Below are positions 1-64,000 of a DNA stretch of 64,000 nt, piece by piece. Location of the stretch: the NCBI GenBank assembly GCA_018968885.1, contig JAGWZK010000001.1:1-64000 (forward strand), written 5' to 3'. The stretch's first letter is position 1, and every line of letters begins with the position of its first letter. The notes beneath the pieces are model-generated. The model did no database searches, was not told where the DNA came from, and saw nothing but the letters and a program-made list of their open reading frames with translations. A program made the translations under genes and the position numbers. This DNA is from Planctomycetota bacterium. GTDB lineage: Bacteria > Planctomycetota > Phycisphaerae > Phycisphaerales > UBA1924.

Positions 1-283
1 CGCAAATGCGTCGCTCTTCATAGAGCGTTAGGGTGAAGCGGGAGTTGAAAGTGACAAGTTGAAAGATGAAAGGCGGAGGGGAGGTGTGAGTTTTTGTTAG
101 AGACGAAGAGGGCAGAGTCTGAGGAAAGGCAGGGGCAAGGGGCCAGGTTCTCAAACGGCCGAAGCGGACGGAAGGCAGTTCTAATCTCATATGCCGCGAG
201 GTGTGATCCTCGTGGGGTGGCACAATGTGAGAGAAGAGTGGAGTAGAAGCCGAGGGGTTTTGGACGGCGGTGCATTGGTCAGT
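1..283. other. Left-edge region without a supported gene
   Basis: I see no convincing gene here. On the minus strand a pyrimidine-rich stretch (42-74) contains two TTTCAACTT/TTTCAACTC units resembling the leaders at 41069, 58525 and 60083. About 20 bases further on, an ATG at 19-21 (minus) opens a frame reading MKSDAFA that runs off the edge. This could be the 5' end of a gene outside the window, but six codons are too few to judge. Confidence 0.3.
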
Positions 284-892
284 TCAGCGTCTGTTTTTCA
301 TCTTCAATCGGTAGGTGTAGCAGTCGGGGTCACCGGGTTCGCAGAATCGGAAGCCAAGTTCGCGCTGAAAGTCCGTGACCTGCCAATCGCGGAATCCAGA
401 TGAGTCCTCTGGATGTGCCTTGCCTTCAAGTTCGTCATCAGGCCACTCGACGAGGTAGGGTGCCAGTCGTTCAGCTCGCACGCCGGGCACGTAGCGTGCA
501 ACTTGCTCGGCAGAGGGTAACCATGTTGCTCGCTCATCCGAGTTCAGCTCTTCAAAGTAGTTGGGAATGGGATTGAACTTGAGCATTTCTTCGCCATTGA
601 CGAACAGAAGAAACATCCAGAAATCACTGTCGTGGATATGACAAGAGAAAACAGCCTTCTTCAATGATTGAGAGAGATGAGCGGCAATCTCGTCCCACTC
701 CATAAAGTTGTCGGCATAAATGACTGTGATTCCAGATGCCGACTCGGTCAATCTTGCCTTCTCAAACTCAGGTGAATCCGGTGACTCCGGTTCAAACACA
801 CCTCGTCTGGCTGCAGCAAACTCTGCAATGGATGCTTCGACCTCAGCACGATTGGCGCCGACGATGGAAGACATGGAACAAAACAGGCCCAT
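284..892 (-). CDS. Hypothetical protein, about 202 aa
   Basis: I do not recognise the family. The product is soluble, acidic and free of a signal peptide or membrane segment, with aromatic patches (DFWMFLLFVNGEE near residue 90) and a C-terminal segment rich in Asp/Glu and Tyr. I prefer the ATG at 892 because GGGG lies seven bases upstream; an in-frame ATG at 901 is the alternative. The gene stands alone, between the left edge and the lpdA terminator, on the same strand as lpdA but downstream of it. The codon pattern looks like that of its neighbours, so I take it to be real, but no function can be assigned. Confidence 0.6.
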   Translation of the reverse strand: MGLFCSMSSIVGANRAEVEASIAEFAAARRGVFEPESPDSPEFEKARLTESASGITVIYADNFMEWDEIAAHLSQSLKKAVFSCHIHDSDFWMFLLFVNGEEMLKFNPIPNYFEELNSDERATWLPSAEQVARYVPGVRAERLAPYLVEWPDDELEGKAHPEDSSGFRDWQVTDFQRELGFRFCEPGDPDCYTYRLKMKNRR

Positions 893-975
893 ATGGATCA
901 TCCCCGAATTGTTCCGAAGCGCCCTTCGACCGTGAAATGGGCCGAAGGAGCCGACTCTTGCCGATGAGCATACAA

Positions 976-1001
976 AAACCCCGAACTCGCGTTCGGGGTT
1001 T
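976..1001 (-). terminator. Rho-independent terminator of lpdA
   Basis: A perfect 10-bp inverted repeat, AAACCCCGAA with TTCGGGGTTT, has a 6-base loop. Read on the minus strand the hairpin is followed by a short T run (TTTTTG). It lies 25 bases past the lpdA stop, which is right for terminating that gene. Confidence 0.8.
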
Positions 1002-1025
1002 GGGTTTCGACTCAGTACTCAATAC

Positions 1026-2603
1026 TCAGAAGTTGATCACGCGGCCTTCGGATGCCAATGCTGCCTCGTGCACGGCCTCGTGCATCGTCGGGTGAGCGTG
1101 CACCGTCGCGATGAGTTCCTCGCTGGTCGCCTCCAGGCGGCGGGCCAGGGAGAGTTCGGCGATGAGTTCGGTGGCGGCTTCGCCCATGATGTGAGCGCCG
1201 AGAATCTCGCCGCGAGGCAGGCCACGGATGATCTTGCACAACCCATCTGTGCTCTTGACCGCGATCGCCTTACCCAGAGCAGAGAAGGGGAAAGTGCCGA
1301 CGGCGTAATCCTTGTCCTTGACCTTGCCCATGGCCTTAAGCTCGCGCTCGGTGAAGCCGACGCTGGCGACCTGCGGATGGCAATAGGTGCAGCCGGGAAT
1401 GACGCCGTAATCCATGGGGTGCGGCTCGTGGTTCCACTTCTTGAGTTTCCACGCGATGCGCTCGACACAGAGAATGCCCTCCTCGCTGGCGACGTGGGCG
1501 AGCCACGGCGGGCCGATGACATCGCCGATGGCGTAGATGCCGGGGAGGTTGGTCTTGTAGTCGATGGGTTCGCTGGTGGTGCCACTGCCGGGGCCGTTCC
1601 AGCCGCGAGGGACGAAATCGGTCTTGATGTGGTCCTTCCAGGTTTCCAGGCCGAGTGATGCATCAAAGAGGCCGTCGAAACGGGCCTTGACGCCGATGGC
1701 CAAGAGAACCTTGTCACCTTCGATGACTTCTTTCTTGGATTGATCGGGTGCAGCTTTGCCATCAGCACCGACGACCATAGGAGCAACTGTCACCTTCACA
1801 CCTGTCGCGGTCTTCTCGATGCCAAGCGTGGTGGTGTTGGTCTTGATATCCAAGCCGTGCTTGCGATACACCTTCTCCATCGCGGTGCAGATGTCGTCGT
1901 CCTCGACGGGGAGAATCCGCGGCATCATCTCTATCACCGTCACCTTGGTGCCGAACTGGTGATAGAAATAGGCGAACTCCATGCCGATGGCGCCAGCGCC
2001 GACGACGATCAACTTCTTGGGCTGTTCCTTATTGAACATCGCTTCACGCGCGCCCCAGATCTTGTCGCCATCGAACTTGGCGAAAGGCAGATCGCGAGCG
2101 ACGGAGCCGGTGGCGATGATGATGTTGGTGGCGGTGATGGTCTCGCGGGCCTTGGGGGCGATGGTCGCGGGAGCATCGGTGCGCTCTTCCTGCAACTGCG
2201 CGTCGTAGAGCTCGATCTTGCAGGGTTGGCCACCCTTGGCTGCCGAGACGATCTTGGCCGAAGCCACGATGTGCTCGATCTTGTTCTTCTTCATCAGGAA
2301 CTCAACACCCTTGTTGAGTTTGCTGGCGACATCGCGCGAGCGGCCGATGACCTTGGTCCAATCAAAGGAAACATCGCCGCCAATCTTCAGGCCCCAGGCC
2401 TCGCGGTCCTTGAGTTTCTCCATGAGTTCGGCGTTGGCGAGGAGGGCTTTGGAGGGGATGCAACCCCAATTCAGACAGACGCCGCCGAGCTTGGCCCGCT
2501 CAATGACAGCGGTCTTGAAGCCGAGCTGTGCCGCACGAATCGCGGCGACGTATCCGCCCGGGCCGCCACCGATGACGACGATATCAAAGTGCTTGTCTGC
2601 CAC
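1026..2603 (-). CDS. lpdA: Dihydrolipoyl dehydrogenase (E3)
   Basis: This is the flavoprotein that reoxidises dihydrolipoamide in pyruvate and 2-oxoglutarate dehydrogenase complexes, passing electrons to NAD+. The N-terminus has the FAD-binding GGGPGGYVAAIRAA motif, followed by the redox-active disulfide in GGVCLNWGCIPSK. A second Rossmann motif for NAD (VVGAGAIGMEFAY) lies near residue 200, the second FAD motif (GIYAIGDV) near 345, and the dimer-interface HAHPTMHE with the catalytic His near 505. At 525 aa it is longer than the usual 460-480, with extra residues in the central domain around 140-155 and 270-290. The start is a GTG with GAGG six bases upstream. No E1 or E2 genes are adjacent, so it may serve several complexes. 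A terminator follows at 976-1001. Confidence 0.95.
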   Translation of the reverse strand: MADKHFDIVVIGGGPGGYVAAIRAAQLGFKTAVIERAKLGGVCLNWGCIPSKALLANAELMEKLKDREAWGLKIGGDVSFDWTKVIGRSRDVASKLNKGVEFLMKKNKIEHIVASAKIVSAAKGGQPCKIELYDAQLQEERTDAPATIAPKARETITATNIIIATGSVARDLPFAKFDGDKIWGAREAMFNKEQPKKLIVVGAGAIGMEFAYFYHQFGTKVTVIEMMPRILPVEDDDICTAMEKVYRKHGLDIKTNTTTLGIEKTATGVKVTVAPMVVGADGKAAPDQSKKEVIEGDKVLLAIGVKARFDGLFDASLGLETWKDHIKTDFVPRGWNGPGSGTTSEPIDYKTNLPGIYAIGDVIGPPWLAHVASEEGILCVERIAWKLKKWNHEPHPMDYGVIPGCTYCHPQVASVGFTERELKAMGKVKDKDYAVGTFPFSALGKAIAVKSTDGLCKIIRGLPRGEILGAHIMGEAATELIAELSLARRLEATSEELIATVHAHPTMHEAVHEAALASEGRVINF

Positions 2604-2759
2604 GCGAACCTCGCTTGTGCGGGTGTGCAGGCCTGGTCAGGAGATCGGCACGCACGCCCGGGAATGGATGAACTGCCCTTGTCCGGGCGCAGCACGCAAG
2701 CCGCGACCGGGGGGGGTCGGAGTGTAGGAATCGGGAGGGGGGAGGAACGAATGGAGGGT

Positions 2760-3272
2760 TTACTTGGTCATGCCTGCCGCACGTCGCCATTGCATGAGCT
2801 GGCCCAGGTGATACGACTCGTGCGAGGCGATGAGGAACATGGTGATGCGGCCGAGTGTCGGGGCGAAGTGGCGGAGATTTTCGGGGGAGGGGCGGTCGAA
2901 ATAGGCAGCGTGCTTGGCACGGATGGCGGCATCGAGGAGGGCGTGCCGCTGAGTGAGTTGACGGAGAAGGGTTTCCTTGGTGGCGTGGACAGAGAGATCT
3001 GGCACTGGCTTTGAACCGGGGCCGAACTTGGCACCATCGGCAGGGTCGAAGTCAGGACAGGTTTCATCCAGGAGTTGGAGAAGGAAACCGGCAGTGAGAT
3101 TCAGGTGGCTGAGGGTCCAGGCGGGGTGATTGACGTTGCCCTGGGGTTGCTCTGCCAAGCGGGCATCTGGGATGTCTTTGACGGCATCTGTGATCCAGAC
3201 CAAGGTATCGGCAAAGATGCCGAGCGCGTGATCCAGAGGGGTGGTGGCGGCGGGGGCGGTAGACATCGACAT
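2760..3272 (-). CDS. DinB-like superfamily protein
   Basis: A 170-aa four-helix-bundle protein of the DinB/YfiT type, which usually carries a metal held by three histidines and is linked to thiol-dependent transferase or stress roles; the substrate here is unknown. Candidate metal ligands are the His in NHPAWTLSHLN near residue 50 and the ASHESYHLGQL motif close to the C-terminus. I chose the ATG at 3272, which has GGAG upstream, over a longer frame starting at 3350 whose first 26 residues are proline-rich and unlike the family. It is divergent from the lipoprotein gene at 3382, so the two share a promoter region. It appears monocistronic, separated from lpdA by about 150 bases. Confidence 0.75.
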   Translation of the reverse strand: MSMSTAPAATTPLDHALGIFADTLVWITDAVKDIPDARLAEQPQGNVNHPAWTLSHLNLTAGFLLQLLDETCPDFDPADGAKFGPGSKPVPDLSVHATKETLLRQLTQRHALLDAAIRAKHAAYFDRPSPENLRHFAPTLGRITMFLIASHESYHLGQLMQWRRAAGMTK

Positions 3273-3381
3273 GGGAGGACTCCGAGGGTGTGGGATTGGA
3301 TTGCTTGGATGCCGCGGCGGTGATTCGGTTGCAGATTGGCCGGGTTGCAACGGAGGCCATGCCCTCCCATACTACATATAT

Positions 3382-4974
3382 ATGGATACCACCTCGACGG
3401 GCCGCACCGCCCCAACCACCACCTCCCCCACTCTTGTTGCGCAGATTCTGCTCTTTGCCGCGATCGGCGCGGCGGGGCTGGCCATCAGCGCGTGCAGCAC
3501 GGCCCAAACAGGCAGTGGCACCGGCAGTGGGACTGAGTGGCTGGATGTGAGTATGGATGGGAAGGTCGCCGAGTGGCCGGCAGATGCCTCGGTGGCGATG
3601 GATGATCAATTCGCGTATTTCAGATTGAGCGTGCAGAATGAGCAATTCACACTGCAGGCGGCGCCGCAGACTGTGGCGGTGTTGATTGATTGTGATGCGG
3701 ACCCGGCGACAGGGAAGTATCTGTATCTGGGTAAGGATGAACAGGGGCGGGCCAAGAAACTGGGCGCGGATCTGGAGATCCAGTTCTCGCCCATGAACCC
3801 CGCCGACCCCGCCAAGCCCAAGAAGGGCGTGGCGCTGTTTGCCTTGGCGAAGGATGGATCACGCACGGCGATTGAGCGCGGCACGCTGGATGTGGTTTTT
3901 CTGCCGACGTATGCAAGCCCGTGGTATGAACTTCGCGTGTCGCGGCACATGAAGGGGCGGGCGGCCCTGCCGCAGCGCGGGCTGTTTTCGAGTGGTGCGA
4001 CGACGGGCGTGTTTGTGCTGTATGGAGACACGCGGGAGACGGCGGGTCAGATCGTGGGGTATGCGGATCCATTTGGAATCGCATCGCCACCGGCGCCGGC
4101 GGCTGCGCCGCAGTGGCGACCGACGGTGATGGATTTACCGAAGAAGGAGAGCCGCGAACTGCGGGTGGTGAGTTACAACGTGGTCAAGAGCAAGCCACTC
4201 TCGAGCCCGGATACGTTCAAGCGGATTTTTGATGCGCTGGAACCGGACTTTATTTTGCTGCAAGAGTGGGAAGCGGATGACAAGGTGACGCAGAGCTGGT
4301 TCACCGCGCTGGTGAGCAGCCCCACAGGGTGGTATGTGCAGGCGAGCCCTGCGGCGGATTGTGCCATCATCTCGAGGCATGCGCTGACCAGCTTTGGCAG
4401 TGAGGCGGCGGAGGGGGTGACCAATCCCATGCCCTTGCGTGAGGGGCAGACGGCGCGGCCGTGGACGCCGCGATTTATCGGGGCGTTTGCGCATACGCCA
4501 CTGGGAACGGTGGTGTTGGGGAGTGGACATTTGAAATGCTGCGGCAGCAAGGACAGCCCGGAAGATCAGTTGCGGATCGCGGAGACAGAGTCGATCAATC
4601 GCTATCTGCATGGCGGGTTGGTGGCCTCACCGGCGAAGATGCGGATCATCGGTGGAGATTTCAATCTGGTGGGATCGCGCACGCCGCTGGATGTGCTGGT
4701 GAGGCAGTTGGATGGTGGGCAGGATTTGGCGGTGGCGGAGCCGGTGGTGCTGGGAACACCGATCAAGTACACGTGGTATGACAACGCGACGGAGTTCACG
4801 CCGGGGCGATTGGATTACATCACGTATTCGACGAGCTCGCTGGAGGTGTCGCGGGCGTTTGTGCTGGATACGACGATTCTGGCGGAGGAATCGCTGTATC
4901 GGATTGGACTCAGCCCCAATGACACGATGGGGAGTGATCACTTGCCGGTGGTTGTGGATTTTAGGGTGAGGTGA
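3382..4974 (+). CDS. Exported endonuclease/exonuclease/phosphatase-family lipoprotein
   Basis: A 530-aa protein. The first 35 residues form a signal peptide ending in a lipobox-like LAISAC, so it is probably a lipoprotein. Residues about 45-210 resemble a secreted beta-sandwich domain and have no assigned function. From about 240 the DNase I-like (EEP) fold is clear: RVVSYNV, DFILLQEWE (catalytic Glu), GGDFNLVGS (catalytic Asp/Asn), GRLDYITYS and the terminal SDHLPVVVDF. All the key metal-dependent phosphodiesterase residues are present. Substrates in this family include nucleic acids, inositol phosphates and sphingomyelin, and the sequence alone does not choose between them. The start ATG lies in a TATATATGG sequence with no obvious Shine-Dalgarno, so a more upstream start is possible. 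The gene converges on the broken PEP-CTERM gene, with three bases between stops. Confidence 0.8.
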   Translation: MDTTSTGRTAPTTTSPTLVAQILLFAAIGAAGLAISACSTAQTGSGTGSGTEWLDVSMDGKVAEWPADASVAMDDQFAYFRLSVQNEQFTLQAAPQTVAVLIDCDADPATGKYLYLGKDEQGRAKKLGADLEIQFSPMNPADPAKPKKGVALFALAKDGSRTAIERGTLDVVFLPTYASPWYELRVSRHMKGRAALPQRGLFSSGATTGVFVLYGDTRETAGQIVGYADPFGIASPPAPAAAPQWRPTVMDLPKKESRELRVVSYNVVKSKPLSSPDTFKRIFDALEPDFILLQEWEADDKVTQSWFTALVSSPTGWYVQASPAADCAIISRHALTSFGSEAAEGVTNPMPLREGQTARPWTPRFIGAFAHTPLGTVVLGSGHLKCCGSKDSPEDQLRIAETESINRYLHGGLVASPAKMRIIGGDFNLVGSRTPLDVLVRQLDGGQDLAVAEPVVLGTPIKYTWYDNATEFTPGRLDYITYSTSSLEVSRAFVLDTTILAEESLYRIGLSPNDTMGSDHLPVVVDFRVR

Positions 4975-4977
4975 AAC

Positions 4978-5724
4978 TCAACGACGGCGACGTCGAAGTG
5001 CGCCGATGAGCCCAAGAGTGGCCACCGCTGCCACGCCCGGTGCGGGCACAGCGTTGACACGGACGCCGAGGGCGAAGTTGGAGTTCTCTGAACCAAGATC
5101 GATAAGATCGCCGGTGGTCATGTCGCGGACGTATCGCGAGGAAGAACCGGCGTTGTGGGGACCACCAACCAGCACGCCAAAGTCTTCGACATTGAAATTA
5201 GCTGGATTAGAGAACCTCTTGGAATACAACACCGACGCGGGAAGTTCAAGGTTCAGAAAGTCCCAAAAGCCATCCTGTTGAAACACATACACTCAAACCC
5301 CAGGTGTTACGTTATAGCCGATGGTCTGATAGTTGAACGCGAGAATTGTGTTACCTTGTGAATTGTACCATGTGTCTGACATGCGAAATGATGTTATGGT
5401 GTTTCCATTCGACATATTGACGAAGCTCCATTTGTTGCTTGTCACAATGCCCGATTCCTCCATTTGAAGGTCATCAGAAAATGTGCCACCTCCAACTCGA
5501 AATGTTGCCGGATGAACAGAGACACCAGGATCGATCCAATCGGGCTGTCGCCAATTGTCGTATGCCTCGACTCCAGAAGCAGGTGCCGTGTCGGATGTTA
5601 CCAATTGTGCTTGTGCAACGGTATGGGTGTCATCCGTCCACGCAAGGCGATACACCTGCACTTGACCAATACACAGCACTGGAGAAGCTGTGATTAGCAA
5701 AGCGTTAATGAGTTTGTAGCTCAT
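4978..5724 (-). pseudogene. PEP-CTERM-like secreted protein gene interrupted by an in-frame TGA
   Basis: Two frames, 5293-5724 and 4978-5292, lie in the same phase and are separated only by one TGA codon (5293-5295). The upstream half begins with a signal peptide (MSYKLINALLITASPVLC). The downstream half ends with a classic sorting tail: VPAPG, a hydrophobic stretch and RRRRR. Together they make one 248-aa exported protein. The TGA is one substitution from CGA, TGG or GGA. I call it a broken gene; a sequencing error is the main alternative. Selenocysteine is unlikely because the context has no redox motif. Function is unknown. The next upstream gene on this strand (5738-6229) is 13 bases away, so they are probably co-transcribed. 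Confidence 0.65.
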
Positions 5725-5737
5725 GCTCTTCCTTTAG

Positions 5738-6229
5738 TTACAGTTCGTTCGCCACACCAAAATCAACGTAGTCGAACCCAACCCGTATGGTGCCTCCATT
5801 GTTGACGTGATCCCAGGAATCCTGAAAATCGGCCCAGTCATAGTAATCAATCACACCGTCGTTGTTGATATCACCTGTGGCACACACGGTGATCCAGGGT
5901 GCGTTGCTGATTGATGCCAGAATAGTCGTCGAGCCAAGGTCGAAGTCGGCTTGCGTCACTTCGCCGTCACCATCAAAGTCAGCGATCAGAATCTTGCCCA
6001 TCGAGTACCAGCGCTTGACTCGTTCCTGCGCGATCCGGGCGACCTCATCGGGGCTTGAAGGATCGTAGATTTTGGGCATGCACAGAATGATGTTCTTTTG
6101 CCTGAAGGTCCTGTAGTCATTCCACACCAGATTCTGCGGGCTGTCGAGAATCATGTGCACTTTCGACAAGTCGCGATAACGCGATGAAGTATTCAAAGTG
6201 TGAACCAGAATTGTGAGAGTGGCAACCAA
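5738..6229 (-). CDS. Small protein with dockerin-like paired EF-hand loops
   Basis: The 163-aa product carries two calcium-binding-type loops in its second half, DFDGDGEVTQADF near residue 85 and DINNDGVIDYYDWADF near residue 120. These resemble type I dockerin repeats but belong to a different subtype from the FFDYLDFV proteins elsewhere in this window. The N-terminal half is unrecognised. The frame opens with TTG and has no ATG or clear ribosome site, so the annotated start is uncertain and the gene may be the 3' remnant of a larger secreted protein. It precedes the broken PEP-CTERM gene on the same strand, so both belong to an exported-protein unit. Confidence 0.55.
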   Translation of the reverse strand: MVATLTILVHTLNTSSRYRDLSKVHMILDSPQNLVWNDYRTFRQKNIILCMPKIYDPSSPDEVARIAQERVKRWYSMGKILIADFDGDGEVTQADFDLGSTTILASISNAPWITVCATGDINNDGVIDYYDWADFQDSWDHVNNGGTIRVGFDYVDFGVANEL

Positions 6230-6527
6230 AACACTGTCATGTTTGTGAAAAGAGGGAATGCGCTCGCGTTGTCAGCGACGCTTCAGAGGCCTCCGCACTC
6301 CGACCGTGCTGATAGGACGTCGTGTGAGTCATTTGCTTCAAGGTGCCATGTACGGTGGCGCTTTGGTTGATAGTGAGTCGCGCGGCCTTTGTGCGCGAGG
6401 GTCGCCTTCGCCCGCCGATGTTCATGGGCGGGGAGGAAAACAACCGAGAGTGGATGCGAGGTGCATCTCACCAGACGTTTCACGTCTGGCAACCAACACG
6501 CGCCCGTCTCACGGGCGAAGAACATGA
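6230..6527. other. Intergenic region with two adjacent perfect hairpins
   Basis: I see no gene in this stretch. Two perfect stem-loops stand side by side just past the rnc stop: CCAGACGT/ACGTCTGG at 6471-6489 and CGCCCGT/ACGGGCG at 6501-6517. Both have 3-base loops. Neither is followed by a T run on the minus strand, so they are not canonical terminators, but they could protect the rnc mRNA 3' end. Confidence 0.5.
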
Positions 6528-7304
6528 TTACTTGGCCTGATCATCGCCGTTGGTCGAGGTGCTGGTTGCAGAGTTGGCAACTTGGGCGCGAATCCGCACG
6601 CCGCCACCGGGGAGTTCGTCGACGAGGCCGAGTTCCTTCAGGGCTTCGAGCGCGGCTTGCTGCTCGGCTTTCTTCTTGTTGTTGGCCCAGGTGGCGTTGA
6701 AGCGTTTGCCGGCGATCTCGGCGACGACCTTGAAGGCCTTGGCGTGATCGGGGCCTTGTTCATCGAGCGTGCGATAGACGGGGACAGCGTTAAGGAATTG
6801 CTGGGCGTGCTGCTGAAGGACGCTTTTGAAATTCTCATGATGGCCGCTGGAGGCGTGTTCATCGATGAGGGGTTCGAAGTGGCGGAGGATGAAATCGTGA
6901 GCGACGGCCGGGCCGCCATCGAGATAGATCGCGGCGACGACGGATTCGAGCACGCCTGCCGCGAGAGAGGCGGGAATGCGCTGCGAGGAACCTTTCATGC
7001 CCTTGCCGGTGGTGAGAAGGGCGGGGAGGCCGAGCTTGACGGCGACGGCAGCGCAGGTCTGGCGGGAGACCACGGCGGATTTGATCTTGGTGAGATCGCC
7101 TTCGAGATATTCGGGGAAACGCTCGTAGAGGCGCTGGCAGACAACCAGGCCAAGGACGGCATCACCCAGGAACTCGAGGCGTTCGTTGCTCTCGACGCGG
7201 GTTTCTGAGACGGAGGCGTGGGTGAGAGAGCGCAGCAGGAGCGTGGGGTCGGTGAAGCGATACCCGATGGCGTCTTCGGCGGTTTGTCGAGCCAGTGGAT
7301 CCAT
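6528..7304 (-). CDS. rnc: Ribonuclease III
   Basis: The enzyme cleaves double-stranded RNA in rRNA maturation and mRNA turnover. The RNase III signature NERLEFLGDAVL sits near residue 40 and contains catalytic acidic residues. The second acidic site is in LESVVAAIYLDGG near residue 120. The C-terminal dsRNA-binding domain occupies about residues 155-232, with the KKKAEQQAALEAL helix. The final 25 residues are a low-complexity Ser/Thr tail. Length (258 aa) is normal or slightly long. The ATG start at 7304 has a weak ribosome site. It is divergent from rpmH across a 257-base spacer. Confidence 0.95.
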   Translation of the reverse strand: MDPLARQTAEDAIGYRFTDPTLLLRSLTHASVSETRVESNERLEFLGDAVLGLVVCQRLYERFPEYLEGDLTKIKSAVVSRQTCAAVAVKLGLPALLTTGKGMKGSSQRIPASLAAGVLESVVAAIYLDGGPAVAHDFILRHFEPLIDEHASSGHHENFKSVLQQHAQQFLNAVPVYRTLDEQGPDHAKAFKVVAEIAGKRFNATWANNKKKAEQQAALEALKELGLVDELPGGGVRIRAQVANSATSTSTNGDDQAK

Positions 7305-7436
7305 GCGAGAAGAGAACGTGATCTTGACAGTCGTTCAGTCACGTTATCGGCCAGAACTGGCCTGTGTATATCGGAATGTAGGGTGGTTTCCCTACCAATT
7401 GATCCTGTTTCAAGCGAATATGGCCGGTGAAGACAT

Positions 7437-7465
7437 TGACTTGTTCGGTTTATAGAAGGATAAAC
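7437..7465 (+). promoter_or_regulatory. Possible promoter for rpmH
   Basis: TTGACT at 7437-7442 and GATAAA at 7460-7465 are 17 bases apart on the plus strand, about 95 bases before the rpmH start. The -35 element is good and the -10 is four of six matches. Assignment is by eye only. Confidence 0.4.
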
Positions 7466-7561
7466 AAACCAAGTGTTTGATGACGAGTGGCCAAGCCGGG
7501 GAGGGCGGGCGTATCATCTTGGCCCGGCGCGTTGCGTCGGATCAAACGACAGAGGTTGCTC

Positions 7562-7711
7562 ATGCATTATCCACACAAAGTCAGCAAGCGTCGCCGCAAG
7601 CGCGCCATCGGTTTCCGGGCCCGTATGAAGACCAAGAACGGCCGCAAGGTGATGAACGCCAAGCGTCGCGTTGGTCGTTCTCTGAACGTGGCGGACAAGA
7701 AGGCCTGCTAA
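7562..7711 (+). CDS. rpmH: 50S ribosomal protein L34
   Basis: A 49-aa, very basic protein that binds 23S rRNA in the large subunit. The family core is unmistakable: SKRRRKRAIGFRARM followed by KTKNGRKVMNAKRR. The N-terminus (MHYPHKV) differs from the usual MKRTYQP, and the C-terminus ends NVADKKAC. The start is supported by AGAGG six bases upstream. The usual neighbour rnpA does not follow; instead a terminator and the convergent kinase gene come next, so rpmH stands alone here. No dnaA or oriC-like sequence is visible nearby. Confidence 0.93.
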   Translation: MHYPHKVSKRRRKRAIGFRARMKTKNGRKVMNAKRRVGRSLNVADKKAC

Positions 7712-7765
7712 GGCCTGAGCGTGCGGGCCACTGGCCCGATGCTTGCACAATTTGATCAGATCCAG

Positions 7766-7795
7766 AACCCGTCATGAGGCGGGTTTTGTGTTTTT
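7766..7795 (+). terminator. Terminator after rpmH
   Basis: AACCCG at 7766-7771 pairs with CGGGTT at 7780-7785 across an 8-base loop, followed by TTTTGTGTTTTT. It overlaps the stop codon region of the convergent kinase gene. Confidence 0.65.
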
Positions 7796-10555
7796 GGGAT
7801 CGGGTTTGGGATCGACTTTCACCTTGGCCCGCGCCGCCGTCGCTTCGTCCTGCTTCCCTTGCTTCTCCAGAATCGATGCCCAGACATCGACGGCCTTGGC
7901 GGAGCGGGCATCGGCATCTCCGAAATTTTTGAGGAAGACTTCGGCAGCGCGCTGGGCGTGCGGGAGTGCATCGGCTTGCTTGTCCATCAGCACCAGGCAA
8001 CGCGCGTAATTCAAGCTGAACGACCCGATGGCGTTGTGTTCTGGCTTGAGTGTCTCAAGCGCGCCGGCGACCGCAATGGCGTACTCCGCCGCCGCGTCGT
8101 CGAACTTTTTCTCCCCTTGCAGGCCCATGGCGATGTTGTTGCGGGTGATCAGCGTGCTCAGGTTTTGAGGACCGATGGTGCGTTCCTGCACTGCCAGAAT
8201 CTTGCGTTGAATCTCGACGGCCTCGGCGTGCTTGCCACTCATGCTGGTGACGACGGCGATGTTCGCCAGCGTCACCAGCGACTGCGGGTTTTCTTCACCG
8301 AGTTTGGCTTTTTGCCCGTCATAGGCCTTCTGAAAAAGCACCTTGGCTTCATCCAGCCGCCCCTGATCCTGAATGATTTTGGCGAGGTTGTTGGTGGCCA
8401 GCAAGGTATCCACGTGATCCTCACCCAGGCGCCTCGTCAACCCCTCCACAGCGCGGCGGCAGTACGCCTCTGCCCCTTCTGGCCCGGTGAGTTTGCCCTG
8501 ATCGATGAGGCAGACACTCAGATTGGAGAGTGAGCCGAGGGTGGAGGGGTGATCGGCACCGAGGACGCGCTCCTGGCGAGCGATGAGGTCTTTGTACATG
8601 GGCTCGGCCTCGGCCCAGCGCCCGGCGTAGTCGATGGCCTGAACGAGATTGGAGAGCAGATTGAGCTTGGTCGCGGAGTCTTCGGGGGCGTTGGATGCTT
8701 CGAACGCTTCGCGATAGAGGGCTTCGGCACCGGCGGTGTCGCCGAGGCGGCGCGTGGCGATACCCAGAGAGTTCATGGTGTTGAGTGTGTCGGGGTCACC
8801 TTTGGGCAAGACGCGGCGTTGGATATCGAGGACAATGCTCAATACTTCCTTGGCCTTCTTAGGTTGGGCGCTGAAGATATAGGCATCCCCCTCGGCGACG
8901 CGGGCGCGGAGGTAGTGGCGATCTTCGAAAGAGAAGGGCTGAGCGGTCAGTTCTATGTATTGCTGAGATTTGACGGCGAACTCAATCGCCTCCTGCGTCG
9001 CCCCGGCGCGTGCCCGTAGCCCCGACAAGGAATTGAACGCCGAAGCCACATCGCGATATGCCTGCGGATGCCCGGGTGCCAATTCCAGCACACGCTGCAA
9101 GTTGGCCTCAGCGCGATCAAAGATTGCCAGCGACGCGTACGTCGCCCCCAGTGCCGAGCGCACGCTGATCTCGGTTTCGGCATCCAGCGTTCCCGGGGCC
9201 AGATCGCGCTCTGCCGCGGCCATGACATCGACGACCTTGACATCGCGGCCGTCTTTGCCTGGGTCGGCGCTGGTCATCATGCGATTGAGAAACTCGAGGG
9301 TTTTCTCACGGCGAGTAGATTCACTGGTGGCGCGCTGGCGAGCGAGATCGGCCTGATCGCGAGCGGTGACGGCCTGCTTGTAGAAGACGATGGATGTGGC
9401 AAGACCAGCGACGAGGACGGCGATAACCGCCCCACCCGTATAAGCGATAGTGCGGTAGCGTTTGGCAGACTTGCGCATGGTGTACCACGCGCTGTCGCGG
9501 CGGGCCTGGATGGGTTCGCCGGCGACGAAGTGGGCGAGATCCTGCGCGAGTGCCGCGGCGGATTCGTAACGACGTGTGCGATCCTTGGCGAGGCATTTGT
9601 GCACGATGGTGTCGAGATCTTCGGGGATATCGCGTGCGATGGTTCGAAGCCGCGGCGGCTCTTGTTGTGCGATGCGCTGAATCGCGCCGGTCATGGATCC
9701 GGAAACATCAATAGGAAGGCGACCGGAGAGGGCCTGATAAAGCATGGCACCGACGGAGTAGATGTCGGTGCGGACATCAACATCGGCAGCGGCGCTGGAG
9801 CCATCGGCGAGAGCAACCTGTTCGGGGCTGGCCCAAGGCAAGGAGCCGACGAACTGGCCTGATGTGGTGACGGTGAGTTCGCGGGCGGTCTGCGATCCCA
9901 ACTTGGCGAGACCGAAATCGAGAACCCGGGGCTCGCCAGCGGAATCGACGCGGATGTTGCCGGGCTTGAGATCTCGGTGGATGACGCCGCGCTGATGGGC
10001 GTGACTGACGGCATCGATGATGCGTGAGAAGAGTGAGACGACCGTGTCGTAGAAGGGAGTTCCGGAGGATTCGCGCCGCAACGATGACAGGTGATCGGCG
10101 AGGGAAGTCCCTTCGACAAACTCCATGACGAGATAGGCAAAGCCGGGAGTGGGCGCTCCGGTGATGCCACTGTCGTAGACGCGCACGATTCCCGGATGGC
10201 GCAAGTTCGCCGCCAGATCAATCTCGCGTTCAAAGCGCCGCCGCGCCGATTCGGAAGCCAGTGCTCCTTCGATCAGAACCTTGATGGCGACGCGCCGGCG
10301 CGTGGAGCGCTGGACAGCGGAGTAGACGACGCCCTGACCGCCACGACGGAGCTCGACCAATTCGTCATAGCCAGGAATCACCGGCGTGCCGGCTCGGCTC
10401 TGGCGTGCTGAACGCAATTCCGCCAGCAAACCACCCTCATCCAGAAACCACGTCCCCGAGGGTGCCGCGCCGGTCTTGGGCTCGGTGTGCATCGCATCCG
10501 GCGCGCTGGCCAGCGGTCTATCAATCCCAGCGTTCTTTGATGCCTCTTCAGCCAC
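7772..10555 (-). CDS. Membrane Ser/Thr protein kinase with C-terminal TPR repeats
   Basis: The 927-aa protein has a Hanks-type kinase domain at about residues 63-345. Visible are the Gly-rich loop (RRGGQGVVYSA), Lys in VAIKVL, the catalytic loop HRDLKPGN, DFG, and the APE-equivalent SPEQ, so it should be active. A single membrane helix spans about 371-391. The rest (about 440-900) is a series of kinesin-light-chain-type TPR units such as LGDTAGAEALYREAFEA, probably on the far side of the membrane. The adjacent ECF sigma factor gene (10628-11212) lies 72 bases upstream on the same strand. Planctomycetes commonly pair such sigma factors with kinases, so I infer that this kinase signals to that sigma factor. 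The two genes are probably one operon. Confidence 0.9.
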   Translation of the reverse strand: MAEEASKNAGIDRPLASAPDAMHTEPKTGAAPSGTWFLDEGGLLAELRSARQSRAGTPVIPGYDELVELRRGGQGVVYSAVQRSTRRRVAIKVLIEGALASESARRRFEREIDLAANLRHPGIVRVYDSGITGAPTPGFAYLVMEFVEGTSLADHLSSLRRESSGTPFYDTVVSLFSRIIDAVSHAHQRGVIHRDLKPGNIRVDSAGEPRVLDFGLAKLGSQTARELTVTTSGQFVGSLPWASPEQVALADGSSAAADVDVRTDIYSVGAMLYQALSGRLPIDVSGSMTGAIQRIAQQEPPRLRTIARDIPEDLDTIVHKCLAKDRTRRYESAAALAQDLAHFVAGEPIQARRDSAWYTMRKSAKRYRTIAYTGGAVIAVLVAGLATSIVFYKQAVTARDQADLARQRATSESTRREKTLEFLNRMMTSADPGKDGRDVKVVDVMAAAERDLAPGTLDAETEISVRSALGATYASLAIFDRAEANLQRVLELAPGHPQAYRDVASAFNSLSGLRARAGATQEAIEFAVKSQQYIELTAQPFSFEDRHYLRARVAEGDAYIFSAQPKKAKEVLSIVLDIQRRVLPKGDPDTLNTMNSLGIATRRLGDTAGAEALYREAFEASNAPEDSATKLNLLSNLVQAIDYAGRWAEAEPMYKDLIARQERVLGADHPSTLGSLSNLSVCLIDQGKLTGPEGAEAYCRRAVEGLTRRLGEDHVDTLLATNNLAKIIQDQGRLDEAKVLFQKAYDGQKAKLGEENPQSLVTLANIAVVTSMSGKHAEAVEIQRKILAVQERTIGPQNLSTLITRNNIAMGLQGEKKFDDAAAEYAIAVAGALETLKPEHNAIGSFSLNYARCLVLMDKQADALPHAQRAAEVFLKNFGDADARSAKAVDVWASILEKQGKQDEATAARAKVKVDPKPDPKNTKPAS

Positions 10556-10627
10556 GAGGAACCTCGATCAACACTTCATTCACACACGGCGGCGCGACTG
10601 CACTCTGCACGGTCACTGGTTTGGGAA

Positions 10628-11212
10628 CTACCCCTCGTCCTGGATCTGAGCCGCGATGATCTGGCTCAATCGCTTGGTAATGCGACTCTTGGCCTGATAG
10701 ACCTGATCGACGGAAATGCCGAGGGCGGAGGCGACATGCGTGGCCTCGACACCGGCGACGGCGTATTGCTCAAAGGCGGAAACATCCTGTTCGTTGAACT
10801 CGCTTGCGATGGTGCGCATGGCTCGCTCCTGGTGATACTGACGCCATTGCGATTCCCACGACTGCTCGACCTCACTGTCTCCCAGTGCCGTCCTCGTCAT
10901 TGCGTCTACATCCTCTAGGCGGCCTGGTGCCCCTTTCTGAAACGATTTGCGGCAGACGATGTGCACTACCACGGTTTTGAGATAAGAACGGAAGAGACCT
11001 TTGCTGGGGTCGTACTTGAAGGCAGGCATGGCCTTGGAGAGGGCGAGCAGGGTGTCTTGAAGGACATCATCGCAGTCGGCATCGGAAAAGCCGCGACGGC
11101 GGGCAAAGCCACGAATGAGTGCGCCGTATTGCGAGGCAAACTCTGTCCACGCGTCATCACCTCCGGTGGCAAGCCGGGCCAAGAGTGTCGCGTGCGTGGA
11201 GGAGCGATCGTT
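10628..11212 (-). CDS. ECF-type RNA polymerase sigma factor
   Basis: A 194-aa, two-domain sigma-70 protein. Region 2 covers about residues 25-95, with the core-binding DADCDDVLQDTLLAL and the -10-binding LFRSYLKTVVVHIV. Region 4, an HTH near the C-terminus, contains VEATHVASALGISVDQVYQAKSRI. Regions 1.1 and 3 are absent, as expected for the ECF group. I use the ATG at 11212 because the family starts shortly before region 2; an ATG at 11260 is in frame, and neither has a clear ribosome site. No anti-sigma factor gene is present. The downstream kinase gene suggests control by phosphorylation, as proposed for kinase-linked ECF groups. It is divergent from the secreted repeat protein at 11419. 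Confidence 0.88.
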   Translation of the reverse strand, partial: NDRSSTHATLLARLATGGDDAWTEFASQYGALIRGFARRRGFSDADCDDVLQDTLLALSKAMPAFKYDPSKGLFRSYLKTVVVHIVCRKSFQKGAPGRLEDVDAMTRTALGDSEVEQSWESQWRQYHQERAMRTIASEFNEQDVSAFEQYAVAGVEATHVASALGISVDQVYQAKSRITKRLSQIIAAQIQDEG

Positions 11213-11418
11213 CATGACAATCTGGGCAAGGATACCGTGTGCTTCAACATCCGAGAACATGCCGAGTGTGCGAATCTCAGGTTTTCATCGAATTTTTCCC
11301 AGCACTTACTTTCGGATTGTCTCAGAAGTGAGGACGACGTGCGCTATGTCCCTTGGGATTGGTAGGGCGCTCTGAGCGCCCGACTCTCGCAAACAGGTTT
11401 TAAATACGGAGTGGACCC

Positions 11419-14099
11419 ATGAAGCTTGCCGCACAGCGCGTGAACCGTCTCGCCCTGCTCTCTTTCGCCGGGCTTGCTGCCGCTTGCGGCAGTGCGTCGG
11501 CTCAATCGACGTGGATCAATCCTGTCGATGGCAATTGGAGTGATGCATCGAAATGGTCTGCAGGCGTGCCCAACGGCATCGCTGCCATCATCAATCAGCC
11601 CGGCGTGTACAACATCGCCTTCAACGGCAATTACAGCATTCCGTCGCTGACACAGTCGGTGCCCGGGGTGACGATCTCGATTGGTGACAACCTGACGTAT
11701 TCGATGTCAGGTGGCATGAGCAACGATGGCACGATCGGAGTCAACACCGGCGCAGGTGCCAATGCGTCGTACATCCGCCTCGTGAATGGCCCTCAAACCA
11801 TCGATGGCACGGCGTGATCCGACTGAACTCCGGCGGCAACGTCAATACTGCCCAGCTCACCACCAACAGTGGCAACTGGACTCTGACCCACGATGTCAAC
11901 CACACCATCCGTGGTGATGGACGCATCTACACCCCCATCAACAACCTGGGCTCCATCATTGGCGACACCCCAAGCCGCAATCTGGAGATCCTCAACTCAA
12001 GTTCTGGCAACTCCGGCATGATCTCTGCCGAAAACGTTGGCATCTTCCGCCTCGGTTCTGTCACCCTGACACAGACGGGCGCAGGCCAGATTCGCGCCAT
12101 CACTGCCAGCAGCATCTTCCTGGATAGCAGCACCGTCATCGATGGCTCTCTGACCGCGGCAAACAACAGCTTCATCACCATCCGCAACACCACCCTGTCC
12201 AATGTGCAGATCGCCGGCCAAGTGCTCGTCCCCGACAATCACAGTCTTTACATTCCTGTCGCCGGCATCATCAACAACGCCGATGTCGCCGTCAACGATG
12301 GCTCCGGCGCGAACGGAACATTCGTCCGCCTCACGGGCGGATCCGCCAGCGTGACCGGCACCGGCACCATCACCCTGAACGCCAGCGCCAACCTCGATAC
12401 CTCGCAGATCACCACCAACAGTGGCAATTGGACTTACACCTCGGGTCCTGGCCAGATCATCCGCGGCACGGGCCGCATCTACACACCCCTCACCAACAAC
12501 GGCATCATCCGCGCGGATCGCGCCGGCGCACCTCTCGAGTGGCGCAACTCCGGCGGCACCAACAACAACCTGGTCACCACTGGTGGCGGGCCTCTCAACA
12601 TCGTCTCTGCAGCGGTCACACAGGGGGCCAACGGCCGCATCGTCGCTGCCAACGGCGTGCTGGGCATCAACAGTTCCACCATCAACGGTGGCTCCATCGA
12701 AGGAACTGGCTCACCCGTCGAGATCTACAACTCCAACATCAGCGCCTCCACACTTTCCGGCACGGTCAACGTTCCCAACGGCTTCACCTTCAATCTCCCG
12801 ATCACCGGCATCACCAACAACGCCGCCATCCGCATAAGCGACAATACAGGAGCCGCTGGCACGTACATGCGCCTGGTCGGTGGCACCGCCACCATCGGCG
12901 GCACCGGCTCCATCATTCTTGATGCGAACAGCAATCTCGACACCGCGCAGCTCACCAGCAACAGCGGCAACTGGCTGATGAATATAACCAGTGGTCAGAC
13001 GATCCGTGGAGATGGTCGCGTCTACGCACGCCTGACCAACGACGGCACAATCATTGCCGATCAGGATGGTGCCGCGCTCGAGTGGCTCAACACTGGTGGC
13101 AACACCAACAACTCCATCGCTCGCACGGCGAATGGTGGCATTCTCCGCATCTCCTCGCTGGGATTGACGCAGTCCCCCACTGGCCGCCTCATCGCTTCCG
13201 ATGGACCAGTGATCATCAGCGGCAGCACGGTTGTCGGCGGCAGCATCGAAGGCACCAACAGCCAGGCACAGATTGCCAACTCAACACTCGATGCCGTCAC
13301 CACCACAGGTGACGTCCGCATTCCCAACGGCTTTACTCTCAGCACCTCAAGCAACGGCATCACCAATAACGGCACCATCCGCGTTTCTGACGGCGTCGGC
13401 GCCGCCGGAACCGCCATCCGCATGACTAATGGCAGCCACACGTTCAGCGGCACCGGCAGCATCATCCTCAACGCGAACTCCAACCTCGACACTGCGCAAT
13501 TGACCAGCAACAGTGGCAACTGGACGATGACCTTCGGACCCAACCAGGCCCTTCGCGGCACGGGACGCGTCTTCGCACGCACCATCATCGACGGCACTCT
13601 CAGCCCAGGCGAGCCGGAGTTCACCGCCGGGCGCATCAGCTTCATCAATGTCAGCCCGGTATTGACCAGCTCAGCCAACGCCGTCTTTGACATCTTCGGG
13701 CCAACGAACTTCGACCAGGTCGAGGGCAACGCCTCTTGGACCATCCAGGGTGGCACCATCACCATCCGCTTCCCCGGTGGCTTTGTCGGCGCACTCGGCC
13801 AGTCCTATACACTCATCGCCGGCAACAGTGTCAACGGCACGCACACGGTTCGCCAGCTCCCTGCCCACCCGACGCAGGGTCTCAAGTACGGCCTCGACTA
13901 TCGCTCCAATGCTGTCATACTGCGCGTCACCTGCAACATCGACTTCAACTCAGACGGCGTGCTGGATCTGTTTGACTACCTCGATTTCGTGCAGATCTTC
14001 CAGACTGGCGAACTCGATGCCGATTACAATGGCGATGGCATCACCGACTTCTTTGATTACCTGGATTTTGTAGCCGAATTTGCTAACGGCTGCAACTGA
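11419..14099 (+). pseudogene. Secreted four-repeat protein with GC-type dockerin tail, frameshifted
   Basis: Frame 11419-11817 starts with a signal peptide (ending ASAQS), but reading stops at a TGA (11815). The continuation runs in another frame from 11814 to 14099. Restoring one G in the GG at 11811-11812 joins them into one protein of about 893 aa. The join then reads GTG-V-I-R-L-N, matching the GTG-T/S-I-x-L-N found in the other three repeats. There are four repeats of about 150 residues, each with SGNW and IRGTGR(I/V)-type motifs, typical of beta-helix surface proteins. The end has two dockerin-like loops (DFNSDGVLDLFDYLDFV and YNGDGITDFFDYLDFV) and terminates NGCN. Function is probably a cell-surface structure. 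The GTG at 11814 overlapping TGA could mimic translational coupling, but the second part lacks its own signal peptide. Confidence 0.75.
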
Positions 14100-14175
14100 G
14101 CATTGCGTCAGATCCTCGTGCCGCCGAGTTGTTTGAGCGGCACGAATCCCCTGCCAAGCGTGGGGGTTGAGGACG

Positions 14176-14213
14176 GTCAAGCCGGGACACACCTCCCGGC
14201 TTGGCTGTTTTTT
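14176..14213 (+). terminator. Terminator after the secreted repeat protein
   Basis: AAGCCGGGA (14179-14187) pairs perfectly with TCCCGGCTT (14194-14202), and the hairpin is followed by GGCTGTTTTTT. A second hairpin, CGTGCCGC/GCGGCACG at 14117-14144, lies between it and the stop codon. Confidence 0.8.
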
Positions 14214-14249
14214 GGGCCTTCACTACCTCAAGCGGTATCACCTCGTGTC

Positions 14250-15485
14250 TTACCGCGCTGCTTCCTGCAGCGCGATCAGCGCATACGCCGTGATCAGCAC
14301 ATCGTTGTTCTCCATCCACCGCTCATTCACCGAGCGGAAACTTCCATCCGCATTCTGCAACTTGGCCAATTCTTCCACCAGATCACGTTTCCAATCGCGC
14401 GCCACGGGTTTGCCATCCGCGCCCATCACCTTCAGCATCGATTCGTTGCTTGCGCCCAGCGCGCGGGCAAAGACCAGGTAGTAGTAATACACCCCGTCCA
14501 GCCCCGCGCCCGGATTCTCGCTCAGCGTGTAGTTCCTGCTGATCCACTCCAGCGCCAGTTGCACGCGCGAATCACTGGGCGACAGCCCCGCGTACGCATA
14601 ACTTTTGAACCCCAGATACGTCATTGACCCATACGCGCGCAGACGGCTCGCCTTGCTTCCATCAGAAAGCGTCTCTTCAATCATGTTGTTCTTGGCAAAG
14701 CTCTGCCCCACACCCACGTTATCCTGGTTCTCACTCGTTGAGTAGATAAATCCGCCCTGCATGCTTCCTTGGGCATACTCCATTGCATTCACGGTGTGAT
14801 GCATCTGGCACCGCTCCAGAAAGACCAGGGCCCGCTGAATTGCCGCATCGCTGGACTCCACACCACTCACACGCAGTGCCTCGAGCGCAAACCCGGTGTT
14901 GGACATATCCGGCCGGCCGCGATTGCCATAACCCCAGCCGCCGTAGAAGGGATCGCTCTTGGCCACCTTTTGCGGGCTGTCCTTGGCGCCCTCGATCACA
15001 ACTGCGCCTTCGCCATATTGCAGGCCTTTGAGGAAATCCTGGGCGGGCTTGATGGCAGCACTTGCTTCGGATGTGTTGACTTTGGCGAGCGCCGACAGAC
15101 AAATCGCCGTGTTGTACACCGGCAACAGCTTGTCATAAAAGCCGCCGTCGGGCTGCTTCTTACTCAAGATGAATCCGACACCCTTGGCCACCGACGCGTC
15201 CTTGATCGTCACACCTTCGTGCATGAGCATGCCTTGCAGCACCAGCCCGGTGATCGCGGGAAACGTCGGCTGCCCCGGCGTCACACTCCACCCACCCGAA
15301 GCGTCCTGCTTGCTCTTGAGAAAGGCGATGGCTTTCTCGGCCATGGCTTTGGCCCTGGCTTGAGTTGATTCGACCTTCGCCGCGGCTTCGACCGGCACCT
15401 CAACTTTGGGTTGCTGGGCCAGCGCGATCGGCGACGTAAGCACGGTGCCGGAAGCCAGAAGCAGCGAGCAGATCAGGGTGCGCAT
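14250..15485 (-). CDS. Secreted prenyltransferase/squalene-cyclase-fold repeat protein
   Basis: The 411-aa product has a signal peptide (first 23 residues, ending ALAQQ). It is followed by helical repeats with QW-like motifs: KSKQDASGGWS, KKQPDGGFYD, FYGGWGYG and LQNADGSFRS. These mark the alpha/alpha-toroid fold shared by terpene cyclases and prenyltransferase beta subunits. The cyclase DXDD catalytic motif is not visible, so I do not call it a terpene cyclase; such secreted planctomycete proteins have no known reaction. It is downstream of, and on the same strand as, the three tandem secreted TPR-like genes, about 75 bases from the nearest, so it may belong to the same transcription unit. 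Confidence 0.75.
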   Translation of the reverse strand: MRTLICSLLLASGTVLTSPIALAQQPKVEVPVEAAAKVESTQARAKAMAEKAIAFLKSKQDASGGWSVTPGQPTFPAITGLVLQGMLMHEGVTIKDASVAKGVGFILSKKQPDGGFYDKLLPVYNTAICLSALAKVNTSEASAAIKPAQDFLKGLQYGEGAVVIEGAKDSPQKVAKSDPFYGGWGYGNRGRPDMSNTGFALEALRVSGVESSDAAIQRALVFLERCQMHHTVNAMEYAQGSMQGGFIYSTSENQDNVGVGQSFAKNNMIEETLSDGSKASRLRAYGSMTYLGFKSYAYAGLSPSDSRVQLALEWISRNYTLSENPGAGLDGVYYYYLVFARALGASNESMLKVMGADGKPVARDWKRDLVEELAKLQNADGSFRSVNERWMENNDVLITAYALIALQEAAR

Positions 15486-15561
15486 GGGAATCTCCAGAAT
15501 GAAAAAGGTCTCCGACGAGTTCTATCGAAGACCTGATGGTACCTGATCACATGATTCAGTG

Positions 15562-16707
15562 TTAGCGAAGTGCGGCTTCGAGGGTGGAGGAGATACCCGC
15601 ATCGAGACCGGCATCGCTGGCGCGGGCGACCATTGCGAGGGCGTCTTCGTGACGACCTTCGGCCTGCATCAGCATGGCGACGGTGAGGTACGCCGAACCG
15701 GTGCGCATCTTGGCGGCGTAGCGTTCGGCTTCGTTGGTGATGTCGCGGAGACGGCCTGAGCCGATGCTCAATTCCGCGGCATCCACGGGCTGACGAGCCA
15801 GTGAAGGATCACGCTTGTAGGCATCGATCACCACGCGGACGGCTTCGCTGGTGTTCTTCTGCTCGGTAAGCATGATGGCGAGGATGCGCGAGGCGCGGAC
15901 ATCACCGGGGTTTGCGGAGATGTGAGCGGCCAACTGATCAACTGCCTCGCCGGGCTTCTTGTCTTTGATGGCCTCGAGGGCGGCCTGGTAGGGCGTCAGC
16001 ACGATTTGCGTGGTGTCCTGCACCGTGGTGGTGCGCGTCGTCGTCGCAACAGGAACCTCTTCCACCACCACACGCTTGGTCACGACCGGGCGCGACACCA
16101 CTGTGTTGCTCGGCGAATACACCGTGCGCACGATGGGCTGCTCGATCACCTCGGTGGTGTCCGACACGATCGTGGGCTGATACACAGGCCGCTCAATCAC
16201 CACCGGGCGTTCAATCACAACGGGACGCTCCACCACGACAGGGCGATGCACCACCACCGGGCGCGACACGACCACAGGAGGACAGGGATCAACGTACACA
16301 GGACGTGAGATCACCCGGGGAGCGCAGTTGTCCACGTACACGGGACGATTGATCACAACCGGAGGGCAATGCCATACCGGCTGAATATTCGGGCGGCAGT
16401 CGTCATAACGACGCACATGATTGTGGCTGGAAAATGAAATCGACACACCGGAGCCATGCCGGTGGTCCGACCACGACGAGCGGCTGTTCCATCCGCCGCC
16501 GATGTGACCACGATCATGTCCGCCACTCCAGCCGCCACGGCCGTGACCACCGCGTGATGGGCCGCAGTCGTTGGAGGAGAACCCGGTGGAGAACGAAATC
16601 GAAGTGAAGCCATCAGCGCGAGTGGTGGACGGAGCACCGGCGATCATGGTGATCGCAAGAACTGTGGCGCTCATACTTCCCATCACGTTGCCAACCTTGC
16701 CATTCAT
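15562..16707 (-). CDS. Secreted low-complexity/TPR-like protein (triad member 3)
   Basis: A 381-aa exported protein. The signal peptide (residues 1 to about 31, ending STTRA) follows the ATG at 16707, which has GGAG eight bases upstream; a longer frame to 16893 lacks this support. Residues about 35-115 are rich in Gly, His and Ser. Next come tandem (V/I)xRPV(V/Y) units such as VVVSRPVVVHRPVVVERPV, about eight in all, probably extended and surface-exposed. The C-terminal 150 residues are helical and TPR-like (AVDQLAAHISANPGDVRASRIL). This part is clearly related to the next gene upstream: VDAAELSIGSGRLRDI and AMLMQAEGRHEDALAM have direct counterparts there. Role unknown; the tail suggests protein-protein contacts. 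Confidence 0.7.
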   Translation of the reverse strand: MNGKVGNVMGSMSATVLAITMIAGAPSTTRADGFTSISFSTGFSSNDCGPSRGGHGRGGWSGGHDRGHIGGGWNSRSSWSDHRHGSGVSISFSSHNHVRRYDDCRPNIQPVWHCPPVVINRPVYVDNCAPRVISRPVYVDPCPPVVVSRPVVVHRPVVVERPVVIERPVVIERPVYQPTIVSDTTEVIEQPIVRTVYSPSNTVVSRPVVTKRVVVEEVPVATTTRTTTVQDTTQIVLTPYQAALEAIKDKKPGEAVDQLAAHISANPGDVRASRILAIMLTEQKNTSEAVRVVIDAYKRDPSLARQPVDAAELSIGSGRLRDITNEAERYAAKMRTGSAYLTVAMLMQAEGRHEDALAMVARASDAGLDAGISSTLEAALR

Positions 16708-16789
16708 GGCCCAATCTCCAGTGAGCGGAGTACGCCGCACGCGTGTGTTCAAGTGTTCTTTGTGATGCGTTGCGAACCAGCGAGTTCCG

Positions 16790-18019
16790 TTATTCCTGAC
16801 GATCTTTTGGAGCAGGTGTGCTCCCTGTATTCGGCGGTGTTGTCGGAGCCGAGGATGGAAGAGGTGTCGTCGGTGTTGTTCCAACCGGATCAATCGCGGG
16901 AGGATCCTGCACCGGTGTCATGGCGTTGCGCAAGACAGCGACGAGCTTGGGGTCCAGACCGACTGCCTCGGCCTTGTTCAAGTTTGCCAGAGCAAGATCG
17001 GTGCGACCTTCGGCTTGCATGAGGATGGTGACCATGAGCCATGACGAGCCGGTGTTCATGCGATTGGAGTAACGCACGGCCTTGACCACCAGATCACGCA
17101 GGCGAGCGGACTCAATGCCCAGATCTGCGGCATCGATGGGCTCGTTTGCCAATGTGGGCATGCGGCGGTAGGCGAGTGCCAGGCGCGACATGGCCTCGGA
17201 GAACTCGGCGTTCTCCAAGTACATCACGGCCAGAAGACGCTCGGCGCGGAAGTCGGGGGACGCAGCGGAATCAGCCGCGAGTTCCTTCAAGTGCTTGTTG
17301 AGTTCCTTAATGGCTTGAGTGGTCTGCTTGGCGCGGACTGCATCCAGCGCGTGGTCATAAGTGGTGGGGACCGCGGGCGCCGGATCGGTCGGGACGCTGA
17401 TGTACGTACGGCCATCGGAGCCGACGTACTGGGTGTACGGACCGTTGGAGACATTGGGGCTGACGCCGTAGTAGTTGACGCTGGGGTCGGGGCCCGATCC
17501 ACCGAAAGACAATCCACCACCGACGCGGACGACGCGATACCAATAGGTTCCATCCCATGTCCAGCCGCGACTTGGGTACGGCCTCGACGAGCGGTACTCG
17601 TACGTGCACAAATTTCCCATCGCGTCGTAAAACCGGCGGGAAGAGCCGTAGTGGTTGTACCCGTGCCGAGTGTGCCCGTAGTAGTTGTTGTCCCACCCAT
17701 ACCACCCAAACGTCTCGATGTTGTTGTGGTGGTGGTGAGGGCGCGAGGGATAAATGACCACCGGCCGATCAAGGCGGGGACGAGGAAGGGGTTGGCCAGG
17801 TGAGGGCTGAACCGGCTGCTGAGGAGGGCGGCTGGGAAGCTGCTGCGCTGGCGGCTGCTGGGGTGTGGGGAACTTTGTGGGATCAGGGTTCGAGGGTGGG
17901 CCGCCACCGGTCCAGGGCGCGGTGTTGCCAGTTGTGGGAGACTGGGCAACCGCAGGAGCCGCGACGGCGGCAAGCATAATGCTGAGGGTCAGTCTTCGAG
18001 CCATTGTCCGATAATACAT
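16790..18019 (-). CDS. Secreted Pro-rich/TPR-like protein (triad member 2)
   Basis: A 409-aa protein with a signal peptide ending PAVAQS, then a proline/glutamine-rich segment to about residue 100. A Tyr/His/Asn-rich region (such as YGWDNNYYGHTRHGYNHYG) follows, and then a domain with paired aromatic residues around 145-215. The C-terminal helical region shares IDAADLGIESARLRDL and TILMQAEGRTDLALAN with the neighbouring gene 15562-16707. I chose the ATG at 18019 because GGAGGT lies nine bases upstream; an internal ATG at 18004 is possible. The final 45 residues are Pro/Thr-rich. It lies in the same orientation as the other two triad genes, with 82 bases to the next. No enzymatic motif is seen. 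Confidence 0.7.
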   Translation of the reverse strand: MYYRTMARRLTLSIMLAAVAAPAVAQSPTTGNTAPWTGGGPPSNPDPTKFPTPQQPPAQQLPSRPPQQPVQPSPGQPLPRPRLDRPVVIYPSRPHHHHNNIETFGWYGWDNNYYGHTRHGYNHYGSSRRFYDAMGNLCTYEYRSSRPYPSRGWTWDGTYWYRVVRVGGGLSFGGSGPDPSVNYYGVSPNVSNGPYTQYVGSDGRTYISVPTDPAPAVPTTYDHALDAVRAKQTTQAIKELNKHLKELAADSAASPDFRAERLLAVMYLENAEFSEAMSRLALAYRRMPTLANEPIDAADLGIESARLRDLVVKAVRYSNRMNTGSSWLMVTILMQAEGRTDLALANLNKAEAVGLDPKLVAVLRNAMTPVQDPPAIDPVGTTPTTPLPSSAPTTPPNTGSTPAPKDRQE

Positions 18020-18182
18020 GGACGCACGACCTCCGAGAGCACACTTGGGAGACCGAACAGCTTGTGATTGGGGATTCATCTGTGCTCGACCTCTTTATGC
18101 TCAATCGCGAGCTCGAGATCGATACCTACGTGTCGGTCGCCGGGATTGTGCGGGTGGCAGCCGACGATGATTCTTCGCATTC

Positions 18183-19514
18183 TTATGACGCGGTTTTCGC
18201 CTTGCGGTTCCCTGTCGGGGCAGAATCGGGCCATTGGGACACGAGTCCGAGAACTGCATCTTCGAGGGTTTTGCCTTGATCCATATCCCAGGCCTGCTCA
18301 GCAAGGCGGCGTGCTGTGGTTATCTGACCTTGGATGGCACGCAGGTTGGCGGCGAGGAGGAGCATCTGGGCACCATTGGTGCCGCCGGTTCGCTTGGCTT
18401 GAGAAGTGAGGCGAGTCGCGGCGTCAGCAGCCGCTGGAGCCGATAACCCCCACGCGGATTCGTCTAGGTCAGCGAAAGCGGGAGAGAGGCGGAGGGCTTG
18501 AATGAAGCGGAGGACTGCTTCGCCATCCTGCCGCGATGCGAGATGGAGGACGGTGAGTGCGGAGAGGGCGGCACCATCGTCGGGGGATTGCTCGACGGTG
18601 GCGATGAGTTCATCGCGGGCGGCGGCGAAATCGCCACGGTCACGGAGGATGAGGGCCTTTTCCATGCCGGAAAGGGAGGCGATGCGGGCTTCTTCCCGAT
18701 TGCGTTGTGCTTGGATGGAATTGTCTTCGATGAGTTTGGGGTCGAGTTCCTGCAGGTTGGTGTGCTGGGCGGGGGCGACGATTTGCCGCGGAATGGAGTA
18801 GACCTGGGGCTGCATGGTGCGGCGGACTTTTTGGAGCATGCCCGCTTCGCTGAGGAATTGCTGGACCGCCGCGGGGCGCTGTTCAACGGGAGCGCGGAGG
18901 GCGCGATCGCGCTCCTGCTGCCACTGTTGGGAGGAGCGGCCGAGGTAGGGGTACTGCTTGACCATGCTGCGGCCATAGGGGGTTTGGGCCCAACTGCTAT
19001 CGAGGGAATCGCGGGGCGGGGGAATAGCTCCCTGCACACCATCGGCACCGACCTGGCCGGTGGTGGGAGGGCGTCCGGTTGAGCCGATGGGATCGGGGAG
19101 GGACAGCTTGAAGGTCGGGAGCTGCACCATGAGGGAGGGGATGCGGACCCAGACATCGACGCCGCCGATGTTGGTCTTGACGGGGACGCGCTCCCGCGGT
19201 TTGGGTGTGTATGGGATCGGAGTGCGAGCGCCGCCCCCACCCCCACCGCTGCTTCGTGCTGGCTGAGTTGCGGGCTCTGGGCGCCTGGGTGAGGTTTCGA
19301 CGACTTTCCAGGGCTGGGGAGGAGCGGCGATTGTGCCGGGTGACTCGACGACCCAGTTACCGGGGAGGCCGGAGACGCGACCGGCGGGAACGACTGTGCC
19401 GCGATAGGTGGATTGCCATGTGCCGGGTTCGACGACAATGCCAGCACAGGCCGAACCGGAGATGGCGGCGACGAGGAGCAGCGGCAGTGCGCGCGAGTGG
19501 ATCCGCATGAACAT
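18183..19514 (-). CDS. Secreted TPR-like protein (triad member 1)
   Basis: A 443-aa protein with a signal peptide (ending SACAG, possibly a lipobox at LLLVAAISGSAC). A Pro/Gly-rich linker with a run of glycines follows to about residue 100. The central region contains YGRSMVKQYPYLGRSSQQWQ and QPQVYSIPRQIV, without family assignment. Residues about 285-430 form TPR-like helices (ALILRDRGDFAAARDELIATVEQSP, in part). The tail is more distantly related to those of the next two genes. GAGG lies five bases before the ATG at 19514, making this the first gene of a probable three- or four-gene transcription unit. It is divergent from mreB; the 247-base spacer would hold both promoters. Confidence 0.68.
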   Translation of the reverse strand: MFMRIHSRALPLLLVAAISGSACAGIVVEPGTWQSTYRGTVVPAGRVSGLPGNWVVESPGTIAAPPQPWKVVETSPRRPEPATQPARSSGGGGGGARTPIPYTPKPRERVPVKTNIGGVDVWVRIPSLMVQLPTFKLSLPDPIGSTGRPPTTGQVGADGVQGAIPPPRDSLDSSWAQTPYGRSMVKQYPYLGRSSQQWQQERDRALRAPVEQRPAAVQQFLSEAGMLQKVRRTMQPQVYSIPRQIVAPAQHTNLQELDPKLIEDNSIQAQRNREEARIASLSGMEKALILRDRGDFAAARDELIATVEQSPDDGAALSALTVLHLASRQDGEAVLRFIQALRLSPAFADLDESAWGLSAPAAADAATRLTSQAKRTGGTNGAQMLLLAANLRAIQGQITTARRLAEQAWDMDQGKTLEDAVLGLVSQWPDSAPTGNRKAKTAS

Positions 19515-19761
19515 GACCGACCTCTCAGGACTCAGATGCTTGCTGGTGCTGCTTGGAGATTACCCACACATGCAAGTGGTACTGCGAGATTGGTGAGGTG
19601 GTTGCGGGGGAGGGAGGGTGAAGATGGCCCCACAAGCGGGGATGGCGGGTTCTGCCGCACCAACTCCTACTGGGTGCCGAACCGGTGGGGAATCGTTGAA
19701 TCGGTGACAATGTGGGGGGGATTGGCAACATCAATCTATAGAAGGTTGCTATGCTCGCGCT

Positions 19762-20811
19762 GTGAAATTCGACCGCCTTCTCGGACTTTTCTCAGTAGAC
19801 ATGGGCATCGACCTTGGCACCTGCAACACGCTGGTGTCGGTCCGGGGCCAGGGCATCGTTTTGAATGAGCCCAGCGTGGTGGCCGTGAAGAAGGGCACCA
19901 ATCAGGTTCTCAAGGGTGGCGACGCGGTGGGATGGATGGCCAAGGAGATGCTGGGCAAGACTCCGGGGAGCATCACGGCGGTGCGGCCATTGAAGGATGG
20001 CGTGATTTCGGATTTTGAGATCACCGAGGCGATGCTGTCGTATTTCATCCGCAAGGCCAATGGCAACACGCGGATTGTGCGGCCGCGCGTGGTGATCAGC
20101 GTGCCCAGTGGCATCACAGCGGTGGAAAAGCAGGCGGTGTATCAATCTGCAGAGCACGCGGGTGCGCGGCGGATTTATCTGGTTGAAGAACCGGTGGCGG
20201 CGGCGATCGGTGCGGGTCTGCCCTTTGCTGAAGCGACGGCGAGCATGATTGTGGATATCGGTGGCGGAACCACCGAAGTGGCAATCATGTCGCTGGCGGA
20301 TATCGCGGTGTGTGAATCGGTGCGCGTGGCTGGCGACGACATGGACGAAGCGATCATCAACCACATGAAGCGCGCGTACAACATGATGATCGGCGAGCAG
20401 ACGTCTGAACGGATCAAGATTGAGATTGGCTCGGCCGCACCCTTGGAGCAGGAGAAAGAACTTGAAGTGCGCGGCCGCGACATGATCAGCGGCATGCCGC
20501 GGAAGGTCGTGATCAAGAGCACTGAGATCCGGGAAGCTCTGCAAGAGCCGGTGCAAGCGATTACAGAAGCGGTGACGCGGACGCTGGAGCGGGCCGAACC
20601 GGAACTGGCAGCAGACTTGGTGGACAACGGCATCACGATGGCGGGTGGTGGATCGCTGTTGCGCGGACTGCCGCAGGTGATTGAGAAAGCGACGGGGCTG
20701 CCGACCAAACTGGCGGATGACCCACTGACGTGTGTGGCACGGGGAACGTGTATTTATCTCGAGAATCTTGAGTTGTGGAAGGACACGCTCGAGAACAACA
20801 TGGATACGTGA
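19762..20811 (+). CDS. mreB: Rod shape-determining protein MreB
   Basis: The actin-like filament protein that positions cell-wall synthesis at the inner membrane face. Actin-fold nucleotide motifs are visible: phosphate 1 VDMGIDLGTCNTLV near residue 12, phosphate 2 MIVDIGGGTTEVAI near 160, and adenosine-binding GITMAGGGSLLRGLP near 287. The length of 349 aa is standard. The GTG at 19762 is the start given the frame; an ATG at 19801 would cut into the fold. It is the first gene of an mreB-mreC-mreD series on the same strand. Its presence implies a peptidoglycan-linked elongation system in this planctomycete. Confidence 0.95.
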   Translation: MKFDRLLGLFSVDMGIDLGTCNTLVSVRGQGIVLNEPSVVAVKKGTNQVLKGGDAVGWMAKEMLGKTPGSITAVRPLKDGVISDFEITEAMLSYFIRKANGNTRIVRPRVVISVPSGITAVEKQAVYQSAEHAGARRIYLVEEPVAAAIGAGLPFAEATASMIVDIGGGTTEVAIMSLADIAVCESVRVAGDDMDEAIINHMKRAYNMMIGEQTSERIKIEIGSAAPLEQEKELEVRGRDMISGMPRKVVIKSTEIREALQEPVQAITEAVTRTLERAEPELAADLVDNGITMAGGGSLLRGLPQVIEKATGLPTKLADDPLTCVARGTCIYLENLELWKDTLENNMDT

Positions 20812-20866
20812 TTCAGGCGCACGCGAACTTCCTGCCCGGCATCGCTGTTGGTAGAAGTTGGCACTG

Positions 20867-21790
20867 ATGATGAAGACCTACTCGTCCCAGTCATTCTTCA
20901 GTCGTAACGCGGTGGCGATTGTCGCCGGCGGCGCGGCGTTGCTGGGCCTGTTGCCAGCCAAGTGGCTGGGGTGGCTGGGTGGAGTGCGCGAGCCAGTGGC
21001 GGTGCTGGTGGCGCCGGTGTCGGGCCCGTTGCAATCACTCTCGGGATGGCTGAGGCCTGCTGAGCCGACTCATGCTGAGGCACAGGAACTGCGGCAATTG
21101 CGCGAGCAGCGCGACACCTTTGAGCGGCTGTATCTGCAATCTCTGGAAGACATCCGCAAATTGGAGACGATGTCGGCAGATATGGCGCGGTTTCGTCAGG
21201 CCAATCCGGGCGTGCGCGTCGACCCATTGGTGCGATCGGTGATTGCAGATGGGGGAGATCTTTCCAGCGGGATCGTGAAGGTTCGCGCGGGCACATCAGA
21301 TGGCGTGACGACAGGCACGGTTGCGACGGTGCGGGGCGAGCACCTTGTGGGGCGCGTGGTGACGGTGAACGGCAAGACGTGCATGGTGCAGCCGATCACG
21401 ACCAAGTCGGCGGGAGCGCTGGGCGTGGTGGTGCTGGTGACGATGCCGGGGCAGCCGACGCGAGGGCTGCTGGGTGCGCTCAAGCCGGTGGGTGATGGGA
21501 CGCTGGCTGGTGATGTGAAGTATGAATTGGACCCGACGACGATGGCGCCGGTGACGCCACGAGTCGGGGACAATGTGCGTTTGCGGGATGATGAATCGTG
21601 GCCGAGCGCAGCACAGAACCTGCTCGTCGGGACGGTTGAATCGATTGCGCCAAGCCCCAGTGACCCGAATCGGCAACGGATCGTTGTGAAGCCGCGGATT
21701 GCGCGATTGGACCGCGTGGGCGAGGTCATGCTGCTGGTGACTGCTGAACCGGGGAGCGTGCCGGGTGGCGGGTCAGGAGGCACACCATGA
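20867..21790 (+). CDS. mreC: Rod shape-determining protein MreC
   Basis: A periplasmic scaffold protein of the elongation complex, about 307 aa from the ATG at 20867 (a second ATG follows at once, and an upstream TTG also fits). One membrane helix (about residues 12-35) is followed by a coiled coil (EAQELRQLREQRDTFERLYL, about 70-110). The beta-rich MreC core starts at about 125, with VRAGTSDGVTTGTVATV and GLLGALKPVGDGT. The last residues are Gly-rich. The stop overlaps the mreD start (ATGA), so the two are translationally coupled. The mreB gene lies about 55 bases upstream. Confidence 0.9.
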   Translation: MMKTYSSQSFFSRNAVAIVAGGAALLGLLPAKWLGWLGGVREPVAVLVAPVSGPLQSLSGWLRPAEPTHAEAQELRQLREQRDTFERLYLQSLEDIRKLETMSADMARFRQANPGVRVDPLVRSVIADGGDLSSGIVKVRAGTSDGVTTGTVATVRGEHLVGRVVTVNGKTCMVQPITTKSAGALGVVVLVTMPGQPTRGLLGALKPVGDGTLAGDVKYELDPTTMAPVTPRVGDNVRLRDDESWPSAAQNLLVGTVESIAPSPSDPNRQRIVVKPRIARLDRVGEVMLLVTAEPGSVPGGGSGGTP

Positions 21791-22356
21791 CCTGGGTTGG
21801 CTTTGCACTACTGACGTGGGTGCTGCTGGGCCTGGAGCTTGGGCTGCGGCGAATGCTGGAGATCGGGTCGACAGGGATTGCGCCGTCGTTTGTGTTTCCA
21901 TTGATCGCGCTTGTGGCGATGGCGGGCACGCCGGGGATGGTGCATCGGGCGGCGTTGATTCTGGGACTCTTGATGGACCTATTGAGCCCGGTGGCGCTGG
22001 CGGATGGGCGTGGCGAGGTGGTGGTTCTGGGGCCGTGTGCGCTGGGGTATCTGGTCGCGGCACACTTCATGCTGAATTCACGCGGATTGATTGTGCGGCG
22101 GAATCCGTTGTCACTGGGCCTCATGGCGATGGCGGGGCATGCGATTGCGGGAATTCTGGCCTTGTTCTTTCTCTTCATTCGCAAGTGGATTCAGGGTGAT
22201 GTGGCGATAGGCGCGGGAGCGCAGCTGCTGGCGGTGCTGGGATCGGCGGTGTACACGGGATTGATCGCCCCACTGCAGGGATTGGTGATGATTCCACTGG
22301 CATCGACGATCGGGTTGCAGAGCTTGCAGCAGAGAAGATTTGCACGGACGCGGTGA
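21787..22356 (+). CDS. mreD: Rod shape-determining protein MreD
   Basis: A 189-aa integral membrane protein of the elongation complex. Five or so hydrophobic segments are visible, beginning with WVGFALLTWVLLGLELGL and ending with the C-terminal GLIAPLQGLVMIPLAST. The family is poorly conserved, so the call relies on size, topology and position directly after mreC with an ATGA overlap. A polar loop, DGRGEVVVLGP, matches the kind of loop seen in MreD between helices 2 and 3. The next gene starts 42 bases later. Confidence 0.85.
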   Translation: MTWVGFALLTWVLLGLELGLRRMLEIGSTGIAPSFVFPLIALVAMAGTPGMVHRAALILGLLMDLLSPVALADGRGEVVVLGPCALGYLVAAHFMLNSRGLIVRRNPLSLGLMAMAGHAIAGILALFFLFIRKWIQGDVAIGAGAQLLAVLGSAVYTGLIAPLQGLVMIPLASTIGLQSLQQRRFARTR

Positions 22357-22398
22357 ACCAGACTCACGATTCGCGTGGGCTGCCGATACACTGGCGGC

Positions 22399-23607
22399 AT
22401 GAGTTCAGTTGCACAATCTGGATTGCACCTTGCGGTGGTGGATGATGGCTTTTCGCTAGGCCCATTGAATGACCTGCGGCCATCGTTCGATGTTCGCACG
22501 GGTGCGATGACGACGCTGCGGCGCATGGAAACCGTCCTGGGATTGACGGCTTCGCTGTGGGTGCCACAGAGCTTGAGTGCTTTAGCCAGGGAAAGACACT
22601 CGGATCGACTGATCAATGCGCTTCCCCCGGGTGTATCGAAAGTGTTGATTGTGAATGGGCGATGCGCCCTGCCACGGAGAGAATGGCTGGATGGGCGGGA
22701 GTTGCATCTTGGGGCGACAGTGCAGAATGCGGACGAGGCAATTGAGACGCTGCGTGTGTACACGAGTGGCGGGCACAAGCCGCTTGAAGCGGATGCGAAG
22801 ATCCTGCTGTCGAGACCGTGGCATTGGCGAAGTGTGCGCGATGTGGCGATCAATACTGATTTGGCGCTCTTTGCGACGATGATTCCACGAATTGTGCCGC
22901 CGGCGACGTGTATCGCGTTTGGAACTTTTTCACTGCACGCGCAGGAGAACGTGAAGATCTATCCGGGTGTGACGTTTGACCTGGAGCATGGGCCGATCGT
23001 GCTGTATGACGGCGCGGTGATTCGCCCCGGTGTGACGCTGGTGGGTCCGTGCTTTGTGGGCGGGAATTCGCACGTGCTTGATAAGGGATTCATCAAGGCC
23101 AACACGGCGATTGGCCCCTGGTGCAAGGTGACAGGCGAAGTGGGCGGCACGATCATCCAGGGATACAGCAACAAGGGGCATGATGGGCACTTGGGTGATT
23201 CGTGGCTGGGGGAGTGGGTGAACCTGGGAGCGGGTACGACAAACAGCAACTTGTTGAACACCTATGGAGAGGTGATCTGCAAGGCGACGCCGCGATCATC
23301 GAACGAGCGAACGGGGGAGGTTTTCCTGGGTGCGACGATCGGCGATCATGTGAAGACGGCGATCTGCACGCGGATCATGACGGGGGCGATTCTGCACATC
23401 GGATCGATGTTTGCACAAGCGACGGCGGTGAGCGGAACGGTGGGCGGATTCACATGGGCGACAGATGCGGGGCAGAAGCCGTATCGATTGGACAAGTTTC
23501 TGGAAGTCGCGAGAGCGGCGATGTCGCGGCGGAAGATCACGCCGAGTGAGGCGTATCTGGCACGGCTCGCCGAAGTGCACGCGGCCCAGGCAAGCAGTGT
23601 TTCATAA
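22399..23607 (+). CDS. GlmU-like sugar nucleotidyltransferase/acyltransferase
   Basis: A 402-aa protein of the alternative GlmU type (nucleotidyltransferase-like N-terminus plus left-handed beta-helix). The helix region spans about residues 165-370, with hexapeptide repeats around VKIYPGVTFDLEHGPIVLYDGAVIRPG split across turns, and GEWVNLGAGTTNSNLLNTYG. The N-terminal 150 residues lack the classical GlmU LAAGxGTRM loop; instead LGPLNDLRPSFDVRTGAMTT takes its place, as in the alternative family. It may transfer UMP and acetyl groups to form UDP-GlcNAc or a related sugar. The start at 22399 removes eight unsupported residues. It lies between mreD and polA on one strand, so co-transcription with the elongation genes is likely. 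Confidence 0.75.
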   Translation: MSSVAQSGLHLAVVDDGFSLGPLNDLRPSFDVRTGAMTTLRRMETVLGLTASLWVPQSLSALARERHSDRLINALPPGVSKVLIVNGRCALPRREWLDGRELHLGATVQNADEAIETLRVYTSGGHKPLEADAKILLSRPWHWRSVRDVAINTDLALFATMIPRIVPPATCIAFGTFSLHAQENVKIYPGVTFDLEHGPIVLYDGAVIRPGVTLVGPCFVGGNSHVLDKGFIKANTAIGPWCKVTGEVGGTIIQGYSNKGHDGHLGDSWLGEWVNLGAGTTNSNLLNTYGEVICKATPRSSNERTGEVFLGATIGDHVKTAICTRIMTGAILHIGSMFAQATAVSGTVGGFTWATDAGQKPYRLDKFLEVARAAMSRRKITPSEAYLARLAEVHAAQASSVS

Positions 23608-23618
23608 GGCGAGCCGCG

Positions 23619-26594
23619 ATGTCGACACTTTATCTGATTGATGGGTATGCCCAATTCTTTCGTGCGTATCACGCGATTCGCACGCCGATGACATCGCCGG
23701 TGACCAAAGAGCCGACGAACATGACATTCGGCTTTGTGGGGATGCTGATCAAGCTCTTGAAGGGCGAGGCGCCGCTGACGGATGAGGGAGCGGGAAAGCC
23801 GACGCATATCGCTCTGGCTCTGGACATCGGTGGAGATCGAGGGACGTTTCGCTCGCAGATATACCCGGAGTACAAGGCGACGCGCAAGGAGCCGCCCGAG
23901 GACCTTTTTCCGCAGGTGGAACGGTGCCTGGCGATGCTGAAGGCGATCGGACTGCCGGTGCTGGGGCAGGAGGGTTTTGAGGCCGATGACGTCGCGGCGA
24001 CGCTGTGCTCGCGGCTGGCGCAGGATGAACCAACTCTTGCGATTCGGCTGATCAGCAAAGACAAAGACCTCAAACAGTTGCTATCAGAGCGGGTGGAACT
24101 CTTTGATATTCACACGGGCGATCGATTTGGCATGCAACGGCTGAAGGAGGAACTGGGGCTGACGCCGCCTCAGGTGATTGAGATGCTGGGACTGATGGGT
24201 GACACAGTGGACAATGTGCCGGGGGTGAACGGCGTCGGCGAGAAGACGGCGGCGGAATTGATCGGGACGTATGGGGATATTGATGGCGTGGTGGCGGCGG
24301 CGCGAGATGCGAAATCCAAGATCACGCCCAAGCGGCGCGAGAATATTCTGGCGGCGGCGGAACAGTTGCCATTGAGCCGGACGCTGGTGACGTTGCGGCA
24401 TGATGTGCCGGTGACCTTTTCGCTCGATGATGCGCGGCGGGAGAAACTGGACCTGTCGCCATTGCTGCCGATTCTGAAAGAACTGGGGTTCAATCGCTAT
24501 CAGGATGAGGTGCGCAATCTGATGGGATTGAAACCGGCCATGACGTTCGCGCCACCCGAGAAATCGGGCGCTACCGAAACCCCGCCCACTCCTGCAAAGC
24601 CCGAACCTAAGTCAAAGCCCGCTCGCAGTGACTCAGGTGGCGGTCTCTTCGATTCCGATTCCCTGTTTGCCTCTACCGCAGTCGCCACTCCACGCAGTGC
24701 TGAGGGGGATCATCATTACACCACCATTCGCACACAAGCAGAGCTCGACACCCTCGCCCGCCGCCTCTCCACCGCTCCCATCTTCGCCATCGACACCGAA
24801 ACCACCGGACTCTCACCACTTTCTGCCGATCTGTGCGGCATCAGCATCTGCATCACTCCCGGCGAGGCGTTCTACATCCCTGTTCGCTCTCCCGCCCCCC
24901 ACACTCACCTTTCCGAGGCCGCCGTCCTGGCTACATTGAAGCACGTCATCGAAGACCCCGCGCGTGCCAAGTGCGGCCACAATCTCAAGTACGACATGAT
25001 GGTCCTCCGCCGCGCAGGTGTGATGCTCCGCGGCATCCATGGTCCGCTCGGCCATGACAGCATGGTGGCAAGTTATCTGGTTGATGCCTCGCGATCTTCT
25101 CACTCGATGGATGCCCTATCCCTCGCCCTCCTGCAGCGCACCAATATCTCCATCAAGGAACTCATCGGCAGCGGCAAGGAGCAGCGGACGTTTGACACGG
25201 TGGAGTTGGGGTTAGCGACGGAGTATGCCGCGGAGGATGCGGATGTGTCTCTGCAGCTCCGCAATACGCTGGAGCCGCAGATTCAATCCATGGGTCTCAC
25301 AGATCTGATGCACGATCTGGAGATGCCCTTGGTGGAAGTGCTCGCCGAACTGGAGTACAACGGCATCCACGTGGATCCTGATGAACTGGATCGCCAACGT
25401 GCCCGTCTGCAGAGCCGCATCGATGGCATCCTCGCAGACTTGAAACGCGAATCCCTGGCAGCGCTTGATCGTGTCTTTGATCCGGATTCTCCCAAGCAAC
25501 TTTCTGTCGCTCTCTTCAACAAGCCCGAAGACGATCCTCCCGGCCTGGGCATCAAGCCCGTGAAGAAGACCAAGACGGGGAACTCGACGGATGCGGAAGT
25601 TTTGGAGACGCTGGGGGAAGATGCGTCGATCAGCACGCCGATTCCCAAGTTGATTCTTGAGTACAGGCAATTGACCAAGCTGGTGAATACGTATCTGGTT
25701 TCGCTGAAAGAGGCGATCAATCCGCGCACCAAGCGCATCCATGCAAGTTTCAATCAGACGGTGGCTGCGACAGGAAGATTGTCGTCCAGCGACCCCAACT
25801 TGCAGAACATTCCGATTCGCACCGAGATCGGCAGAGACATTCGCAAGGCATTCATCGCGCCGCCTGGCCGCGTACTCGTCACCGCCGACTACTCACAGAT
25901 CGAGCTCCGACTACTCGCCCATCTCTCCCGCGATCCTGCGCTCATCGCCGCCTTCAATGCCGGTGAAGACATTCACACAGCCGTCGCCGCCCAGATTCAC
26001 AACATCCCGATATCCGAAGTCACCCGCGACCAGCGCTCTGGTGCCAAAATGGTCAATTTCGGCATCGTCTATGGCATCACTGCGTTTGGCCTCGCCCGCC
26101 GCCTTGGTGTCAGCAACGATGTTGCCGCCGAGATCATCGCCGGTTACAAGAAGCGCTTCGCCGGCATCACCACGTTCCTTGAAGAGTGCATCGATCAGGC
26201 GCGGCGTCAGGGATATGTCGAGACGATGATGAAGCGGCGGAGGCCGATTCTCGACATCGAATCCAATAACCCCTCACGCCGCGCACTCGCCGAACGCACC
26301 GCCATCAACTCTGTCGTGCAGGGCTCCGCGGCAGACCTCATCAAACTCGCCATGGTCGATCTGCATGCTCGACTCTCTCCCTCCGCCTCTCACCTGCGAC
26401 AGGGAAAGCCAGCCGATATTCCCAATGTCTTGATGCTTCTGCAGATTCACGATGAACTCGTCTTCGAGTGTGATGAAGCCGATGCCCCACGCGTGAAGGA
26501 TGTGGTGACGCAGCGCATGCAGGCCGCGATGACCATTGCCGTCCCGCTCACCGCCGATGCGCACATCGGCAAGAATTGGTTCGAAGGGAAATAG
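23619..26594 (+). CDS. polA: DNA polymerase I
   Basis: At 991 aa it carries all three domains. The 5'-nuclease (about residues 1-300) shows YLIDGYAQFFRAYHAI, DDVAATL and the GVNGVGEKTA helix-hairpin-helix. The 3'-5' exonuclease (about 365-560) keeps its catalytic residues in FAIDTETTGL, HNLKYDMMVL and YAAEDADV, so proofreading should be intact, which is not true of all bacterial PolA. The polymerase domain (about 600-991) has LQNIPIRTE, DYSQIELRLLAH, the O-helix KMVNFGIVYGIT and QIHDELVFE. The ATG at 23619 comes 11 bases after the GlmU-like stop. Third-codon-position use switches several times between G-ending and C-ending within this gene. Confidence 0.97.
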   Translation: MSTLYLIDGYAQFFRAYHAIRTPMTSPVTKEPTNMTFGFVGMLIKLLKGEAPLTDEGAGKPTHIALALDIGGDRGTFRSQIYPEYKATRKEPPEDLFPQVERCLAMLKAIGLPVLGQEGFEADDVAATLCSRLAQDEPTLAIRLISKDKDLKQLLSERVELFDIHTGDRFGMQRLKEELGLTPPQVIEMLGLMGDTVDNVPGVNGVGEKTAAELIGTYGDIDGVVAAARDAKSKITPKRRENILAAAEQLPLSRTLVTLRHDVPVTFSLDDARREKLDLSPLLPILKELGFNRYQDEVRNLMGLKPAMTFAPPEKSGATETPPTPAKPEPKSKPARSDSGGGLFDSDSLFASTAVATPRSAEGDHHYTTIRTQAELDTLARRLSTAPIFAIDTETTGLSPLSADLCGISICITPGEAFYIPVRSPAPHTHLSEAAVLATLKHVIEDPARAKCGHNLKYDMMVLRRAGVMLRGIHGPLGHDSMVASYLVDASRSSHSMDALSLALLQRTNISIKELIGSGKEQRTFDTVELGLATEYAAEDADVSLQLRNTLEPQIQSMGLTDLMHDLEMPLVEVLAELEYNGIHVDPDELDRQRARLQSRIDGILADLKRESLAALDRVFDPDSPKQLSVALFNKPEDDPPGLGIKPVKKTKTGNSTDAEVLETLGEDASISTPIPKLILEYRQLTKLVNTYLVSLKEAINPRTKRIHASFNQTVAATGRLSSSDPNLQNIPIRTEIGRDIRKAFIAPPGRVLVTADYSQIELRLLAHLSRDPALIAAFNAGEDIHTAVAAQIHNIPISEVTRDQRSGAKMVNFGIVYGITAFGLARRLGVSNDVAAEIIAGYKKRFAGITTFLEECIDQARRQGYVETMMKRRRPILDIESNNPSRRALAERTAINSVVQGSAADLIKLAMVDLHARLSPSASHLRQGKPADIPNVLMLLQIHDELVFECDEADAPRVKDVVTQRMQAAMTIAVPLTADAHIGKNWFEGK

Positions 26595-26651
26595 GCGATG
26601 ACGCACTGCTCAGAACCTGCCACCACCTCCAACAAGTACCGCAACGTCCGT

Positions 26652-28058
26652 TCACATCAACGCTGAAGCAGCCAGGTCTCCGCGCATCAGATCAATCACC
26701 TGATCGCGCGTCCGAATAGTGATGATCTGCTTCCCGCGAATCAGCACTTCCGACGGCTTGGGTTGATCGTTGTATGTATTCGACATGCTCATTCCATACG
26801 CACCCGTGTGGAAGACCGCCAGCACATCATTCCGCTTCAATCGAGGCAGCATCCTCTCCAGTGCCAGAAAGTCTCCTGATTCGCAGATCGGTCCCACCAC
26901 CGATTGCGGCATACACCCGCGAACATGCTCGGGTTCGTTCAACGACCGTGGACCCTGCCCCGCCTGCACACGCGCTGGCCAGATGAAATGAAATGCCCCA
27001 TACAACGCCGGACGAACCAATGCGTTCATACCAGCATCCACCACGGCAAAGTGCGCCCGTCCGGTTCGCTTGGTGTACAGAACTCGCACCAGCAGCACAC
27101 CCGCTTCGGCAACAATCCATCTGCCCGGCTCGAACGCGATTCGAGTTCCCGCCTCCGCCCTTTCCCTCAGCAGCGGAATCAGCGCTTTGGCATGCTCTTC
27201 CAGTGCGACACTTTGCCCGCTGCTGTAATCGATTCCAAACCCTCCACCCAGGTCCAGCGACTCAATTCGCGTTCCCTGACGCTCGATGTGACCGACTGCC
27301 TTCATCACTTCCTGAACACATCGCACATACGGCCGCGGAGACTCAATCATGCTGCCAATATGGGTGTGCAGTCCGCACAATCTGATCCACTTCTTGCCGC
27401 GCCATGCGCGAAAGATCCGTCCCGCCTGATCGATCGACACGCCAAACTTGTTGCGATTTGTACCGGTCGTGATGTATTTGTGCGTCTTGGCATCAACATC
27501 CGGATTGACACGGAGGTGACACCTCGCGACGACTTTCAGCCGGGCCGCCTCAGTCGCGATCACATCCAGTTCCTGTTCGCTCTCCACGTTGAAAGCGTGC
27601 ACTGGTCCGCGCTGCGCACACATTTTCTTTGAAGCACCATCCAGCGCATCCCACACCAGCGAATGACGCCCATGCAGAGCTGCTCGAATCTCATGCTCCT
27701 GCTTCCCAACACCGGCAAACACCACGCGCTCCGTCGGAATTCCCGCCAGAAACGTCCGCTCCAGTTCTCCACCGCTGACAACATCCATCCAGCAACCTGC
27801 AGCCCCCAGGTGCCGCAGAATGTGAACATTTCCGCATGCCTTGACTGCATAACAGATCTGCGGGTGCAAAGGGGCAAACGCTTCCTGAAACCGCTTCACG
27901 CGCTGGCTCAGCGCCTCTGCCGAGTATGCGAACACCGGGCTTCCCGTTCGCTTTACGATCTCCTCCGCCGATACGGATTCGATCATCAGTCGACTGCTGC
28001 CGCTGCGTGAAACATACTTGATCGGTGACACATTCTGAAGCGACGAGGTTCGAGCCAT
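26652..28058 (-). CDS. lysA: Diaminopimelate decarboxylase
   Basis: This PLP enzyme converts meso-diaminopimelate to lysine, the last step of the pathway. The 468-aa product has the fold-type III barrel, with the PLP lysine in YAVKAC (normally YAVKAN or similar), [39 protein letters not shown] for phosphate binding and [11 protein letters not shown]. The C-terminal active-site CESGDFLA and the Tyr in [11 protein letters not shown] complete the dimeric site. The start at 28058 has no Shine-Dalgarno; an internal ATG at 27986 begins close to the usual family start. It is divergent from asnS and converges on polA, with 57 bases between stops. Confidence 0.93.
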
Positions 28059-28159
28059 GGTGCCCGGAGGGTACTCACAACCTCCAGCGTTTCAGCTCGC
28101 GCCAAGTGTCATCCCGATTCGCGTTGCGTACCCTTGTCCTTCTGTCGATGGAGTGCCTT

Positions 28160-29599
28160 ATGCCACAGTGGATGCGTGTCACCGATGCCTTTGCCGCCGC
28201 CCCCGGAACCCCCCTCACCATCAAGGGATGGGTCCGAACCAATCGTGAGTCCAAGGCCGATGGCGGCCTTTGCTTTGTCGCGGTGTCCGATGGCACCTGC
28301 TTTGACCCCATCCAGGCCGTCGTCCGTTCCACCGTCCCCAACTTTGAACACATCCAAAAGCTCACCACCGGCTGCTCAGTCGAGATTGATGGCGTCCTCG
28401 TCGCCAGTCAGGGCAAGGGGCAATCCGTCGAAATTCTCGTCGATCCTGCTCAATCCGGCGCACTCCGCATCATCGGCGAAGTCGAACACCCCGACACCTA
28501 CCCAGTCAGCAACAAGCGCCACACCTTCGAATACCTCCGCGAGGTCGCCCACCTCCGTGTGCGCACCAACACCTTTGGTGCCGTCGCCCGCATGCGTCAC
28601 TGCATGAGCATGGCCGTTCACGAGTATTTCGACAAGAAGGGATTCTTCTACGTCCACACCCCCATCATCACCGCCAGCGACTGTGAAGGCGCTGGACAGA
28701 TGTTCCGCGTCAGCACTCTGGACAGCGTCAACCGCAAGCTCACCGCCGATGGCAAGCACGTCGATTTCGGCGAAGACTTCTTCGGCAAAGAAGCCCACCT
28801 CACCGTCTCTGGCCAGCTCAATGTCGAGACCTACTGCTGCGCTCTCTCCAATGTCTACACCTTCGGCCCCACATTCCGCGCCGAAAACAGCAACACCGCC
28901 CGTCACCTCGCCGAGTTCTGGATGATCGAGCCCGAGATGGCTTTCTGCGATCTCAAACGCGATTCCGAGATCGCTGAAGAGTTCATCAAGCACTGCATCG
29001 ATGCCGCCCTCACCAAGCGTGGTGACGACATGAAGTTCTTCGATGAGCGCATCGAAAACGGCATCGTCGCCCGTCTCAAGCACGTCCTCGAAACCCCCTT
29101 CCGCCGCCTCCCTTACACCGACGCCATCGACATTCTCCAAAAAGCCATCGCCGGCGGCAAGAAGTTCGAATACCCCGTCAAGTGGGGCACCGATCTGCAG
29201 TCCGAACACGAGCGCTACCTCACCGAAGAACACTTCAAACAGCCCGTCATCCTCATGCACTACCCCAAGGGCATCAAGGCCTTCTACATGCGCCTCGATG
29301 ACAACTGCGCCCCCGGCCGCGAAACAGTCTCCGCCATGGATGTTCTGGTCCCCAAGATCGGCGAGATCATCGGCGGCAGCCAACGCGAAGAACGCCTCGA
29401 CAAGCTCGACATGCGCCTCGATGAGATGAAACTCAACAAGGCCGACTACTGGTGGTACCGCGATCTCCGCAAGTACGGCACCGTCCCCCACGCCGGCTTC
29501 GGACTGGGCTTCGAACGTCTCATGCTCTTCATCACCGGCATGGCAAATATCCGCGATGTCATCCCCTTCCCCCGCGCCCCCAAGCAGGCGGAGTTCTGA
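28160..29599 (+). CDS. asnS: Asparaginyl-tRNA synthetase
   Basis: A class IIb aminoacyl-tRNA synthetase, 479 aa. The N-terminal OB-fold anticodon domain runs over residues 1-110 ([20 protein letters not shown]). The catalytic domain shows motif 1 around [18 protein letters not shown], motif 2 around [19 protein letters not shown], and motif 3 in [26 protein letters not shown] is typical for AsnRS rather than AspRS. The start at 28160 has GGAG six bases upstream; the longer frame from 28025 runs through the lysA promoter region and is rejected. Translation uses mostly C-ending codons. Confidence 0.95.
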
Positions 29600-29646
29600 T
29601 CAGTTTCGCACGTTAGAGCGGACTTTTCCCAAGTACTCAGCCAGAG

Positions 29647-31239
29647 GTGAATGTGGACCATACCGGCCCGACCAACCCTGCCCCCCCGCCCAGCGAACCC
29701 GCGCCCCGCTCCGGCCTCTACAACGTGGTCCGCCCAGTCGCACCCGAACCCAAATCCGAAGCTCCCACGCCTCCCATCGATTGGCGGCGGCTCCACCTGT
29801 GGCAGATTCAACCCCTCCGCGATATCTGTGTCATCCTTCTGATCATCGCCCTCATCCTGCTTGGTCAGAAGCTCTCCCTCGTCACCGTCCCGATTCTCCT
29901 AGCCCTCACTCTGTCGTACCTCTTCGAACCGCTCATCCGCTTCGCCACCACCCGCTTGCGTTTCTCCCGCCCCTTTTCCGCCGCCCTCATCATCCTGCTC
30001 GCCTTTCTCATGGTCGTCGTTCCGGTGTTTGTCGGCGCGGCAGTCGGTATCTCTCAAGGGGTCCGCTACGCCTCCAAACTCTCCACCAACATCGACACCC
30101 TCGTCAAGAGCATCGAAGAGCCCGACAACCCCTCCTATCGCGCCGCTCTGCCCAGCGAAACCTGGCGAAAGATCCGCGATCAACTCGTCGATCACGAGAA
30201 GTCCCGCCTCCGCGGCGCACTGAAAGATGCCCGCGATGCCGCTCGCGATGCTCTGCAAACAGCCATCCCCGGCCTTAAGTCAGATCCCTCAAAGCCGGAG
30301 CTCCCAAAGCCAGATTCCCCCAAATCAGATTCGGCCAAAGCCGATCCAACCAAACTCAGCACACCGGAATCCGACACCGGCAAATCCGAATCTACGCCCC
30401 CCGATCAGATCACCATCCCCGCACCGACATCCAGCTCGCCCGCCGACACCAGCCCCATCTATGAGGGCGTCCGTTGGAGTGTCGACTGGCTCCGCATCAA
30501 TGCCGGCACCCTGAGCAAACAAGCACTCTCGAGCGGCATCGACGCTGTCGGCTCCGTCACCGCCGCCGTCACCGGCTTTGGAGTCCTTCTCTTTCAGGCG
30601 TTCCTCACCGCCTTTTTCTTCTTCTCCTTCTCCACCAGTTGGCCCAAGGTCATCGCTTTCGGCCGCTCTCTCCTTCCCCACGACAACAAAAAGTCCATCG
30701 TCTCGCTCATCGAAAAGATGGACCGAGCCATCGCCGCCTTCATCCGTGGCCGCCTCACCATCTGCGCCATCCTCACCGTGCACTACAGCGTCGGCTACTT
30801 CCTCATCGGTGTCCCTGCACCCTTCCTTCTGGGCCCCATCGTCGCCATCCTCGCGCTTTTCCCATACATATCCGGCGTGGGCGTTCCTGTCGCCATTCTC
30901 TTGCTTTACCTCGAACCCCACACGGGTGTCCGCGCCGAGTGGTGGTGGGTCGTCTTCGCGCCCGTCGTCGTCTTCATGACCGCTCAGGCGCTTGATGACT
31001 ACGTGCTTACCCCCACCATCCAGGGCAAGCACACCGATATGAACGTCGCCATGATCCTCTTTGCCTCCATCTCTGGCGGCTTGCTCGGCGGCTTCTACGG
31101 TCTGCTTCTGGCCATCCCTGCGGCGGCGTGCATCCGCATCCTCATCCTCGAAGTCGTCCTCCCCCGCATCAAGGCCTGGAGCGAAGGCCGCGCCCAAGAC
31201 CTCCTCCCCATCGGTTCCTCCACCGCCGACAAGAAATGA
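29647..31239 (+). CDS. AI-2E family transporter (PerM-like) with a low-complexity insert
   Basis: A 530-aa inner-membrane protein of the AI-2E exporter/PerM family, several members of which are Na+(Li+)/H+ antiporters or exporters of unknown substrates. Hydrophobic segments group as two N-terminal helices (about 55-100), one at 115-140, and a C-terminal bundle from about 310 including VHYSVGYFLIGVPAPFLLGPI and the conserved ALDDYVLTPTIQGKH. An insert at about 205-275 is made of Lys/Pro/Ser/Asp repeats (such as KPDSPKSDSAKADPTK) in the soluble loop. The start is GTG at 29647 or 29653. The stop overlaps the start of the next gene (ATGA), so they are coupled. Confidence 0.85.
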   Translation: MNVDHTGPTNPAPPPSEPAPRSGLYNVVRPVAPEPKSEAPTPPIDWRRLHLWQIQPLRDICVILLIIALILLGQKLSLVTVPILLALTLSYLFEPLIRFATTRLRFSRPFSAALIILLAFLMVVVPVFVGAAVGISQGVRYASKLSTNIDTLVKSIEEPDNPSYRAALPSETWRKIRDQLVDHEKSRLRGALKDARDAARDALQTAIPGLKSDPSKPELPKPDSPKSDSAKADPTKLSTPESDTGKSESTPPDQITIPAPTSSSPADTSPIYEGVRWSVDWLRINAGTLSKQALSSGIDAVGSVTAAVTGFGVLLFQAFLTAFFFFSFSTSWPKVIAFGRSLLPHDNKKSIVSLIEKMDRAIAAFIRGRLTICAILTVHYSVGYFLIGVPAPFLLGPIVAILALFPYISGVGVPVAILLLYLEPHTGVRAEWWWVVFAPVVVFMTAQALDDYVLTPTIQGKHTDMNVAMILFASISGGLLGGFYGLLLAIPAAACIRILILEVVLPRIKAWSEGRAQDLLPIGSSTADKK

Positions 31240-32435
31240 CATCCGCCCCAAGCAAAATGGCGGCAACTCCACTCCAACTCTGGCAATCGCTCCTCTCCCC
31301 CGACCACGCCGCGCTTATCAACGCCGCATCCGACGTCACCGCGCCCACACCCACGGCCATCGCCTCGCTCCGCAAGCTCGGTCCTGCGGAACTTGTCCCG
31401 CTGGCCCTCGATCTCGCCACCGCCCGCCGCAAACTGCTTCCCAAGTTCGGCTCTCGCGCCGCAACTATGTTCGCCGATCCCCCTGGCGCAGAGATGGCCT
31501 CATCGCTTGTAAGTGCCCAACACAAAGCCGCGCGCTTCACTTCATCCGCCCATCCGCTTCTGCACCCCATATTGGACCTCTGTTCCGGCATCGGTGGTGA
31601 CGCACTCGGATTTCCATCTTCTGTTCCCCTGCATCACTTCGATCTCAATCCCATCCGTGGTTGGATGGCCTCCACAAACACCAGCCATCCTTACACAGTG
31701 GCCGATATCTCCACCATCGATCTTCCTCCCGGCGACTTTCTTCTCGATCCGGCCCGGCGTGACACCGCCAACCGCCGCGCCACATCCCCCGCCGATATCA
31801 CCCCGGGTCTGGACTTTATCGCGGCTCTCGCTCGCTCCGGTCGTTCTGGCTGCACCAAGCTTGCACCCGGCATCGATCAATTCCTGCTTCCTTCGGGCGA
31901 ATTGGAAATCCTCTCTGAAGATGGCGACCTCACTCAGGCGCTCTTCTGGAGCGGCTCACTGAGTCGGGGTGACACCCTCCGAACCGCGACACTCCTGTCG
32001 CGTTCTGGCGCAGCCGCCGCGACTCTCTCCGGCCTCCCCTCGCGCCCCGCATCCACTTCACCACCCCGCGCCCATCTGTACACCATCGATGCCAGCATCG
32101 AACGTGCAGGCATCATTGAAACGCTGATGCACACGGTGAAAGCCGAGCAGGTGCACCCCGGTCTTGGGCTCCTTACTTCAGACGCCGCCATCGCGCACCC
32201 ATTCCTCACCCGCTTTGATCTGATCGCCGATTTGCCTTGGGACCAAAGGCCTGTCCAAGCCGAACTCTCTCGCCTCGGCGCGGGCACCGTCGATGTCAAA
32301 ACCCGCGACAAACTCGTCGACCCCGATATTCTCGCCCCGCGTCTTTCCGGTACCGGCGATCAACCTCTGACTCTCTTCATTCTGCGCTTTGGCTCCACGC
32401 CCCGCACACTCATTACTCGCCGCCACATACTCTGA
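31236..32435 (+). CDS. Class I SAM-dependent methyltransferase, THUMP-like domain type
   Basis: A 399-aa predicted methyltransferase. The SAM-binding motif I is LDLCSGIGGDALGF near residue 110, followed by the acidic end of strand 2 (HHFDLNP) and an NPPY-like position reading LDPARRD. The C-terminal 60 residues (VDVKTRDKLVDPDILAPRL) match the THUMP-like domain attached to this methyltransferase group. The substrate is probably RNA or protein and is not determined. The ATG at 31236 overlaps the transporter stop, so it is translationally coupled; the longer frame from 31128 overlaps that gene and begins with His/Pro-rich shadow sequence. Confidence 0.78.
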   Translation: MTSAPSKMAATPLQLWQSLLSPDHAALINAASDVTAPTPTAIASLRKLGPAELVPLALDLATARRKLLPKFGSRAATMFADPPGAEMASSLVSAQHKAARFTSSAHPLLHPILDLCSGIGGDALGFPSSVPLHHFDLNPIRGWMASTNTSHPYTVADISTIDLPPGDFLLDPARRDTANRRATSPADITPGLDFIAALARSGRSGCTKLAPGIDQFLLPSGELEILSEDGDLTQALFWSGSLSRGDTLRTATLLSRSGAAAATLSGLPSRPASTSPPRAHLYTIDASIERAGIIETLMHTVKAEQVHPGLGLLTSDAAIAHPFLTRFDLIADLPWDQRPVQAELSRLGAGTVDVKTRDKLVDPDILAPRLSGTGDQPLTLFILRFGSTPRTLITRRHIL

Positions 32436-32481
32436 CTCGATTGTCCTGAATTCGCACCCGGCAGACTCCCAATGCCTGCTC

Positions 32482-32997
32482 ATGGTTCGTGTTTCTCCAC
32501 ATCGCTGGCCTCATGTGCTTTTCGCCGCGAGCATCGCCGGAGTATCTATCGCCATCCTGCGGTTTGACCTCATCGCCGGACGCCTCTATTCACAACCTCA
32601 GATCGGCCTGGCCGCTGCGCTCGCGCTCCTCGCCTTCGTCTGCATCGGCCTTTCCATCTTCTACCCGCGCCGTCGCATCGCACTCCTCGCCGTCTCGATC
32701 ACTTTTCTGGCGTACTTCATCACCACAATCCTCATGGCGGAATGGCGTTTCTGGCACTGGACTCCCAGCTTCCTCTACAACCAGACTCCACCACCCCTCC
32801 CCGGAATCGTCTTCGCCACTCTCCTGATCTGCTTCTCCGTGGCACGCCTGATCGGTCCCTGGCGCATCGTCGCCTTGCCGCGAGTCGAAAGCCCGTGCCC
32901 CAAATGTGGTTACTCCCGCGCGGCACTCATCACACAGCCCTGCCCGGAATGCGGCACCCTCGAACCGATCACACCCCCGCGGTCACTCGACTCCTGA
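32482..32997 (+). CDS. Membrane protein with C-terminal zinc ribbon
   Basis: A 171-aa protein with four probable membrane helices (about residues 12-30, 38-58, 64-86 and 106-126). A cytoplasmic-type zinc ribbon [20 protein letters not shown] follows at about 138-157. Small membrane proteins with a CPxCGY ribbon are frequent in planctomycetes; their function is unknown. The ATG at 32482 is chosen because upstream residues look like non-coding sequence. The 3' end overlaps the convergent carB gene by 29 bases, which means the transcripts are antisense at their ends. Confidence 0.65.
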
Positions 32998-35900
32998 CCA
33001 CTGGCTCGATAATCGCCCCGGCCTTCTCCTGCATCTTGCGATAGTCCTGCAACGCGGCAACGCCCCACTCCTTCTCCCGCATTGCGGCGATCGCCCGCGC
33101 TGTCGCAGCAGCAGCCGCAGCCGTCGAAATCAAAGGCGTATTCAATCGCACTGCGGTAGCGCGGATCTTTCCCTCATCTGTCAAGTGACCTGTCTTGGTC
33201 GGCGTGTTGATGATCAACCCCACCTCGCCATTACTCATCAAGTCGATTACGTTGGGGCGCGCCCCCGTGCCGATCTTCTGCAACGTCGTGGTCTTGATTC
33301 CCGCGCTGGTGAGGAGTTCTGCCGTGCCACCTGTCGCATACACCGTGAACCCAAAGTTCACAAGTGTGCGCATCGGCTCGATGATCGCCTGCTTGTCATC
33401 ATCGCGAACGCTGACGAAGACGCCGCCACTGGTGGGAAGCTTGGTTCCACCGGCGATCTGACTCTTGGCAAAGGCGATCGGGAAAGTCGTATCAATCCCC
33501 ATCACCTCGCCCGTCGAACGCATCTCCGGACCCAGAATCACATCCACACCCGGGAACTTGCTGAAGGGAAACACCGATTCCTTGACGCTGAAGTATCCGT
33601 GCGGCTCGACTTCGCGAGCACCAAGATCCGCCAGCGTCCTCCCCATCATCACCTTGGCCGCGATCGCTGGCCAAGGCACGTGGACAGTCTTGGAGACAAA
33701 CGGCACGGTGCGGCTGGCACGCGGGTTCACTTCCAGAATGTAGATCTCGTCATCCTTCACGGCGCACTGGATGTTCATCAGGCCGCAGACACGCAACTCC
33801 CGCGCCAGCGTGCGACCGATCTCCTTGATTCGCTCTGTGACCTTCTTGGGCAGCGAATAGGAAGGCAGTGAACACGCCGAGTCACCCGAGTGGATACCCG
33901 CGTGCTCGATATGCTCCATCAGGCCACTCACCAGTGCTCGCGCCTCGGCGCGGTGCGAACCTGTCGTAGCAAAATCCGCCACCACATCCACATCCACTTC
34001 GATCGCACTTCCCAGGAACTTATCAATCAGCACCGGCGCATCATCAAACTCACTCACGCCCAGTGCATTGGTCACAAAGTGCTTCAGCGCCTTCTCATCC
34101 GAACAGATTTCCATACCCCGCCCGCCCAGCACATACGAAGGCCGCACCAAGACCGGATACCCGATCCTCGCAGCGACCACCAGCGCCTCTTCCAGTGAAA
34201 GCGCAGTGCCGCTCGCCGGACGTGACACACCGACGCGCTCCAAAAGAGCATCGAATCGCTTGCGATCCTCCGCCAGATCGATCGAATCCAGCGAGGTGCC
34301 GATCAGAGGAACGCCCGCCGCCACCAGACCCTTGGCCAGATTCAATGGCGTCTGTCCACCAAACTGCACGATCACCCCATGCACCTTGCCGCCCGCATTC
34401 GTCATCCGCTGGCCATTCAACCGCTCGATGACGTTCAGCGTGTCTTCCAGCGTCAGGGGCTCAAAGAACAAGAGATCGCTGGTGTCATAATCCGTGCTGA
34501 CCGTCTCCGGGTTGGAGTTGATCATCACGCTCTCAAAGTTCAATTCCTTGGCCGCGAAGGCCGCGTGCACGCAGCAGTAGTCAAACTCAATCCCCTGTCC
34601 GATGCGGTTCGGTCCGCCGCCCAGGATCACAACCTTCTTGCGATCCGTCAGTCGCACTTCATCATCGCCAGTCCACTCGGCCTGCTGCTTGGCTCCGGCA
34701 GTCGCCACCAGGTGCTTGGCGCCCTTCTCGTATGTGCTGTAGTAATACGGTGTGATCGCCTCAAACTCTGCGGCACACGTATCCACCAGCTTGTACACCG
34801 GCTCGATGCCCAACTCCACACGTCGCGTCCGCACCTGCAGAATCGTTTCGGGAGTGATCTTTCCCAGATACAGATTCGCCAACTGCGCATCTGAATACCC
34901 GAGCTGCTTGGCCTGAAACAGCGTTTCGGCTGGCACATCCTTCAGATTCCGGAACGAGCTCAGCACATCCTCAAACTCAACCAGTTGCTTGATCTGATCC
35001 AGGAACCAGGGATCGATGTGCGAAAGCCCCTTGATCTTCTCAATCGTCCAACCCATCTTGAAGGCATACCGCACGTAATACAGACGACCCTGGCTCGGCA
35101 CCGCGAGTTTGCGTGCCAACTTATCCAGCGGAATCGGCCACTCAATCGGCGACCCATCCGCTGTGCGCAATCCCGTCGGGCTCTCGGTTCCGGTGCCGGG
35201 CTTGGCACCCGGTGTCACATCCAGCACCAGCTGTTCACGCTCCACCGCCCGCATCGCCGCCAGCCACTTGTCGTTGCGATCCAGCCCCAGGCCGAACCGC
35301 TTCACATCCATCGAGCGGATGACCTTCTGCACGCTCTCCTTGAACGTCCGCCCAATCGCCATCGCCTCACCCACGCTCTTCATTTGCGTGGTCAGCGTTT
35401 CATCCGCCTCCGGGAATTTCTCAAAGGTCCAGCGCGGCATCTTGGTGACGACGTAATCGATCGCCGGCTCAAAGCACGCGCTCGTCGTCCCCGTAATGTC
35501 GTTCTTCAATTCATCCAGTGTGTAGCCAATCGCCAGTTTCGCCGCGATCTTGGCAATCGGGAACCCAGTCGCCTTGCTCGCCAGCGCAGAGCTGCGCGAC
35601 ACCCGCGGGTTCATTTCCACCACGACCATCTCAAACTTGCCATCTTTCGGCGCCGGGTTCACCGCAAACTGCACATTACTGCCACCCGTCTCCACACCTA
35701 CCGCGCGCATCACCGCCAGCGCTGCATCGCGCATCGCCTGATATTCCTTGTCCGTCAATGTCTGAATCGGCGCCACCGTGATCGAATCGCCCGTGTGCAC
35801 ACCCATCGCATCAATGTTCTCAATGCCGCACACGATGATGCAGTTGTCCTTGCGGTCCCGCACTACTTCCAGCTCATATTCCTTCCAGCCAATCACGCTC

Positions 35901-36559
35901 TGATCGATCTGAACTTGGGTGATCATCGACGCCGCCAAGCCGCGGCTGACAATGTCACGATACTCATCTAGGTTGTACGCGATGCCACCGCCAGTTCCAC
36001 CCAACGTAAATGCCGGACGGATGATCGCTGGCAAGCCGATCTCCTTGAGAAACTCCTCTGCGTCTTTGAGCGTGTTCACCGTCTTGGCCTTGGGGAGTTT
36101 CAAGCCGATCTTCTCACAGATCTCCTTGAAGATCTGCCGGTCTTCCGCGCGGTGAATCACCTCGCGGTTCGCCCCGATCATCGCGATCTCAAATTCCTTC
36201 AGTGTGCCGTTATCCCATAAGGCGCACGCCGTGTTCAACGCCGTCTGACCACCAAGCGTCGGCAAGATCGCATCAATCCGGAATGAATCCGGCTCACCCC
36301 GTGCCGCGCGGCTGTTCTCATTGATGATGATCTTGCGCACTGCCTCCGGTGTGATCGGCTCGATGTACGTCCGGTCGCTGAACTGCGGATCCGTCATGAT
36401 CGTCGCCGGATTTGAATTCACCAGCACGACGCGATACCCCTCCGCCTTCAGCGTGCGGCAGGCCTGCGTTCCCGAATAGTCAAACTCACACCCCTGCCCG
36501 ATCACAATCGGCCCGGATCCGATAACCAGAATCGTCTTGATATCAGTGCGCTTGGGCAT
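32969..36559 (-). CDS. carB: Carbamoyl-phosphate synthase large subunit
   Basis: The 1196-aa large subunit makes carbamoyl phosphate from glutamine-derived ammonia, bicarbonate and two ATP. Both ATP-grasp halves are visible: the first with [21 protein letters not shown] and [18 protein letters not shown], the second with [21 protein letters not shown] and [15 protein letters not shown]. The C-terminal allosteric MGS-like domain (about 1060-1196) contains [10 protein letters not shown] and the [12 protein letters not shown] segment. It is about 120 residues longer than the E. coli protein; part of the excess is a segment at about 430-490 (around [15 protein letters not shown]) before the oligomerisation domain. 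No carA gene is in the window, so the subunits are encoded apart. AGGGG lies just before the ATG at 36559. Confidence 0.95.
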
Positions 36560-36762
36560 TGGTCCCCTTCAGGCAGGAGGTGGCGGATCGCTCAGTGCGG
36601 ATTGGGCAAGCGTAGGAATCTCACGGCAAAAAAGCATGAGACAAGGCCCGCGTTGACGTGGAATTGTCACTTGGCCCTTCCAAATCTCTGCAACCAACCA
36701 AGGAAGTTTCCTGCATAACATTCCCCGACCCAATTCTCGTCCCCGATCCACAACCGACACCC

Positions 36763-37548
36763 ATGCACCAGGTCACCACCACATTCATCAAGCGGCTGCG
36801 GTCCAACGATCAGGCCGCATGGTTCGAGTTGTGGCAGACCTTCGGCCCTGTCATACGGGCCCAGCTTTCCAAATGGGGGCGCGGCCGCATCGGGCCAGAC
36901 ACCGTGCAAGACCTCTCGCAAGAGACCCTCGCGGCACTTTCTGAAGCAATAGATCGCTACGACCCGGAACGTGGAGCCAGATTCTCGACGTGGCTCTTGG
37001 CCATCGCCAAGCACGTCTTGGGTGATGAGATGGACCGTCGCATGGCGCAGAAGCGTGGCGGCAATGCGCCCCGCGCCGCCTCACTCGACGATTCCTGGAT
37101 GGGCTCATCCTCAGACCTCCCTGTCGATGACGCCTACGAAGCCGCCGTCTTCCGCGCCAAGGTCGAACGCGCCATCTCGCTGGTGGAGCGCGAGACCGAG
37201 TTTCTGGACTTTGCCATCTTCCGCCTTCGCGTGCTTGAGAATCGTCCGGGTAAGGAAGTTGCCGACGCTGTGGGAGTTTCCGAGCCGACAGTGTCTCGCC
37301 GCCTGGCGAGGGTGCGTGAACTGCTGCGTCAGCGTCTGGCTGAGGTGGTGGAGACTTACTCCTTCACCGACGATGAGCGCACCGAGCCAGCCAAGCAGGG
37401 GTTGCGCCTGCCCACGCAAGCGCCGACCGCACAGGAAGATGCTGAGTTCGATGATGCCGTGGCCAACGTCTATCACCTGCAGATGGAGTTGCGCGCAGCC
37501 GATCAGGCCGAATCCACTCGCGCTGATGGCTCACGTCTGAAGGGGTAA
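36763..37548 (+). CDS. Sigma-70 family RNA polymerase sigma factor
   Basis: A 261-aa ECF-like sigma factor. Region 2 covers about residues 8-85 (TVQDLSQETLAAL, GARFSTWLLAIAKHVLGDEMDR). Region 4 is at about 150-195, with GKEVADAVGVSEPTVSRRLARVREL as the HTH, given here in part. A 60-residue C-terminal extension rich in acidic residues and Gln follows, which ordinary ECF factors lack. The start at 36763 is the first ATG before region 2; no clear ribosome site is visible, and a GTG at 36658 is in frame. The kinase gene begins six bases after the stop, so the two are one operon. It is divergent from carB. Confidence 0.85.
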   Translation: MHQVTTTFIKRLRSNDQAAWFELWQTFGPVIRAQLSKWGRGRIGPDTVQDLSQETLAALSEAIDRYDPERGARFSTWLLAIAKHVLGDEMDRRMAQKRGGNAPRAASLDDSWMGSSSDLPVDDAYEAAVFRAKVERAISLVERETEFLDFAIFRLRVLENRPGKEVADAVGVSEPTVSRRLARVRELLRQRLAEVVETYSFTDDERTEPAKQGLRLPTQAPTAQEDAEFDDAVANVYHLQMELRAADQAESTRADGSRLKG

Positions 37549-37554
37549 TCCACC

Positions 37555-40170
37555 GTGGGGCCGCTGGCCTGGGGCATTCTCGGAACGCTCGCTCTGGCAC
37601 TCACCATCGTGCTGGTCGTGGTATTCGTTGTCTACGTCTTCATTCCCATGGGCAAAGGCCTGCGCTACCTGGGATTGCACATCTTCCGCTATCTCAAGAA
37701 CACAATCGTGGATTCGCTCAAGGCGATCGGCGCGCTGGTGATGGCGACATTTTGCCTCACGGGTGCGACGTTCGCACTCATTCTCGCACGCCTGGAATCG
37801 GCCCGCCATTACCGAGACGAATTCACCCGCGAACTCGGCGTGATCGGAAAGTGTCTGTATCGCGTATTGATCGGCCACCCACTGCGCCTGGTGGGTCTGG
37901 GCCCGGCACTCGACAGCGTGGAATCACGCCTGCCGGATGTGATAGCCCGTTCCCCCGGCGCTTCGGCCAAGGCCGGCAACGCCTCGCCGGGGCGCACCCG
38001 CCAGTTTGATGGGTACACCATCGTCGCAACGCTTAAGGGTGGCGGTTCCGGCGCGCGGCTGTACGTGGCCCAGCCGGATGACACGCAGCGGGAAATCTTC
38101 CGCCGTAGCGGCGCAGGAGAAGTCGATCGCGTGGTCATCAAGTGCTTCACCTTTGGCGATGGAATGGGTGTGCCGGAACTCCGCCGCGAAACCCGCGCGC
38201 TCGACGCAGCCCGCGATCTGGGACTGGTCTTGGCCGATGTTGATGAGCCAGAACGTTTCTACTACGTCACGCGCTTTGTACCCGGCGATCGTCTGAATCG
38301 CGTGGTGATGCGCCTGCACGAAACCAGTGGCGAGGAAGGCCTGCACGGTGATCAGCTCGTGCTGGCCATGTCGCTGGTGGCCGACCTTCTGCGCACCCTC
38401 GATCGCTACCACAAAGGTGGTCTGTGGCACAAGGATGTGAAGCCCGACAACATCATCGTGAACGAAGAGGCCGACACGGCGGTGGCGCACCTCGTGGACC
38501 TGGGGCTGGTGACGAGTCTGCACTCGGGACTGACTTTGACGACGCACGGCACCGAGTATTTCCGCGATCCGGAACTGGTGCGGCAGGCACTGCGCGGCAC
38601 CAAGGTGGACAAGATCGACGGGGCGCGGTTTGATGTGTACGCCGCGGGAGCAGTGCTGTACAGCGTGCTGGAGAATTCTTTCCCTGCGCACGGGTCGCTG
38701 TCGCGCTTTACGCGGAAGTCACCGGATTGCCTGCGCTGGATCGTGCAGCGGGCGATGACCGATTATGACAAACGCTATCGCTCGGTGGCGATCATGCTGG
38801 CTGATCTGGAATGGGTCGCCAGTCAGCCCGATCCTTTTGCGGCCAAGCCAGCCCAAATGCCGAGCATGCGCGATGCGATGGAAGAGGGTGACCTGCCACC
38901 GTTGACGGCACTGGAATCATCAGAGGGTGCCGCACCATCGGTGACGGTGATTGTGAACGATGAGCCGGAAGTGCCGCCGTCGGAAACAGCCACACTGGAT
39001 GATCACATCTCCGCAAGTCATAGCGGCAAGGGAATTCCGGGTCTGTTGAGTGGTTCAGGTTCACCCTTGATTCCGAAAGCCCCGACAGTTGTGCAGCCAG
39101 TTGCACGCCCCATGGCAAAGGCAATCACCGCCTCAATTGCAACGCCCGCGCTCGGTGCCCTGGAGACCAAGGGTTCGGCATCGCGCGGTCTGCGAACGGG
39201 ATTGGCAACTGCGACAACAGCCAAGACCACAGCCAAGAGCGCACCGAGCACGCGGCGGGCAGCGCGCCGGACGGCTGTGATGGCCACCGTGGTGATCGGC
39301 GCCGCGATGGGACTGGGAATCTACATCGGGCAGGTGCTGAAACCCTCGTTGCCCAGCGCCGAAGTTGAATCGGCGACAACGGCGACTTCGCTCGATCTGT
39401 CATCAGATGCGCAGGCGGCGCTCCTGCCCAGCGCGTTGGGGCCGGAGGCAAGCGCACGAGCGGCACTCGCCGCGTTGCAGCGTACGCAGCAGGCCAAGAT
39501 CGCCGGGGAATTGGCAAGGTTCATCTCCAGGCAGGCGCGGGTGATTTCGGATGCCTCGGGATTAACAGCGCCCGAGACCAAGGCGACCGTCGCGATGTCG
39601 CCAGAAGAAGAAGAGTTGCGGGCGCGAAACGCAGAGGTGATTGCATCACCGATTTCGGTGTCGACGCCTTCTTCACTTTTCACACTGGCAGAAGAGTTCC
39701 GCCGCGCGATGGGGGATTCGCCCAAGTCGGCTCGAGTGGCGATCGTGTGCGATTTCACCACACCCTTGACGGCAGAGCAGGAGTCGGCGGTGGCGTTTCC
39801 GCTGCTGGGGTTGCTGTGGTCAGACATTGATCTGATCGGGCGTTATCCCAACAACCCGGTGAAGGGCGATGCGCTGCGTGAACATCGGGCGCTGGTGTCG
39901 GCGTTGTCGGCGATTGCGGCACCGGTGGGCCCGTCGGCAGCGACGACCAAGCAGGCGGTGGCGCAATGGCTGGTGAGCAATCCCAGGTATGACGCGGCAA
40001 TCTTTGTGCACCAACCCAGAAGTCGATCAGGCCAGGCCCCTGCGTTTGAATTTGTGGTTGTCTCCCCGACGCTTGACGACCTTGACGATCGTCGCCGCGA
40101 ACGCGTGGTTGAAGTGCTCCGTCGTGTGGTCACGTCACTCTCTCCAACACGCATGAACAAAAAGTCCTGA
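37555..40170 (+). CDS. Multi-spanning Ser/Thr protein kinase
   Basis: The 871-aa protein has two N-terminal membrane helices (about residues 5-30 and 55-78), which is unusual for bacterial kinases. The kinase domain lies at about 150-425. The Gly-rich loop is LKGGGSGARLYVA, the ATP-binding Lys is in RVVIKCF, the helix C Glu is in LRRETR, the catalytic loop reads HKDVKPDN instead of HRDLKPxN, and DFG is replaced by VDLG. The key Lys and Asp residues remain, so activity is plausible. A third membrane helix at about 572-592 (MATVVIGAAMGLGIYI) places the C-terminal 280 residues on the other side; that part resembles no family I know. The GTG start is six bases after the sigma factor stop, so the kinase probably acts with it. 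Confidence 0.85.
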   Translation: MGPLAWGILGTLALALTIVLVVVFVVYVFIPMGKGLRYLGLHIFRYLKNTIVDSLKAIGALVMATFCLTGATFALILARLESARHYRDEFTRELGVIGKCLYRVLIGHPLRLVGLGPALDSVESRLPDVIARSPGASAKAGNASPGRTRQFDGYTIVATLKGGGSGARLYVAQPDDTQREIFRRSGAGEVDRVVIKCFTFGDGMGVPELRRETRALDAARDLGLVLADVDEPERFYYVTRFVPGDRLNRVVMRLHETSGEEGLHGDQLVLAMSLVADLLRTLDRYHKGGLWHKDVKPDNIIVNEEADTAVAHLVDLGLVTSLHSGLTLTTHGTEYFRDPELVRQALRGTKVDKIDGARFDVYAAGAVLYSVLENSFPAHGSLSRFTRKSPDCLRWIVQRAMTDYDKRYRSVAIMLADLEWVASQPDPFAAKPAQMPSMRDAMEEGDLPPLTALESSEGAAPSVTVIVNDEPEVPPSETATLDDHISASHSGKGIPGLLSGSGSPLIPKAPTVVQPVARPMAKAITASIATPALGALETKGSASRGLRTGLATATTAKTTAKSAPSTRRAARRTAVMATVVIGAAMGLGIYIGQVLKPSLPSAEVESATTATSLDLSSDAQAALLPSALGPEASARAALAALQRTQQAKIAGELARFISRQARVISDASGLTAPETKATVAMSPEEEELRARNAEVIASPISVSTPSSLFTLAEEFRRAMGDSPKSARVAIVCDFTTPLTAEQESAVAFPLLGLLWSDIDLIGRYPNNPVKGDALREHRALVSALSAIAAPVGPSAATTKQAVAQWLVSNPRYDAAIFVHQPRSRSGQAPAFEFVVVSPTLDDLDDRRRERVVEVLRRVVTSLSPTRMNKKS

Positions 40171-40423
40171 CTGTCGCGGACAGCATTTCAGAGAGCGCAC
40201 AGGCGAATCCGTGCGCGATGCGCGGTCACGCCGCAAAGTTCCGTCCCGATAACTCCGCACAAGATTTTCATCCCACGCCTGCAAGATTCTCATTGGGTGC
40301 GGCATATGTAGGTGCAGGACGCCTTCAAATCCGCGTCCCACCGAGCACAAAACCATCGACCAACAAGGCAGGCCCCTCGCCCGCCATCGATGCCGCTCGC
40401 ACCAAAAAGACTCGGAGATTCCC

Positions 40424-41038
40424 ATGAACACTCGCACCGCACTCGTCGTCCTCCTCGCCACCACCGCAGCCGCCTCCGCCGCCATCACCGGCACCGGCGG
40501 TGCTTGCACCCAGATCGGAGCCCCCGCCTCCGCCTTGCCGGGAGCACTCATCGGCCCTCCTGCCTACGCCTGGAACGAACAGCTCAATGTCAACACCGCT
40601 TCCACAGCCGTCAACATCGCCGCCAACGGCTTCTTCTCGGGCGGGCCATTCTCCACGTTCGCTGGCGGACTCTTTGATTCACACATGATTCACTTTGACG
40701 CTTCCAGCGGCGTGGCCATGGTCTCCGGCTCCGTCACTTTCAACTCCAACATCATCGCCGTCATCTACGACGAAGCTCTTCTTTCTGCCTCGGATGCAAC
40801 CTTCGGCGCTGGTGGCACCACCTACTTCAATAATCCCAATCGCTCCTATTCCGCCAACACCATGAGCCCTGGCACATGGCTCAACATCGTCGGCAACACC
40901 ATTTCCTTTGACCTCTGGGCCATGCAACCAGGCAACTACATCGCCGAAGTCCGCGTCCTCACCCACGCCGTTCCCACCCCGGGCTCACTCGCGCTCATGG
41001 GCCTCGGCGGTCTGGCTGTCGCCCGTCGTCGGCGCTGA
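40424..41038 (+). CDS. PEP-CTERM-like exported protein (paralogue A)
   Basis: The 204-aa product has a signal peptide (residues 1-19, ending ASAA). The mature domain contains AYAWNEQLNVN, GLFDSHMIHFD, IIAVIYDEALL and FGAGGTTYF. It ends in a sorting tail: AVPTPG, a hydrophobic stretch and ARRRR. Proteins of this type are recognised by an exosortase-like system that removes the tail at the membrane; that system is not in this window. It shares order and motifs with the next gene and is clearly its duplicate. The start is the ATG preceded by GGAGATTCCC. Role unknown, presumably in the extracellular matrix or envelope. Confidence 0.8.
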   Translation: MNTRTALVVLLATTAAASAAITGTGGACTQIGAPASALPGALIGPPAYAWNEQLNVNTASTAVNIAANGFFSGGPFSTFAGGLFDSHMIHFDASSGVAMVSGSVTFNSNIIAVIYDEALLSASDATFGAGGTTYFNNPNRSYSANTMSPGTWLNIVGNTISFDLWAMQPGNYIAEVRVLTHAVPTPGSLALMGLGGLAVARRRR

Positions 41039-41068
41039 ATCCGTCACCAACCTCCCTCCTGCTCTCCT

Positions 41069-41099
41069 CTTTCAACTTTGAACTTTCAACTCATAAAGG
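41069..41099 (+). promoter_or_regulatory. TTTCAACTT-type leader before paralogue B
   Basis: The leader reads CTTTCAACTTTG then AACTTTCAACTC and runs into AAAGGA, the ribosome site for the gene at 41108. The same motif precedes the genes at 58568 and 60118 and occurs at the left edge of the window on the minus strand. Confidence 0.5.
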
Positions 41100-41107
41100 A
41101 TTGACCA

Positions 41108-41734
41108 ATGAAGACTCTCGCCTCACTCACCGCTCTCTCTCTCGTCGCCGCCGCTTCGAACGCCGCCATCACCGGCAACACGGGCATGACCACCTACCTC
41201 GCCACTCCCCCCGTTAACGCCCAACAGTTCGCTCTCACTGGCATCACTGCCTACTGCTGGAACGAGCAGACCAACGTCAACAGCTCGGCAACCGTCGTCA
41301 ACCTCACTGCCCCCGGTACCTACACCGGACCCGGAGCCAACGTCGGCGTGGTCAGCGGCCTCTTTGAATCGCACTTCATCCACTTTGACCCCAGCCCCAC
41401 TCCTGGCGGCGTCGGCGGCAGTGTCTCCTTCTCCGCCGCGATCCGCGCCGTCATCTACGACGAGAATCTCCTCACCATCTCCGATGGCCCCTTTGGCGCA
41501 GGCGGCACCACCTACGCCACCGGCAATCCCTTCCGCAGCACAAATGGCAACGCACTCGGCGGAAACGTCATCACATTCGCCGGCAACACCATCAATTTCC
41601 AACTCGGTGTCTTCCCCGGTCAGCTTAATCGAATGGTCGAAATCCGAGTCCTCACCGACGTCGTACCAACCCCCGGCACCGGTGCCCTTGCCCTCGCAGG
41701 CACCCTCCTCGCCGCCCGCCGCCGCCGAGCCTGA
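41108..41734 (+). CDS. PEP-CTERM-like exported protein (paralogue B)
   Basis: A 208-aa duplicate of the preceding gene. It shares AYCWNEQTNVN, GLFESHFIHFD, IRAVIYDENLL, FGAGGTTYA and the tail VVPTPG plus hydrophobic segment plus ARRRRA. The signal peptide ends AAASNAA. The two genes have diverged mainly in loops and in the segment just before the tail. The ribosome site AAAGGA lies eight bases upstream of the ATG and is preceded by the TTTCAACTT leader, which the first paralogue lacks. It probably sits in its own transcript, as 69 bases separate the two. No enzymatic motifs are seen. Confidence 0.8.
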   Translation: MKTLASLTALSLVAAASNAAITGNTGMTTYLATPPVNAQQFALTGITAYCWNEQTNVNSSATVVNLTAPGTYTGPGANVGVVSGLFESHFIHFDPSPTPGGVGGSVSFSAAIRAVIYDENLLTISDGPFGAGGTTYATGNPFRSTNGNALGGNVITFAGNTINFQLGVFPGQLNRMVEIRVLTDVVPTPGTGALALAGTLLAARRRRA

Positions 41735-41917
41735 ATTCCCAAATCCCCACGTTCCCGGACTTTCTCTCTCTTTCCATCCCGATTCTCCACGCCACAGGTG
41801 ACGTCTCGTGCGTCACTTGCCGGCGTTTTCCCAATATTTAACCCCGCCCCCCTTGCACCATCTTGTATAGTGCCTCTCTCGTGGACTCATGGACGGTTGT
41901 TTCATTGGAGAGAACAA

Positions 41918-44110
41918 ATGCGATTCACCCCCCTGGCCTCCCTGCTCCTCGCAGGGTCTCTGATCACGCCCCTTGGTCTTGCCCAATCTCAATACGGCAA
42001 TGACCAGCGCACCACCCTTCCCGAAACCGTCGGTCAACCCGTTCAGGGCCCGGCGCCCATCATCGAAACCGTTGATCAGATCATGCAGCGCGAGTACCGC
42101 TCGCCGGTCGTTGATCTGACCAAGCCCCGCTCCATCATCGTTGATGCCAAGCGCGAGGCCAAGATCGCCGCCGTCAACCCACCCATTGACGAATCGCGCT
42201 GGGCGATCGATCACCCCTCGCCTCGCGTCCCCTTCTGGCCCTTTGATCCGTCGGTTCCCGCCGTGCACGATCAACCCTCGGCATTCCGCATCGGTGGCAA
42301 CTCCTTCGACCCCGCCGCCATCGGCATCAACTTCCTCGCCACCTCGCGCGCCAACGCCAGCCCCGGATACGTTCCGCCCGACACGCACGGCTCGGTCGGT
42401 CCAACCCAGATCATCGTCCACGTGAACGGCTCGATCCGCCTTTTCAGTAAGACCGGCGTCCTCGGCGCCCTCAACGCCTCCAGCGATGTCTTCTTCAACT
42501 CCGTCCGCGCTGGCGGCTCGGCTGTCGATCCCCGCACGTACTACGACCCCATCTCCCAGCGCTGGTTCGTCTCCGCCATCACCACGACCAGCCCTAACCG
42601 CGTCCTCCTCGCTGTTTCCAATGGCCCAACCATCACCGGCACGTCCTCCTTCGCCTTCTATGGCTGGGTGCAAGACACCATCGGCACCCCCGGCGCCGAT
42701 GCAGGCGCACTCTTTGACTACCCCTCCCTCGGTGTCGATCGCCACGCCATCTACATCGGTGGCAACGTCTTCGGCGGTGGCACTCCTTCGGTCTTCGTCA
42801 TCAACAAGGCCAGCGCCCTCAGTGGCGGCCCACTCACCATCACCGCCTTCCGTCAACTCGGAGCCATGAACGCGCCGATGGGATGTTCCAACACCTCCCT
42901 CACCAGCAACTTTGGATACTTCATCGGATCCGGTGGCAATGGTGTGCTCACCATCCGTCGTATCAGCAACCCCGGTGGCACACCCACCATTTCCGCCGCC
43001 ATTTCCCTCACGGTCCCCTCCACTGCTGTCCCGCTGACCGTGCCTCAGGCCGGTGGTGGCAGCAACCTCTCCGGTGTCGATCAGCGCCTCATCGGTGGTC
43101 AAATCCTCCGCAACCAGTTCAGCACCACCGCCGCCAATGACCGCACCCTCTGGTGCAGCCACAACATCCAGGTCAACTCCTCCGGCGTTGGCGGTGCTGG
43201 CGGCACCCGCAACGGCATCCGCTGGTACCAGATCGGCAATCTCGATGTCACCCCCACGCTGGTCCAATCCGGCACCGTCTTTGACACCGCCGCCAGCAAT
43301 CCACGTTACTACTGGATGGGCATGGTCGCCATGAACGGCCAGGGCCACGCCGCCGTGGCCGGCTCAGTCTCCAGCACGCTCACCTTCCCCAACGTCGCCG
43401 TCGCCGGTCGCCTCCGTACTGACACTCTTGGCACCATCGGCGCCCCTCAAGTCGCCACTGCCGCACCCGGCACCTACAACGCCGGTGGCGGCACGCAACG
43501 CTGGGGCGATTACGCCGCCGTCGCACTCGACCCCGCGGATGAGCAGACCCTTTGGGGCTTTGCCGAGCTGTCTCGAGGCGGTGACCAGTGGGGCGTGCAG
43601 GTTGTCCAACTCACCGCCCCGGCACCCAGTACGCCCACCAGCGTCTCACCCACCAGCGCGAATCGCGGCACCTCGCTCAGCGTGCAGATCAATGGCACAC
43701 CCTCCGCTGGCTCTGAATACTTCAACACTGAAGATGCCAACGCCAACAAACTCAACGCCTCCTTCAGTGGCCTGGGCATCACCGTCAACAGCGTCACCTG
43801 GGGCGGCCCTCTGCAGGCCAATCGTGCCACCGCCAACATCACCATCTCCCCCGCCGCTCCCGTCGGCGCACGCTTCGTCACCGTGACCAACCCTGATGGT
43901 CAGGCCGCCTCCTCGGGCACCGCGCTCTTCACCGTCACGGCTGGCTGCGCTGCCGACTTCAACAGCGACACCGTGGTGGACTTCTTTGATTATCTAGACT
44001 TTGTTGCGGCGTTCAGCAGCAACAACGCCAGTGCCGACTTCAACGCCGACACGACGATCGACTTCTTTGATTATCTGGACTTTGTCGCCGCATTCAGCAA
44101 CGGTTGCTGA
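41918..44110 (+). CDS. Secreted protein with Ig-like and GC-type dockerin domains
   Basis: The 730-aa product starts with a signal peptide (ending GLAQSQ) after an ATG with GGAG seven bases upstream. Residues about 90-570 form a beta-rich domain with YVPPDTHGSVGPTQI, TYYDPISQRWFVSAI, DYPSLGVDRHAIYIG and WGDYAAVALDP. The pattern is like planctomycete secreted propeller proteins with no known activity. An IPT/Ig-like domain follows (SVSPTSANRGTSLSVQING, about 580-680). The tail has two loops, DFNSDTVVDFFDYLDFV and DFNADTTIDFFDYLDFV, and ends SNGC. It is the first of three adjacent GC-dockerin genes and has its own terminator. Confidence 0.8.
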   Translation: MRFTPLASLLLAGSLITPLGLAQSQYGNDQRTTLPETVGQPVQGPAPIIETVDQIMQREYRSPVVDLTKPRSIIVDAKREAKIAAVNPPIDESRWAIDHPSPRVPFWPFDPSVPAVHDQPSAFRIGGNSFDPAAIGINFLATSRANASPGYVPPDTHGSVGPTQIIVHVNGSIRLFSKTGVLGALNASSDVFFNSVRAGGSAVDPRTYYDPISQRWFVSAITTTSPNRVLLAVSNGPTITGTSSFAFYGWVQDTIGTPGADAGALFDYPSLGVDRHAIYIGGNVFGGGTPSVFVINKASALSGGPLTITAFRQLGAMNAPMGCSNTSLTSNFGYFIGSGGNGVLTIRRISNPGGTPTISAAISLTVPSTAVPLTVPQAGGGSNLSGVDQRLIGGQILRNQFSTTAANDRTLWCSHNIQVNSSGVGGAGGTRNGIRWYQIGNLDVTPTLVQSGTVFDTAASNPRYYWMGMVAMNGQGHAAVAGSVSSTLTFPNVAVAGRLRTDTLGTIGAPQVATAAPGTYNAGGGTQRWGDYAAVALDPADEQTLWGFAELSRGGDQWGVQVVQLTAPAPSTPTSVSPTSANRGTSLSVQINGTPSAGSEYFNTEDANANKLNASFSGLGITVNSVTWGGPLQANRATANITISPAAPVGARFVTVTNPDGQAASSGTALFTVTAGCAADFNSDTVVDFFDYLDFVAAFSSNNASADFNADTTIDFFDYLDFVAAFSNGC

Positions 44111-44146
44111 AAAAGCTGTCATTACAACAACATCATGACTTTTGTA

Positions 44147-44178
44147 GAGGGCCGGAAGCAATTCCGGCCCTCTTTGTT
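44147..44178 (+). terminator. Terminator between two GC-dockerin genes
   Basis: An 11-bp perfect stem, GAGGGCCGGAA with TTCCGGCCCTC, has a GCAA tetraloop and is followed by TTTGTT. It isolates the transcript ending at 44110 from the next gene, whose ribosome site begins 20 bases further on. Confidence 0.85.
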
Positions 44179-44210
44179 CGTTGAGCCAGCACGTTCAGGA
44201 GATTTCTGAC

Positions 44211-45437
44211 ATGTCGCACCTGGGCTTGATGACAACCGGAATCGCACTCGCTTTGACACAGGTGGCGGGATCGGCCTGCGGCGCGATTCCTTACGACTTT
44301 TCGGAAGTGACGATGCTGGCGCAGCGGGCGGTGACAGGTGCAAACGGCGGAGACCCGATCTCCGGATTTGACCTGCGGTTCATGCACCGTGGTGAAGTGG
44401 TGTTTCACCAGGCATTTGGTGCGTGGTCGATCAATCGGGTGTGCCCGGCGGATTCGGCGAGCAAGACGGTGTCGGGCGCGGTGATCATGTCGCTGGTGGA
44501 CAGTGCGCCTAATCCATTCTCACTGGACACGAGGTTGCAGACCTATGTGCCGCAGTTTAGCGGCGTAAAGGCGTTTATCACAATTCGTCAGTGCTTTGCG
44601 CATACGAGCGGACTGGCTTCTTCGGCTGTGGTGGGCGATGACACGGTGACACTGCAGCAGGCCGCGCTTGAAATCGCGGCGGGCGGGCAGAGCAATTTTC
44701 CGGGGTCGGTGTTTTCGTATGGTGGGACGAGCATGCATGCGGCGGGCGCGGTGGCAGAACTGGCTGGCAACGCGCCGTGGAACACGCTGTTTGCGCAACG
44801 GATTGCGGGCCCACTGGGGATGACGTCGACAAGTTATGTACTCACTTCGCCAGCGAACCCGCGAATTGCTGGCGGGTGTCAATCGAATGCGACAGACTTT
44901 GCAGCGTTGATGGAGATGCTGCGAAGAGGAGGATTGCACCGGACAGCGCAGGGCGATGTGCGGGTGCTGAGCGCGGCGAGCGTGCAGGCGATGTTGACGC
45001 GGCAACCGGCGCCGGATATCCCGGTGGCGAACAGCCCGCTGGATGGAAGCAGTGATTATGGAGTGGGGATCTGGCTGGATCGGCGCGATAGCGAAGGAAG
45101 ATTGACTGGCGCGCTGGCGGCGGGCGCGCGGGGATTTTCGGCGTGGATTGACCTGGATGATGAGGTGGCGGGAGCGTTTGCAACCGATCGCTCGCAGGCA
45201 TCCAACGTGCAGATTTCGCTGGATCTGATTCGCGATGCGATCGGGCGGGCAGTGCGCCAGCATGATGCATGTGTGCGCGCAGATGTGAATGGTGATGACA
45301 GCGTGGACTTTTTTGACTATCTGGATTTTGTTGACGACTTTGCAGCAGGAAGAATTGAGGCGGATTTCAACGGCGATGGGGTGCTGGATTTTTTTGATTA
45401 TCTGGATTTTGTGGCAGTGCTTAGCAGTGGGTGTTAG
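44211..45437 (+). CDS. Secreted beta-lactamase-family serine hydrolase with GC-type dockerin
   Basis: A 408-aa exported protein. The signal peptide ends SACGA. The serine hydrolase domain (about residues 25-340) keeps the SxxK motif as SASK (residue about 86), a conserved region HTSGLASS, and a second catalytic motif YGGTSMHAAG in which the usual Tyr-x-Asn reads Tyr-Gly-Gly. The third motif (HxG/KTG) appears as AGARGFSAWID without the His. Family members act as peptidases or esterases; activity here is uncertain. The C-terminus carries DVNGDDSVDFFDYLDFV and DFNGDGVLDFFDYLDFV and ends SSGC. AGGAG lies eight bases before the ATG. G-ending codons dominate, unlike the previous gene. Confidence 0.8.
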   Translation: MSHLGLMTTGIALALTQVAGSACGAIPYDFSEVTMLAQRAVTGANGGDPISGFDLRFMHRGEVVFHQAFGAWSINRVCPADSASKTVSGAVIMSLVDSAPNPFSLDTRLQTYVPQFSGVKAFITIRQCFAHTSGLASSAVVGDDTVTLQQAALEIAAGGQSNFPGSVFSYGGTSMHAAGAVAELAGNAPWNTLFAQRIAGPLGMTSTSYVLTSPANPRIAGGCQSNATDFAALMEMLRRGGLHRTAQGDVRVLSAASVQAMLTRQPAPDIPVANSPLDGSSDYGVGIWLDRRDSEGRLTGALAAGARGFSAWIDLDDEVAGAFATDRSQASNVQISLDLIRDAIGRAVRQHDACVRADVNGDDSVDFFDYLDFVDDFAAGRIEADFNGDGVLDFFDYLDFVAVLSSGC

Positions 45438-45534
45438 GGGAACCCCTTGGCTGTTTCCTACAAAAAGTGATTCACGCGCGGGAGTCGCCGCGACGGATCT
45501 CGCTTGAGTGCTACCGATATCAGGAGATCAAGCG

Positions 45535-46473
45535 ATGCGTGGACTCAAGCGTTCGACATTGGCGATGAAGTTGATGGTTGTTGGCATGGCGATGACATTG
45601 GGAGTAATTGCCAATGCAGATCCATGTCCGGATGCGACAGATGTGATTTTGACCGGGTTGCCGTGCCTGGGTGATGGGCAGTTGTGTGGCAATCGCTTGG
45701 AGATTCCCTTTGACTCCTGCGGTCTATTGACTCTGGAATACACCACGGCCTCTTCACATTGTTCGGATATCGGCATGCTGGTGTATCTGGATGGCGTGTT
45801 GGTGGCGACCACAGATCCATTGCCCCCTGGGACAGCTTCGCCGGTCTTTGATCTTGGCCCGGTGTCACCGGGTTCGCACGTGCTTTCGCTGGAGGCCTAC
45901 GGAGTCGTGGGCGGATGCAACCAGGGGTTCCTGGAATCCTGGGGCGGATTCATCACACTTCATCGATGCGTGGAGCCGCCGGAGATCGTGACATCGCCAG
46001 GTGCAGTAGCTGCGTGTCCGGGCATCGACGCCTCGTTTGCTGTGACCAACAGCGGCTCGGCACCCTTTGGATTCTCGTGGGAAGTTGAAGATCCTGCGGC
46101 GCCGGGGACATGGTTGCCGCTGACCGATGGCGTGCTGGAGATCGGCGGCGTTCCGGTTGGTGTTGTTTCCGCATCGGATTCGGCGAGCATGGTCTTTAGT
46201 TCGCCCACTGCACAATTCAACGTGATCTTTGCGACTGGTGCAAACTTCCGTTGCACGGTAAGCAACTCATGCTCCAGTGCGACGAGCGATGCGGCGAATT
46301 ACAACGTGTGTATCGCCGACTTCAACTGTGACGCGTCGGTCGACTTCTTTGACTATCTGGATTTCGTGGCGGTATTCGCCGAGAATGGACCGACTGCGGA
46401 TTTCAACGCGGACACAGTGATTGACTTCTTTGACTATCTGGATTTTGTAGCCGCGTTCAGCAGTGGATGTTGA
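45535..46473 (+). CDS. Secreted Cys-rich Ig-like protein with GC-type dockerin
   Basis: A 312-aa exported protein with a signal peptide ending VIANAD. Two beta-sandwich regions follow: the first (about 30-160) has several cysteines (PCPDATDV, PCLGDGQLCGN, DSCGLL, SSHCSDIG) that probably form disulfides. The second (about 160-255) resembles an Ig-like domain (PEIVTSPGAVAACPGIDASF). The tail has DFNCDASVDFFDYLDFV and DFNADTVIDFFDYLDFV and ends SSGC. AGGAG eight bases upstream decides the ATG at 45535. It follows the serine hydrolase gene by 97 bases, on the same strand, and is the third of the GC-dockerin cluster. Function is unknown. Confidence 0.75.
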   Translation: MRGLKRSTLAMKLMVVGMAMTLGVIANADPCPDATDVILTGLPCLGDGQLCGNRLEIPFDSCGLLTLEYTTASSHCSDIGMLVYLDGVLVATTDPLPPGTASPVFDLGPVSPGSHVLSLEAYGVVGGCNQGFLESWGGFITLHRCVEPPEIVTSPGAVAACPGIDASFAVTNSGSAPFGFSWEVEDPAAPGTWLPLTDGVLEIGGVPVGVVSASDSASMVFSSPTAQFNVIFATGANFRCTVSNSCSSATSDAANYNVCIADFNCDASVDFFDYLDFVAVFAENGPTADFNADTVIDFFDYLDFVAAFSSGC

Positions 46474-46484
46474 AAGCTCGATGG

Positions 46485-46894
46485 TCAGGACCCTTTGAGA
46501 CGGATGTCGTGAGTGAAGGACCATGTGCCCTGGGCATCGCGCTGACGCTCGACGATCACGGTTTCGCGATCGAGGCTGCGGCGTTTGGCATCGGTCACCA
46601 GCGGATCATCATCGAACCAGAAGGTGATGTAGGTGTGCGCGTGCACGGCGGCATCGACATGAAGATGGATGTGTTCGGGATCGCCTGTGCCGGGATAGGG
46701 GCCCGGGCGGATGGTGGTGAAGGAGTAGCGGCCCAGGTCATCGGTGATGGCGACTGCGCGGAGGTGGTGGATGGTGGTGTCGGTTGAGGGGTCGGTACAG
46801 GGGTCAGCGTGGAACGGGTGAAAGACGCGGTGAAGTAGACGGCGAGGAAGACCGAAGTTGCCGTAGAGACGGACAAAAGGAAAGGTGTGCGCAT
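46485..46894 (-). pseudogene. Broken intradiol ring-cleavage dioxygenase-like gene
   Basis: An ATG at 46894 with GGAG five bases upstream opens a frame with an export-like N-terminus (MRTPFLLSVSTATSVFLAVY). This frame soon becomes meaningless. In another frame, from about 46770 to the stop at 46485, the sequence is clearly the C-terminal half of an intradiol dioxygenase-type fold: ITDDLGRYSFTTIRPGPYP, then PEHIHLHV, then TYITFWFDDDP. The Tyr and two His that would bind iron are present, but the earlier part of the core with the first Tyr ligand is missing. I read this as an internal deletion with frameshift. A protein start error is less likely, because about 60 core residues have no counterpart in any frame. 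It lies between the GC-dockerin cluster and the phosphohexomutase. Confidence 0.6.
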
Positions 46895-46956
46895 GAGAGC
46901 TCCGTTTCAAGAGCGTGATACGCCGGAGCGAGAAGCGAGTTCTGTCACACCTTGAA

Positions 46957-48432
46957 TTACCCGGCGATGACGGCCGCGGCATCGGAGAGGATGCGTTGAG
47001 CAAGGTCGGGGGTGGGAGCTTCGGCGATGAGGCGCATGATGGGTTCGGTGTTGGAAGCGCGGACATGAAGCCAGGCGGCGCCACCGGAGGGTTGGGGGGC
47101 GCGGCCGTTCTGCTCGCCGTAAGTGGACCAATCGATGCGGACACCATCGATGGTGTTGACGGATTGGTCGCGATACGCGGCGGCGATCTTGGCGCAGGCG
47201 GGGTTGGCATCTTCCTTGCGCGCCAATTCGACCTTTTGTTTGACGATGGCGTAGGAAGGAATTTCACTAACGAGCTGGGAGAGAGACTTTTTGCTGCGGG
47301 CCATGAGTGCCAGGACCAGAGCCATGGCGCCGAGGGAATCGCGGATGTAGGTGATGGCGGGATAGATGACGCCGCCGTTGCCCTCGCCGCCGATGATGCA
47401 CTTGTTCTTCTTCATCACTTCGACGACGTTGGCTTCACCGACTGCGGAGCGGAGAGAGCGTGCACCAAAGGATGCGCAGAGATCATCGATCATGCGACTG
47501 GTGGACATGTTGACTGCGGTGGAGGAATTTTTCTTCACACCGCCGAGCTCGAAGAGCGCGCGTGTCGCGAGAACGAGCGTGTATTCCTCGCCGATGAAGC
47601 GGCCATTCTCATCGACCAGTGCGAGTCGGTCGGCATCGGGGTCTTGGGCAAAGCCCACGGCGGCCTTGGACTTTTTGACGGCCTTGGAGAGAGAGGTGAG
47701 GTTTTCGGCGAGGGGTTCGGGAGTGTGGGGGAACGGTTGGCCGGGTTCATCACCGTGGACTTCAACGGTGCATCCCAGAGAGCGCAGATAGGCGGGAGCG
47801 ATGGTGGCGCCCGCGCCATTGACGCAGTCGAGGACGATCTTGAACTTGGCCTTTTTGATGGCCGCGCGGGCCTTGAGCGCGTTGACGACGGCATCGACCT
47901 TTTTGCAATGGATCTTGGTGGCATCACCGGCGGAGTGGCAGACGACGCCGATGTTGTCCCACTGAGCAAGTGTGGCGGAATTGGACTTGTAGATGTTGAT
48001 GATCTGGTCGGCGGTGGCCTTGTCGGGGGCGGCGGCGGAGACCGCGCTCTTCTTGGCATCGGTGTCGCGGATGAGACACTTGAGGCCGTTCCATTGCTGG
48101 GGGTTGTGGCTGGCCGTGAAGACCATGCCGCCGGCGGCGGAAAGGTGATCGACCATGACGCCGACGGTGGGAGTCATGGCGATATCGATATCGACGACAT
48201 CGCAGCCGGCACCGGTCAGGCCAGCGATGGCGGCATCGCGGACCATGGTGCCTCCGGGGCGGCCATCGCGACCAACCACGACGATGGGGCGCGATTTGGA
48301 TTTGCCTTTGTGACGACTGACGACAAAGGAGCCGAAGGCGGCGGCGAATCCGGCGGCGACGGATGGGGAGAGAGAGGCGCCGACGATGCCGCGACAGCCG
48401 GAGACCGAGAGCATGAGGGGGGCGTTTGACAT
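46957..48432 (-). CDS. Phosphoglucosamine/phosphohexomutase
   Basis: A 491-aa alpha-D-phosphohexomutase. The catalytic phosphoserine lies in FTASHNPQQWNGLK, the Mg2+ site in DPDADRLALVDENG, the sugar-binding loop in GEGNGGVI, and the phosphate-binding loop in RASNTEPIMRL. The sequence is of the type often named phosphoglucosamine mutase in planctomycetes and archaea; use of glucosamine-6-phosphate rather than glucose or mannose phosphate is inference. With glmS (52767) and the GlmU-like gene (22399) it could complete the route to UDP-GlcNAc. An insert near residue 130 (TDAKKSAVSAAAPDKATADQ) lengthens domain 1. The ATG at 48432 is preferred over an upstream one because the family begins close to APLMLSVSGCRGIVG. 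Confidence 0.85.
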   Translation of the reverse strand: MSNAPLMLSVSGCRGIVGASLSPSVAAGFAAAFGSFVVSRHKGKSKSRPIVVVGRDGRPGGTMVRDAAIAGLTGAGCDVVDIDIAMTPTVGVMVDHLSAAGGMVFTASHNPQQWNGLKCLIRDTDAKKSAVSAAAPDKATADQIINIYKSNSATLAQWDNIGVVCHSAGDATKIHCKKVDAVVNALKARAAIKKAKFKIVLDCVNGAGATIAPAYLRSLGCTVEVHGDEPGQPFPHTPEPLAENLTSLSKAVKKSKAAVGFAQDPDADRLALVDENGRFIGEEYTLVLATRALFELGGVKKNSSTAVNMSTSRMIDDLCASFGARSLRSAVGEANVVEVMKKNKCIIGGEGNGGVIYPAITYIRDSLGAMALVLALMARSKKSLSQLVSEIPSYAIVKQKVELARKEDANPACAKIAAAYRDQSVNTIDGVRIDWSTYGEQNGRAPQPSGGAAWLHVRASNTEPIMRLIAEAPTPDLAQRILSDAAAVIAG

Positions 48433-48541
48433 GGGGGAGAGGGTACGGGGGAGGCGGAAAACATGGCAAATCGAAGAGCGGAAATGCAAGTGGCGGTTTG
48501 GCGGAGAGTGAAGGGCGGGTGCGCAGCTCTATCCTTTCTCT

Positions 48542-49231
48542 ATGTCAACGGGTGGTCAGCATGATGGGGTGTGGGTGGATCCGCTGGAATCGGTGGAAGG
48601 GATGCTGGCGATGTATCGGGGCGGGTGGTTTCCCATGGCGGGCGTGAGGCCGGGAGAGCCAGAGGGGATTGAGTGGGTGCAGCCCCGGCGACGTTGGTTG
48701 ATTGGTTTGCGAGAGGATGTGCCGCCAAGACTGGGCGACAATGTGGCTGGCCAGCCGCTCCACGTACCGAAACGGCTGAAGACGCGTCTCCGGACGCACA
48801 GATTTGAATTGCGGTTGGACACTGCGTTTGAGCGCGTGATTCGCGAATGTGCGGTGCCTCGCAAGGGTGATGATGAGCATTCTCGTTGGCTGACCGAGCC
48901 GATCATCCGGGCGTTCATCCGGATGCACAAAGCGGGACACGCACACTGCCTGGAAGCGTGGCTGCGCGATGGGGGCCAAGAGAGGTTGGTGGGCGGAATT
49001 TACGGAATGGCGGTGGGAAGAGTGTTCTGCGCCGAGTCGATGTTCTCGCGGCCGGAGCTTGGCGGGACAGATGCCTCAAAGGTGTGTCTGGTGGAACTGG
49101 CGCGACTGCTGGATGAGCGCGGCTTCATCGTGATGGATGCGCAGATCGCAAATGACCATACCGCACAGTTTGGCGGGTTTACTCTGAGCGCGGCGGAGTA
49201 TGGGACGCTGATGGGGGCCTACGGCAGATAA
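48542..49231 (+). CDS. aat: Leucyl/phenylalanyl-tRNA--protein transferase
   Basis: A 229-aa enzyme that adds Leu or Phe to proteins with N-terminal Arg or Lys, marking them for the ClpS/ClpAP N-degron pathway. Family blocks are AMYRGGWFPM near residue 24, WVQPRRRW near 45, AHCLEAWL near 135, LVGGIYGMAVGRVFCAESMFS near 150 (partly shown) and DASKVCLVELARLL near 180. The Asp/Gln pair MDAQIANDH is near 202. The ATG at 48542 has no strong ribosome site. It is divergent from the phosphohexomutase, with 109 bases between starts. No clpS or clpA gene is in the window. Confidence 0.92.
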   Translation: MSTGGQHDGVWVDPLESVEGMLAMYRGGWFPMAGVRPGEPEGIEWVQPRRRWLIGLREDVPPRLGDNVAGQPLHVPKRLKTRLRTHRFELRLDTAFERVIRECAVPRKGDDEHSRWLTEPIIRAFIRMHKAGHAHCLEAWLRDGGQERLVGGIYGMAVGRVFCAESMFSRPELGGTDASKVCLVELARLLDERGFIVMDAQIANDHTAQFGGFTLSAAEYGTLMGAYGR

Positions 49232-49367
49232 CCACCGTTCTGACACATTGAACAGATTGCTGCGATCCTGCTCGATTCGCGGCAGGGCTTTGGTTCTCTT
49301 GACCCTGCTGATAAACTGCAACTCCCTCTCCACAAACCCGGTATGACTCTCCATCCGGAGAACGTTC

Positions 49368-50207
49368 ATGCACTCCTCACGCCGCGGCACAACAATCCTC
49401 GACCTCGTCATCGTCGCTGGCACGCTCACGCTGGCTGCGGCGATTGCCGGACCGATATTCTCGGACCGCGACCAATGGATGATGCTCGCGCAGAATCGCC
49501 TCAAAGACATAGGCCGCGCCGCCGCCGCATATCAAAACGACTTCCAGAACTACCTTCCTATCGCTGGCTCGCGCGCTCCACGTGGTGTCGCCTACACCAA
49601 CATCCAGGGCCTCTGCTCCTGGCAGTTCGGTGGCACAAACAACAGCAGTTTCTGGTACAGCACATTCAGCGGCCTCTTCGATGTCGAAGCCACCGACCGC
49701 CCATTGAACGCGTACGTCTATCCGGGTCGCACCTTTGGTTGTCCTCCCCCGCCGCAGCGCCTCGCCCAGAACGCGACCGCACGCACCACCGAACAGGCCG
49801 AGGCCTTTCAAGACCCCAGCGACAAAGTCACGCGCCAACGCAACTGGCCCAACACCACACCAAACGTCACCACCTACAACGATGTCGGCACCAGCTTTTT
49901 GACGCCCTTCATTTGGCAATCGCAACTCATGCAGCAGGGATTCAGTTTCACCAATTCCGTCCTCGAAGCCAATCGCCGCATCGCTCGTAGTATCCGCATG
50001 GCTCCCGACCGCTTTGTGTGGTGCGCAGATGAATCCATCAGCACCTTGACAGGACAGAGTTCGCCACAGTACCAACTCAAGAATTCATACGGCGATGTGA
50101 ATCAGGGCAACTCCCTCTTTGTCGATGGACATGTCCATTACATCAAGATCCGCCCGGGACGTACGGACTCCTTTCGTAATCGTGAGTTTCAGTTTCTGTT
50201 TGATTGA
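49368..50207 (+). CDS. Prepilin-like secreted protein (planctomycete H-x-G/DG type)
   Basis: A 279-aa protein with a type IV pilin-like N-terminus: basic MHSSRRGTT, then a hydrophobic helix LDLVIVAGTLTLAAAIAGPIF. A canonical GFTLxE cleavage site is missing, as TTILDLVIV has Asp where Glu normally sits. The mature part is beta-rich, with the C-terminal SLFVDGHVHYIKI motif common to planctomycete pseudopilin-like proteins (DUF1559-like and related). Planctomycete genomes hold many such genes; their targets are unknown. It stands alone between aat and a convergent glycosyltransferase, with no secretion genes nearby. The ATG follows GGAGAACGTTC, a reasonable ribosome site. Confidence 0.7.
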   Translation: MHSSRRGTTILDLVIVAGTLTLAAAIAGPIFSDRDQWMMLAQNRLKDIGRAAAAYQNDFQNYLPIAGSRAPRGVAYTNIQGLCSWQFGGTNNSSFWYSTFSGLFDVEATDRPLNAYVYPGRTFGCPPPPQRLAQNATARTTEQAEAFQDPSDKVTRQRNWPNTTPNVTTYNDVGTSFLTPFIWQSQLMQQGFSFTNSVLEANRRIARSIRMAPDRFVWCADESISTLTGQSSPQYQLKNSYGDVNQGNSLFVDGHVHYIKIRPGRTDSFRNREFQFLFD

Positions 50208-50257
50208 GAGCCGCGACGCACGTCACCCGGTGGTGTTGGCGGCACACAATGGTGGAG

Positions 50258-51856
50258 TCACTGCGCCACCTCGCGCCACACTTTGTGAACTGTGAGACCA
50301 TCCACCTGGCCGATGAATTCGCGGCTTACGCCGTTGCGATCAAAGCGCCCCATGTTGTACGGATAGCGGTGCCGCTGATCGACAACATACATCGGGTCCG
50401 CCGGACCGCTCATGCGGATGAAGACTTCGTTTCCCAACCACGAATCGCGGGGCACCACCACGCGCTGCAACGCAGGGCCGTAGTACCACAAGGGGTCGAG
50501 CTGGTACCCATCTTCTTCCATCACCCGTGCGTTCGCGCCACCATGCGCCTCAATCAGCCGCGCGGCGCTGCGCCAATCCGGATTTGGCTTGTACACCGTC
50601 CAAACGTTCTTCTCAGTCGTCATCATCCGAACCGAGCCCATCAGGGGCAGTGCGAGAATACACACCGCCAAAAGCAACCCACTCCACCGCGCCGCAGCGT
50701 CGCGCCAGCGGTGATGCTGATCACCGACGATGCCCATACGCACTCCTGCGCCCAACATGATCGCGAAGGGAACGATCATCCACAACAGGTTCCTCTCCTG
50801 GTAGATATTCCACTTTCCGTCACCATACCAGGCGCGCACCGCGGCACTAGCAGCAAAGATCAGGGCTAATCCGATCCACATCGGTCGCACAACCCACACG
50901 GCGTTGCCGCGTCTGACCAGTCCGCGAAGGCCGATGAACACCAGACTCAGGACCACTGCTGCCATCGCGAGCGTGAACCACTGTTGCGGTGGCGTGAACG
51001 CCCGGGCTTTGTCCTCATAGGGCTGCACTGGCCACATGGTGTTGCCACTCGGCAGCCAGTTCGTGACAAAGAGCACCACCTCGCGCCAGTCAAAGTACCG
51101 CGTGTGCCGACGCATCAGTTCGGGAATCTGCATCGACTTGTAGATGAGCAGAGGCAGCATGGCCAGAAGCGCGGCCAACCACGCCCACCCCATCGCCAAC
51201 CAGTTCCACTTCCCGACTCTCTTCCACACCGTTGCCGCCGCCAACATCGCGCAGATCGCCGCGAAGAGCGAATTCCAACTTGTGAACCCACCCACGATCA
51301 GCGCTGCGCACAGCCACACAGCTGGCCGCTTCCACAAAGGCAATGCGGACGATACATCCTTGGATGAACGAGTGGCCGTCCGTTCCACGCACACCAGACA
51401 TCCCACCGACGCAAGCGTCGCCAGCATCACGTTCTTGGCATCCGCACTATGCCAGATCACCACCGGCGACACCGCCAGAAACAACCCAGTCACCCAAGCT
51501 CCGACCTCCCCGACCAATCGCCTCGCCCACCACACCGCCAGCACCACGATCGCCACGCCCAGCACGAGTGATGGAATCCGGATCGAAATCTCCCCATCAC
51601 CAAACACATTGATCCACACATACATGCACGCGTTGTACAACGGATTGTGCACATCACGAAACAGCCGGTCATGCAGTGTCTGCTCATTCAGAAATAGCTT
51701 GGTCCGCCAGAACTCGTCGTACCACAGTGACTGTCCCATACGAGGCAGCGTCATCGCCACCAGCACCAGCGCGGGCAGCACATAAACCAGCCAGCGCACA
51801 ACGCCGCCACGATGGATGGAAGCTCCCACATCGTTCTGTGCCGCTGGCTCGCTCAT
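50258..51856 (-). CDS. GT-C family membrane glycosyltransferase (PMT/ArnT-like)
   Basis: A 532-aa integral membrane protein with about ten helices. The first long loop after helix 1 holds the acidic motif WYDEFWRTKL, in the place of the DE/DD catalytic motif of GT-C enzymes that use polyprenyl-linked sugars. A second loop has FRDVHNPLYNACMYVW and HSADAKN. The C-terminal 130 residues are soluble and would lie outside (ALQRVVVPRDSWLG). It probably transfers a sugar from a lipid donor to protein or lipid; substrate unknown. The ATG at 51856 removes 22 unsupported residues. It converges on the prepilin-like gene (50 bases apart) and is downstream of mscL on the same strand. Confidence 0.78.
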   Translation of the reverse strand: MSEPAAQNDVGASIHRGGVVRWLVYVLPALVLVAMTLPRMGQSLWYDEFWRTKLFLNEQTLHDRLFRDVHNPLYNACMYVWINVFGDGEISIRIPSLVLGVAIVVLAVWWARRLVGEVGAWVTGLFLAVSPVVIWHSADAKNVMLATLASVGCLVCVERTATRSSKDVSSALPLWKRPAVWLCAALIVGGFTSWNSLFAAICAMLAAATVWKRVGKWNWLAMGWAWLAALLAMLPLLIYKSMQIPELMRRHTRYFDWREVVLFVTNWLPSGNTMWPVQPYEDKARAFTPPQQWFTLAMAAVVLSLVFIGLRGLVRRGNAVWVVRPMWIGLALIFAASAAVRAWYGDGKWNIYQERNLLWMIVPFAIMLGAGVRMGIVGDQHHRWRDAAARWSGLLLAVCILALPLMGSVRMMTTEKNVWTVYKPNPDWRSAARLIEAHGGANARVMEEDGYQLDPLWYYGPALQRVVVPRDSWLGNEVFIRMSGPADPMYVVDQRHRYPYNMGRFDRNGVSREFIGQVDGLTVHKVWREVAQ

Positions 51857-51966
51857 GCACGGGCAGTGTACCGTGGCCGACCGTGCCGCCGCGCAATCGG
51901 ACCCAAAACACAGCCGCCCCATCCATCAGGACGGGGAGGCAGGAAGATTCAGCGCAGTTGTCCAAC

Positions 51967-52398
51967 TCAACGACGCGCGAGCAAGTCGCGAATCTCGGTC
52001 AGCAACTTCTGATCCGTCGTCGGGCCAGCCGGAGCAGCCGCGGGCTTCTCGGCCTCAAAGCGCTTCTTAGCGCTGTTGAAGGCCTTCACCATCAGAAAGA
52101 CCACAAAGGCCAGAATGATGAAGTTGATGATGTCGCCGACAAACGAACCCAGCGCAATCACCGCGCCTTGCTTCTTGGCGTCCACCAGAGCCAGCCCGGT
52201 CTTTACTTCCGACGAAAGCGGAATGTACCAGTTGCTGAAATCCACGTTGCCGATGATCTTGCCGATGATCGGATTCAGCACGTTGTCAATCAAAGACCCC
52301 GTCAGCTTGCCAAACGCGCCGCCGATGATCACACCGATTGCCAGGTCAAACACGTTGCCCTTGAGCGCGAAATCCTTGAACTCAGAAATGAAACCCAT
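51967..52398 (-). CDS. mscL: Large-conductance mechanosensitive channel
   Basis: A 143-aa pentameric inner-membrane channel that opens under hypo-osmotic shock. The N-terminal amphipathic helix MGFISEFKDFALKGN is followed by TM1 (VFDLAIGVIIGGAFGKLTGSL) in shortened form here, a periplasmic loop (FSNWYIPLSS), TM2 (FINFIILAFVVF region near residue 95) and a charged cytoplasmic helix ending LLTEIRDLLARR. Length and all segments are standard. AGGAG lies eight bases before the ATG at 52398, which rules out the longer frame. It is the upstream neighbour of the GT-C gene, with about 110 bases between. Confidence 0.95.
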   Translation of the reverse strand: MGFISEFKDFALKGNVFDLAIGVIIGGAFGKLTGSLIDNVLNPIIGKIIGNVDFSNWYIPLSSEVKTGLALVDAKKQGAVIALGSFVGDIINFIILAFVVFLMVKAFNSAKKRFEAEKPAAAPAGPTTDQKLLTEIRDLLARR

Positions 52399-52766
52399 GC
52401 GAGCATCTCCTGTACATCCCCAACACGCCACCCACACCCTCACATCGCGGCAGACGTGCCGCGATGCCGTTCTCAAATGGAATCAAAATGGTAACAGCCA
52501 TACATCTCCCTTGCAACTTCGCCACGCGACTTACATAATCAACAGTTCCCGCCGCTCCCGGTTAACCCGAGTAATCTACGGATCACGGTCGATTCTGCCA
52601 TCGGCGTTGCCGCACTCCGTCAAGAAACAGCCATCTGCAACTTGGCAAAGGGTGCGGTCAACAAAGATCCCTTGCCTCTGCCGCAAAAACACACCAACCC
52701 GCAAGTGCGGGTCGGTGGAAGAACGTTCTGATTCAAATCAATGCCCGAAACGACGGTGCCACACTA
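52399..52766. other. mscL-glmS spacer
   Basis: Apart from the mscL ribosome site and the glmS terminator near its right end, I see nothing coding here. A plus-strand open frame crosses it but is mainly an antisense shadow of mscL. Confidence 0.5.
52683..52712 (-). terminator. Terminator of glmS
   Basis: ACCCGCA (52697-52703) and TGCGGGT (52706-52712) form a stem. On the minus strand it is followed by TGGTGTGTTTTTG, a T-rich run. It lies 55 bases after the glmS stop. Confidence 0.65.
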
Positions 52767-54632
52767 TCACTCAACAGTGACCGACTTCGCCAGATTCCTC
52801 GGCTTATCCACATCATGGCCACGCAGAACCGCGGCGTGATATGCCATCAGCTGCAGCGGGATCACGGTGACCATGGGTGAGAGGCACTCGGGGACATCGG
52901 GGACATACAGAACATCCTCGGCGTAGCGCTTGATATGCTCGTCCCCCTCGGTGGCGACGGCGATGATGTGCCCGCCGCGAGCGCGGACTTCCTGAATGTT
53001 GCTGATGACCTTTTCGTACTGCGGGCCCTTGTTGGCGATGAAGACGGCGGGCATGCCTTCGGTAATGAGGGCGATGGGGCCGTGCTTCATCTCTGCCGCG
53101 GGCATGCCCTCGGCGTGGATGTAGGAGATTTCCTTGAGCTTCAGGGCGCCTTCGAGGGCAGTGGGATAGTTGTAGCCGCGACCCAGGAAGAGCCAATTCT
53201 CCTTCTCGATGTACTTGGCCGTCACCTTCTTGATCAGGTCGTCGTATTCCAGCACCTGCTGAATCTTGTCGGGAATCTGCTCCAGACCAGTGAGCAATTC
53301 GCGGCAGTGCTCGGAGCTCATGAAGCGCTTGCGGCCCAGATAGATGGAGAGTAGCGTGAGCACGGCGACCTGGCCGACAAAGGCCTTGGTGCTGGCGACG
53401 CCGATTTCAGGTCCGACGCGGAGGTACACACCCGCATCGGTTTCGCGGCTGATGGTGCTGCCGACGACGTTGATCACGCCCAGCGATAGAGCGCCGCGGT
53501 CCTTGGCCTCGCGCAAACCGGCGAGAGTGTCGGCCGTTTCGCCGGATTGGCTCACGGCAATGACGATGCTGTTTTCTTCGATGATGGGGTTGCGATAGCG
53601 GAACTCGCTGGCGTACTCATCGTGCGAAGTGACCTTGGCCAGATCCTCAAACAGATAGCGGCCGATACGCGCGGCGTGCAGTGCGGTGCCCTGACCAGTG
53701 AGGATGATGCGGCGGGCCTTGACCAAATCGCGGTCAAAGTTTGACACGCCACCGAGCACAACCTTGGAATCCTGCACGTTTATGCGGCCGCGGAAGGTGT
53801 TCTTGAGCGCCTTGGGCTGCTCAAAGATTTCCTTCTGCATGAAGTGGCTGAAGGTGCCGAGTTCGATTTCTTCAAGATCAAGTTCGAGCTGAACAACCTT
53901 GGGCGTGACAGCGACGTTGTGAATCGTGCTGGTCTTGAACCCCTGACGGGTGATCTTCACCACGTTGTAGTCATCAAGGTGGAAGGCTTGGCTGGTGTGG
54001 CTGACGATGGCTGATGGGTCAGAAGCGACGATGAATTCGCCATTGCCAACGCCAACAGAGAGAGGCGAACCCTTGCGCGCGACGACCAGCACATCGGGCT
54101 CTTTCTCGCAGATCACGCAGATGGCATACGCGCCGGTGACTTCGCGAAGCGCGGCCTGCACGGCGGCTTCAAGATCAATGCCTTCAGCTGGTGAATACAA
54201 CTCGCCGATGAGCATGGCCAGAACTTCGGTATCAGTCTGGCTCTTGAAGACGTGGCCCTTGGATTCCAAGTAGGTCTTCAGCGCGGCGTAGTTCTCAATG
54301 ATGCCGTTGTGCACCAGCGCAATGCCGAAGCGGTCATCGGTGTGGGGGTGAGCGTTGAATTCGGTCACTCCACCGTGCGTGGCCCAGCGGGTGTGACACA
54401 GACCGACGGAGCCATTGAGCCCGCCCATGTCCTCGAGTTTGTCTTCGAGGTTGGCGACGCGGCCGACCGCCTTGACGACTTTGAGCGAGGCAACATCGCC
54501 GGTGGTGCTGTTGGACTTGGAGAGCGTGGCGATGCCAGCGGAGTCGTAGCCGCGATATTCGAGGCGTTTGAGGCCCTCAAGAAGAAGTTCCTGGGCCTTT
54601 TTGGATCCGATATAGGCGACGATGCCGCACAT
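52767..54632 (-). CDS. glmS: Glutamine--fructose-6-phosphate aminotransferase (isomerizing)
   Basis: A 621-aa enzyme that makes glucosamine-6-phosphate, the entry step for amino sugars. The N-terminal nucleophile is Cys2 in MCGIVAYIGS. The glutaminase domain (1-240) has HTRWATHGG and the glutamine-site GNGEFIVASD. Two SIS sugar-isomerase domains follow (about 300-430 and 470-600), with AVSQSGETADTLAG, NYPTALEGALKLKE, and the C-terminal DKPRNLAKSVTVE that forms the sugar site. No glmS ribozyme was recognised upstream. The start has GGAG upstream. The gene is alone, with a terminator downstream. Confidence 0.96.
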   Translation of the reverse strand: MCGIVAYIGSKKAQELLLEGLKRLEYRGYDSAGIATLSKSNSTTGDVASLKVVKAVGRVANLEDKLEDMGGLNGSVGLCHTRWATHGGVTEFNAHPHTDDRFGIALVHNGIIENYAALKTYLESKGHVFKSQTDTEVLAMLIGELYSPAEGIDLEAAVQAALREVTGAYAICVICEKEPDVLVVARKGSPLSVGVGNGEFIVASDPSAIVSHTSQAFHLDDYNVVKITRQGFKTSTIHNVAVTPKVVQLELDLEEIELGTFSHFMQKEIFEQPKALKNTFRGRINVQDSKVVLGGVSNFDRDLVKARRIILTGQGTALHAARIGRYLFEDLAKVTSHDEYASEFRYRNPIIEENSIVIAVSQSGETADTLAGLREAKDRGALSLGVINVVGSTISRETDAGVYLRVGPEIGVASTKAFVGQVAVLTLLSIYLGRKRFMSSEHCRELLTGLEQIPDKIQQVLEYDDLIKKVTAKYIEKENWLFLGRGYNYPTALEGALKLKEISYIHAEGMPAAEMKHGPIALITEGMPAVFIANKGPQYEKVISNIQEVRARGGHIIAVATEGDEHIKRYAEDVLYVPDVPECLSPMVTVIPLQLMAYHAAVLRGHDVDKPRNLAKSVTVE

Positions 54633-55334
54633 GTGGGTTCTCTCCGATGCTGAGTATCGCGGCAGGCCACGACACGTGTCACGACTCTATATATGGATAC
54701 CCCGAGCCGCTTCGAGCTGAAACCTCTCCCAATCTCCGGTTCGCGCCCGGGTTTGTGCGGGCACGCAGAGCGTGAAGCGGTTCAAGCATCACGCCCACCT
54801 CAAACAGGGGGTGGCGCGAGGCGACGAGCCGCTGGTACGCAGCGACTCGACACCAAGTTCAGTCATCGGCGGGATGTGGTTTGGTCTGAAACCGGATTTG
54901 GGGGGCAGAATCGGAGGGATCGGGCAATAAGGAGCAAAGGCGGAGACGCGCAGGTGTGTGCGACGACCCCGCCCCCGCGAGGAGAGCATGAAAGGGGTGC
55001 GGGTTTGGATCAGCAGCCGGATGCGAACTGGTTCACAAAGTCCAGATAGTCAAAGAAGTCGATGACACGACACGCATCGCACACGCATCTGCACAGCAAA
55101 GCAGGAACAACCCGCTTACTGCCTCTTCTCCTGCGAGGGAAACCCGCGCACGCGTGTAAGGCCCGGTGCAGGATGTTGCATTTCACTGCCTTTCCAGTGC
55201 CTTCTCTCTGATTGCAACTTTCGCGATCACTTTGCCTTCACATTGCATGACTGCGTGATGGTCGACACCGTTGAATACGTGCCGCGATGTGCTCTTCTGT
55301 GCTTCGCGACACAACATCATTCAGGAGACAATCA
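54633..55334. other. 700-base region with no intact gene
   Basis: The stretch between glmS and the next GC-dockerin gene holds the glmS promoter area (TATATATGGATACC at 54688-54701 is also found at 3377-3390), an Arg/Pro-rich plus-strand frame at 54693-55049 that resembles no protein, and a GC-dockerin remnant at 55010-55066 on the minus strand. I found no RNA gene motif here. Confidence 0.5.
55010..55066 (-). pseudogene. Orphan GC-dockerin C-terminal fragment
   Basis: Read on the minus strand, this segment encodes VIDFFDYLDFVNQF then ASGC and a TGA stop. It is the second loop and the terminal Gly-Cys of a GC-type dockerin, complete with stop codon. Upstream (higher coordinates) the frame continues only as Cys/Arg-rich nonsense without a start codon or a first loop. 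It is most likely what is left of a deleted GC-dockerin gene. A recombination scrap is the alternative, as DNA encoding this motif is repeated at least ten more times in the window. Confidence 0.7.
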
Positions 55335-56567
55335 ATGAAGTTCACACTCGCACACGCGTCCGCACTCGGTCTTATCGCCATCACATGCTGCGCGGCACAG
55401 TCATTGGCCGATGTCCGCATCTACGGCGGCCTCTCAAACTTCGATGTCTACAACGAAACCGGTGATGATTGCAACGAGTTTGAGTTCGAACTCGATGGCC
55501 CACACCCCGAAGACGTCTATCACACGTACCGCAACGGCAACTACGGCGCGCCCCGCATCGAATCCCTCCCCGGCAACACCGGCATCCGCGTCATCTACTC
55601 CCATCCTGCTCACGCCACGCACAATCACGCCGTCGAGCACTTCGGCGTCTCGCTCCGTGGCGGCTCACTCGTCACCGGCCAGCGCTTCCGCTGGATCACT
55701 GGCGGCATTCAGCCACCGGCCCCTCCGGCCAATCCTCCCCTTCCCACCCTCTCCCTCATCATCACCACCCTCAGCAACCGCGAAGTCGTCCTCGAAACCC
55801 TTACCAACACCGATGCCCACAATCGCCCCATCTGGGTCAAGCGCAAGGTCACTCGAGTCAATCGCGAAGTCTCTCTCGAAGAGCTCATGCCCAACGATCC
55901 ACTCATCCAGAACTCGACCGATCTCGATGCCGCGCCTGTCATGCTCGATGTCGGCGAACCTATCGAGCACGATGAACAAGTCGCCGACTTCTTCGAGCAA
56001 AGCAGCCAAGTCATCTCCTACGACGTCTGGCTGGATTCTCAGCGCCGCGTCGGCAACACCTGGATTCACGAGCCCGGTGTCCGCCTCGGCATGGTCATGA
56101 ACGCCTCACTCACGCAGCGCCCCGGCTGCGACACCGGCACCCCCACCATCACCACGCAACCCACCGACACCTGCGCCTGGCTCGGCGCCGCAACCGATCT
56201 CTACTGCGAAGCCGAATCAGACCCCAACTACGGCGAACTCTTCTATCAGTGGCGTCACGAAAGCGTCGACCTCCCCGGCGAAGACAACCCCCGCCTCGAA
56301 CTCGCCCTCATCACTCCCGATTCCGCCGGCGCCTACACCTGCGTGGTCCGCAACGACTGCGGCTTCGTGATGTCCTACTCCGCCCACCTCTCCGTCATCT
56401 CCTGCGATGCCGACTACAACAAAGACAACACCATCGACTTCTTCGACTATCTCGATTTCGTCGGCGATTTCGCCGACGGCAAGTTCTGGGCCGATTTCAA
56501 CGACGATGGCATCCTTGATTTCTTCGACTACCTCGACTTCGTTGCCGCTTTCGCCAACGGCTGCTGA
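55335..56567 (+). CDS. Secreted Ig-like protein with GC-type dockerin
   Basis: The 410-aa product has a signal peptide (ending SLADV) and an ATG preceded by AGGAG at seven bases. Residues about 25-260 are an unrecognised beta-rich domain. An Ig-like domain follows (about 265-350), seen in CAWLGAATDLYCEAESDP, YGELFYQWRHESVDLPGE and SAGAYTCVVRNDCG, with cysteines placed like those of Ig folds. The tail has DYNKDNTIDFFDYLDFV and DFNDDGILDFFDYLDFV and ends ANGC. It probably acts at the cell surface in binding or adhesion. A terminator follows. It ends 120 bases from the convergent repressor gene, at the border of the phage-derived cassette. Confidence 0.78.
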   Translation: MKFTLAHASALGLIAITCCAAQSLADVRIYGGLSNFDVYNETGDDCNEFEFELDGPHPEDVYHTYRNGNYGAPRIESLPGNTGIRVIYSHPAHATHNHAVEHFGVSLRGGSLVTGQRFRWITGGIQPPAPPANPPLPTLSLIITTLSNREVVLETLTNTDAHNRPIWVKRKVTRVNREVSLEELMPNDPLIQNSTDLDAAPVMLDVGEPIEHDEQVADFFEQSSQVISYDVWLDSQRRVGNTWIHEPGVRLGMVMNASLTQRPGCDTGTPTITTQPTDTCAWLGAATDLYCEAESDPNYGELFYQWRHESVDLPGEDNPRLELALITPDSAGAYTCVVRNDCGFVMSYSAHLSVISCDADYNKDNTIDFFDYLDFVGDFADGKFWADFNDDGILDFFDYLDFVAAFANGC

Positions 56568-56649
56568 TCCGCAGCTTCACCCCTCCAAAGTGTGGCCGCC
56601 GAGCCCGCGGCCACGCTTCATTCAACATCACCCACCATCCGGAGGAGAG

Positions 56650-56682
56650 AGCCCCGCAGGCAGCCATGCTTGCGGGGCTTTT
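56650..56682 (+). terminator. Terminator after the GC-dockerin gene at 55335
   Basis: AGCCCCGCA (56650-56658) pairs with TGCGGGGCT (56671-56679) and is followed by TTT. It closes the GC-dockerin transcript just before the convergent repressor stop at 56688. Confidence 0.8.
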
Positions 56683-56687
56683 CACTT

Positions 56688-57548
56688 TCACCCCCCCACC
56701 TTCCGAATCACACTCACCGCAACATACAACCCCCCGATTTCTTCTCGCTCCAATATCCGCGCCGGATACTTTGCGTTCAACGGCTGCAGTCGCAATCGCC
56801 CCTCTTCCTCAAAATACACCCGCTTGAATGTCGTCTCGGCGTCCCGCTCCAACCTCACAAAGCAGTCGTTCCCATCCTTCACATCCCGCATCGGGCTGAA
56901 CACCACCACATCCCCTTCGCGATACTCCGGCATCATCGAGTCCCCCACCACTCGCGCCGCAAACGCATCCGCATCCGTCACCTCCGGACACCGCACATAC
57001 TCATCCGCCACCCGCGCTGGATATCCCAGATCCGTAAACTCGCGCGGATACCCCGCCGCTACTTTGTTAATCAGCGGCACATCACGCGTCGAAACCATCT
57101 GCATGCGTTCTTCACCCGGCGACAGTTGCTCGATCAACTCGCGCAACTCCCCACTCTTCAGCGCAGCATCCAAACCCTTCATCTTCGATAGCCGCGCCAT
57201 CAACTCTTCCCGCGCCCGCGATGCACGCTCCGCCTGCTGAGACAATCTCCACACCGTGTGCTTCACACGCCCCGGAGTCCTCCCCCACGCCGCGGCATCC
57301 GCAAACGTCCCCGGCTGAACACCCAACGCACGCTCCAACGCACCCACGATCTCATCACTCGGTGGCGGCCTCTTCCCACTCTCAAGCTCCGACAGATATG
57401 ACCGCGCACACCCCACCACTTCGGCGACCTGGGCCAGCGTCATCCCCCGCCGCCGCCGCGCTTCACGCAACAGATCCCCAAGCGTCGAAGGAGCCGCACC
57501 CCCTTCGCCCGAAGATTCTGAATGAAAATGTGAACCTGACAACACCAT
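56688..57548 (-). CDS. XRE-type repressor with S24 (LexA/CI-like) peptidase domain
   Basis: A 286-aa phage-type repressor. The N-terminal HTH (about residues 20-80) is LGDLLREARRRRGMTLAQVA then VVGCARSYLSELESG. The C-terminal S24 domain has the catalytic Ser in VGDSMMPEYREGD and the Lys in ETTFKRVYF. An Ala-Gly bond in INKVAAGYPREF lies where self-cleavage occurs in CI and LexA, so RecA-stimulated inactivation is plausible. I used the ATG at 57548 (AAGG four bases upstream); ATGs at 57581 and 57608 are in frame. It is divergent from the cassette at 57759 and has its presumed operator at that cassette's promoter. This indicates control by DNA damage, which is inference. Confidence 0.88.
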   Translation of the reverse strand: MVLSGSHFHSESSGEGGAAPSTLGDLLREARRRRGMTLAQVAEVVGCARSYLSELESGKRPPPSDEIVGALERALGVQPGTFADAAAWGRTPGRVKHTVWRLSQQAERASRAREELMARLSKMKGLDAALKSGELRELIEQLSPGEERMQMVSTRDVPLINKVAAGYPREFTDLGYPARVADEYVRCPEVTDADAFAARVVGDSMMPEYREGDVVVFSPMRDVKDGNDCFVRLERDAETTFKRVYFEEEGRLRLQPLNAKYPARILEREEIGGLYVAVSVIRKVGG

Positions 57549-57686
57549 GTCACCTTCTTGTCGAATCAGTGTGCGGAACATGTTAGCAACCCCGTTTCTG
57601 ACTTGCAAGAGGCGTTTTTACATCATTAGCCCAGGTCTTATAACCCCTCTATGGTGCCGCGAGCGTCATAGAGACCAAACAAAATC

Positions 57687-57715
57687 TTGACGACCAGAGA
57701 ACTTTGTGGTATAAA
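57687..57715 (+). promoter_or_regulatory. Strong sigma-70-like promoter of the phage-derived cassette
   Basis: TTGACG (57687-57692) and TATAAA (57710-57715) are separated by exactly 17 bases. Transcription should start near 57722, about 37 bases before the ATG of the first cassette gene. Confidence 0.75.
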
Positions 57716-57723
57716 TCCGGTAT

Positions 57724-57741
57724 GTTCACCGCTCAGTGAAC
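57724..57741 (+). promoter_or_regulatory. Probable operator (perfect inverted repeat)
   Basis: GTTCAC and GTGAAC form a perfect 6-bp inverted repeat with a 6-base spacer, at the likely transcription start. It would be a natural site for the divergent S24 repressor dimer. One further GTGAAC half-site occurs at 57530-57535 near the repressor start. Confidence 0.65.
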
Positions 57742-57758
57742 AAGACCGGAGGTCGTCC

Positions 57759-58442
57759 ATGTATATCCCAGCACCTGCTCGTTCCCAAGCCCTCGCCACC
57801 CAACCCGTAACCCAACTCGCGCCCCAAGTCTCAACGCGCCCAAGCTACCGCCCTTCCCTCGACGCCAATCCACCCCGTGTCGATCGCCTCGATCCGACTC
57901 CGGCTTCACGCCCCTGCCTGGCGGCAGGGCTGACTCTGCGACGCACCATCCCCGAATCACAACGCACGCTCATGCTCAGCCGCGCTCGCTATCTCAATGA
58001 AGCCGACCGCACCTTTCTCACGCAACTCCTGGCCGATGGGCGCACCTGCCGCGAACTCGCTGCGATCGCGCAACTCAATATCCCAATCACCGGCCCCGCC
58101 TCACGCGCCAATGTCACCCTCCTCACCCGCCAAGCCCGCAACACCGCGCGGCTCATGCAACGCCGCTTCATTCGTCTCGCCAATCGCTTGCTGCATCCCA
58201 CCTTTGCCTACCTCATCACTCACTTGCGTGATATGCCCCCGACGCGGGCGCGCCTCTGCACCCTCCACTTCATGCACGGGCTCAGCATCCGCGACACCGC
58301 ACGCGCGATGAACCTTCCCTACTGCACCGTCCGCCACATCTGCCAGGTCACCCTTGCCAAGGCCGAAGCTCTTGCGGCAGCAACGCCAGCAACTCGCACA
58401 TCTATGCCAGAGTCGCCGACTCATCACCCCGGCACGAGTTAA
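57759..58442 (+). CDS. HTH protein with sigma region 4-like domain
   Basis: A 227-aa protein with a Pro-rich, probably disordered N-terminus (1-60). A helical region (about 75-160) contains AQLLADGRTCREL-like helices, and the C-terminal HTH (about 172-203) reads HGLSIRDTARAMNLPYCTVRHI. This resembles sigma-70 region 4, where T-V-R sits in the recognition helix. Region 2 is missing, so it is probably a DNA-binding regulator, not a full sigma factor. GGAGG six bases upstream fixes the ATG at 57759. It is the first gene under the repressed promoter, as expected for an early regulator that turns on later genes. Confidence 0.65.
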   Translation: MYIPAPARSQALATQPVTQLAPQVSTRPSYRPSLDANPPRVDRLDPTPASRPCLAAGLTLRRTIPESQRTLMLSRARYLNEADRTFLTQLLADGRTCRELAAIAQLNIPITGPASRANVTLLTRQARNTARLMQRRFIRLANRLLHPTFAYLITHLRDMPPTRARLCTLHFMHGLSIRDTARAMNLPYCTVRHICQVTLAKAEALAAATPATRTSMPESPTHHPGTS

Positions 58443-58524
58443 TCGCACGCACTGATCGCCCTGATGCGAACCACGCTTCACATCTCAGCACATGAGTCAG
58501 TGATCACACGCCATCTCCGTCTTT

Positions 58525-58562
58525 CTCTTTCAACTTTCTCCTTTCCACTTTCAACTGAAGGA
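58525..58562 (+). promoter_or_regulatory. TTTCAACTT-type leader before the ABC ATPase gene
   Basis: CTCTTTCAACTTTCTCC is followed by TTTCCACTTTCAACTG and then AAGGA, the ribosome site for the ATG at 58568. It is related to the leaders at 41069 and 60083. Confidence 0.5.
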
Positions 58563-58567
58563 ACCCC

Positions 58568-59287
58568 ATGTCCACCCTCTCCCCACTTTCGCCCCTCTCC
58601 CCTCACGCACTCCTCACCCGTGCCGTCTTCGGCATCTCGCACACTCTGGCTCGTCCACTCTCGCGTCATGCCACAGCGCTCGCGCACGCCAAGTCGCTCG
58701 TGGTGCGCGTCGATGCCGCACGTCCGCATCAGCCCCACTCAACCTTCATTCTCCTTTCTGGCCCCAGTGGCAGTGGCAAATCCACCCTGCTCCGCGCCCT
58801 GCGCACGCATCTGGCCGACCACGCCCCGCCACCGATTCTGAATCTGGCTCAACCGCCACTTGTCGAATCAACCCACATCCTCATCGATGACATTGCGCAG
58901 CACACACACTTTGCCTGGCATCGCATCGCGTTAGCCCTCACGCGCATCGGCCTGGCACAGCCGGATCTGTGGCTGTCGCGCATCTCACGCCTCAGCGATG
59001 GTGAACGCAGCCGCGCACTATTGGCCCAGGCCCTCCTCACGCTGCAAGCCACCTCACCACGCCCCACATTGCTCGTCGATGAGTTCCTTTCGCTGCTGGA
59101 TCGCCCCTGTGCCCTCGCCGCGCTCTCGGGCATCCGGCGCTTGCTTTCGGATCATCCCGGCGCACTCCTCATCGGGGCCACCGCGCATCATGATCTCGCC
59201 GCAACGCTCGATCCTTCCGCGTCCTTCGTCACGCATCTCGACCACTGCCGTGCCACTGTCCTCTTCCCATCCCCGTCCTCTCGCTGA
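58568..59287 (+). CDS. Soluble ABC-type ATPase of the phage-derived cassette
   Basis: A 239-aa protein with all ABC ATPase motifs: Walker A GPSGSGKS (about 65-72), signature LSDGERSR (142-149), Walker B TLLVDEF with the catalytic Glu, a D-loop-like LLDRP, and a switch His in GATAHHD. There are no membrane helices or permease partner, so it is not a transporter. Together with the next gene it matches, as two proteins, the fused ABC ATPase-acetyltransferase family (COG2401-like) known from some phages and archaea. It may act on DNA or a protein complex with the GNAT protein and terminase. AAGGA lies five bases before the ATG. Confidence 0.8.
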   Translation: MSTLSPLSPLSPHALLTRAVFGISHTLARPLSRHATALAHAKSLVVRVDAARPHQPHSTFILLSGPSGSGKSTLLRALRTHLADHAPPPILNLAQPPLVESTHILIDDIAQHTHFAWHRIALALTRIGLAQPDLWLSRISRLSDGERSRALLAQALLTLQATSPRPTLLVDEFLSLLDRPCALAALSGIRRLLSDHPGALLIGATAHHDLAATLDPSASFVTHLDHCRATVLFPSPSSR

Positions 59288-59302
59288 ACCGGAGTCCACA
59301 CG

Positions 59303-60040
59303 ATGCCCCTCACTCTCGATCCTCAACGGGTCGCCGACGCCGCACCGCCCGTATCACCCGCATCGCCCACACACTGCATCACCATCATTCGCGGCTGCCC
59401 ATCCGATCTTTCCACACTCTCACAACATCACTATCGCATCACGCCCCCCGTCGCCGTCGAACGCATTCTCTCCGCCATCGACACGCACACCGGCGATGTC
59501 GTCGGTGTCCTCGCCGCCAGCCGCCCACCCTTGAATGACTCATGGCGTGCCATCGCGTGGCCACACCTTCTCCCAACGCACCTCGCACCCCGTGAACGCG
59601 CCAAAGTCATCAATGCCAACATCCGCATCATTTCACGCGTGATCGTCTGTCCCGCGCGCCGCTCTCTTTCCATCGCCAAAGACCTGGTGTCTTGCTACCT
59701 GGCCGATCCACTCACACCCTGCACCGAAGCATTGGCCGCGATGGGTGATCTTGTCCCCTTCTTTCAGCGCGCTGGCATGCGCGCCATACCCCTTTCCACC
59801 CCACGCCGCGATCTCACCCTCTTACGCGCCCTCGCATCCAGCGGCATCACTCCTCTCGATCTCGCCGGTCTGGATCACCTAGTCCACCTCTCTCACCCGA
59901 TCCCCGACGCACTCGCCGTCCCCCTACGACGCTGGGCTTCCGCCCATCGCAGCACACGCTCACTCACCGATCTTGACACCATCGCCCTCAAAGCGTCCAA
60001 CGCACTCCTCTCCCCTCGCTGTGCATACGTCTCGCCCTAG
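59303..60040 (+). CDS. GNAT-like acyltransferase partner of the ABC ATPase
   Basis: A 245-aa protein with a GNAT-type core at about residues 25-165. The acyl-CoA loop region is SRVIVCPARRSLSIAKDLV, and the following EALAAMGDLVPFFQRAGM matches the pattern (M-x(4)-PFF-x-AGM) of the acetyltransferase half of COG2401-like proteins. The pyrophosphate loop lacks a clean RxxGxG/A, so activity is not assured. The C-terminal 80 residues are helical and unrecognised. It starts 15 bases after the ATPase gene, with CGGAG upstream. Mu Mom, a DNA-modifying enzyme, is also GNAT-like, so a role in modifying DNA or a packaging protein is possible, but this is inference. Confidence 0.6.
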   Translation: MPLTLDPQRVADAAPPVSPASPTHCITIIRGCPSDLSTLSQHHYRITPPVAVERILSAIDTHTGDVVGVLAASRPPLNDSWRAIAWPHLLPTHLAPRERAKVINANIRIISRVIVCPARRSLSIAKDLVSCYLADPLTPCTEALAAMGDLVPFFQRAGMRAIPLSTPRRDLTLLRALASSGITPLDLAGLDHLVHLSHPIPDALAVPLRRWASAHRSTRSLTDLDTIALKASNALLSPRCAYVSP

Positions 60041-60082
60041 CACGCGCTCCCAATCTCGCATAGCCCCGGGTCTCCGCTCTCC

Positions 60083-60111
60083 ACTTTCAACTTTGAACTT
60101 TCAACTCAAGG
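60083..60111 (+). promoter_or_regulatory. TTTCAACTT-type leader before the terminase gene
   Basis: ACTTTCAACTTTGAAC continues as TTTCAACTCAAGGA. The last part is the ribosome site for the ATG at 60118. Over its TTTCAACTTTGAACTTTCAA core it is identical to the leader at 41069. Confidence 0.6.
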
Positions 60112-60117
60112 ACTCCC

Positions 60118-61755
60118 ATGACCACCTCACTCACCTCCCACGCCATCCCCACCACACCCGATGCGCTGCACGCCACCGTGCACAACATGCTGCAACTCTC
60201 ACTCCCCCGCCGCGCTGTCTTGCCCGGTCACGCATCTGCGTTCGCGTTTCTTGCGCACGCCTTTCTCGCACCTGCCGGTCATTCGCCGCAGACCACTTCA
60301 CCAGATTCCGTGCTCTGGGCCGCGCGAGGCGCAGGCAAGACCTTCCTCGGCGCACTCCTGGTCTTGCTGGATCTGCTCTTTCGCCCCGGCATCAGCGTCC
60401 GCATTCTCAGTGGCTCCCTGGCCCAGTCGCTGCGCATGTATCAACACCTCAAGCGCTTCCTCCACATCGCCCGCCTCGAAGACCACGTCGATGGCAAGCT
60501 CCGCGCTCACGGATTCTCCCTTTCCAACGGCTCACACGTCGAAGTCCTCGCTCAATCTGAAACCAGCATCCGCGGCACGCGCGTCCAGCGCATCGTCTGC
60601 GACGAGGTAGACCTCTTCACCCCCTCACTCTTCGATGCCGCCCAACTCGTCACCCGCTCTGCCACCTGCGCTGGCCACCACATCCACGGCTCGGTCATCT
60701 GCCTCAGCACCCTGCATCGCCCACATGGCGTCATGACTCGCCTCATCGCCGATTGTGCCGCCAGCACACGCACACTCTTCAAATGGTCCGTGATCGATTC
60801 TCTGGAACGCTGCCCAACCTCGCGCGCCTGCACCCCCGACACGCCAAACCCGGATGCCAACGCCATTCCTCTCCCCGTTCTTGAATCGCCGCCCCCGCAA
60901 GCATGTCCCTTGCACAACGACTGCCAGGGTCGCGCCAAACACATCAACACCGCAGAGCCGGGTCATTACTTCATCGCCGATGCCATCTCGCTCAAAGCCC
61001 GCGTCAGTATCGACACTTGGAAATCAGAGATGCTCTGCCAGGGCATCTCCCGTGCCGATGCCGTCTACGACCGCTTTCGCGTCGAAACCCACGTCATTCA
61101 CTCGTGTCCGCTCGAGTCGCGCTTTCGTCGCGGTCACCGCCCCGATCAAGACAGTACTTCTGGCACCGACGAACACCTCTCCCTGGTCTGCGGCATGGAC
61201 TTTGGCGTGCGCAACCCCTCCGCCATCCTCTGGGGCATCCTCGATACCTCAATCGATCGCCTGCCAAAGTTGTACATCATCGACGAACTGCACACCGTTG
61301 GCGAACTCACCGAGGTCAACGCCCGACGCATCATGCAGGGACGCAGCGCCAATACGGACACCGCGCCCGAGGGAATGCGCTGGAAAGTCCCGGCCTCTGT
61401 CGCGATCGATCCGGCGGGGCAGTCGCGCACTTCCAATAGTGCTTTCACCGACGCCGCACACCTGCGCACTGCCGGCCTCACCACCATTTCGCCGGACAAC
61501 ACTGTGGATCTTGGTATCGGTGCAGTCAGGGCGTTGATCTCTCCGGCCTCCGGACCGCCCCGACTGCTGATCCACTCGCGCTGCACGCGCCTAATCAATG
61601 ACCTCCTCACGTATCGCTACAACCCCGACCGCCCCCACAGTGATACCCCCGTCAAAGACGGCCCCGATCACTCCTGCGATGCCCTCCGCTATATGGTGAT
61701 GGCACTCGGACGGCGTCCTTCCAAGAACGAAAGAACCGAGTGTGTTCCTTTCTAG
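60118..61755 (+). CDS. Phage-type terminase large subunit
   Basis: A 545-aa DNA-packaging motor protein. The ATPase half has Walker A AARGAGKT (about residues 68-75), Walker B IVCDEVDLF (about 159-167) and a coupling motif CLSTLHRPHG (about 195). A segment from about 232 to 270 carries four cysteines in two CxxxxxC pairs (CPTSRAC and CPLHNDC), suggesting a metal site. The RNase H-like nuclease half has CGMDFGVRNPSAI (Asp 361), LYIIDELHTVGEL, and the final acidic residue in DHSCDALRYMVMAL. Both active sites look intact. No small terminase, portal, capsid or protease gene follows. AAGGA lies seven bases upstream. It is the last gene of the repressor-controlled cassette. Confidence 0.85.
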   Translation: MTTSLTSHAIPTTPDALHATVHNMLQLSLPRRAVLPGHASAFAFLAHAFLAPAGHSPQTTSPDSVLWAARGAGKTFLGALLVLLDLLFRPGISVRILSGSLAQSLRMYQHLKRFLHIARLEDHVDGKLRAHGFSLSNGSHVEVLAQSETSIRGTRVQRIVCDEVDLFTPSLFDAAQLVTRSATCAGHHIHGSVICLSTLHRPHGVMTRLIADCAASTRTLFKWSVIDSLERCPTSRACTPDTPNPDANAIPLPVLESPPPQACPLHNDCQGRAKHINTAEPGHYFIADAISLKARVSIDTWKSEMLCQGISRADAVYDRFRVETHVIHSCPLESRFRRGHRPDQDSTSGTDEHLSLVCGMDFGVRNPSAILWGILDTSIDRLPKLYIIDELHTVGELTEVNARRIMQGRSANTDTAPEGMRWKVPASVAIDPAGQSRTSNSAFTDAAHLRTAGLTTISPDNTVDLGIGAVRALISPASGPPRLLIHSRCTRLINDLLTYRYNPDRPHSDTPVKDGPDHSCDALRYMVMALGRRPSKNERTECVPF

Positions 61756-61778
61756 CAACAGACGTTGTATCATCGCTC

Positions 61779-63056
61779 ATGTCCACCGGCCTGCAAGATA
61801 CTCTGCGCTTGTCCAAGCAGTTGTTGCTGTCAGGCAGCGTGGGGTTTCCCGATGCTGCCATGCGGTTCTTGCTGGCGTTGAACACCGCCGAAGTAGAAGC
61901 GTGGATGCACCTGGCACTGGTGGCGCGGCTGATGAAGGAGGATCACACCGCCGCGCGGTTCGCTCGGTTTGTCCTGAATCGCGACTCCAAGCACGCTCAG
62001 GCCAAGCAGATGTTGCAAGCGACCAAAGACGCCGGCCCTTCGCTGGATGCTCGCTCCACCCCACAGGGGCGATACCTGCTTATCCGCGCGTGGAACGCTG
62101 GCTTCTGGTCAGATGTCGATCATGTGCTGGGATGCCTGCTGCTGGCATCGCTCACCAATCGCACACCTGTCATCCACTGGGGCCCGGATTCTCGCTACGG
62201 GGGAACGCCAGAACGCAGCGCGTGGGACAACTTCTTCGAGCCCGTGTCGACGCTCACCGTGCACGATCTGGCGGCACAGAAACTCGCATGCTTCCCGCCC
62301 AAGTGGAATCACGAAAACATCTCCGGCCCATCGATCAATCGCTTCAATGGCAAACACTCACGCACCAGTTATCTCTCGCTGCTGAATCGCCCCGAGCCGG
62401 TGGTGGTGGCGGATTTCTTCGTGCCGCTGGCCGGTGTGTTTTTCTATCTGCGGCCCGACCATCCAGACTTTGATTCGCATCCACAGACCATCCTGCGACG
62501 CACGCTGATCGAACAGGTTCGACCCTTGCCACAGCATCGTGCCGCCGCCGCAGAATTCACCGGCCGCCACTTTGGCAACGGTCCGGTGCTGGCAGTGCAC
62601 GTTCGCGGCACGGACAAAACCGATGAAGACCCCACCGCCAACGAATGGAACCAGCGCTTCACCATGATCGCGGATCAATCACTCAAGAACGGATTGGTGA
62701 AGTCGCTGTTTCTCATGACCGATACCGCCGCTGCGCAAGACAAATGGAGGAAGCTCTTTGGTGATGCGCTGATCTGTTCGCCGGCACAGGTATCGCAAGG
62801 TACAACGGCGCTGCATTTCACGCCCGGCCTGGATGGTGCCGCACTCGGACGCGAGATTCTGGTGGATTCGCTCATTGCAACTCACGCCGACCGATTTGTC
62901 GGCATGGCGTCAAGTAATGTGGCTCGAATGATCTCACTGTTGAAGCCTTGGGCTCCTGACACAATCGGCCTTCTGGGTGAAGATGTGCTGAACATGCCCA
63001 ATCCCATGCTAAGCGATCCGCGGATCGCCTTTGCCGGTCGCAATGAGCCGGAATGA
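61779..63056 (+). CDS. NodZ-like fucosyltransferase-family protein with TPR-like N-terminus
   Basis: A 425-aa protein. Residues 1-90 form TPR-like helices (LSKQLLLSGSVGFPDAAMRF, HTAARFARFVLNRDS). The rest resembles the GDP-fucose transferase superfamily (NodZ/FUT8-like): RYLLIRAWNAGFWSDVDHVLG for the acceptor half, VLAVHVRGTDKT for the GDP-sugar phosphate loop, LFLMTDTAAAQDKW, and DSLIATHADRFVGMASSNVARM. The fucosyl donor and the acceptor are inferred from the family. Start at 61779 (ATG) is chosen over upstream shadow sequence. It begins 23 bases after the terminase stop and may be read from the same promoter, though it seems an ordinary chromosomal gene. G-rich spacing and codon use differ from the C-ending cassette genes. 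Confidence 0.72.
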   Translation: MSTGLQDTLRLSKQLLLSGSVGFPDAAMRFLLALNTAEVEAWMHLALVARLMKEDHTAARFARFVLNRDSKHAQAKQMLQATKDAGPSLDARSTPQGRYLLIRAWNAGFWSDVDHVLGCLLLASLTNRTPVIHWGPDSRYGGTPERSAWDNFFEPVSTLTVHDLAAQKLACFPPKWNHENISGPSINRFNGKHSRTSYLSLLNRPEPVVVADFFVPLAGVFFYLRPDHPDFDSHPQTILRRTLIEQVRPLPQHRAAAAEFTGRHFGNGPVLAVHVRGTDKTDEDPTANEWNQRFTMIADQSLKNGLVKSLFLMTDTAAAQDKWRKLFGDALICSPAQVSQGTTALHFTPGLDGAALGREILVDSLIATHADRFVGMASSNVARMISLLKPWAPDTIGLLGEDVLNMPNPMLSDPRIAFAGRNEPE

Positions 63057-63058
63057 AA

Positions 63059-63082
63059 AACCCCCCGCCGAAGCGAGGGGTT
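63059..63082 (-). terminator. Terminator of the metalloprotease gene
   Basis: AACCCC (63059-63064) pairs with GGGGTT (63077-63082), with an inner CGC/GCG. On the minus strand this is followed by TTTTTCATT. It lies 30 bases past the stop of the gene at 63113. Confidence 0.75.
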
Positions 63083-63112
63083 GTGAAGTGTTCAGATGAT
63101 GTCACTCCGCAA

Positions 63113-64000
63113 TCAACGCGGCGTGGGAATCTCAGTTGGCTGACCAAAGAAGAATCCACCCGGGAAGCCGCCGCCACTGCTCTGGTTGTAGATGTACTGG
63201 GCGTCAAGCGCCTTGCCGATCCGCACCTTTGCCTCTGAAAGATGCGCAAAGGTGTAAGGATCAAGCGAACCCTTCTGGTCGGCCTTGTCGCCCACCAGTT
63301 TGCCCAGCTTGCGATCAATCTCGCGCAGCTTGGCCATCGCCAGGTTGCTGATCGGCTTGTAGGCCTCGCCGCTTCCCGCGCCCGGCAGAGTCAGATCGAT
63401 CAATCGCTCAATCGTCTCACGCTGTAGGTTGCGCCGCAGAGAGCTGATCCACGGCTTACGGGCGCTGAACTCACCACTGGGTGAGCCATCCAGCTCGGTG
63501 AAGACTGCACCCGTCACCGTGTCCATCAGTTCCGGCAGGGTCAGCGTGTCTGCGGTCCCAGCAAGGCGATACTCGTTATCCAGCACGCGACGCAGCGTCG
63601 TCGGATTCATGAGCATGGTGAGCGTGCTGCTCTGAATGCCCATGATGCGATCGTGGATGGGGAACGTCGCTTCCTGCATGCCTTCGGACGCGCCGCCCGC
63701 ATCCAACCACTTGTCCACCGTCATCTTCTCCAGGAGGGCCGGAGTCAGGCCGAAGGACTCATCTTTGAAAGAGTTGTCGATGCACCACTTCAGAGCTGCG
63801 CGCTGCTGCTCCACCGGCACCACCTCGATCGGGTTGCGGGCGTTCGGATCACCCTTGCGATCGCGATTCACAAAAGCGCCGCCGACCCAGGCGCTCATCA
63901 TGTTCACGCCACGGGTCTGCATGCCGAGTGTGACCATGTAGCCGCGGCGGACCTTGGCCCACGACTCACCATCCTTCACGAACTTGTCCAACAGGCGACC
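63113..64000 (-). CDS. Zinc-dependent metalloprotease, C-terminal part (runs off the right edge)
   Basis: An open frame of about 295 codons continues beyond the window's end, so the 5' part is missing. The visible region matches the C-terminal portion of large planctomycete/Bacteroidota-type metalloproteases with DUF4953/DUF5117: GMQTRGVNMMSAWVGGAFVNR, EVVPVEQQRAALKWCIDNSF, LIDLTLPG and LREIDRKLGKLV. The catalytic HExxH would lie upstream and cannot be seen. The protein is probably secreted, with the tail Gly/Phe-rich (SGGGFPGGFFFGQPTEIP). It converges on the NodZ-like gene, with a terminator in between. The function is inferred from the family only. Confidence 0.7.
   Translation of the reverse strand, partial: GRLLDKFVKDGESWAKVRRGYMVTLGMQTRGVNMMSAWVGGAFVNRDRKGDPNARNPIEVVPVEQQRAALKWCIDNSFKDESFGLTPALLEKMTVDKWLDAGGASEGMQEATFPIHDRIMGIQSSTLTMLMNPTTLRRVLDNEYRLAGTADTLTLPELMDTVTGAVFTELDGSPSGEFSARKPWISSLRRNLQRETIERLIDLTLPGAGSGEAYKPISNLAMAKLREIDRKLGKLVGDKADQKGSLDPYTFAHLSEAKVRIGKALDAQYIYNQSSGGGFPGGFFFGQPTEIPTPR

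Follow-up and report, generated by a model that had tools for sequence, protein, structure and literature searches.

A phage-derived terminase cassette without recognised shell genes is conserved in the Phycisphaerae

A five-gene cassette of a planctomycete genome is best explained as an ancient, vertically inherited and domesticated phage packaging module of the Phycisphaerae. It has a repressor and a sigma-4-like activator, is devoid of portal, capsid and tail genes and would act as a DNA motor and nuclease needing no capsid of its own (probability about 0.6). The computational analysis supports the origin, the conservation, the selection, a predicted operator and the absence of HK97-type portal and capsid genes in most carriers. 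The conservation of the gene order across a bacterial class is far beyond chance. A narrower version is tentative, at a little under even odds: a class-wide, repressor-controlled host machine in which the terminase motor cuts chromosomal DNA and pumps it, with no virion or similar particle involved. The literature searched contained no description of the five-gene cassette. To our knowledge, domesticated phage parts (gene transfer agents, tailocins, PBSX-like elements) all keep shell or tail genes. Phycisphaerae retained the packaging end, the accessory genes and the switch without a recognised shell.

Cassette composition and genomic setting

The window, that is the whole analysed stretch of 64,000 nucleotides, contains the cassette at 56688-61755. 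Five ORFs were found there, intact and correctly placed, in the order divergent S24 repressor, sigma-4-like HTH protein, ABC ATPase, GNAT-like protein and terminase large subunit (TerL). The features are:

56688..57608, minus strand: S24/LexA-type repressor (Cro/CI HTH and autopeptidase), divergent; domain search and ortholog alignment
57687..57692, plus strand: predicted -35 box TTGACG, 17-bp spacer; sequence reading, unlisted by the consensus scan
57710..57715, plus strand: predicted -10 box TATAAA; sequence reading
57724..57741, no strand: putative palindromic operator GTTCAC-CGCTCA-GTGAAC, covering the predicted transcription start
57759..58442, plus strand: two-HTH regulator, sigma-70 region-4-like; likely start ATG at 57759 after GGAGG
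58568..59287, plus strand: soluble ABC ATPase, relative of phage phrog_11143/phrog_293; family search
59303..60040, plus strand: GNAT-fold protein, phrog_886 relative; phrog match and AlphaFold model
60118..61755, plus strand: TerL; domain and phrog matches, single copy in the genome

Domain and family matches confirmed the five gene types that an initial annotation had named within about 5 kb. In the window, the cassette is flanked by genes for GlmS, a dockerin/Ig protein and a Met-zincin. A family scan of the flanking proteins agreed with the annotation that no portal, capsid, tail or integrase gene adjoins the cassette. Catalytic motifs had been described as intact; this holds for the ATPase and TerL, whereas the CoA-binding loop of the GNAT-like protein deviates.

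TerL matched Terminase_6N (3.1e-6) and phrog_2 (1e-16). Its ATPase residues K74, D162 and E163 and its nuclease residues D361, D431, D517 and D521 are essentially invariant across about 120 orthologs, as are the four cysteines of an insertion (C232, C238, C263, C269). With ATPase Walker A and B motifs and the acidic residues of an RNase H-type nuclease, the protein is predicted to be a functional terminase. The ABC ATPase matched ABC_tran (1.2e-7) and has Walker A, signature and Walker B motifs. About 80 orthologs conserve the Walker A lysine, the signature serine and glycine and the Walker B aspartate and glutamate. It is fused to the GNAT-like protein in several relatives. The latter matched phrog_886 (1.7e-7) and had no match in a Pfam search. 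Its AlphaFold model is confident (pLDDT 88.8), and the 19 PDB matches of the model at E <= 0.001, some of them acetyltransferases, support the GNAT fold. The CoA loop (R/Q-x-x-G-x-G/A) has its glycines in most orthologs and serine at both positions in this genome. The HTH protein has a weak match to sigma-70 region 4; a distant ortholog on L272 matched Sigma70_r4_2 (1.8e-7) and Phage_antitermQ (6e-5).

Distribution, phylogeny and selection

TerL is present in 165 of 301 genomes of the order, all but six of them in the same family. Strong matches (E < 1e-60) were obtained in 69 of 120 genomes of the class, and TerL is nearly absent from the rest of the phylum. A search for the gene order in other Phycisphaerae had been proposed, with confinement to this genome as the contrary outcome; the cassette recurs across order and class. 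Carriers hold one copy per genome, with variable host flanks. Among the genomes of the order, TerL and the GNAT-like protein occur together in 153, TerL alone in 12, the GNAT-like protein alone in three and neither in 133. Half of the order and several families of the class lack the cassette, which is therefore dispensable. The linkage of repressor and TerL is loose: four TerL-positive genomes had no repressor match, and the repressor is found without TerL in two genomes and several of f104.

The TerL tree, a quick IQ-TREE run, follows the taxonomy almost perfectly: across 16 groups it needs 16 label changes, against a minimum of 15 and a mean of 37 for shuffled labels. The family of the studied genome forms one clade (support 99). 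Synteny and dN/dS had also been named as checks. The gene order is conserved, and TerL dN/dS was 0.09-0.30 in the closest congeneric pairs, which together with the near-invariant catalytic residues bears out the view that selection, not decay, acts on the cassette. These data suggest that Phycisphaerae inherited the cassette vertically from the common ancestor of the class. Constraint may be relaxed in the lineage studied here, as its TerL has the longest end branch within the family and the CoA-loop glycines are altered.

Phage origin and missing shell genes

Deeper lineages additionally retain a ParB-like and a TerS-like gene, which identifies the source as the ParB-ABC-GNAT-TerS-TerL end of a tailed-phage genome that was truncated immediately ahead of the portal. 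L272, for instance, has TerS (phrog_2538) and ParB (phrog_723). The family of the studied genome has neither, and its TerL is intact. The same module precedes TerL and portal in Pseudomonas phage hairong (Nickievirus) and Rhizobium phage RHph_N1_15, where phrog_293/11143, phrog_886, phrog_2 and a ParB-like gene form one block up to TerL. The GNAT-like protein aligned with its phage counterpart (hhalign, E 2e-11). In these phages the portal and structural genes come next, whereas the Phycisphaerae block stops at TerL. It also differs from the left ends of both phages in being chromosomal, repressor-controlled and vertically inherited, and ParB follows GNAT instead of standing first. We know of no explanation for the role of the ParB-ABC-GNAT module in phage packaging; the cassette may help to provide one.

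The portal of three phages with related TerL is of the PF04860/phrog_12 type. Whole-genome searches for shell genes used HK97-type portal and capsid models in sets of 81 and 22 genomes. The HK97 portal (PF04860) exceeded the cut-off in only five of 81 family genomes, as did the HK97 capsid (PF05065), and neither did so in the studied genome. The phrog_12 portal was found in only three of 22 carriers; closed genomes were among those searched. Caulobacter, the positive control, was detected by both the PF04860 and the PF05065 model. Neither the window nor the relatives examined have a recognisable portal gene next to TerL. The genes directly downstream of TerL in some relatives were considered as hidden structural genes and encode, as judged by eye, ordinary-looking proteins.

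Repressor, promoter and operator

The repressor matched S24 and HTH_31 (3e-20 and 7.6e-16). Its ORF as listed begins with TTG, and the actual start codon may be a more internal one. The cleavage site A185-G186 and the catalytic S224 and K262 are identical in 66 of 66 orthologs. With HTH, Ala-Gly cleavage site and Ser/Lys dyad, the protein has all the hallmarks expected of an autoproteolytic LexA/CI-type repressor. It is not the only LexA of the host: a separate canonical LexA is encoded elsewhere in the genome, so the cassette repressor is a dedicated one.

The palindrome GTTC-N10-GAAC was found in 30 of 59 repressor-HTH intergenic regions (0.2 expected), and CTTGCA, a -35-like word resembling TTGACG, in 36 of 59 orthologous regions (6.8 expected). 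The exact operator has a single match in this genome; with up to one mismatch, 0.12 matches are expected by chance within the window. A wider regulon was rejected, as near matches genome-wide (134) did not exceed the control (131). In the f8 and f9 lineages, where the repressor is unlinked, a shared operator was looked for in trans and not found.

SOS-controlled lambdoid prophages have the CI repressor, the late regulator Q and a terminase. The cassette resembles them by an S24 repressor over a divergent promoter and a terminase downstream, and the weak Phage_antitermQ/sigma-4 similarity of the HTH protein recalls Q. Unlike lambdoid prophages, it lacks genes for replication, virion structure, lysis and integration.

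Proposed function and alternative explanations

Of the options offered by the initial annotation, a domesticated system fits best: the cassette is a phage-derived, selected, repressor-controlled and conserved independent unit. Judging from the sequence, the repressor would bind the palindrome over the promoter start and keep the operon off. Given that neither the cleavage site nor the Ser/Lys pair varies, RecA-stimulated self-cleavage would remove it after DNA damage, whereupon the HTH protein would boost transcription of the operon. TerL, an ATP-driven translocase of double-stranded DNA with a nuclease domain, may then cut and move cellular DNA, aided by the ABC ATPase and the GNAT-like protein and filling no capsid of its own. 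ParB and TerS likely choose the site on phage DNA; their loss beside an intact TerL fits a device acting on DNA in general. The most likely role is the processing of damaged chromosomes or the preparation of DNA fragments. TerL motors normally require a portal for translocation, and we know of no precedent for a capsid-free role. A motor working in this way would constitute a new cellular DNA translocase and nuclease system. That a packaging motor and its repressor were kept without a shell suggests that the cell has put a phage-derived motor to new use.

The main rival, which we consider unlikely, is a gene transfer agent whose shell has escaped recognition. The cassette would be the control and packaging locus of a multi-locus agent whose shell genes lie elsewhere and were missed by the HK97 models. 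Damage would lift the repressor, the sigma-like activator would start packaging and random host DNA would leave in particles. Phycisphaerae would then have an undescribed gene transfer agent. The logic resembles that of the Caulobacter crescentus agent, where domesticated phage genes are linked to DNA damage, the LexA-like RogA acts upstream of, and represses, the activators and the particles aid survival after damage (PMC9632790). Loss of TerS and ParB would suit non-specific packaging, and vertical inheritance and purifying selection are as expected of such an agent. However, the Caulobacter agent has portal and capsid genes. In Phycisphaerae, the cognate portal is missing from 76 of 81 family genomes and 19 of 22 carriers, closed genomes included, and the HK97 capsid from 76 of 81, with models that do detect Caulobacter. 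No second exact operator points to a remote shell locus. RogA also lacks the cleavage residues that the Phycisphaerae repressor retains. The proposed packaging or gene transfer-like module is weakened, as HK97-type shell genes are absent from the genome and sporadic in the family.

An antiviral device exploiting phages, a form of the suggested defence role, is less probable still. After infection or damage, host TerL would dock on the portals of the infecting phage and cut phage DNA or load host DNA into the heads, spoiling the burst. TerL retains its ATPase and nuclease residues without a portal of its own, some prophages of the family have HK97 portals, and a switch of the damage type would react when prophages are induced. 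However, PADLOC gave generic matches for the HTH protein and the ATPase and none for TerL and the GNAT-like protein. No defence genes were noticed among the annotated flanking genes, a minority of the neighbourhoods. Defence systems usually spread horizontally; the TerL tree is vertical.

It is very improbable that the cassette is a prophage remnant in decay, or a present-day satellite common by chance. All parts are phage-derived, TerL has changed faster in this lineage, its GNAT loop is altered and four TerLs are split or bear stops. Against this stand orthologs in single copy throughout the class, purifying selection, catalytic residues that hardly vary and a conserved operator. A private fragment or prophage remnant was rejected on distribution, tree and selection; structural genes beside the terminase were not recognised in the loci examined, neither a horizontal phylogeny nor decay was seen, and no locus read was a full prophage with the cassette. 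The suggested satellite of the PICI, P4 or PLE type was rejected, as no integrase was found among the flanking proteins scanned and the cassette is present in one copy, with variable host flanks and a taxonomy-following tree. The cassette is not currently viral either, as GNAT and repressor were not found in the viral contigs searched. The sole contig classed as viral with GNAT and TerL is the edge of a host contig, with a foreign element inside TerL.

Gene content and phage source

The coordinates of the five cassette ORFs were confirmed in the window, and the gene identities of the initial annotation stand: an S24/HTH repressor, a sigma-4-like HTH protein, a soluble ABC ATPase, a GNAT-fold protein and the terminase large subunit (TerL). 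The GNAT-like protein matches phrog_886 (1.7e-7) and no Pfam family. AlphaFold predicts its structure with confidence (pLDDT 88.8). Acetyltransferases are among the best PDB neighbours, with tRNA(Met) cytidine acetyltransferase at the top (2zpa, 3.5e-5), and the viral structural neighbours include NAT-domain phage proteins and one phage Mom protein. The likeness of the HTH protein model to sigma region 4 is local only, and no PDB structure passes an E-value of 0.001. The genome has a single TerL of the cassette type, separated from GNAT by 77 bases.

The phages hairong and RHph_N1_15 have the same gene block, ending in a portal. The cassette is thus a tailed-phage packaging end that breaks off ahead of the portal. 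Profile comparison related the cassette GNAT to the phage GNAT with an E-value of 2e-11.

About 20 kb around TerL were read in many genomes. One order is common: a divergent repressor, then HTH, ABC, GNAT and TerL, with ABC and GNAT fused into one gene in some genomes. Deeper lineages have two extra genes between GNAT and TerL, first a ParB-like (PF02195, 4.5e-8; phrog_723, 2.8e-20) and then a small-subunit-like TerS gene (phrog_2538, 4e-4). Within the window's own family, the ParB-like protein is reduced to a surviving tail, in some genomes only. Families f8 and f9, which belong to other orders, have the repressor ortholog at a great distance from TerL; one genome (G582) has TerL at 101668 and the repressor at 4152013. 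Two loci carry the housekeeping gene rpiB (ribose/galactose isomerase) embedded between TerS and TerL (L272:10918-11346; L274:10824-11261), and the same-size ORF at this position in L273 is probably rpiB too.

The flanks in the window are ordinary: GlmS (named from its sequence) and a dockerin/Ig protein lie upstream, and downstream are an ORF with weak fucosyltransferase similarity and a Met-zincin protein. The ORF after TerL (61779-63056) has weak alpha-1,6-fucosyltransferase similarity (FUT8_N_cat, 4.7e-5, below the cut-off). Adjoining the repressor, 55287-56567 encodes a secreted-looking protein with an Ig domain and a GC-type dockerin-like end; a homolog also flanks the cassette of locus L031.

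Distribution and inheritance

Across the order, TerL homologs occur in 165/301 genomes, about one per genome, with the same family for all but six. An independent GNAT search found 156/301. Both genes are present in 153 genomes, TerL only in 12, GNAT only in 3 and neither in 133; because related genomes have a common ancestry, the counts do not represent independent events. The co-occurrence of repressor and TerL has exceptions. Eight genomes of family f104 (G673, G681, G689, G701, G716, G720, G738, G748) have diverged repressor relatives, mostly of about 400 aa, without cassette TerL. In a class sample, 81/120 genomes matched TerL at 1e-15, and 69 remained as strong matches after 12 weak C-terminal ones were dropped. 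Phylum matches outside the class were weak and mostly C-terminal, except in G658 (2e-67) and G378 (1e-46); in G378, an HK97-type portal gene comes after TerL, the arrangement seen in phages. GTDB genomes with named TerL matches are nearly all Phycisphaerales/Phycisphaerae or unclassified Planctomycetota MAGs. The Phycisphaerae cassette is also present in loci L158 and L167, whose GenBank titles, Cyanobacteria and Leptolyngbya, appear to be mistaken.

In a quick TerL tree of 53 sequences, the 16 groups require 16 changes of family label, where 15 is the minimum and shuffled labels need 37 on average. The window's own family forms a single clade (support 99). TerL dN/dS was 0.09-0.30 in the closest congeneric pairs; values of distant pairs were higher and near saturation, and the ends of some ORFs were over-extended. 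The Walker, nuclease and four-Cys residues of TerL show next to no variation across about 120 sequences, and the same holds for the ABC ATPase residues across about 80. In the repressor, 66/66 sequences keep the cleavage site and the Ser/Lys pair. The case is strong that this is an ancient packaging module, kept by the host under the control of a repressor, and its domestication is nearly certain. Within its family, the window's TerL sits on the longest end branch (1.15; tree median 0.44), and the window's GNAT has Ser at two CoA-loop positions where most orthologs have Gly; constraint may therefore be relaxed in this lineage.

Control region

The repressor-HTH intergenic region of the window contains:

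Predicted promoter, TTGACG-17-TATAAA
57724-57741, palindrome GTTCACCGCTCAGTGAAC, over the expected start

Of 59 orthologous intergenic regions, 30 contain GTTC-N10-GAAC (0.2 expected), 15 contain TACCATACA (0.1 expected) and 36 contain CTTGCA (6.8 expected). TACCATACA or a close variant often lies 52-54 bp before the palindrome. At L032, L159, L164, L165, L184, L201 and L205, TACCATACA or TACCGTACA is found at this offset, about five helical turns, adjoining the -35 box. This may be the site of the HTH activator. The exact palindrome occurs once in the window's genome and near matches are at control level (134 vs 131), so no wider regulon was seen there. This genome has a separate canonical LexA besides the cassette repressor.

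Shell and function

Phage relatives of the cassette TerL have portals of the PF04860/phrog_12 type. Within the own family, PF04860 portal and HK97 capsid each exceeded the cut-off in 5/81 genomes, and both were absent from the window's genome; the searches detect Caulobacter. The phrog_12 portal was found in 3/22 carriers, closed genomes included. The cassette very likely lacks an HK97-type shell.

The full reading has a probability of about 0.6: damage-type derepression would be followed by sigma-like activation, and TerL would act as a motor/nuclease on cellular DNA with no capsid of its own. The main rival, a gene transfer agent (GTA) with an unrecognised shell, is unlikely. A LexA-like repressor that works through activators likewise controls the Caulobacter GTA, which helps cells to survive DNA damage (PMC9632790); unlike the cassette, this GTA includes portal and capsid genes, and the cleavage residues are missing from its repressor. 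Phage interference, for which PADLOC gave only generic HTH and ATPase hits, is more doubtful still.

None of the viral contigs searched was found to carry the cassette GNAT or repressor. L066 (IMG/VR contig 3300034175_000195) was rejected as a viral carrier: it is a host contig edge with TerL interrupted by a foreign element. Its positions 573-2351 encode the GNAT of the cassette and a TerL that breaks off near residue 290, and primase/helicase-like mobile-element genes come next; this TerL has apparently been disrupted by the insertion of an element.
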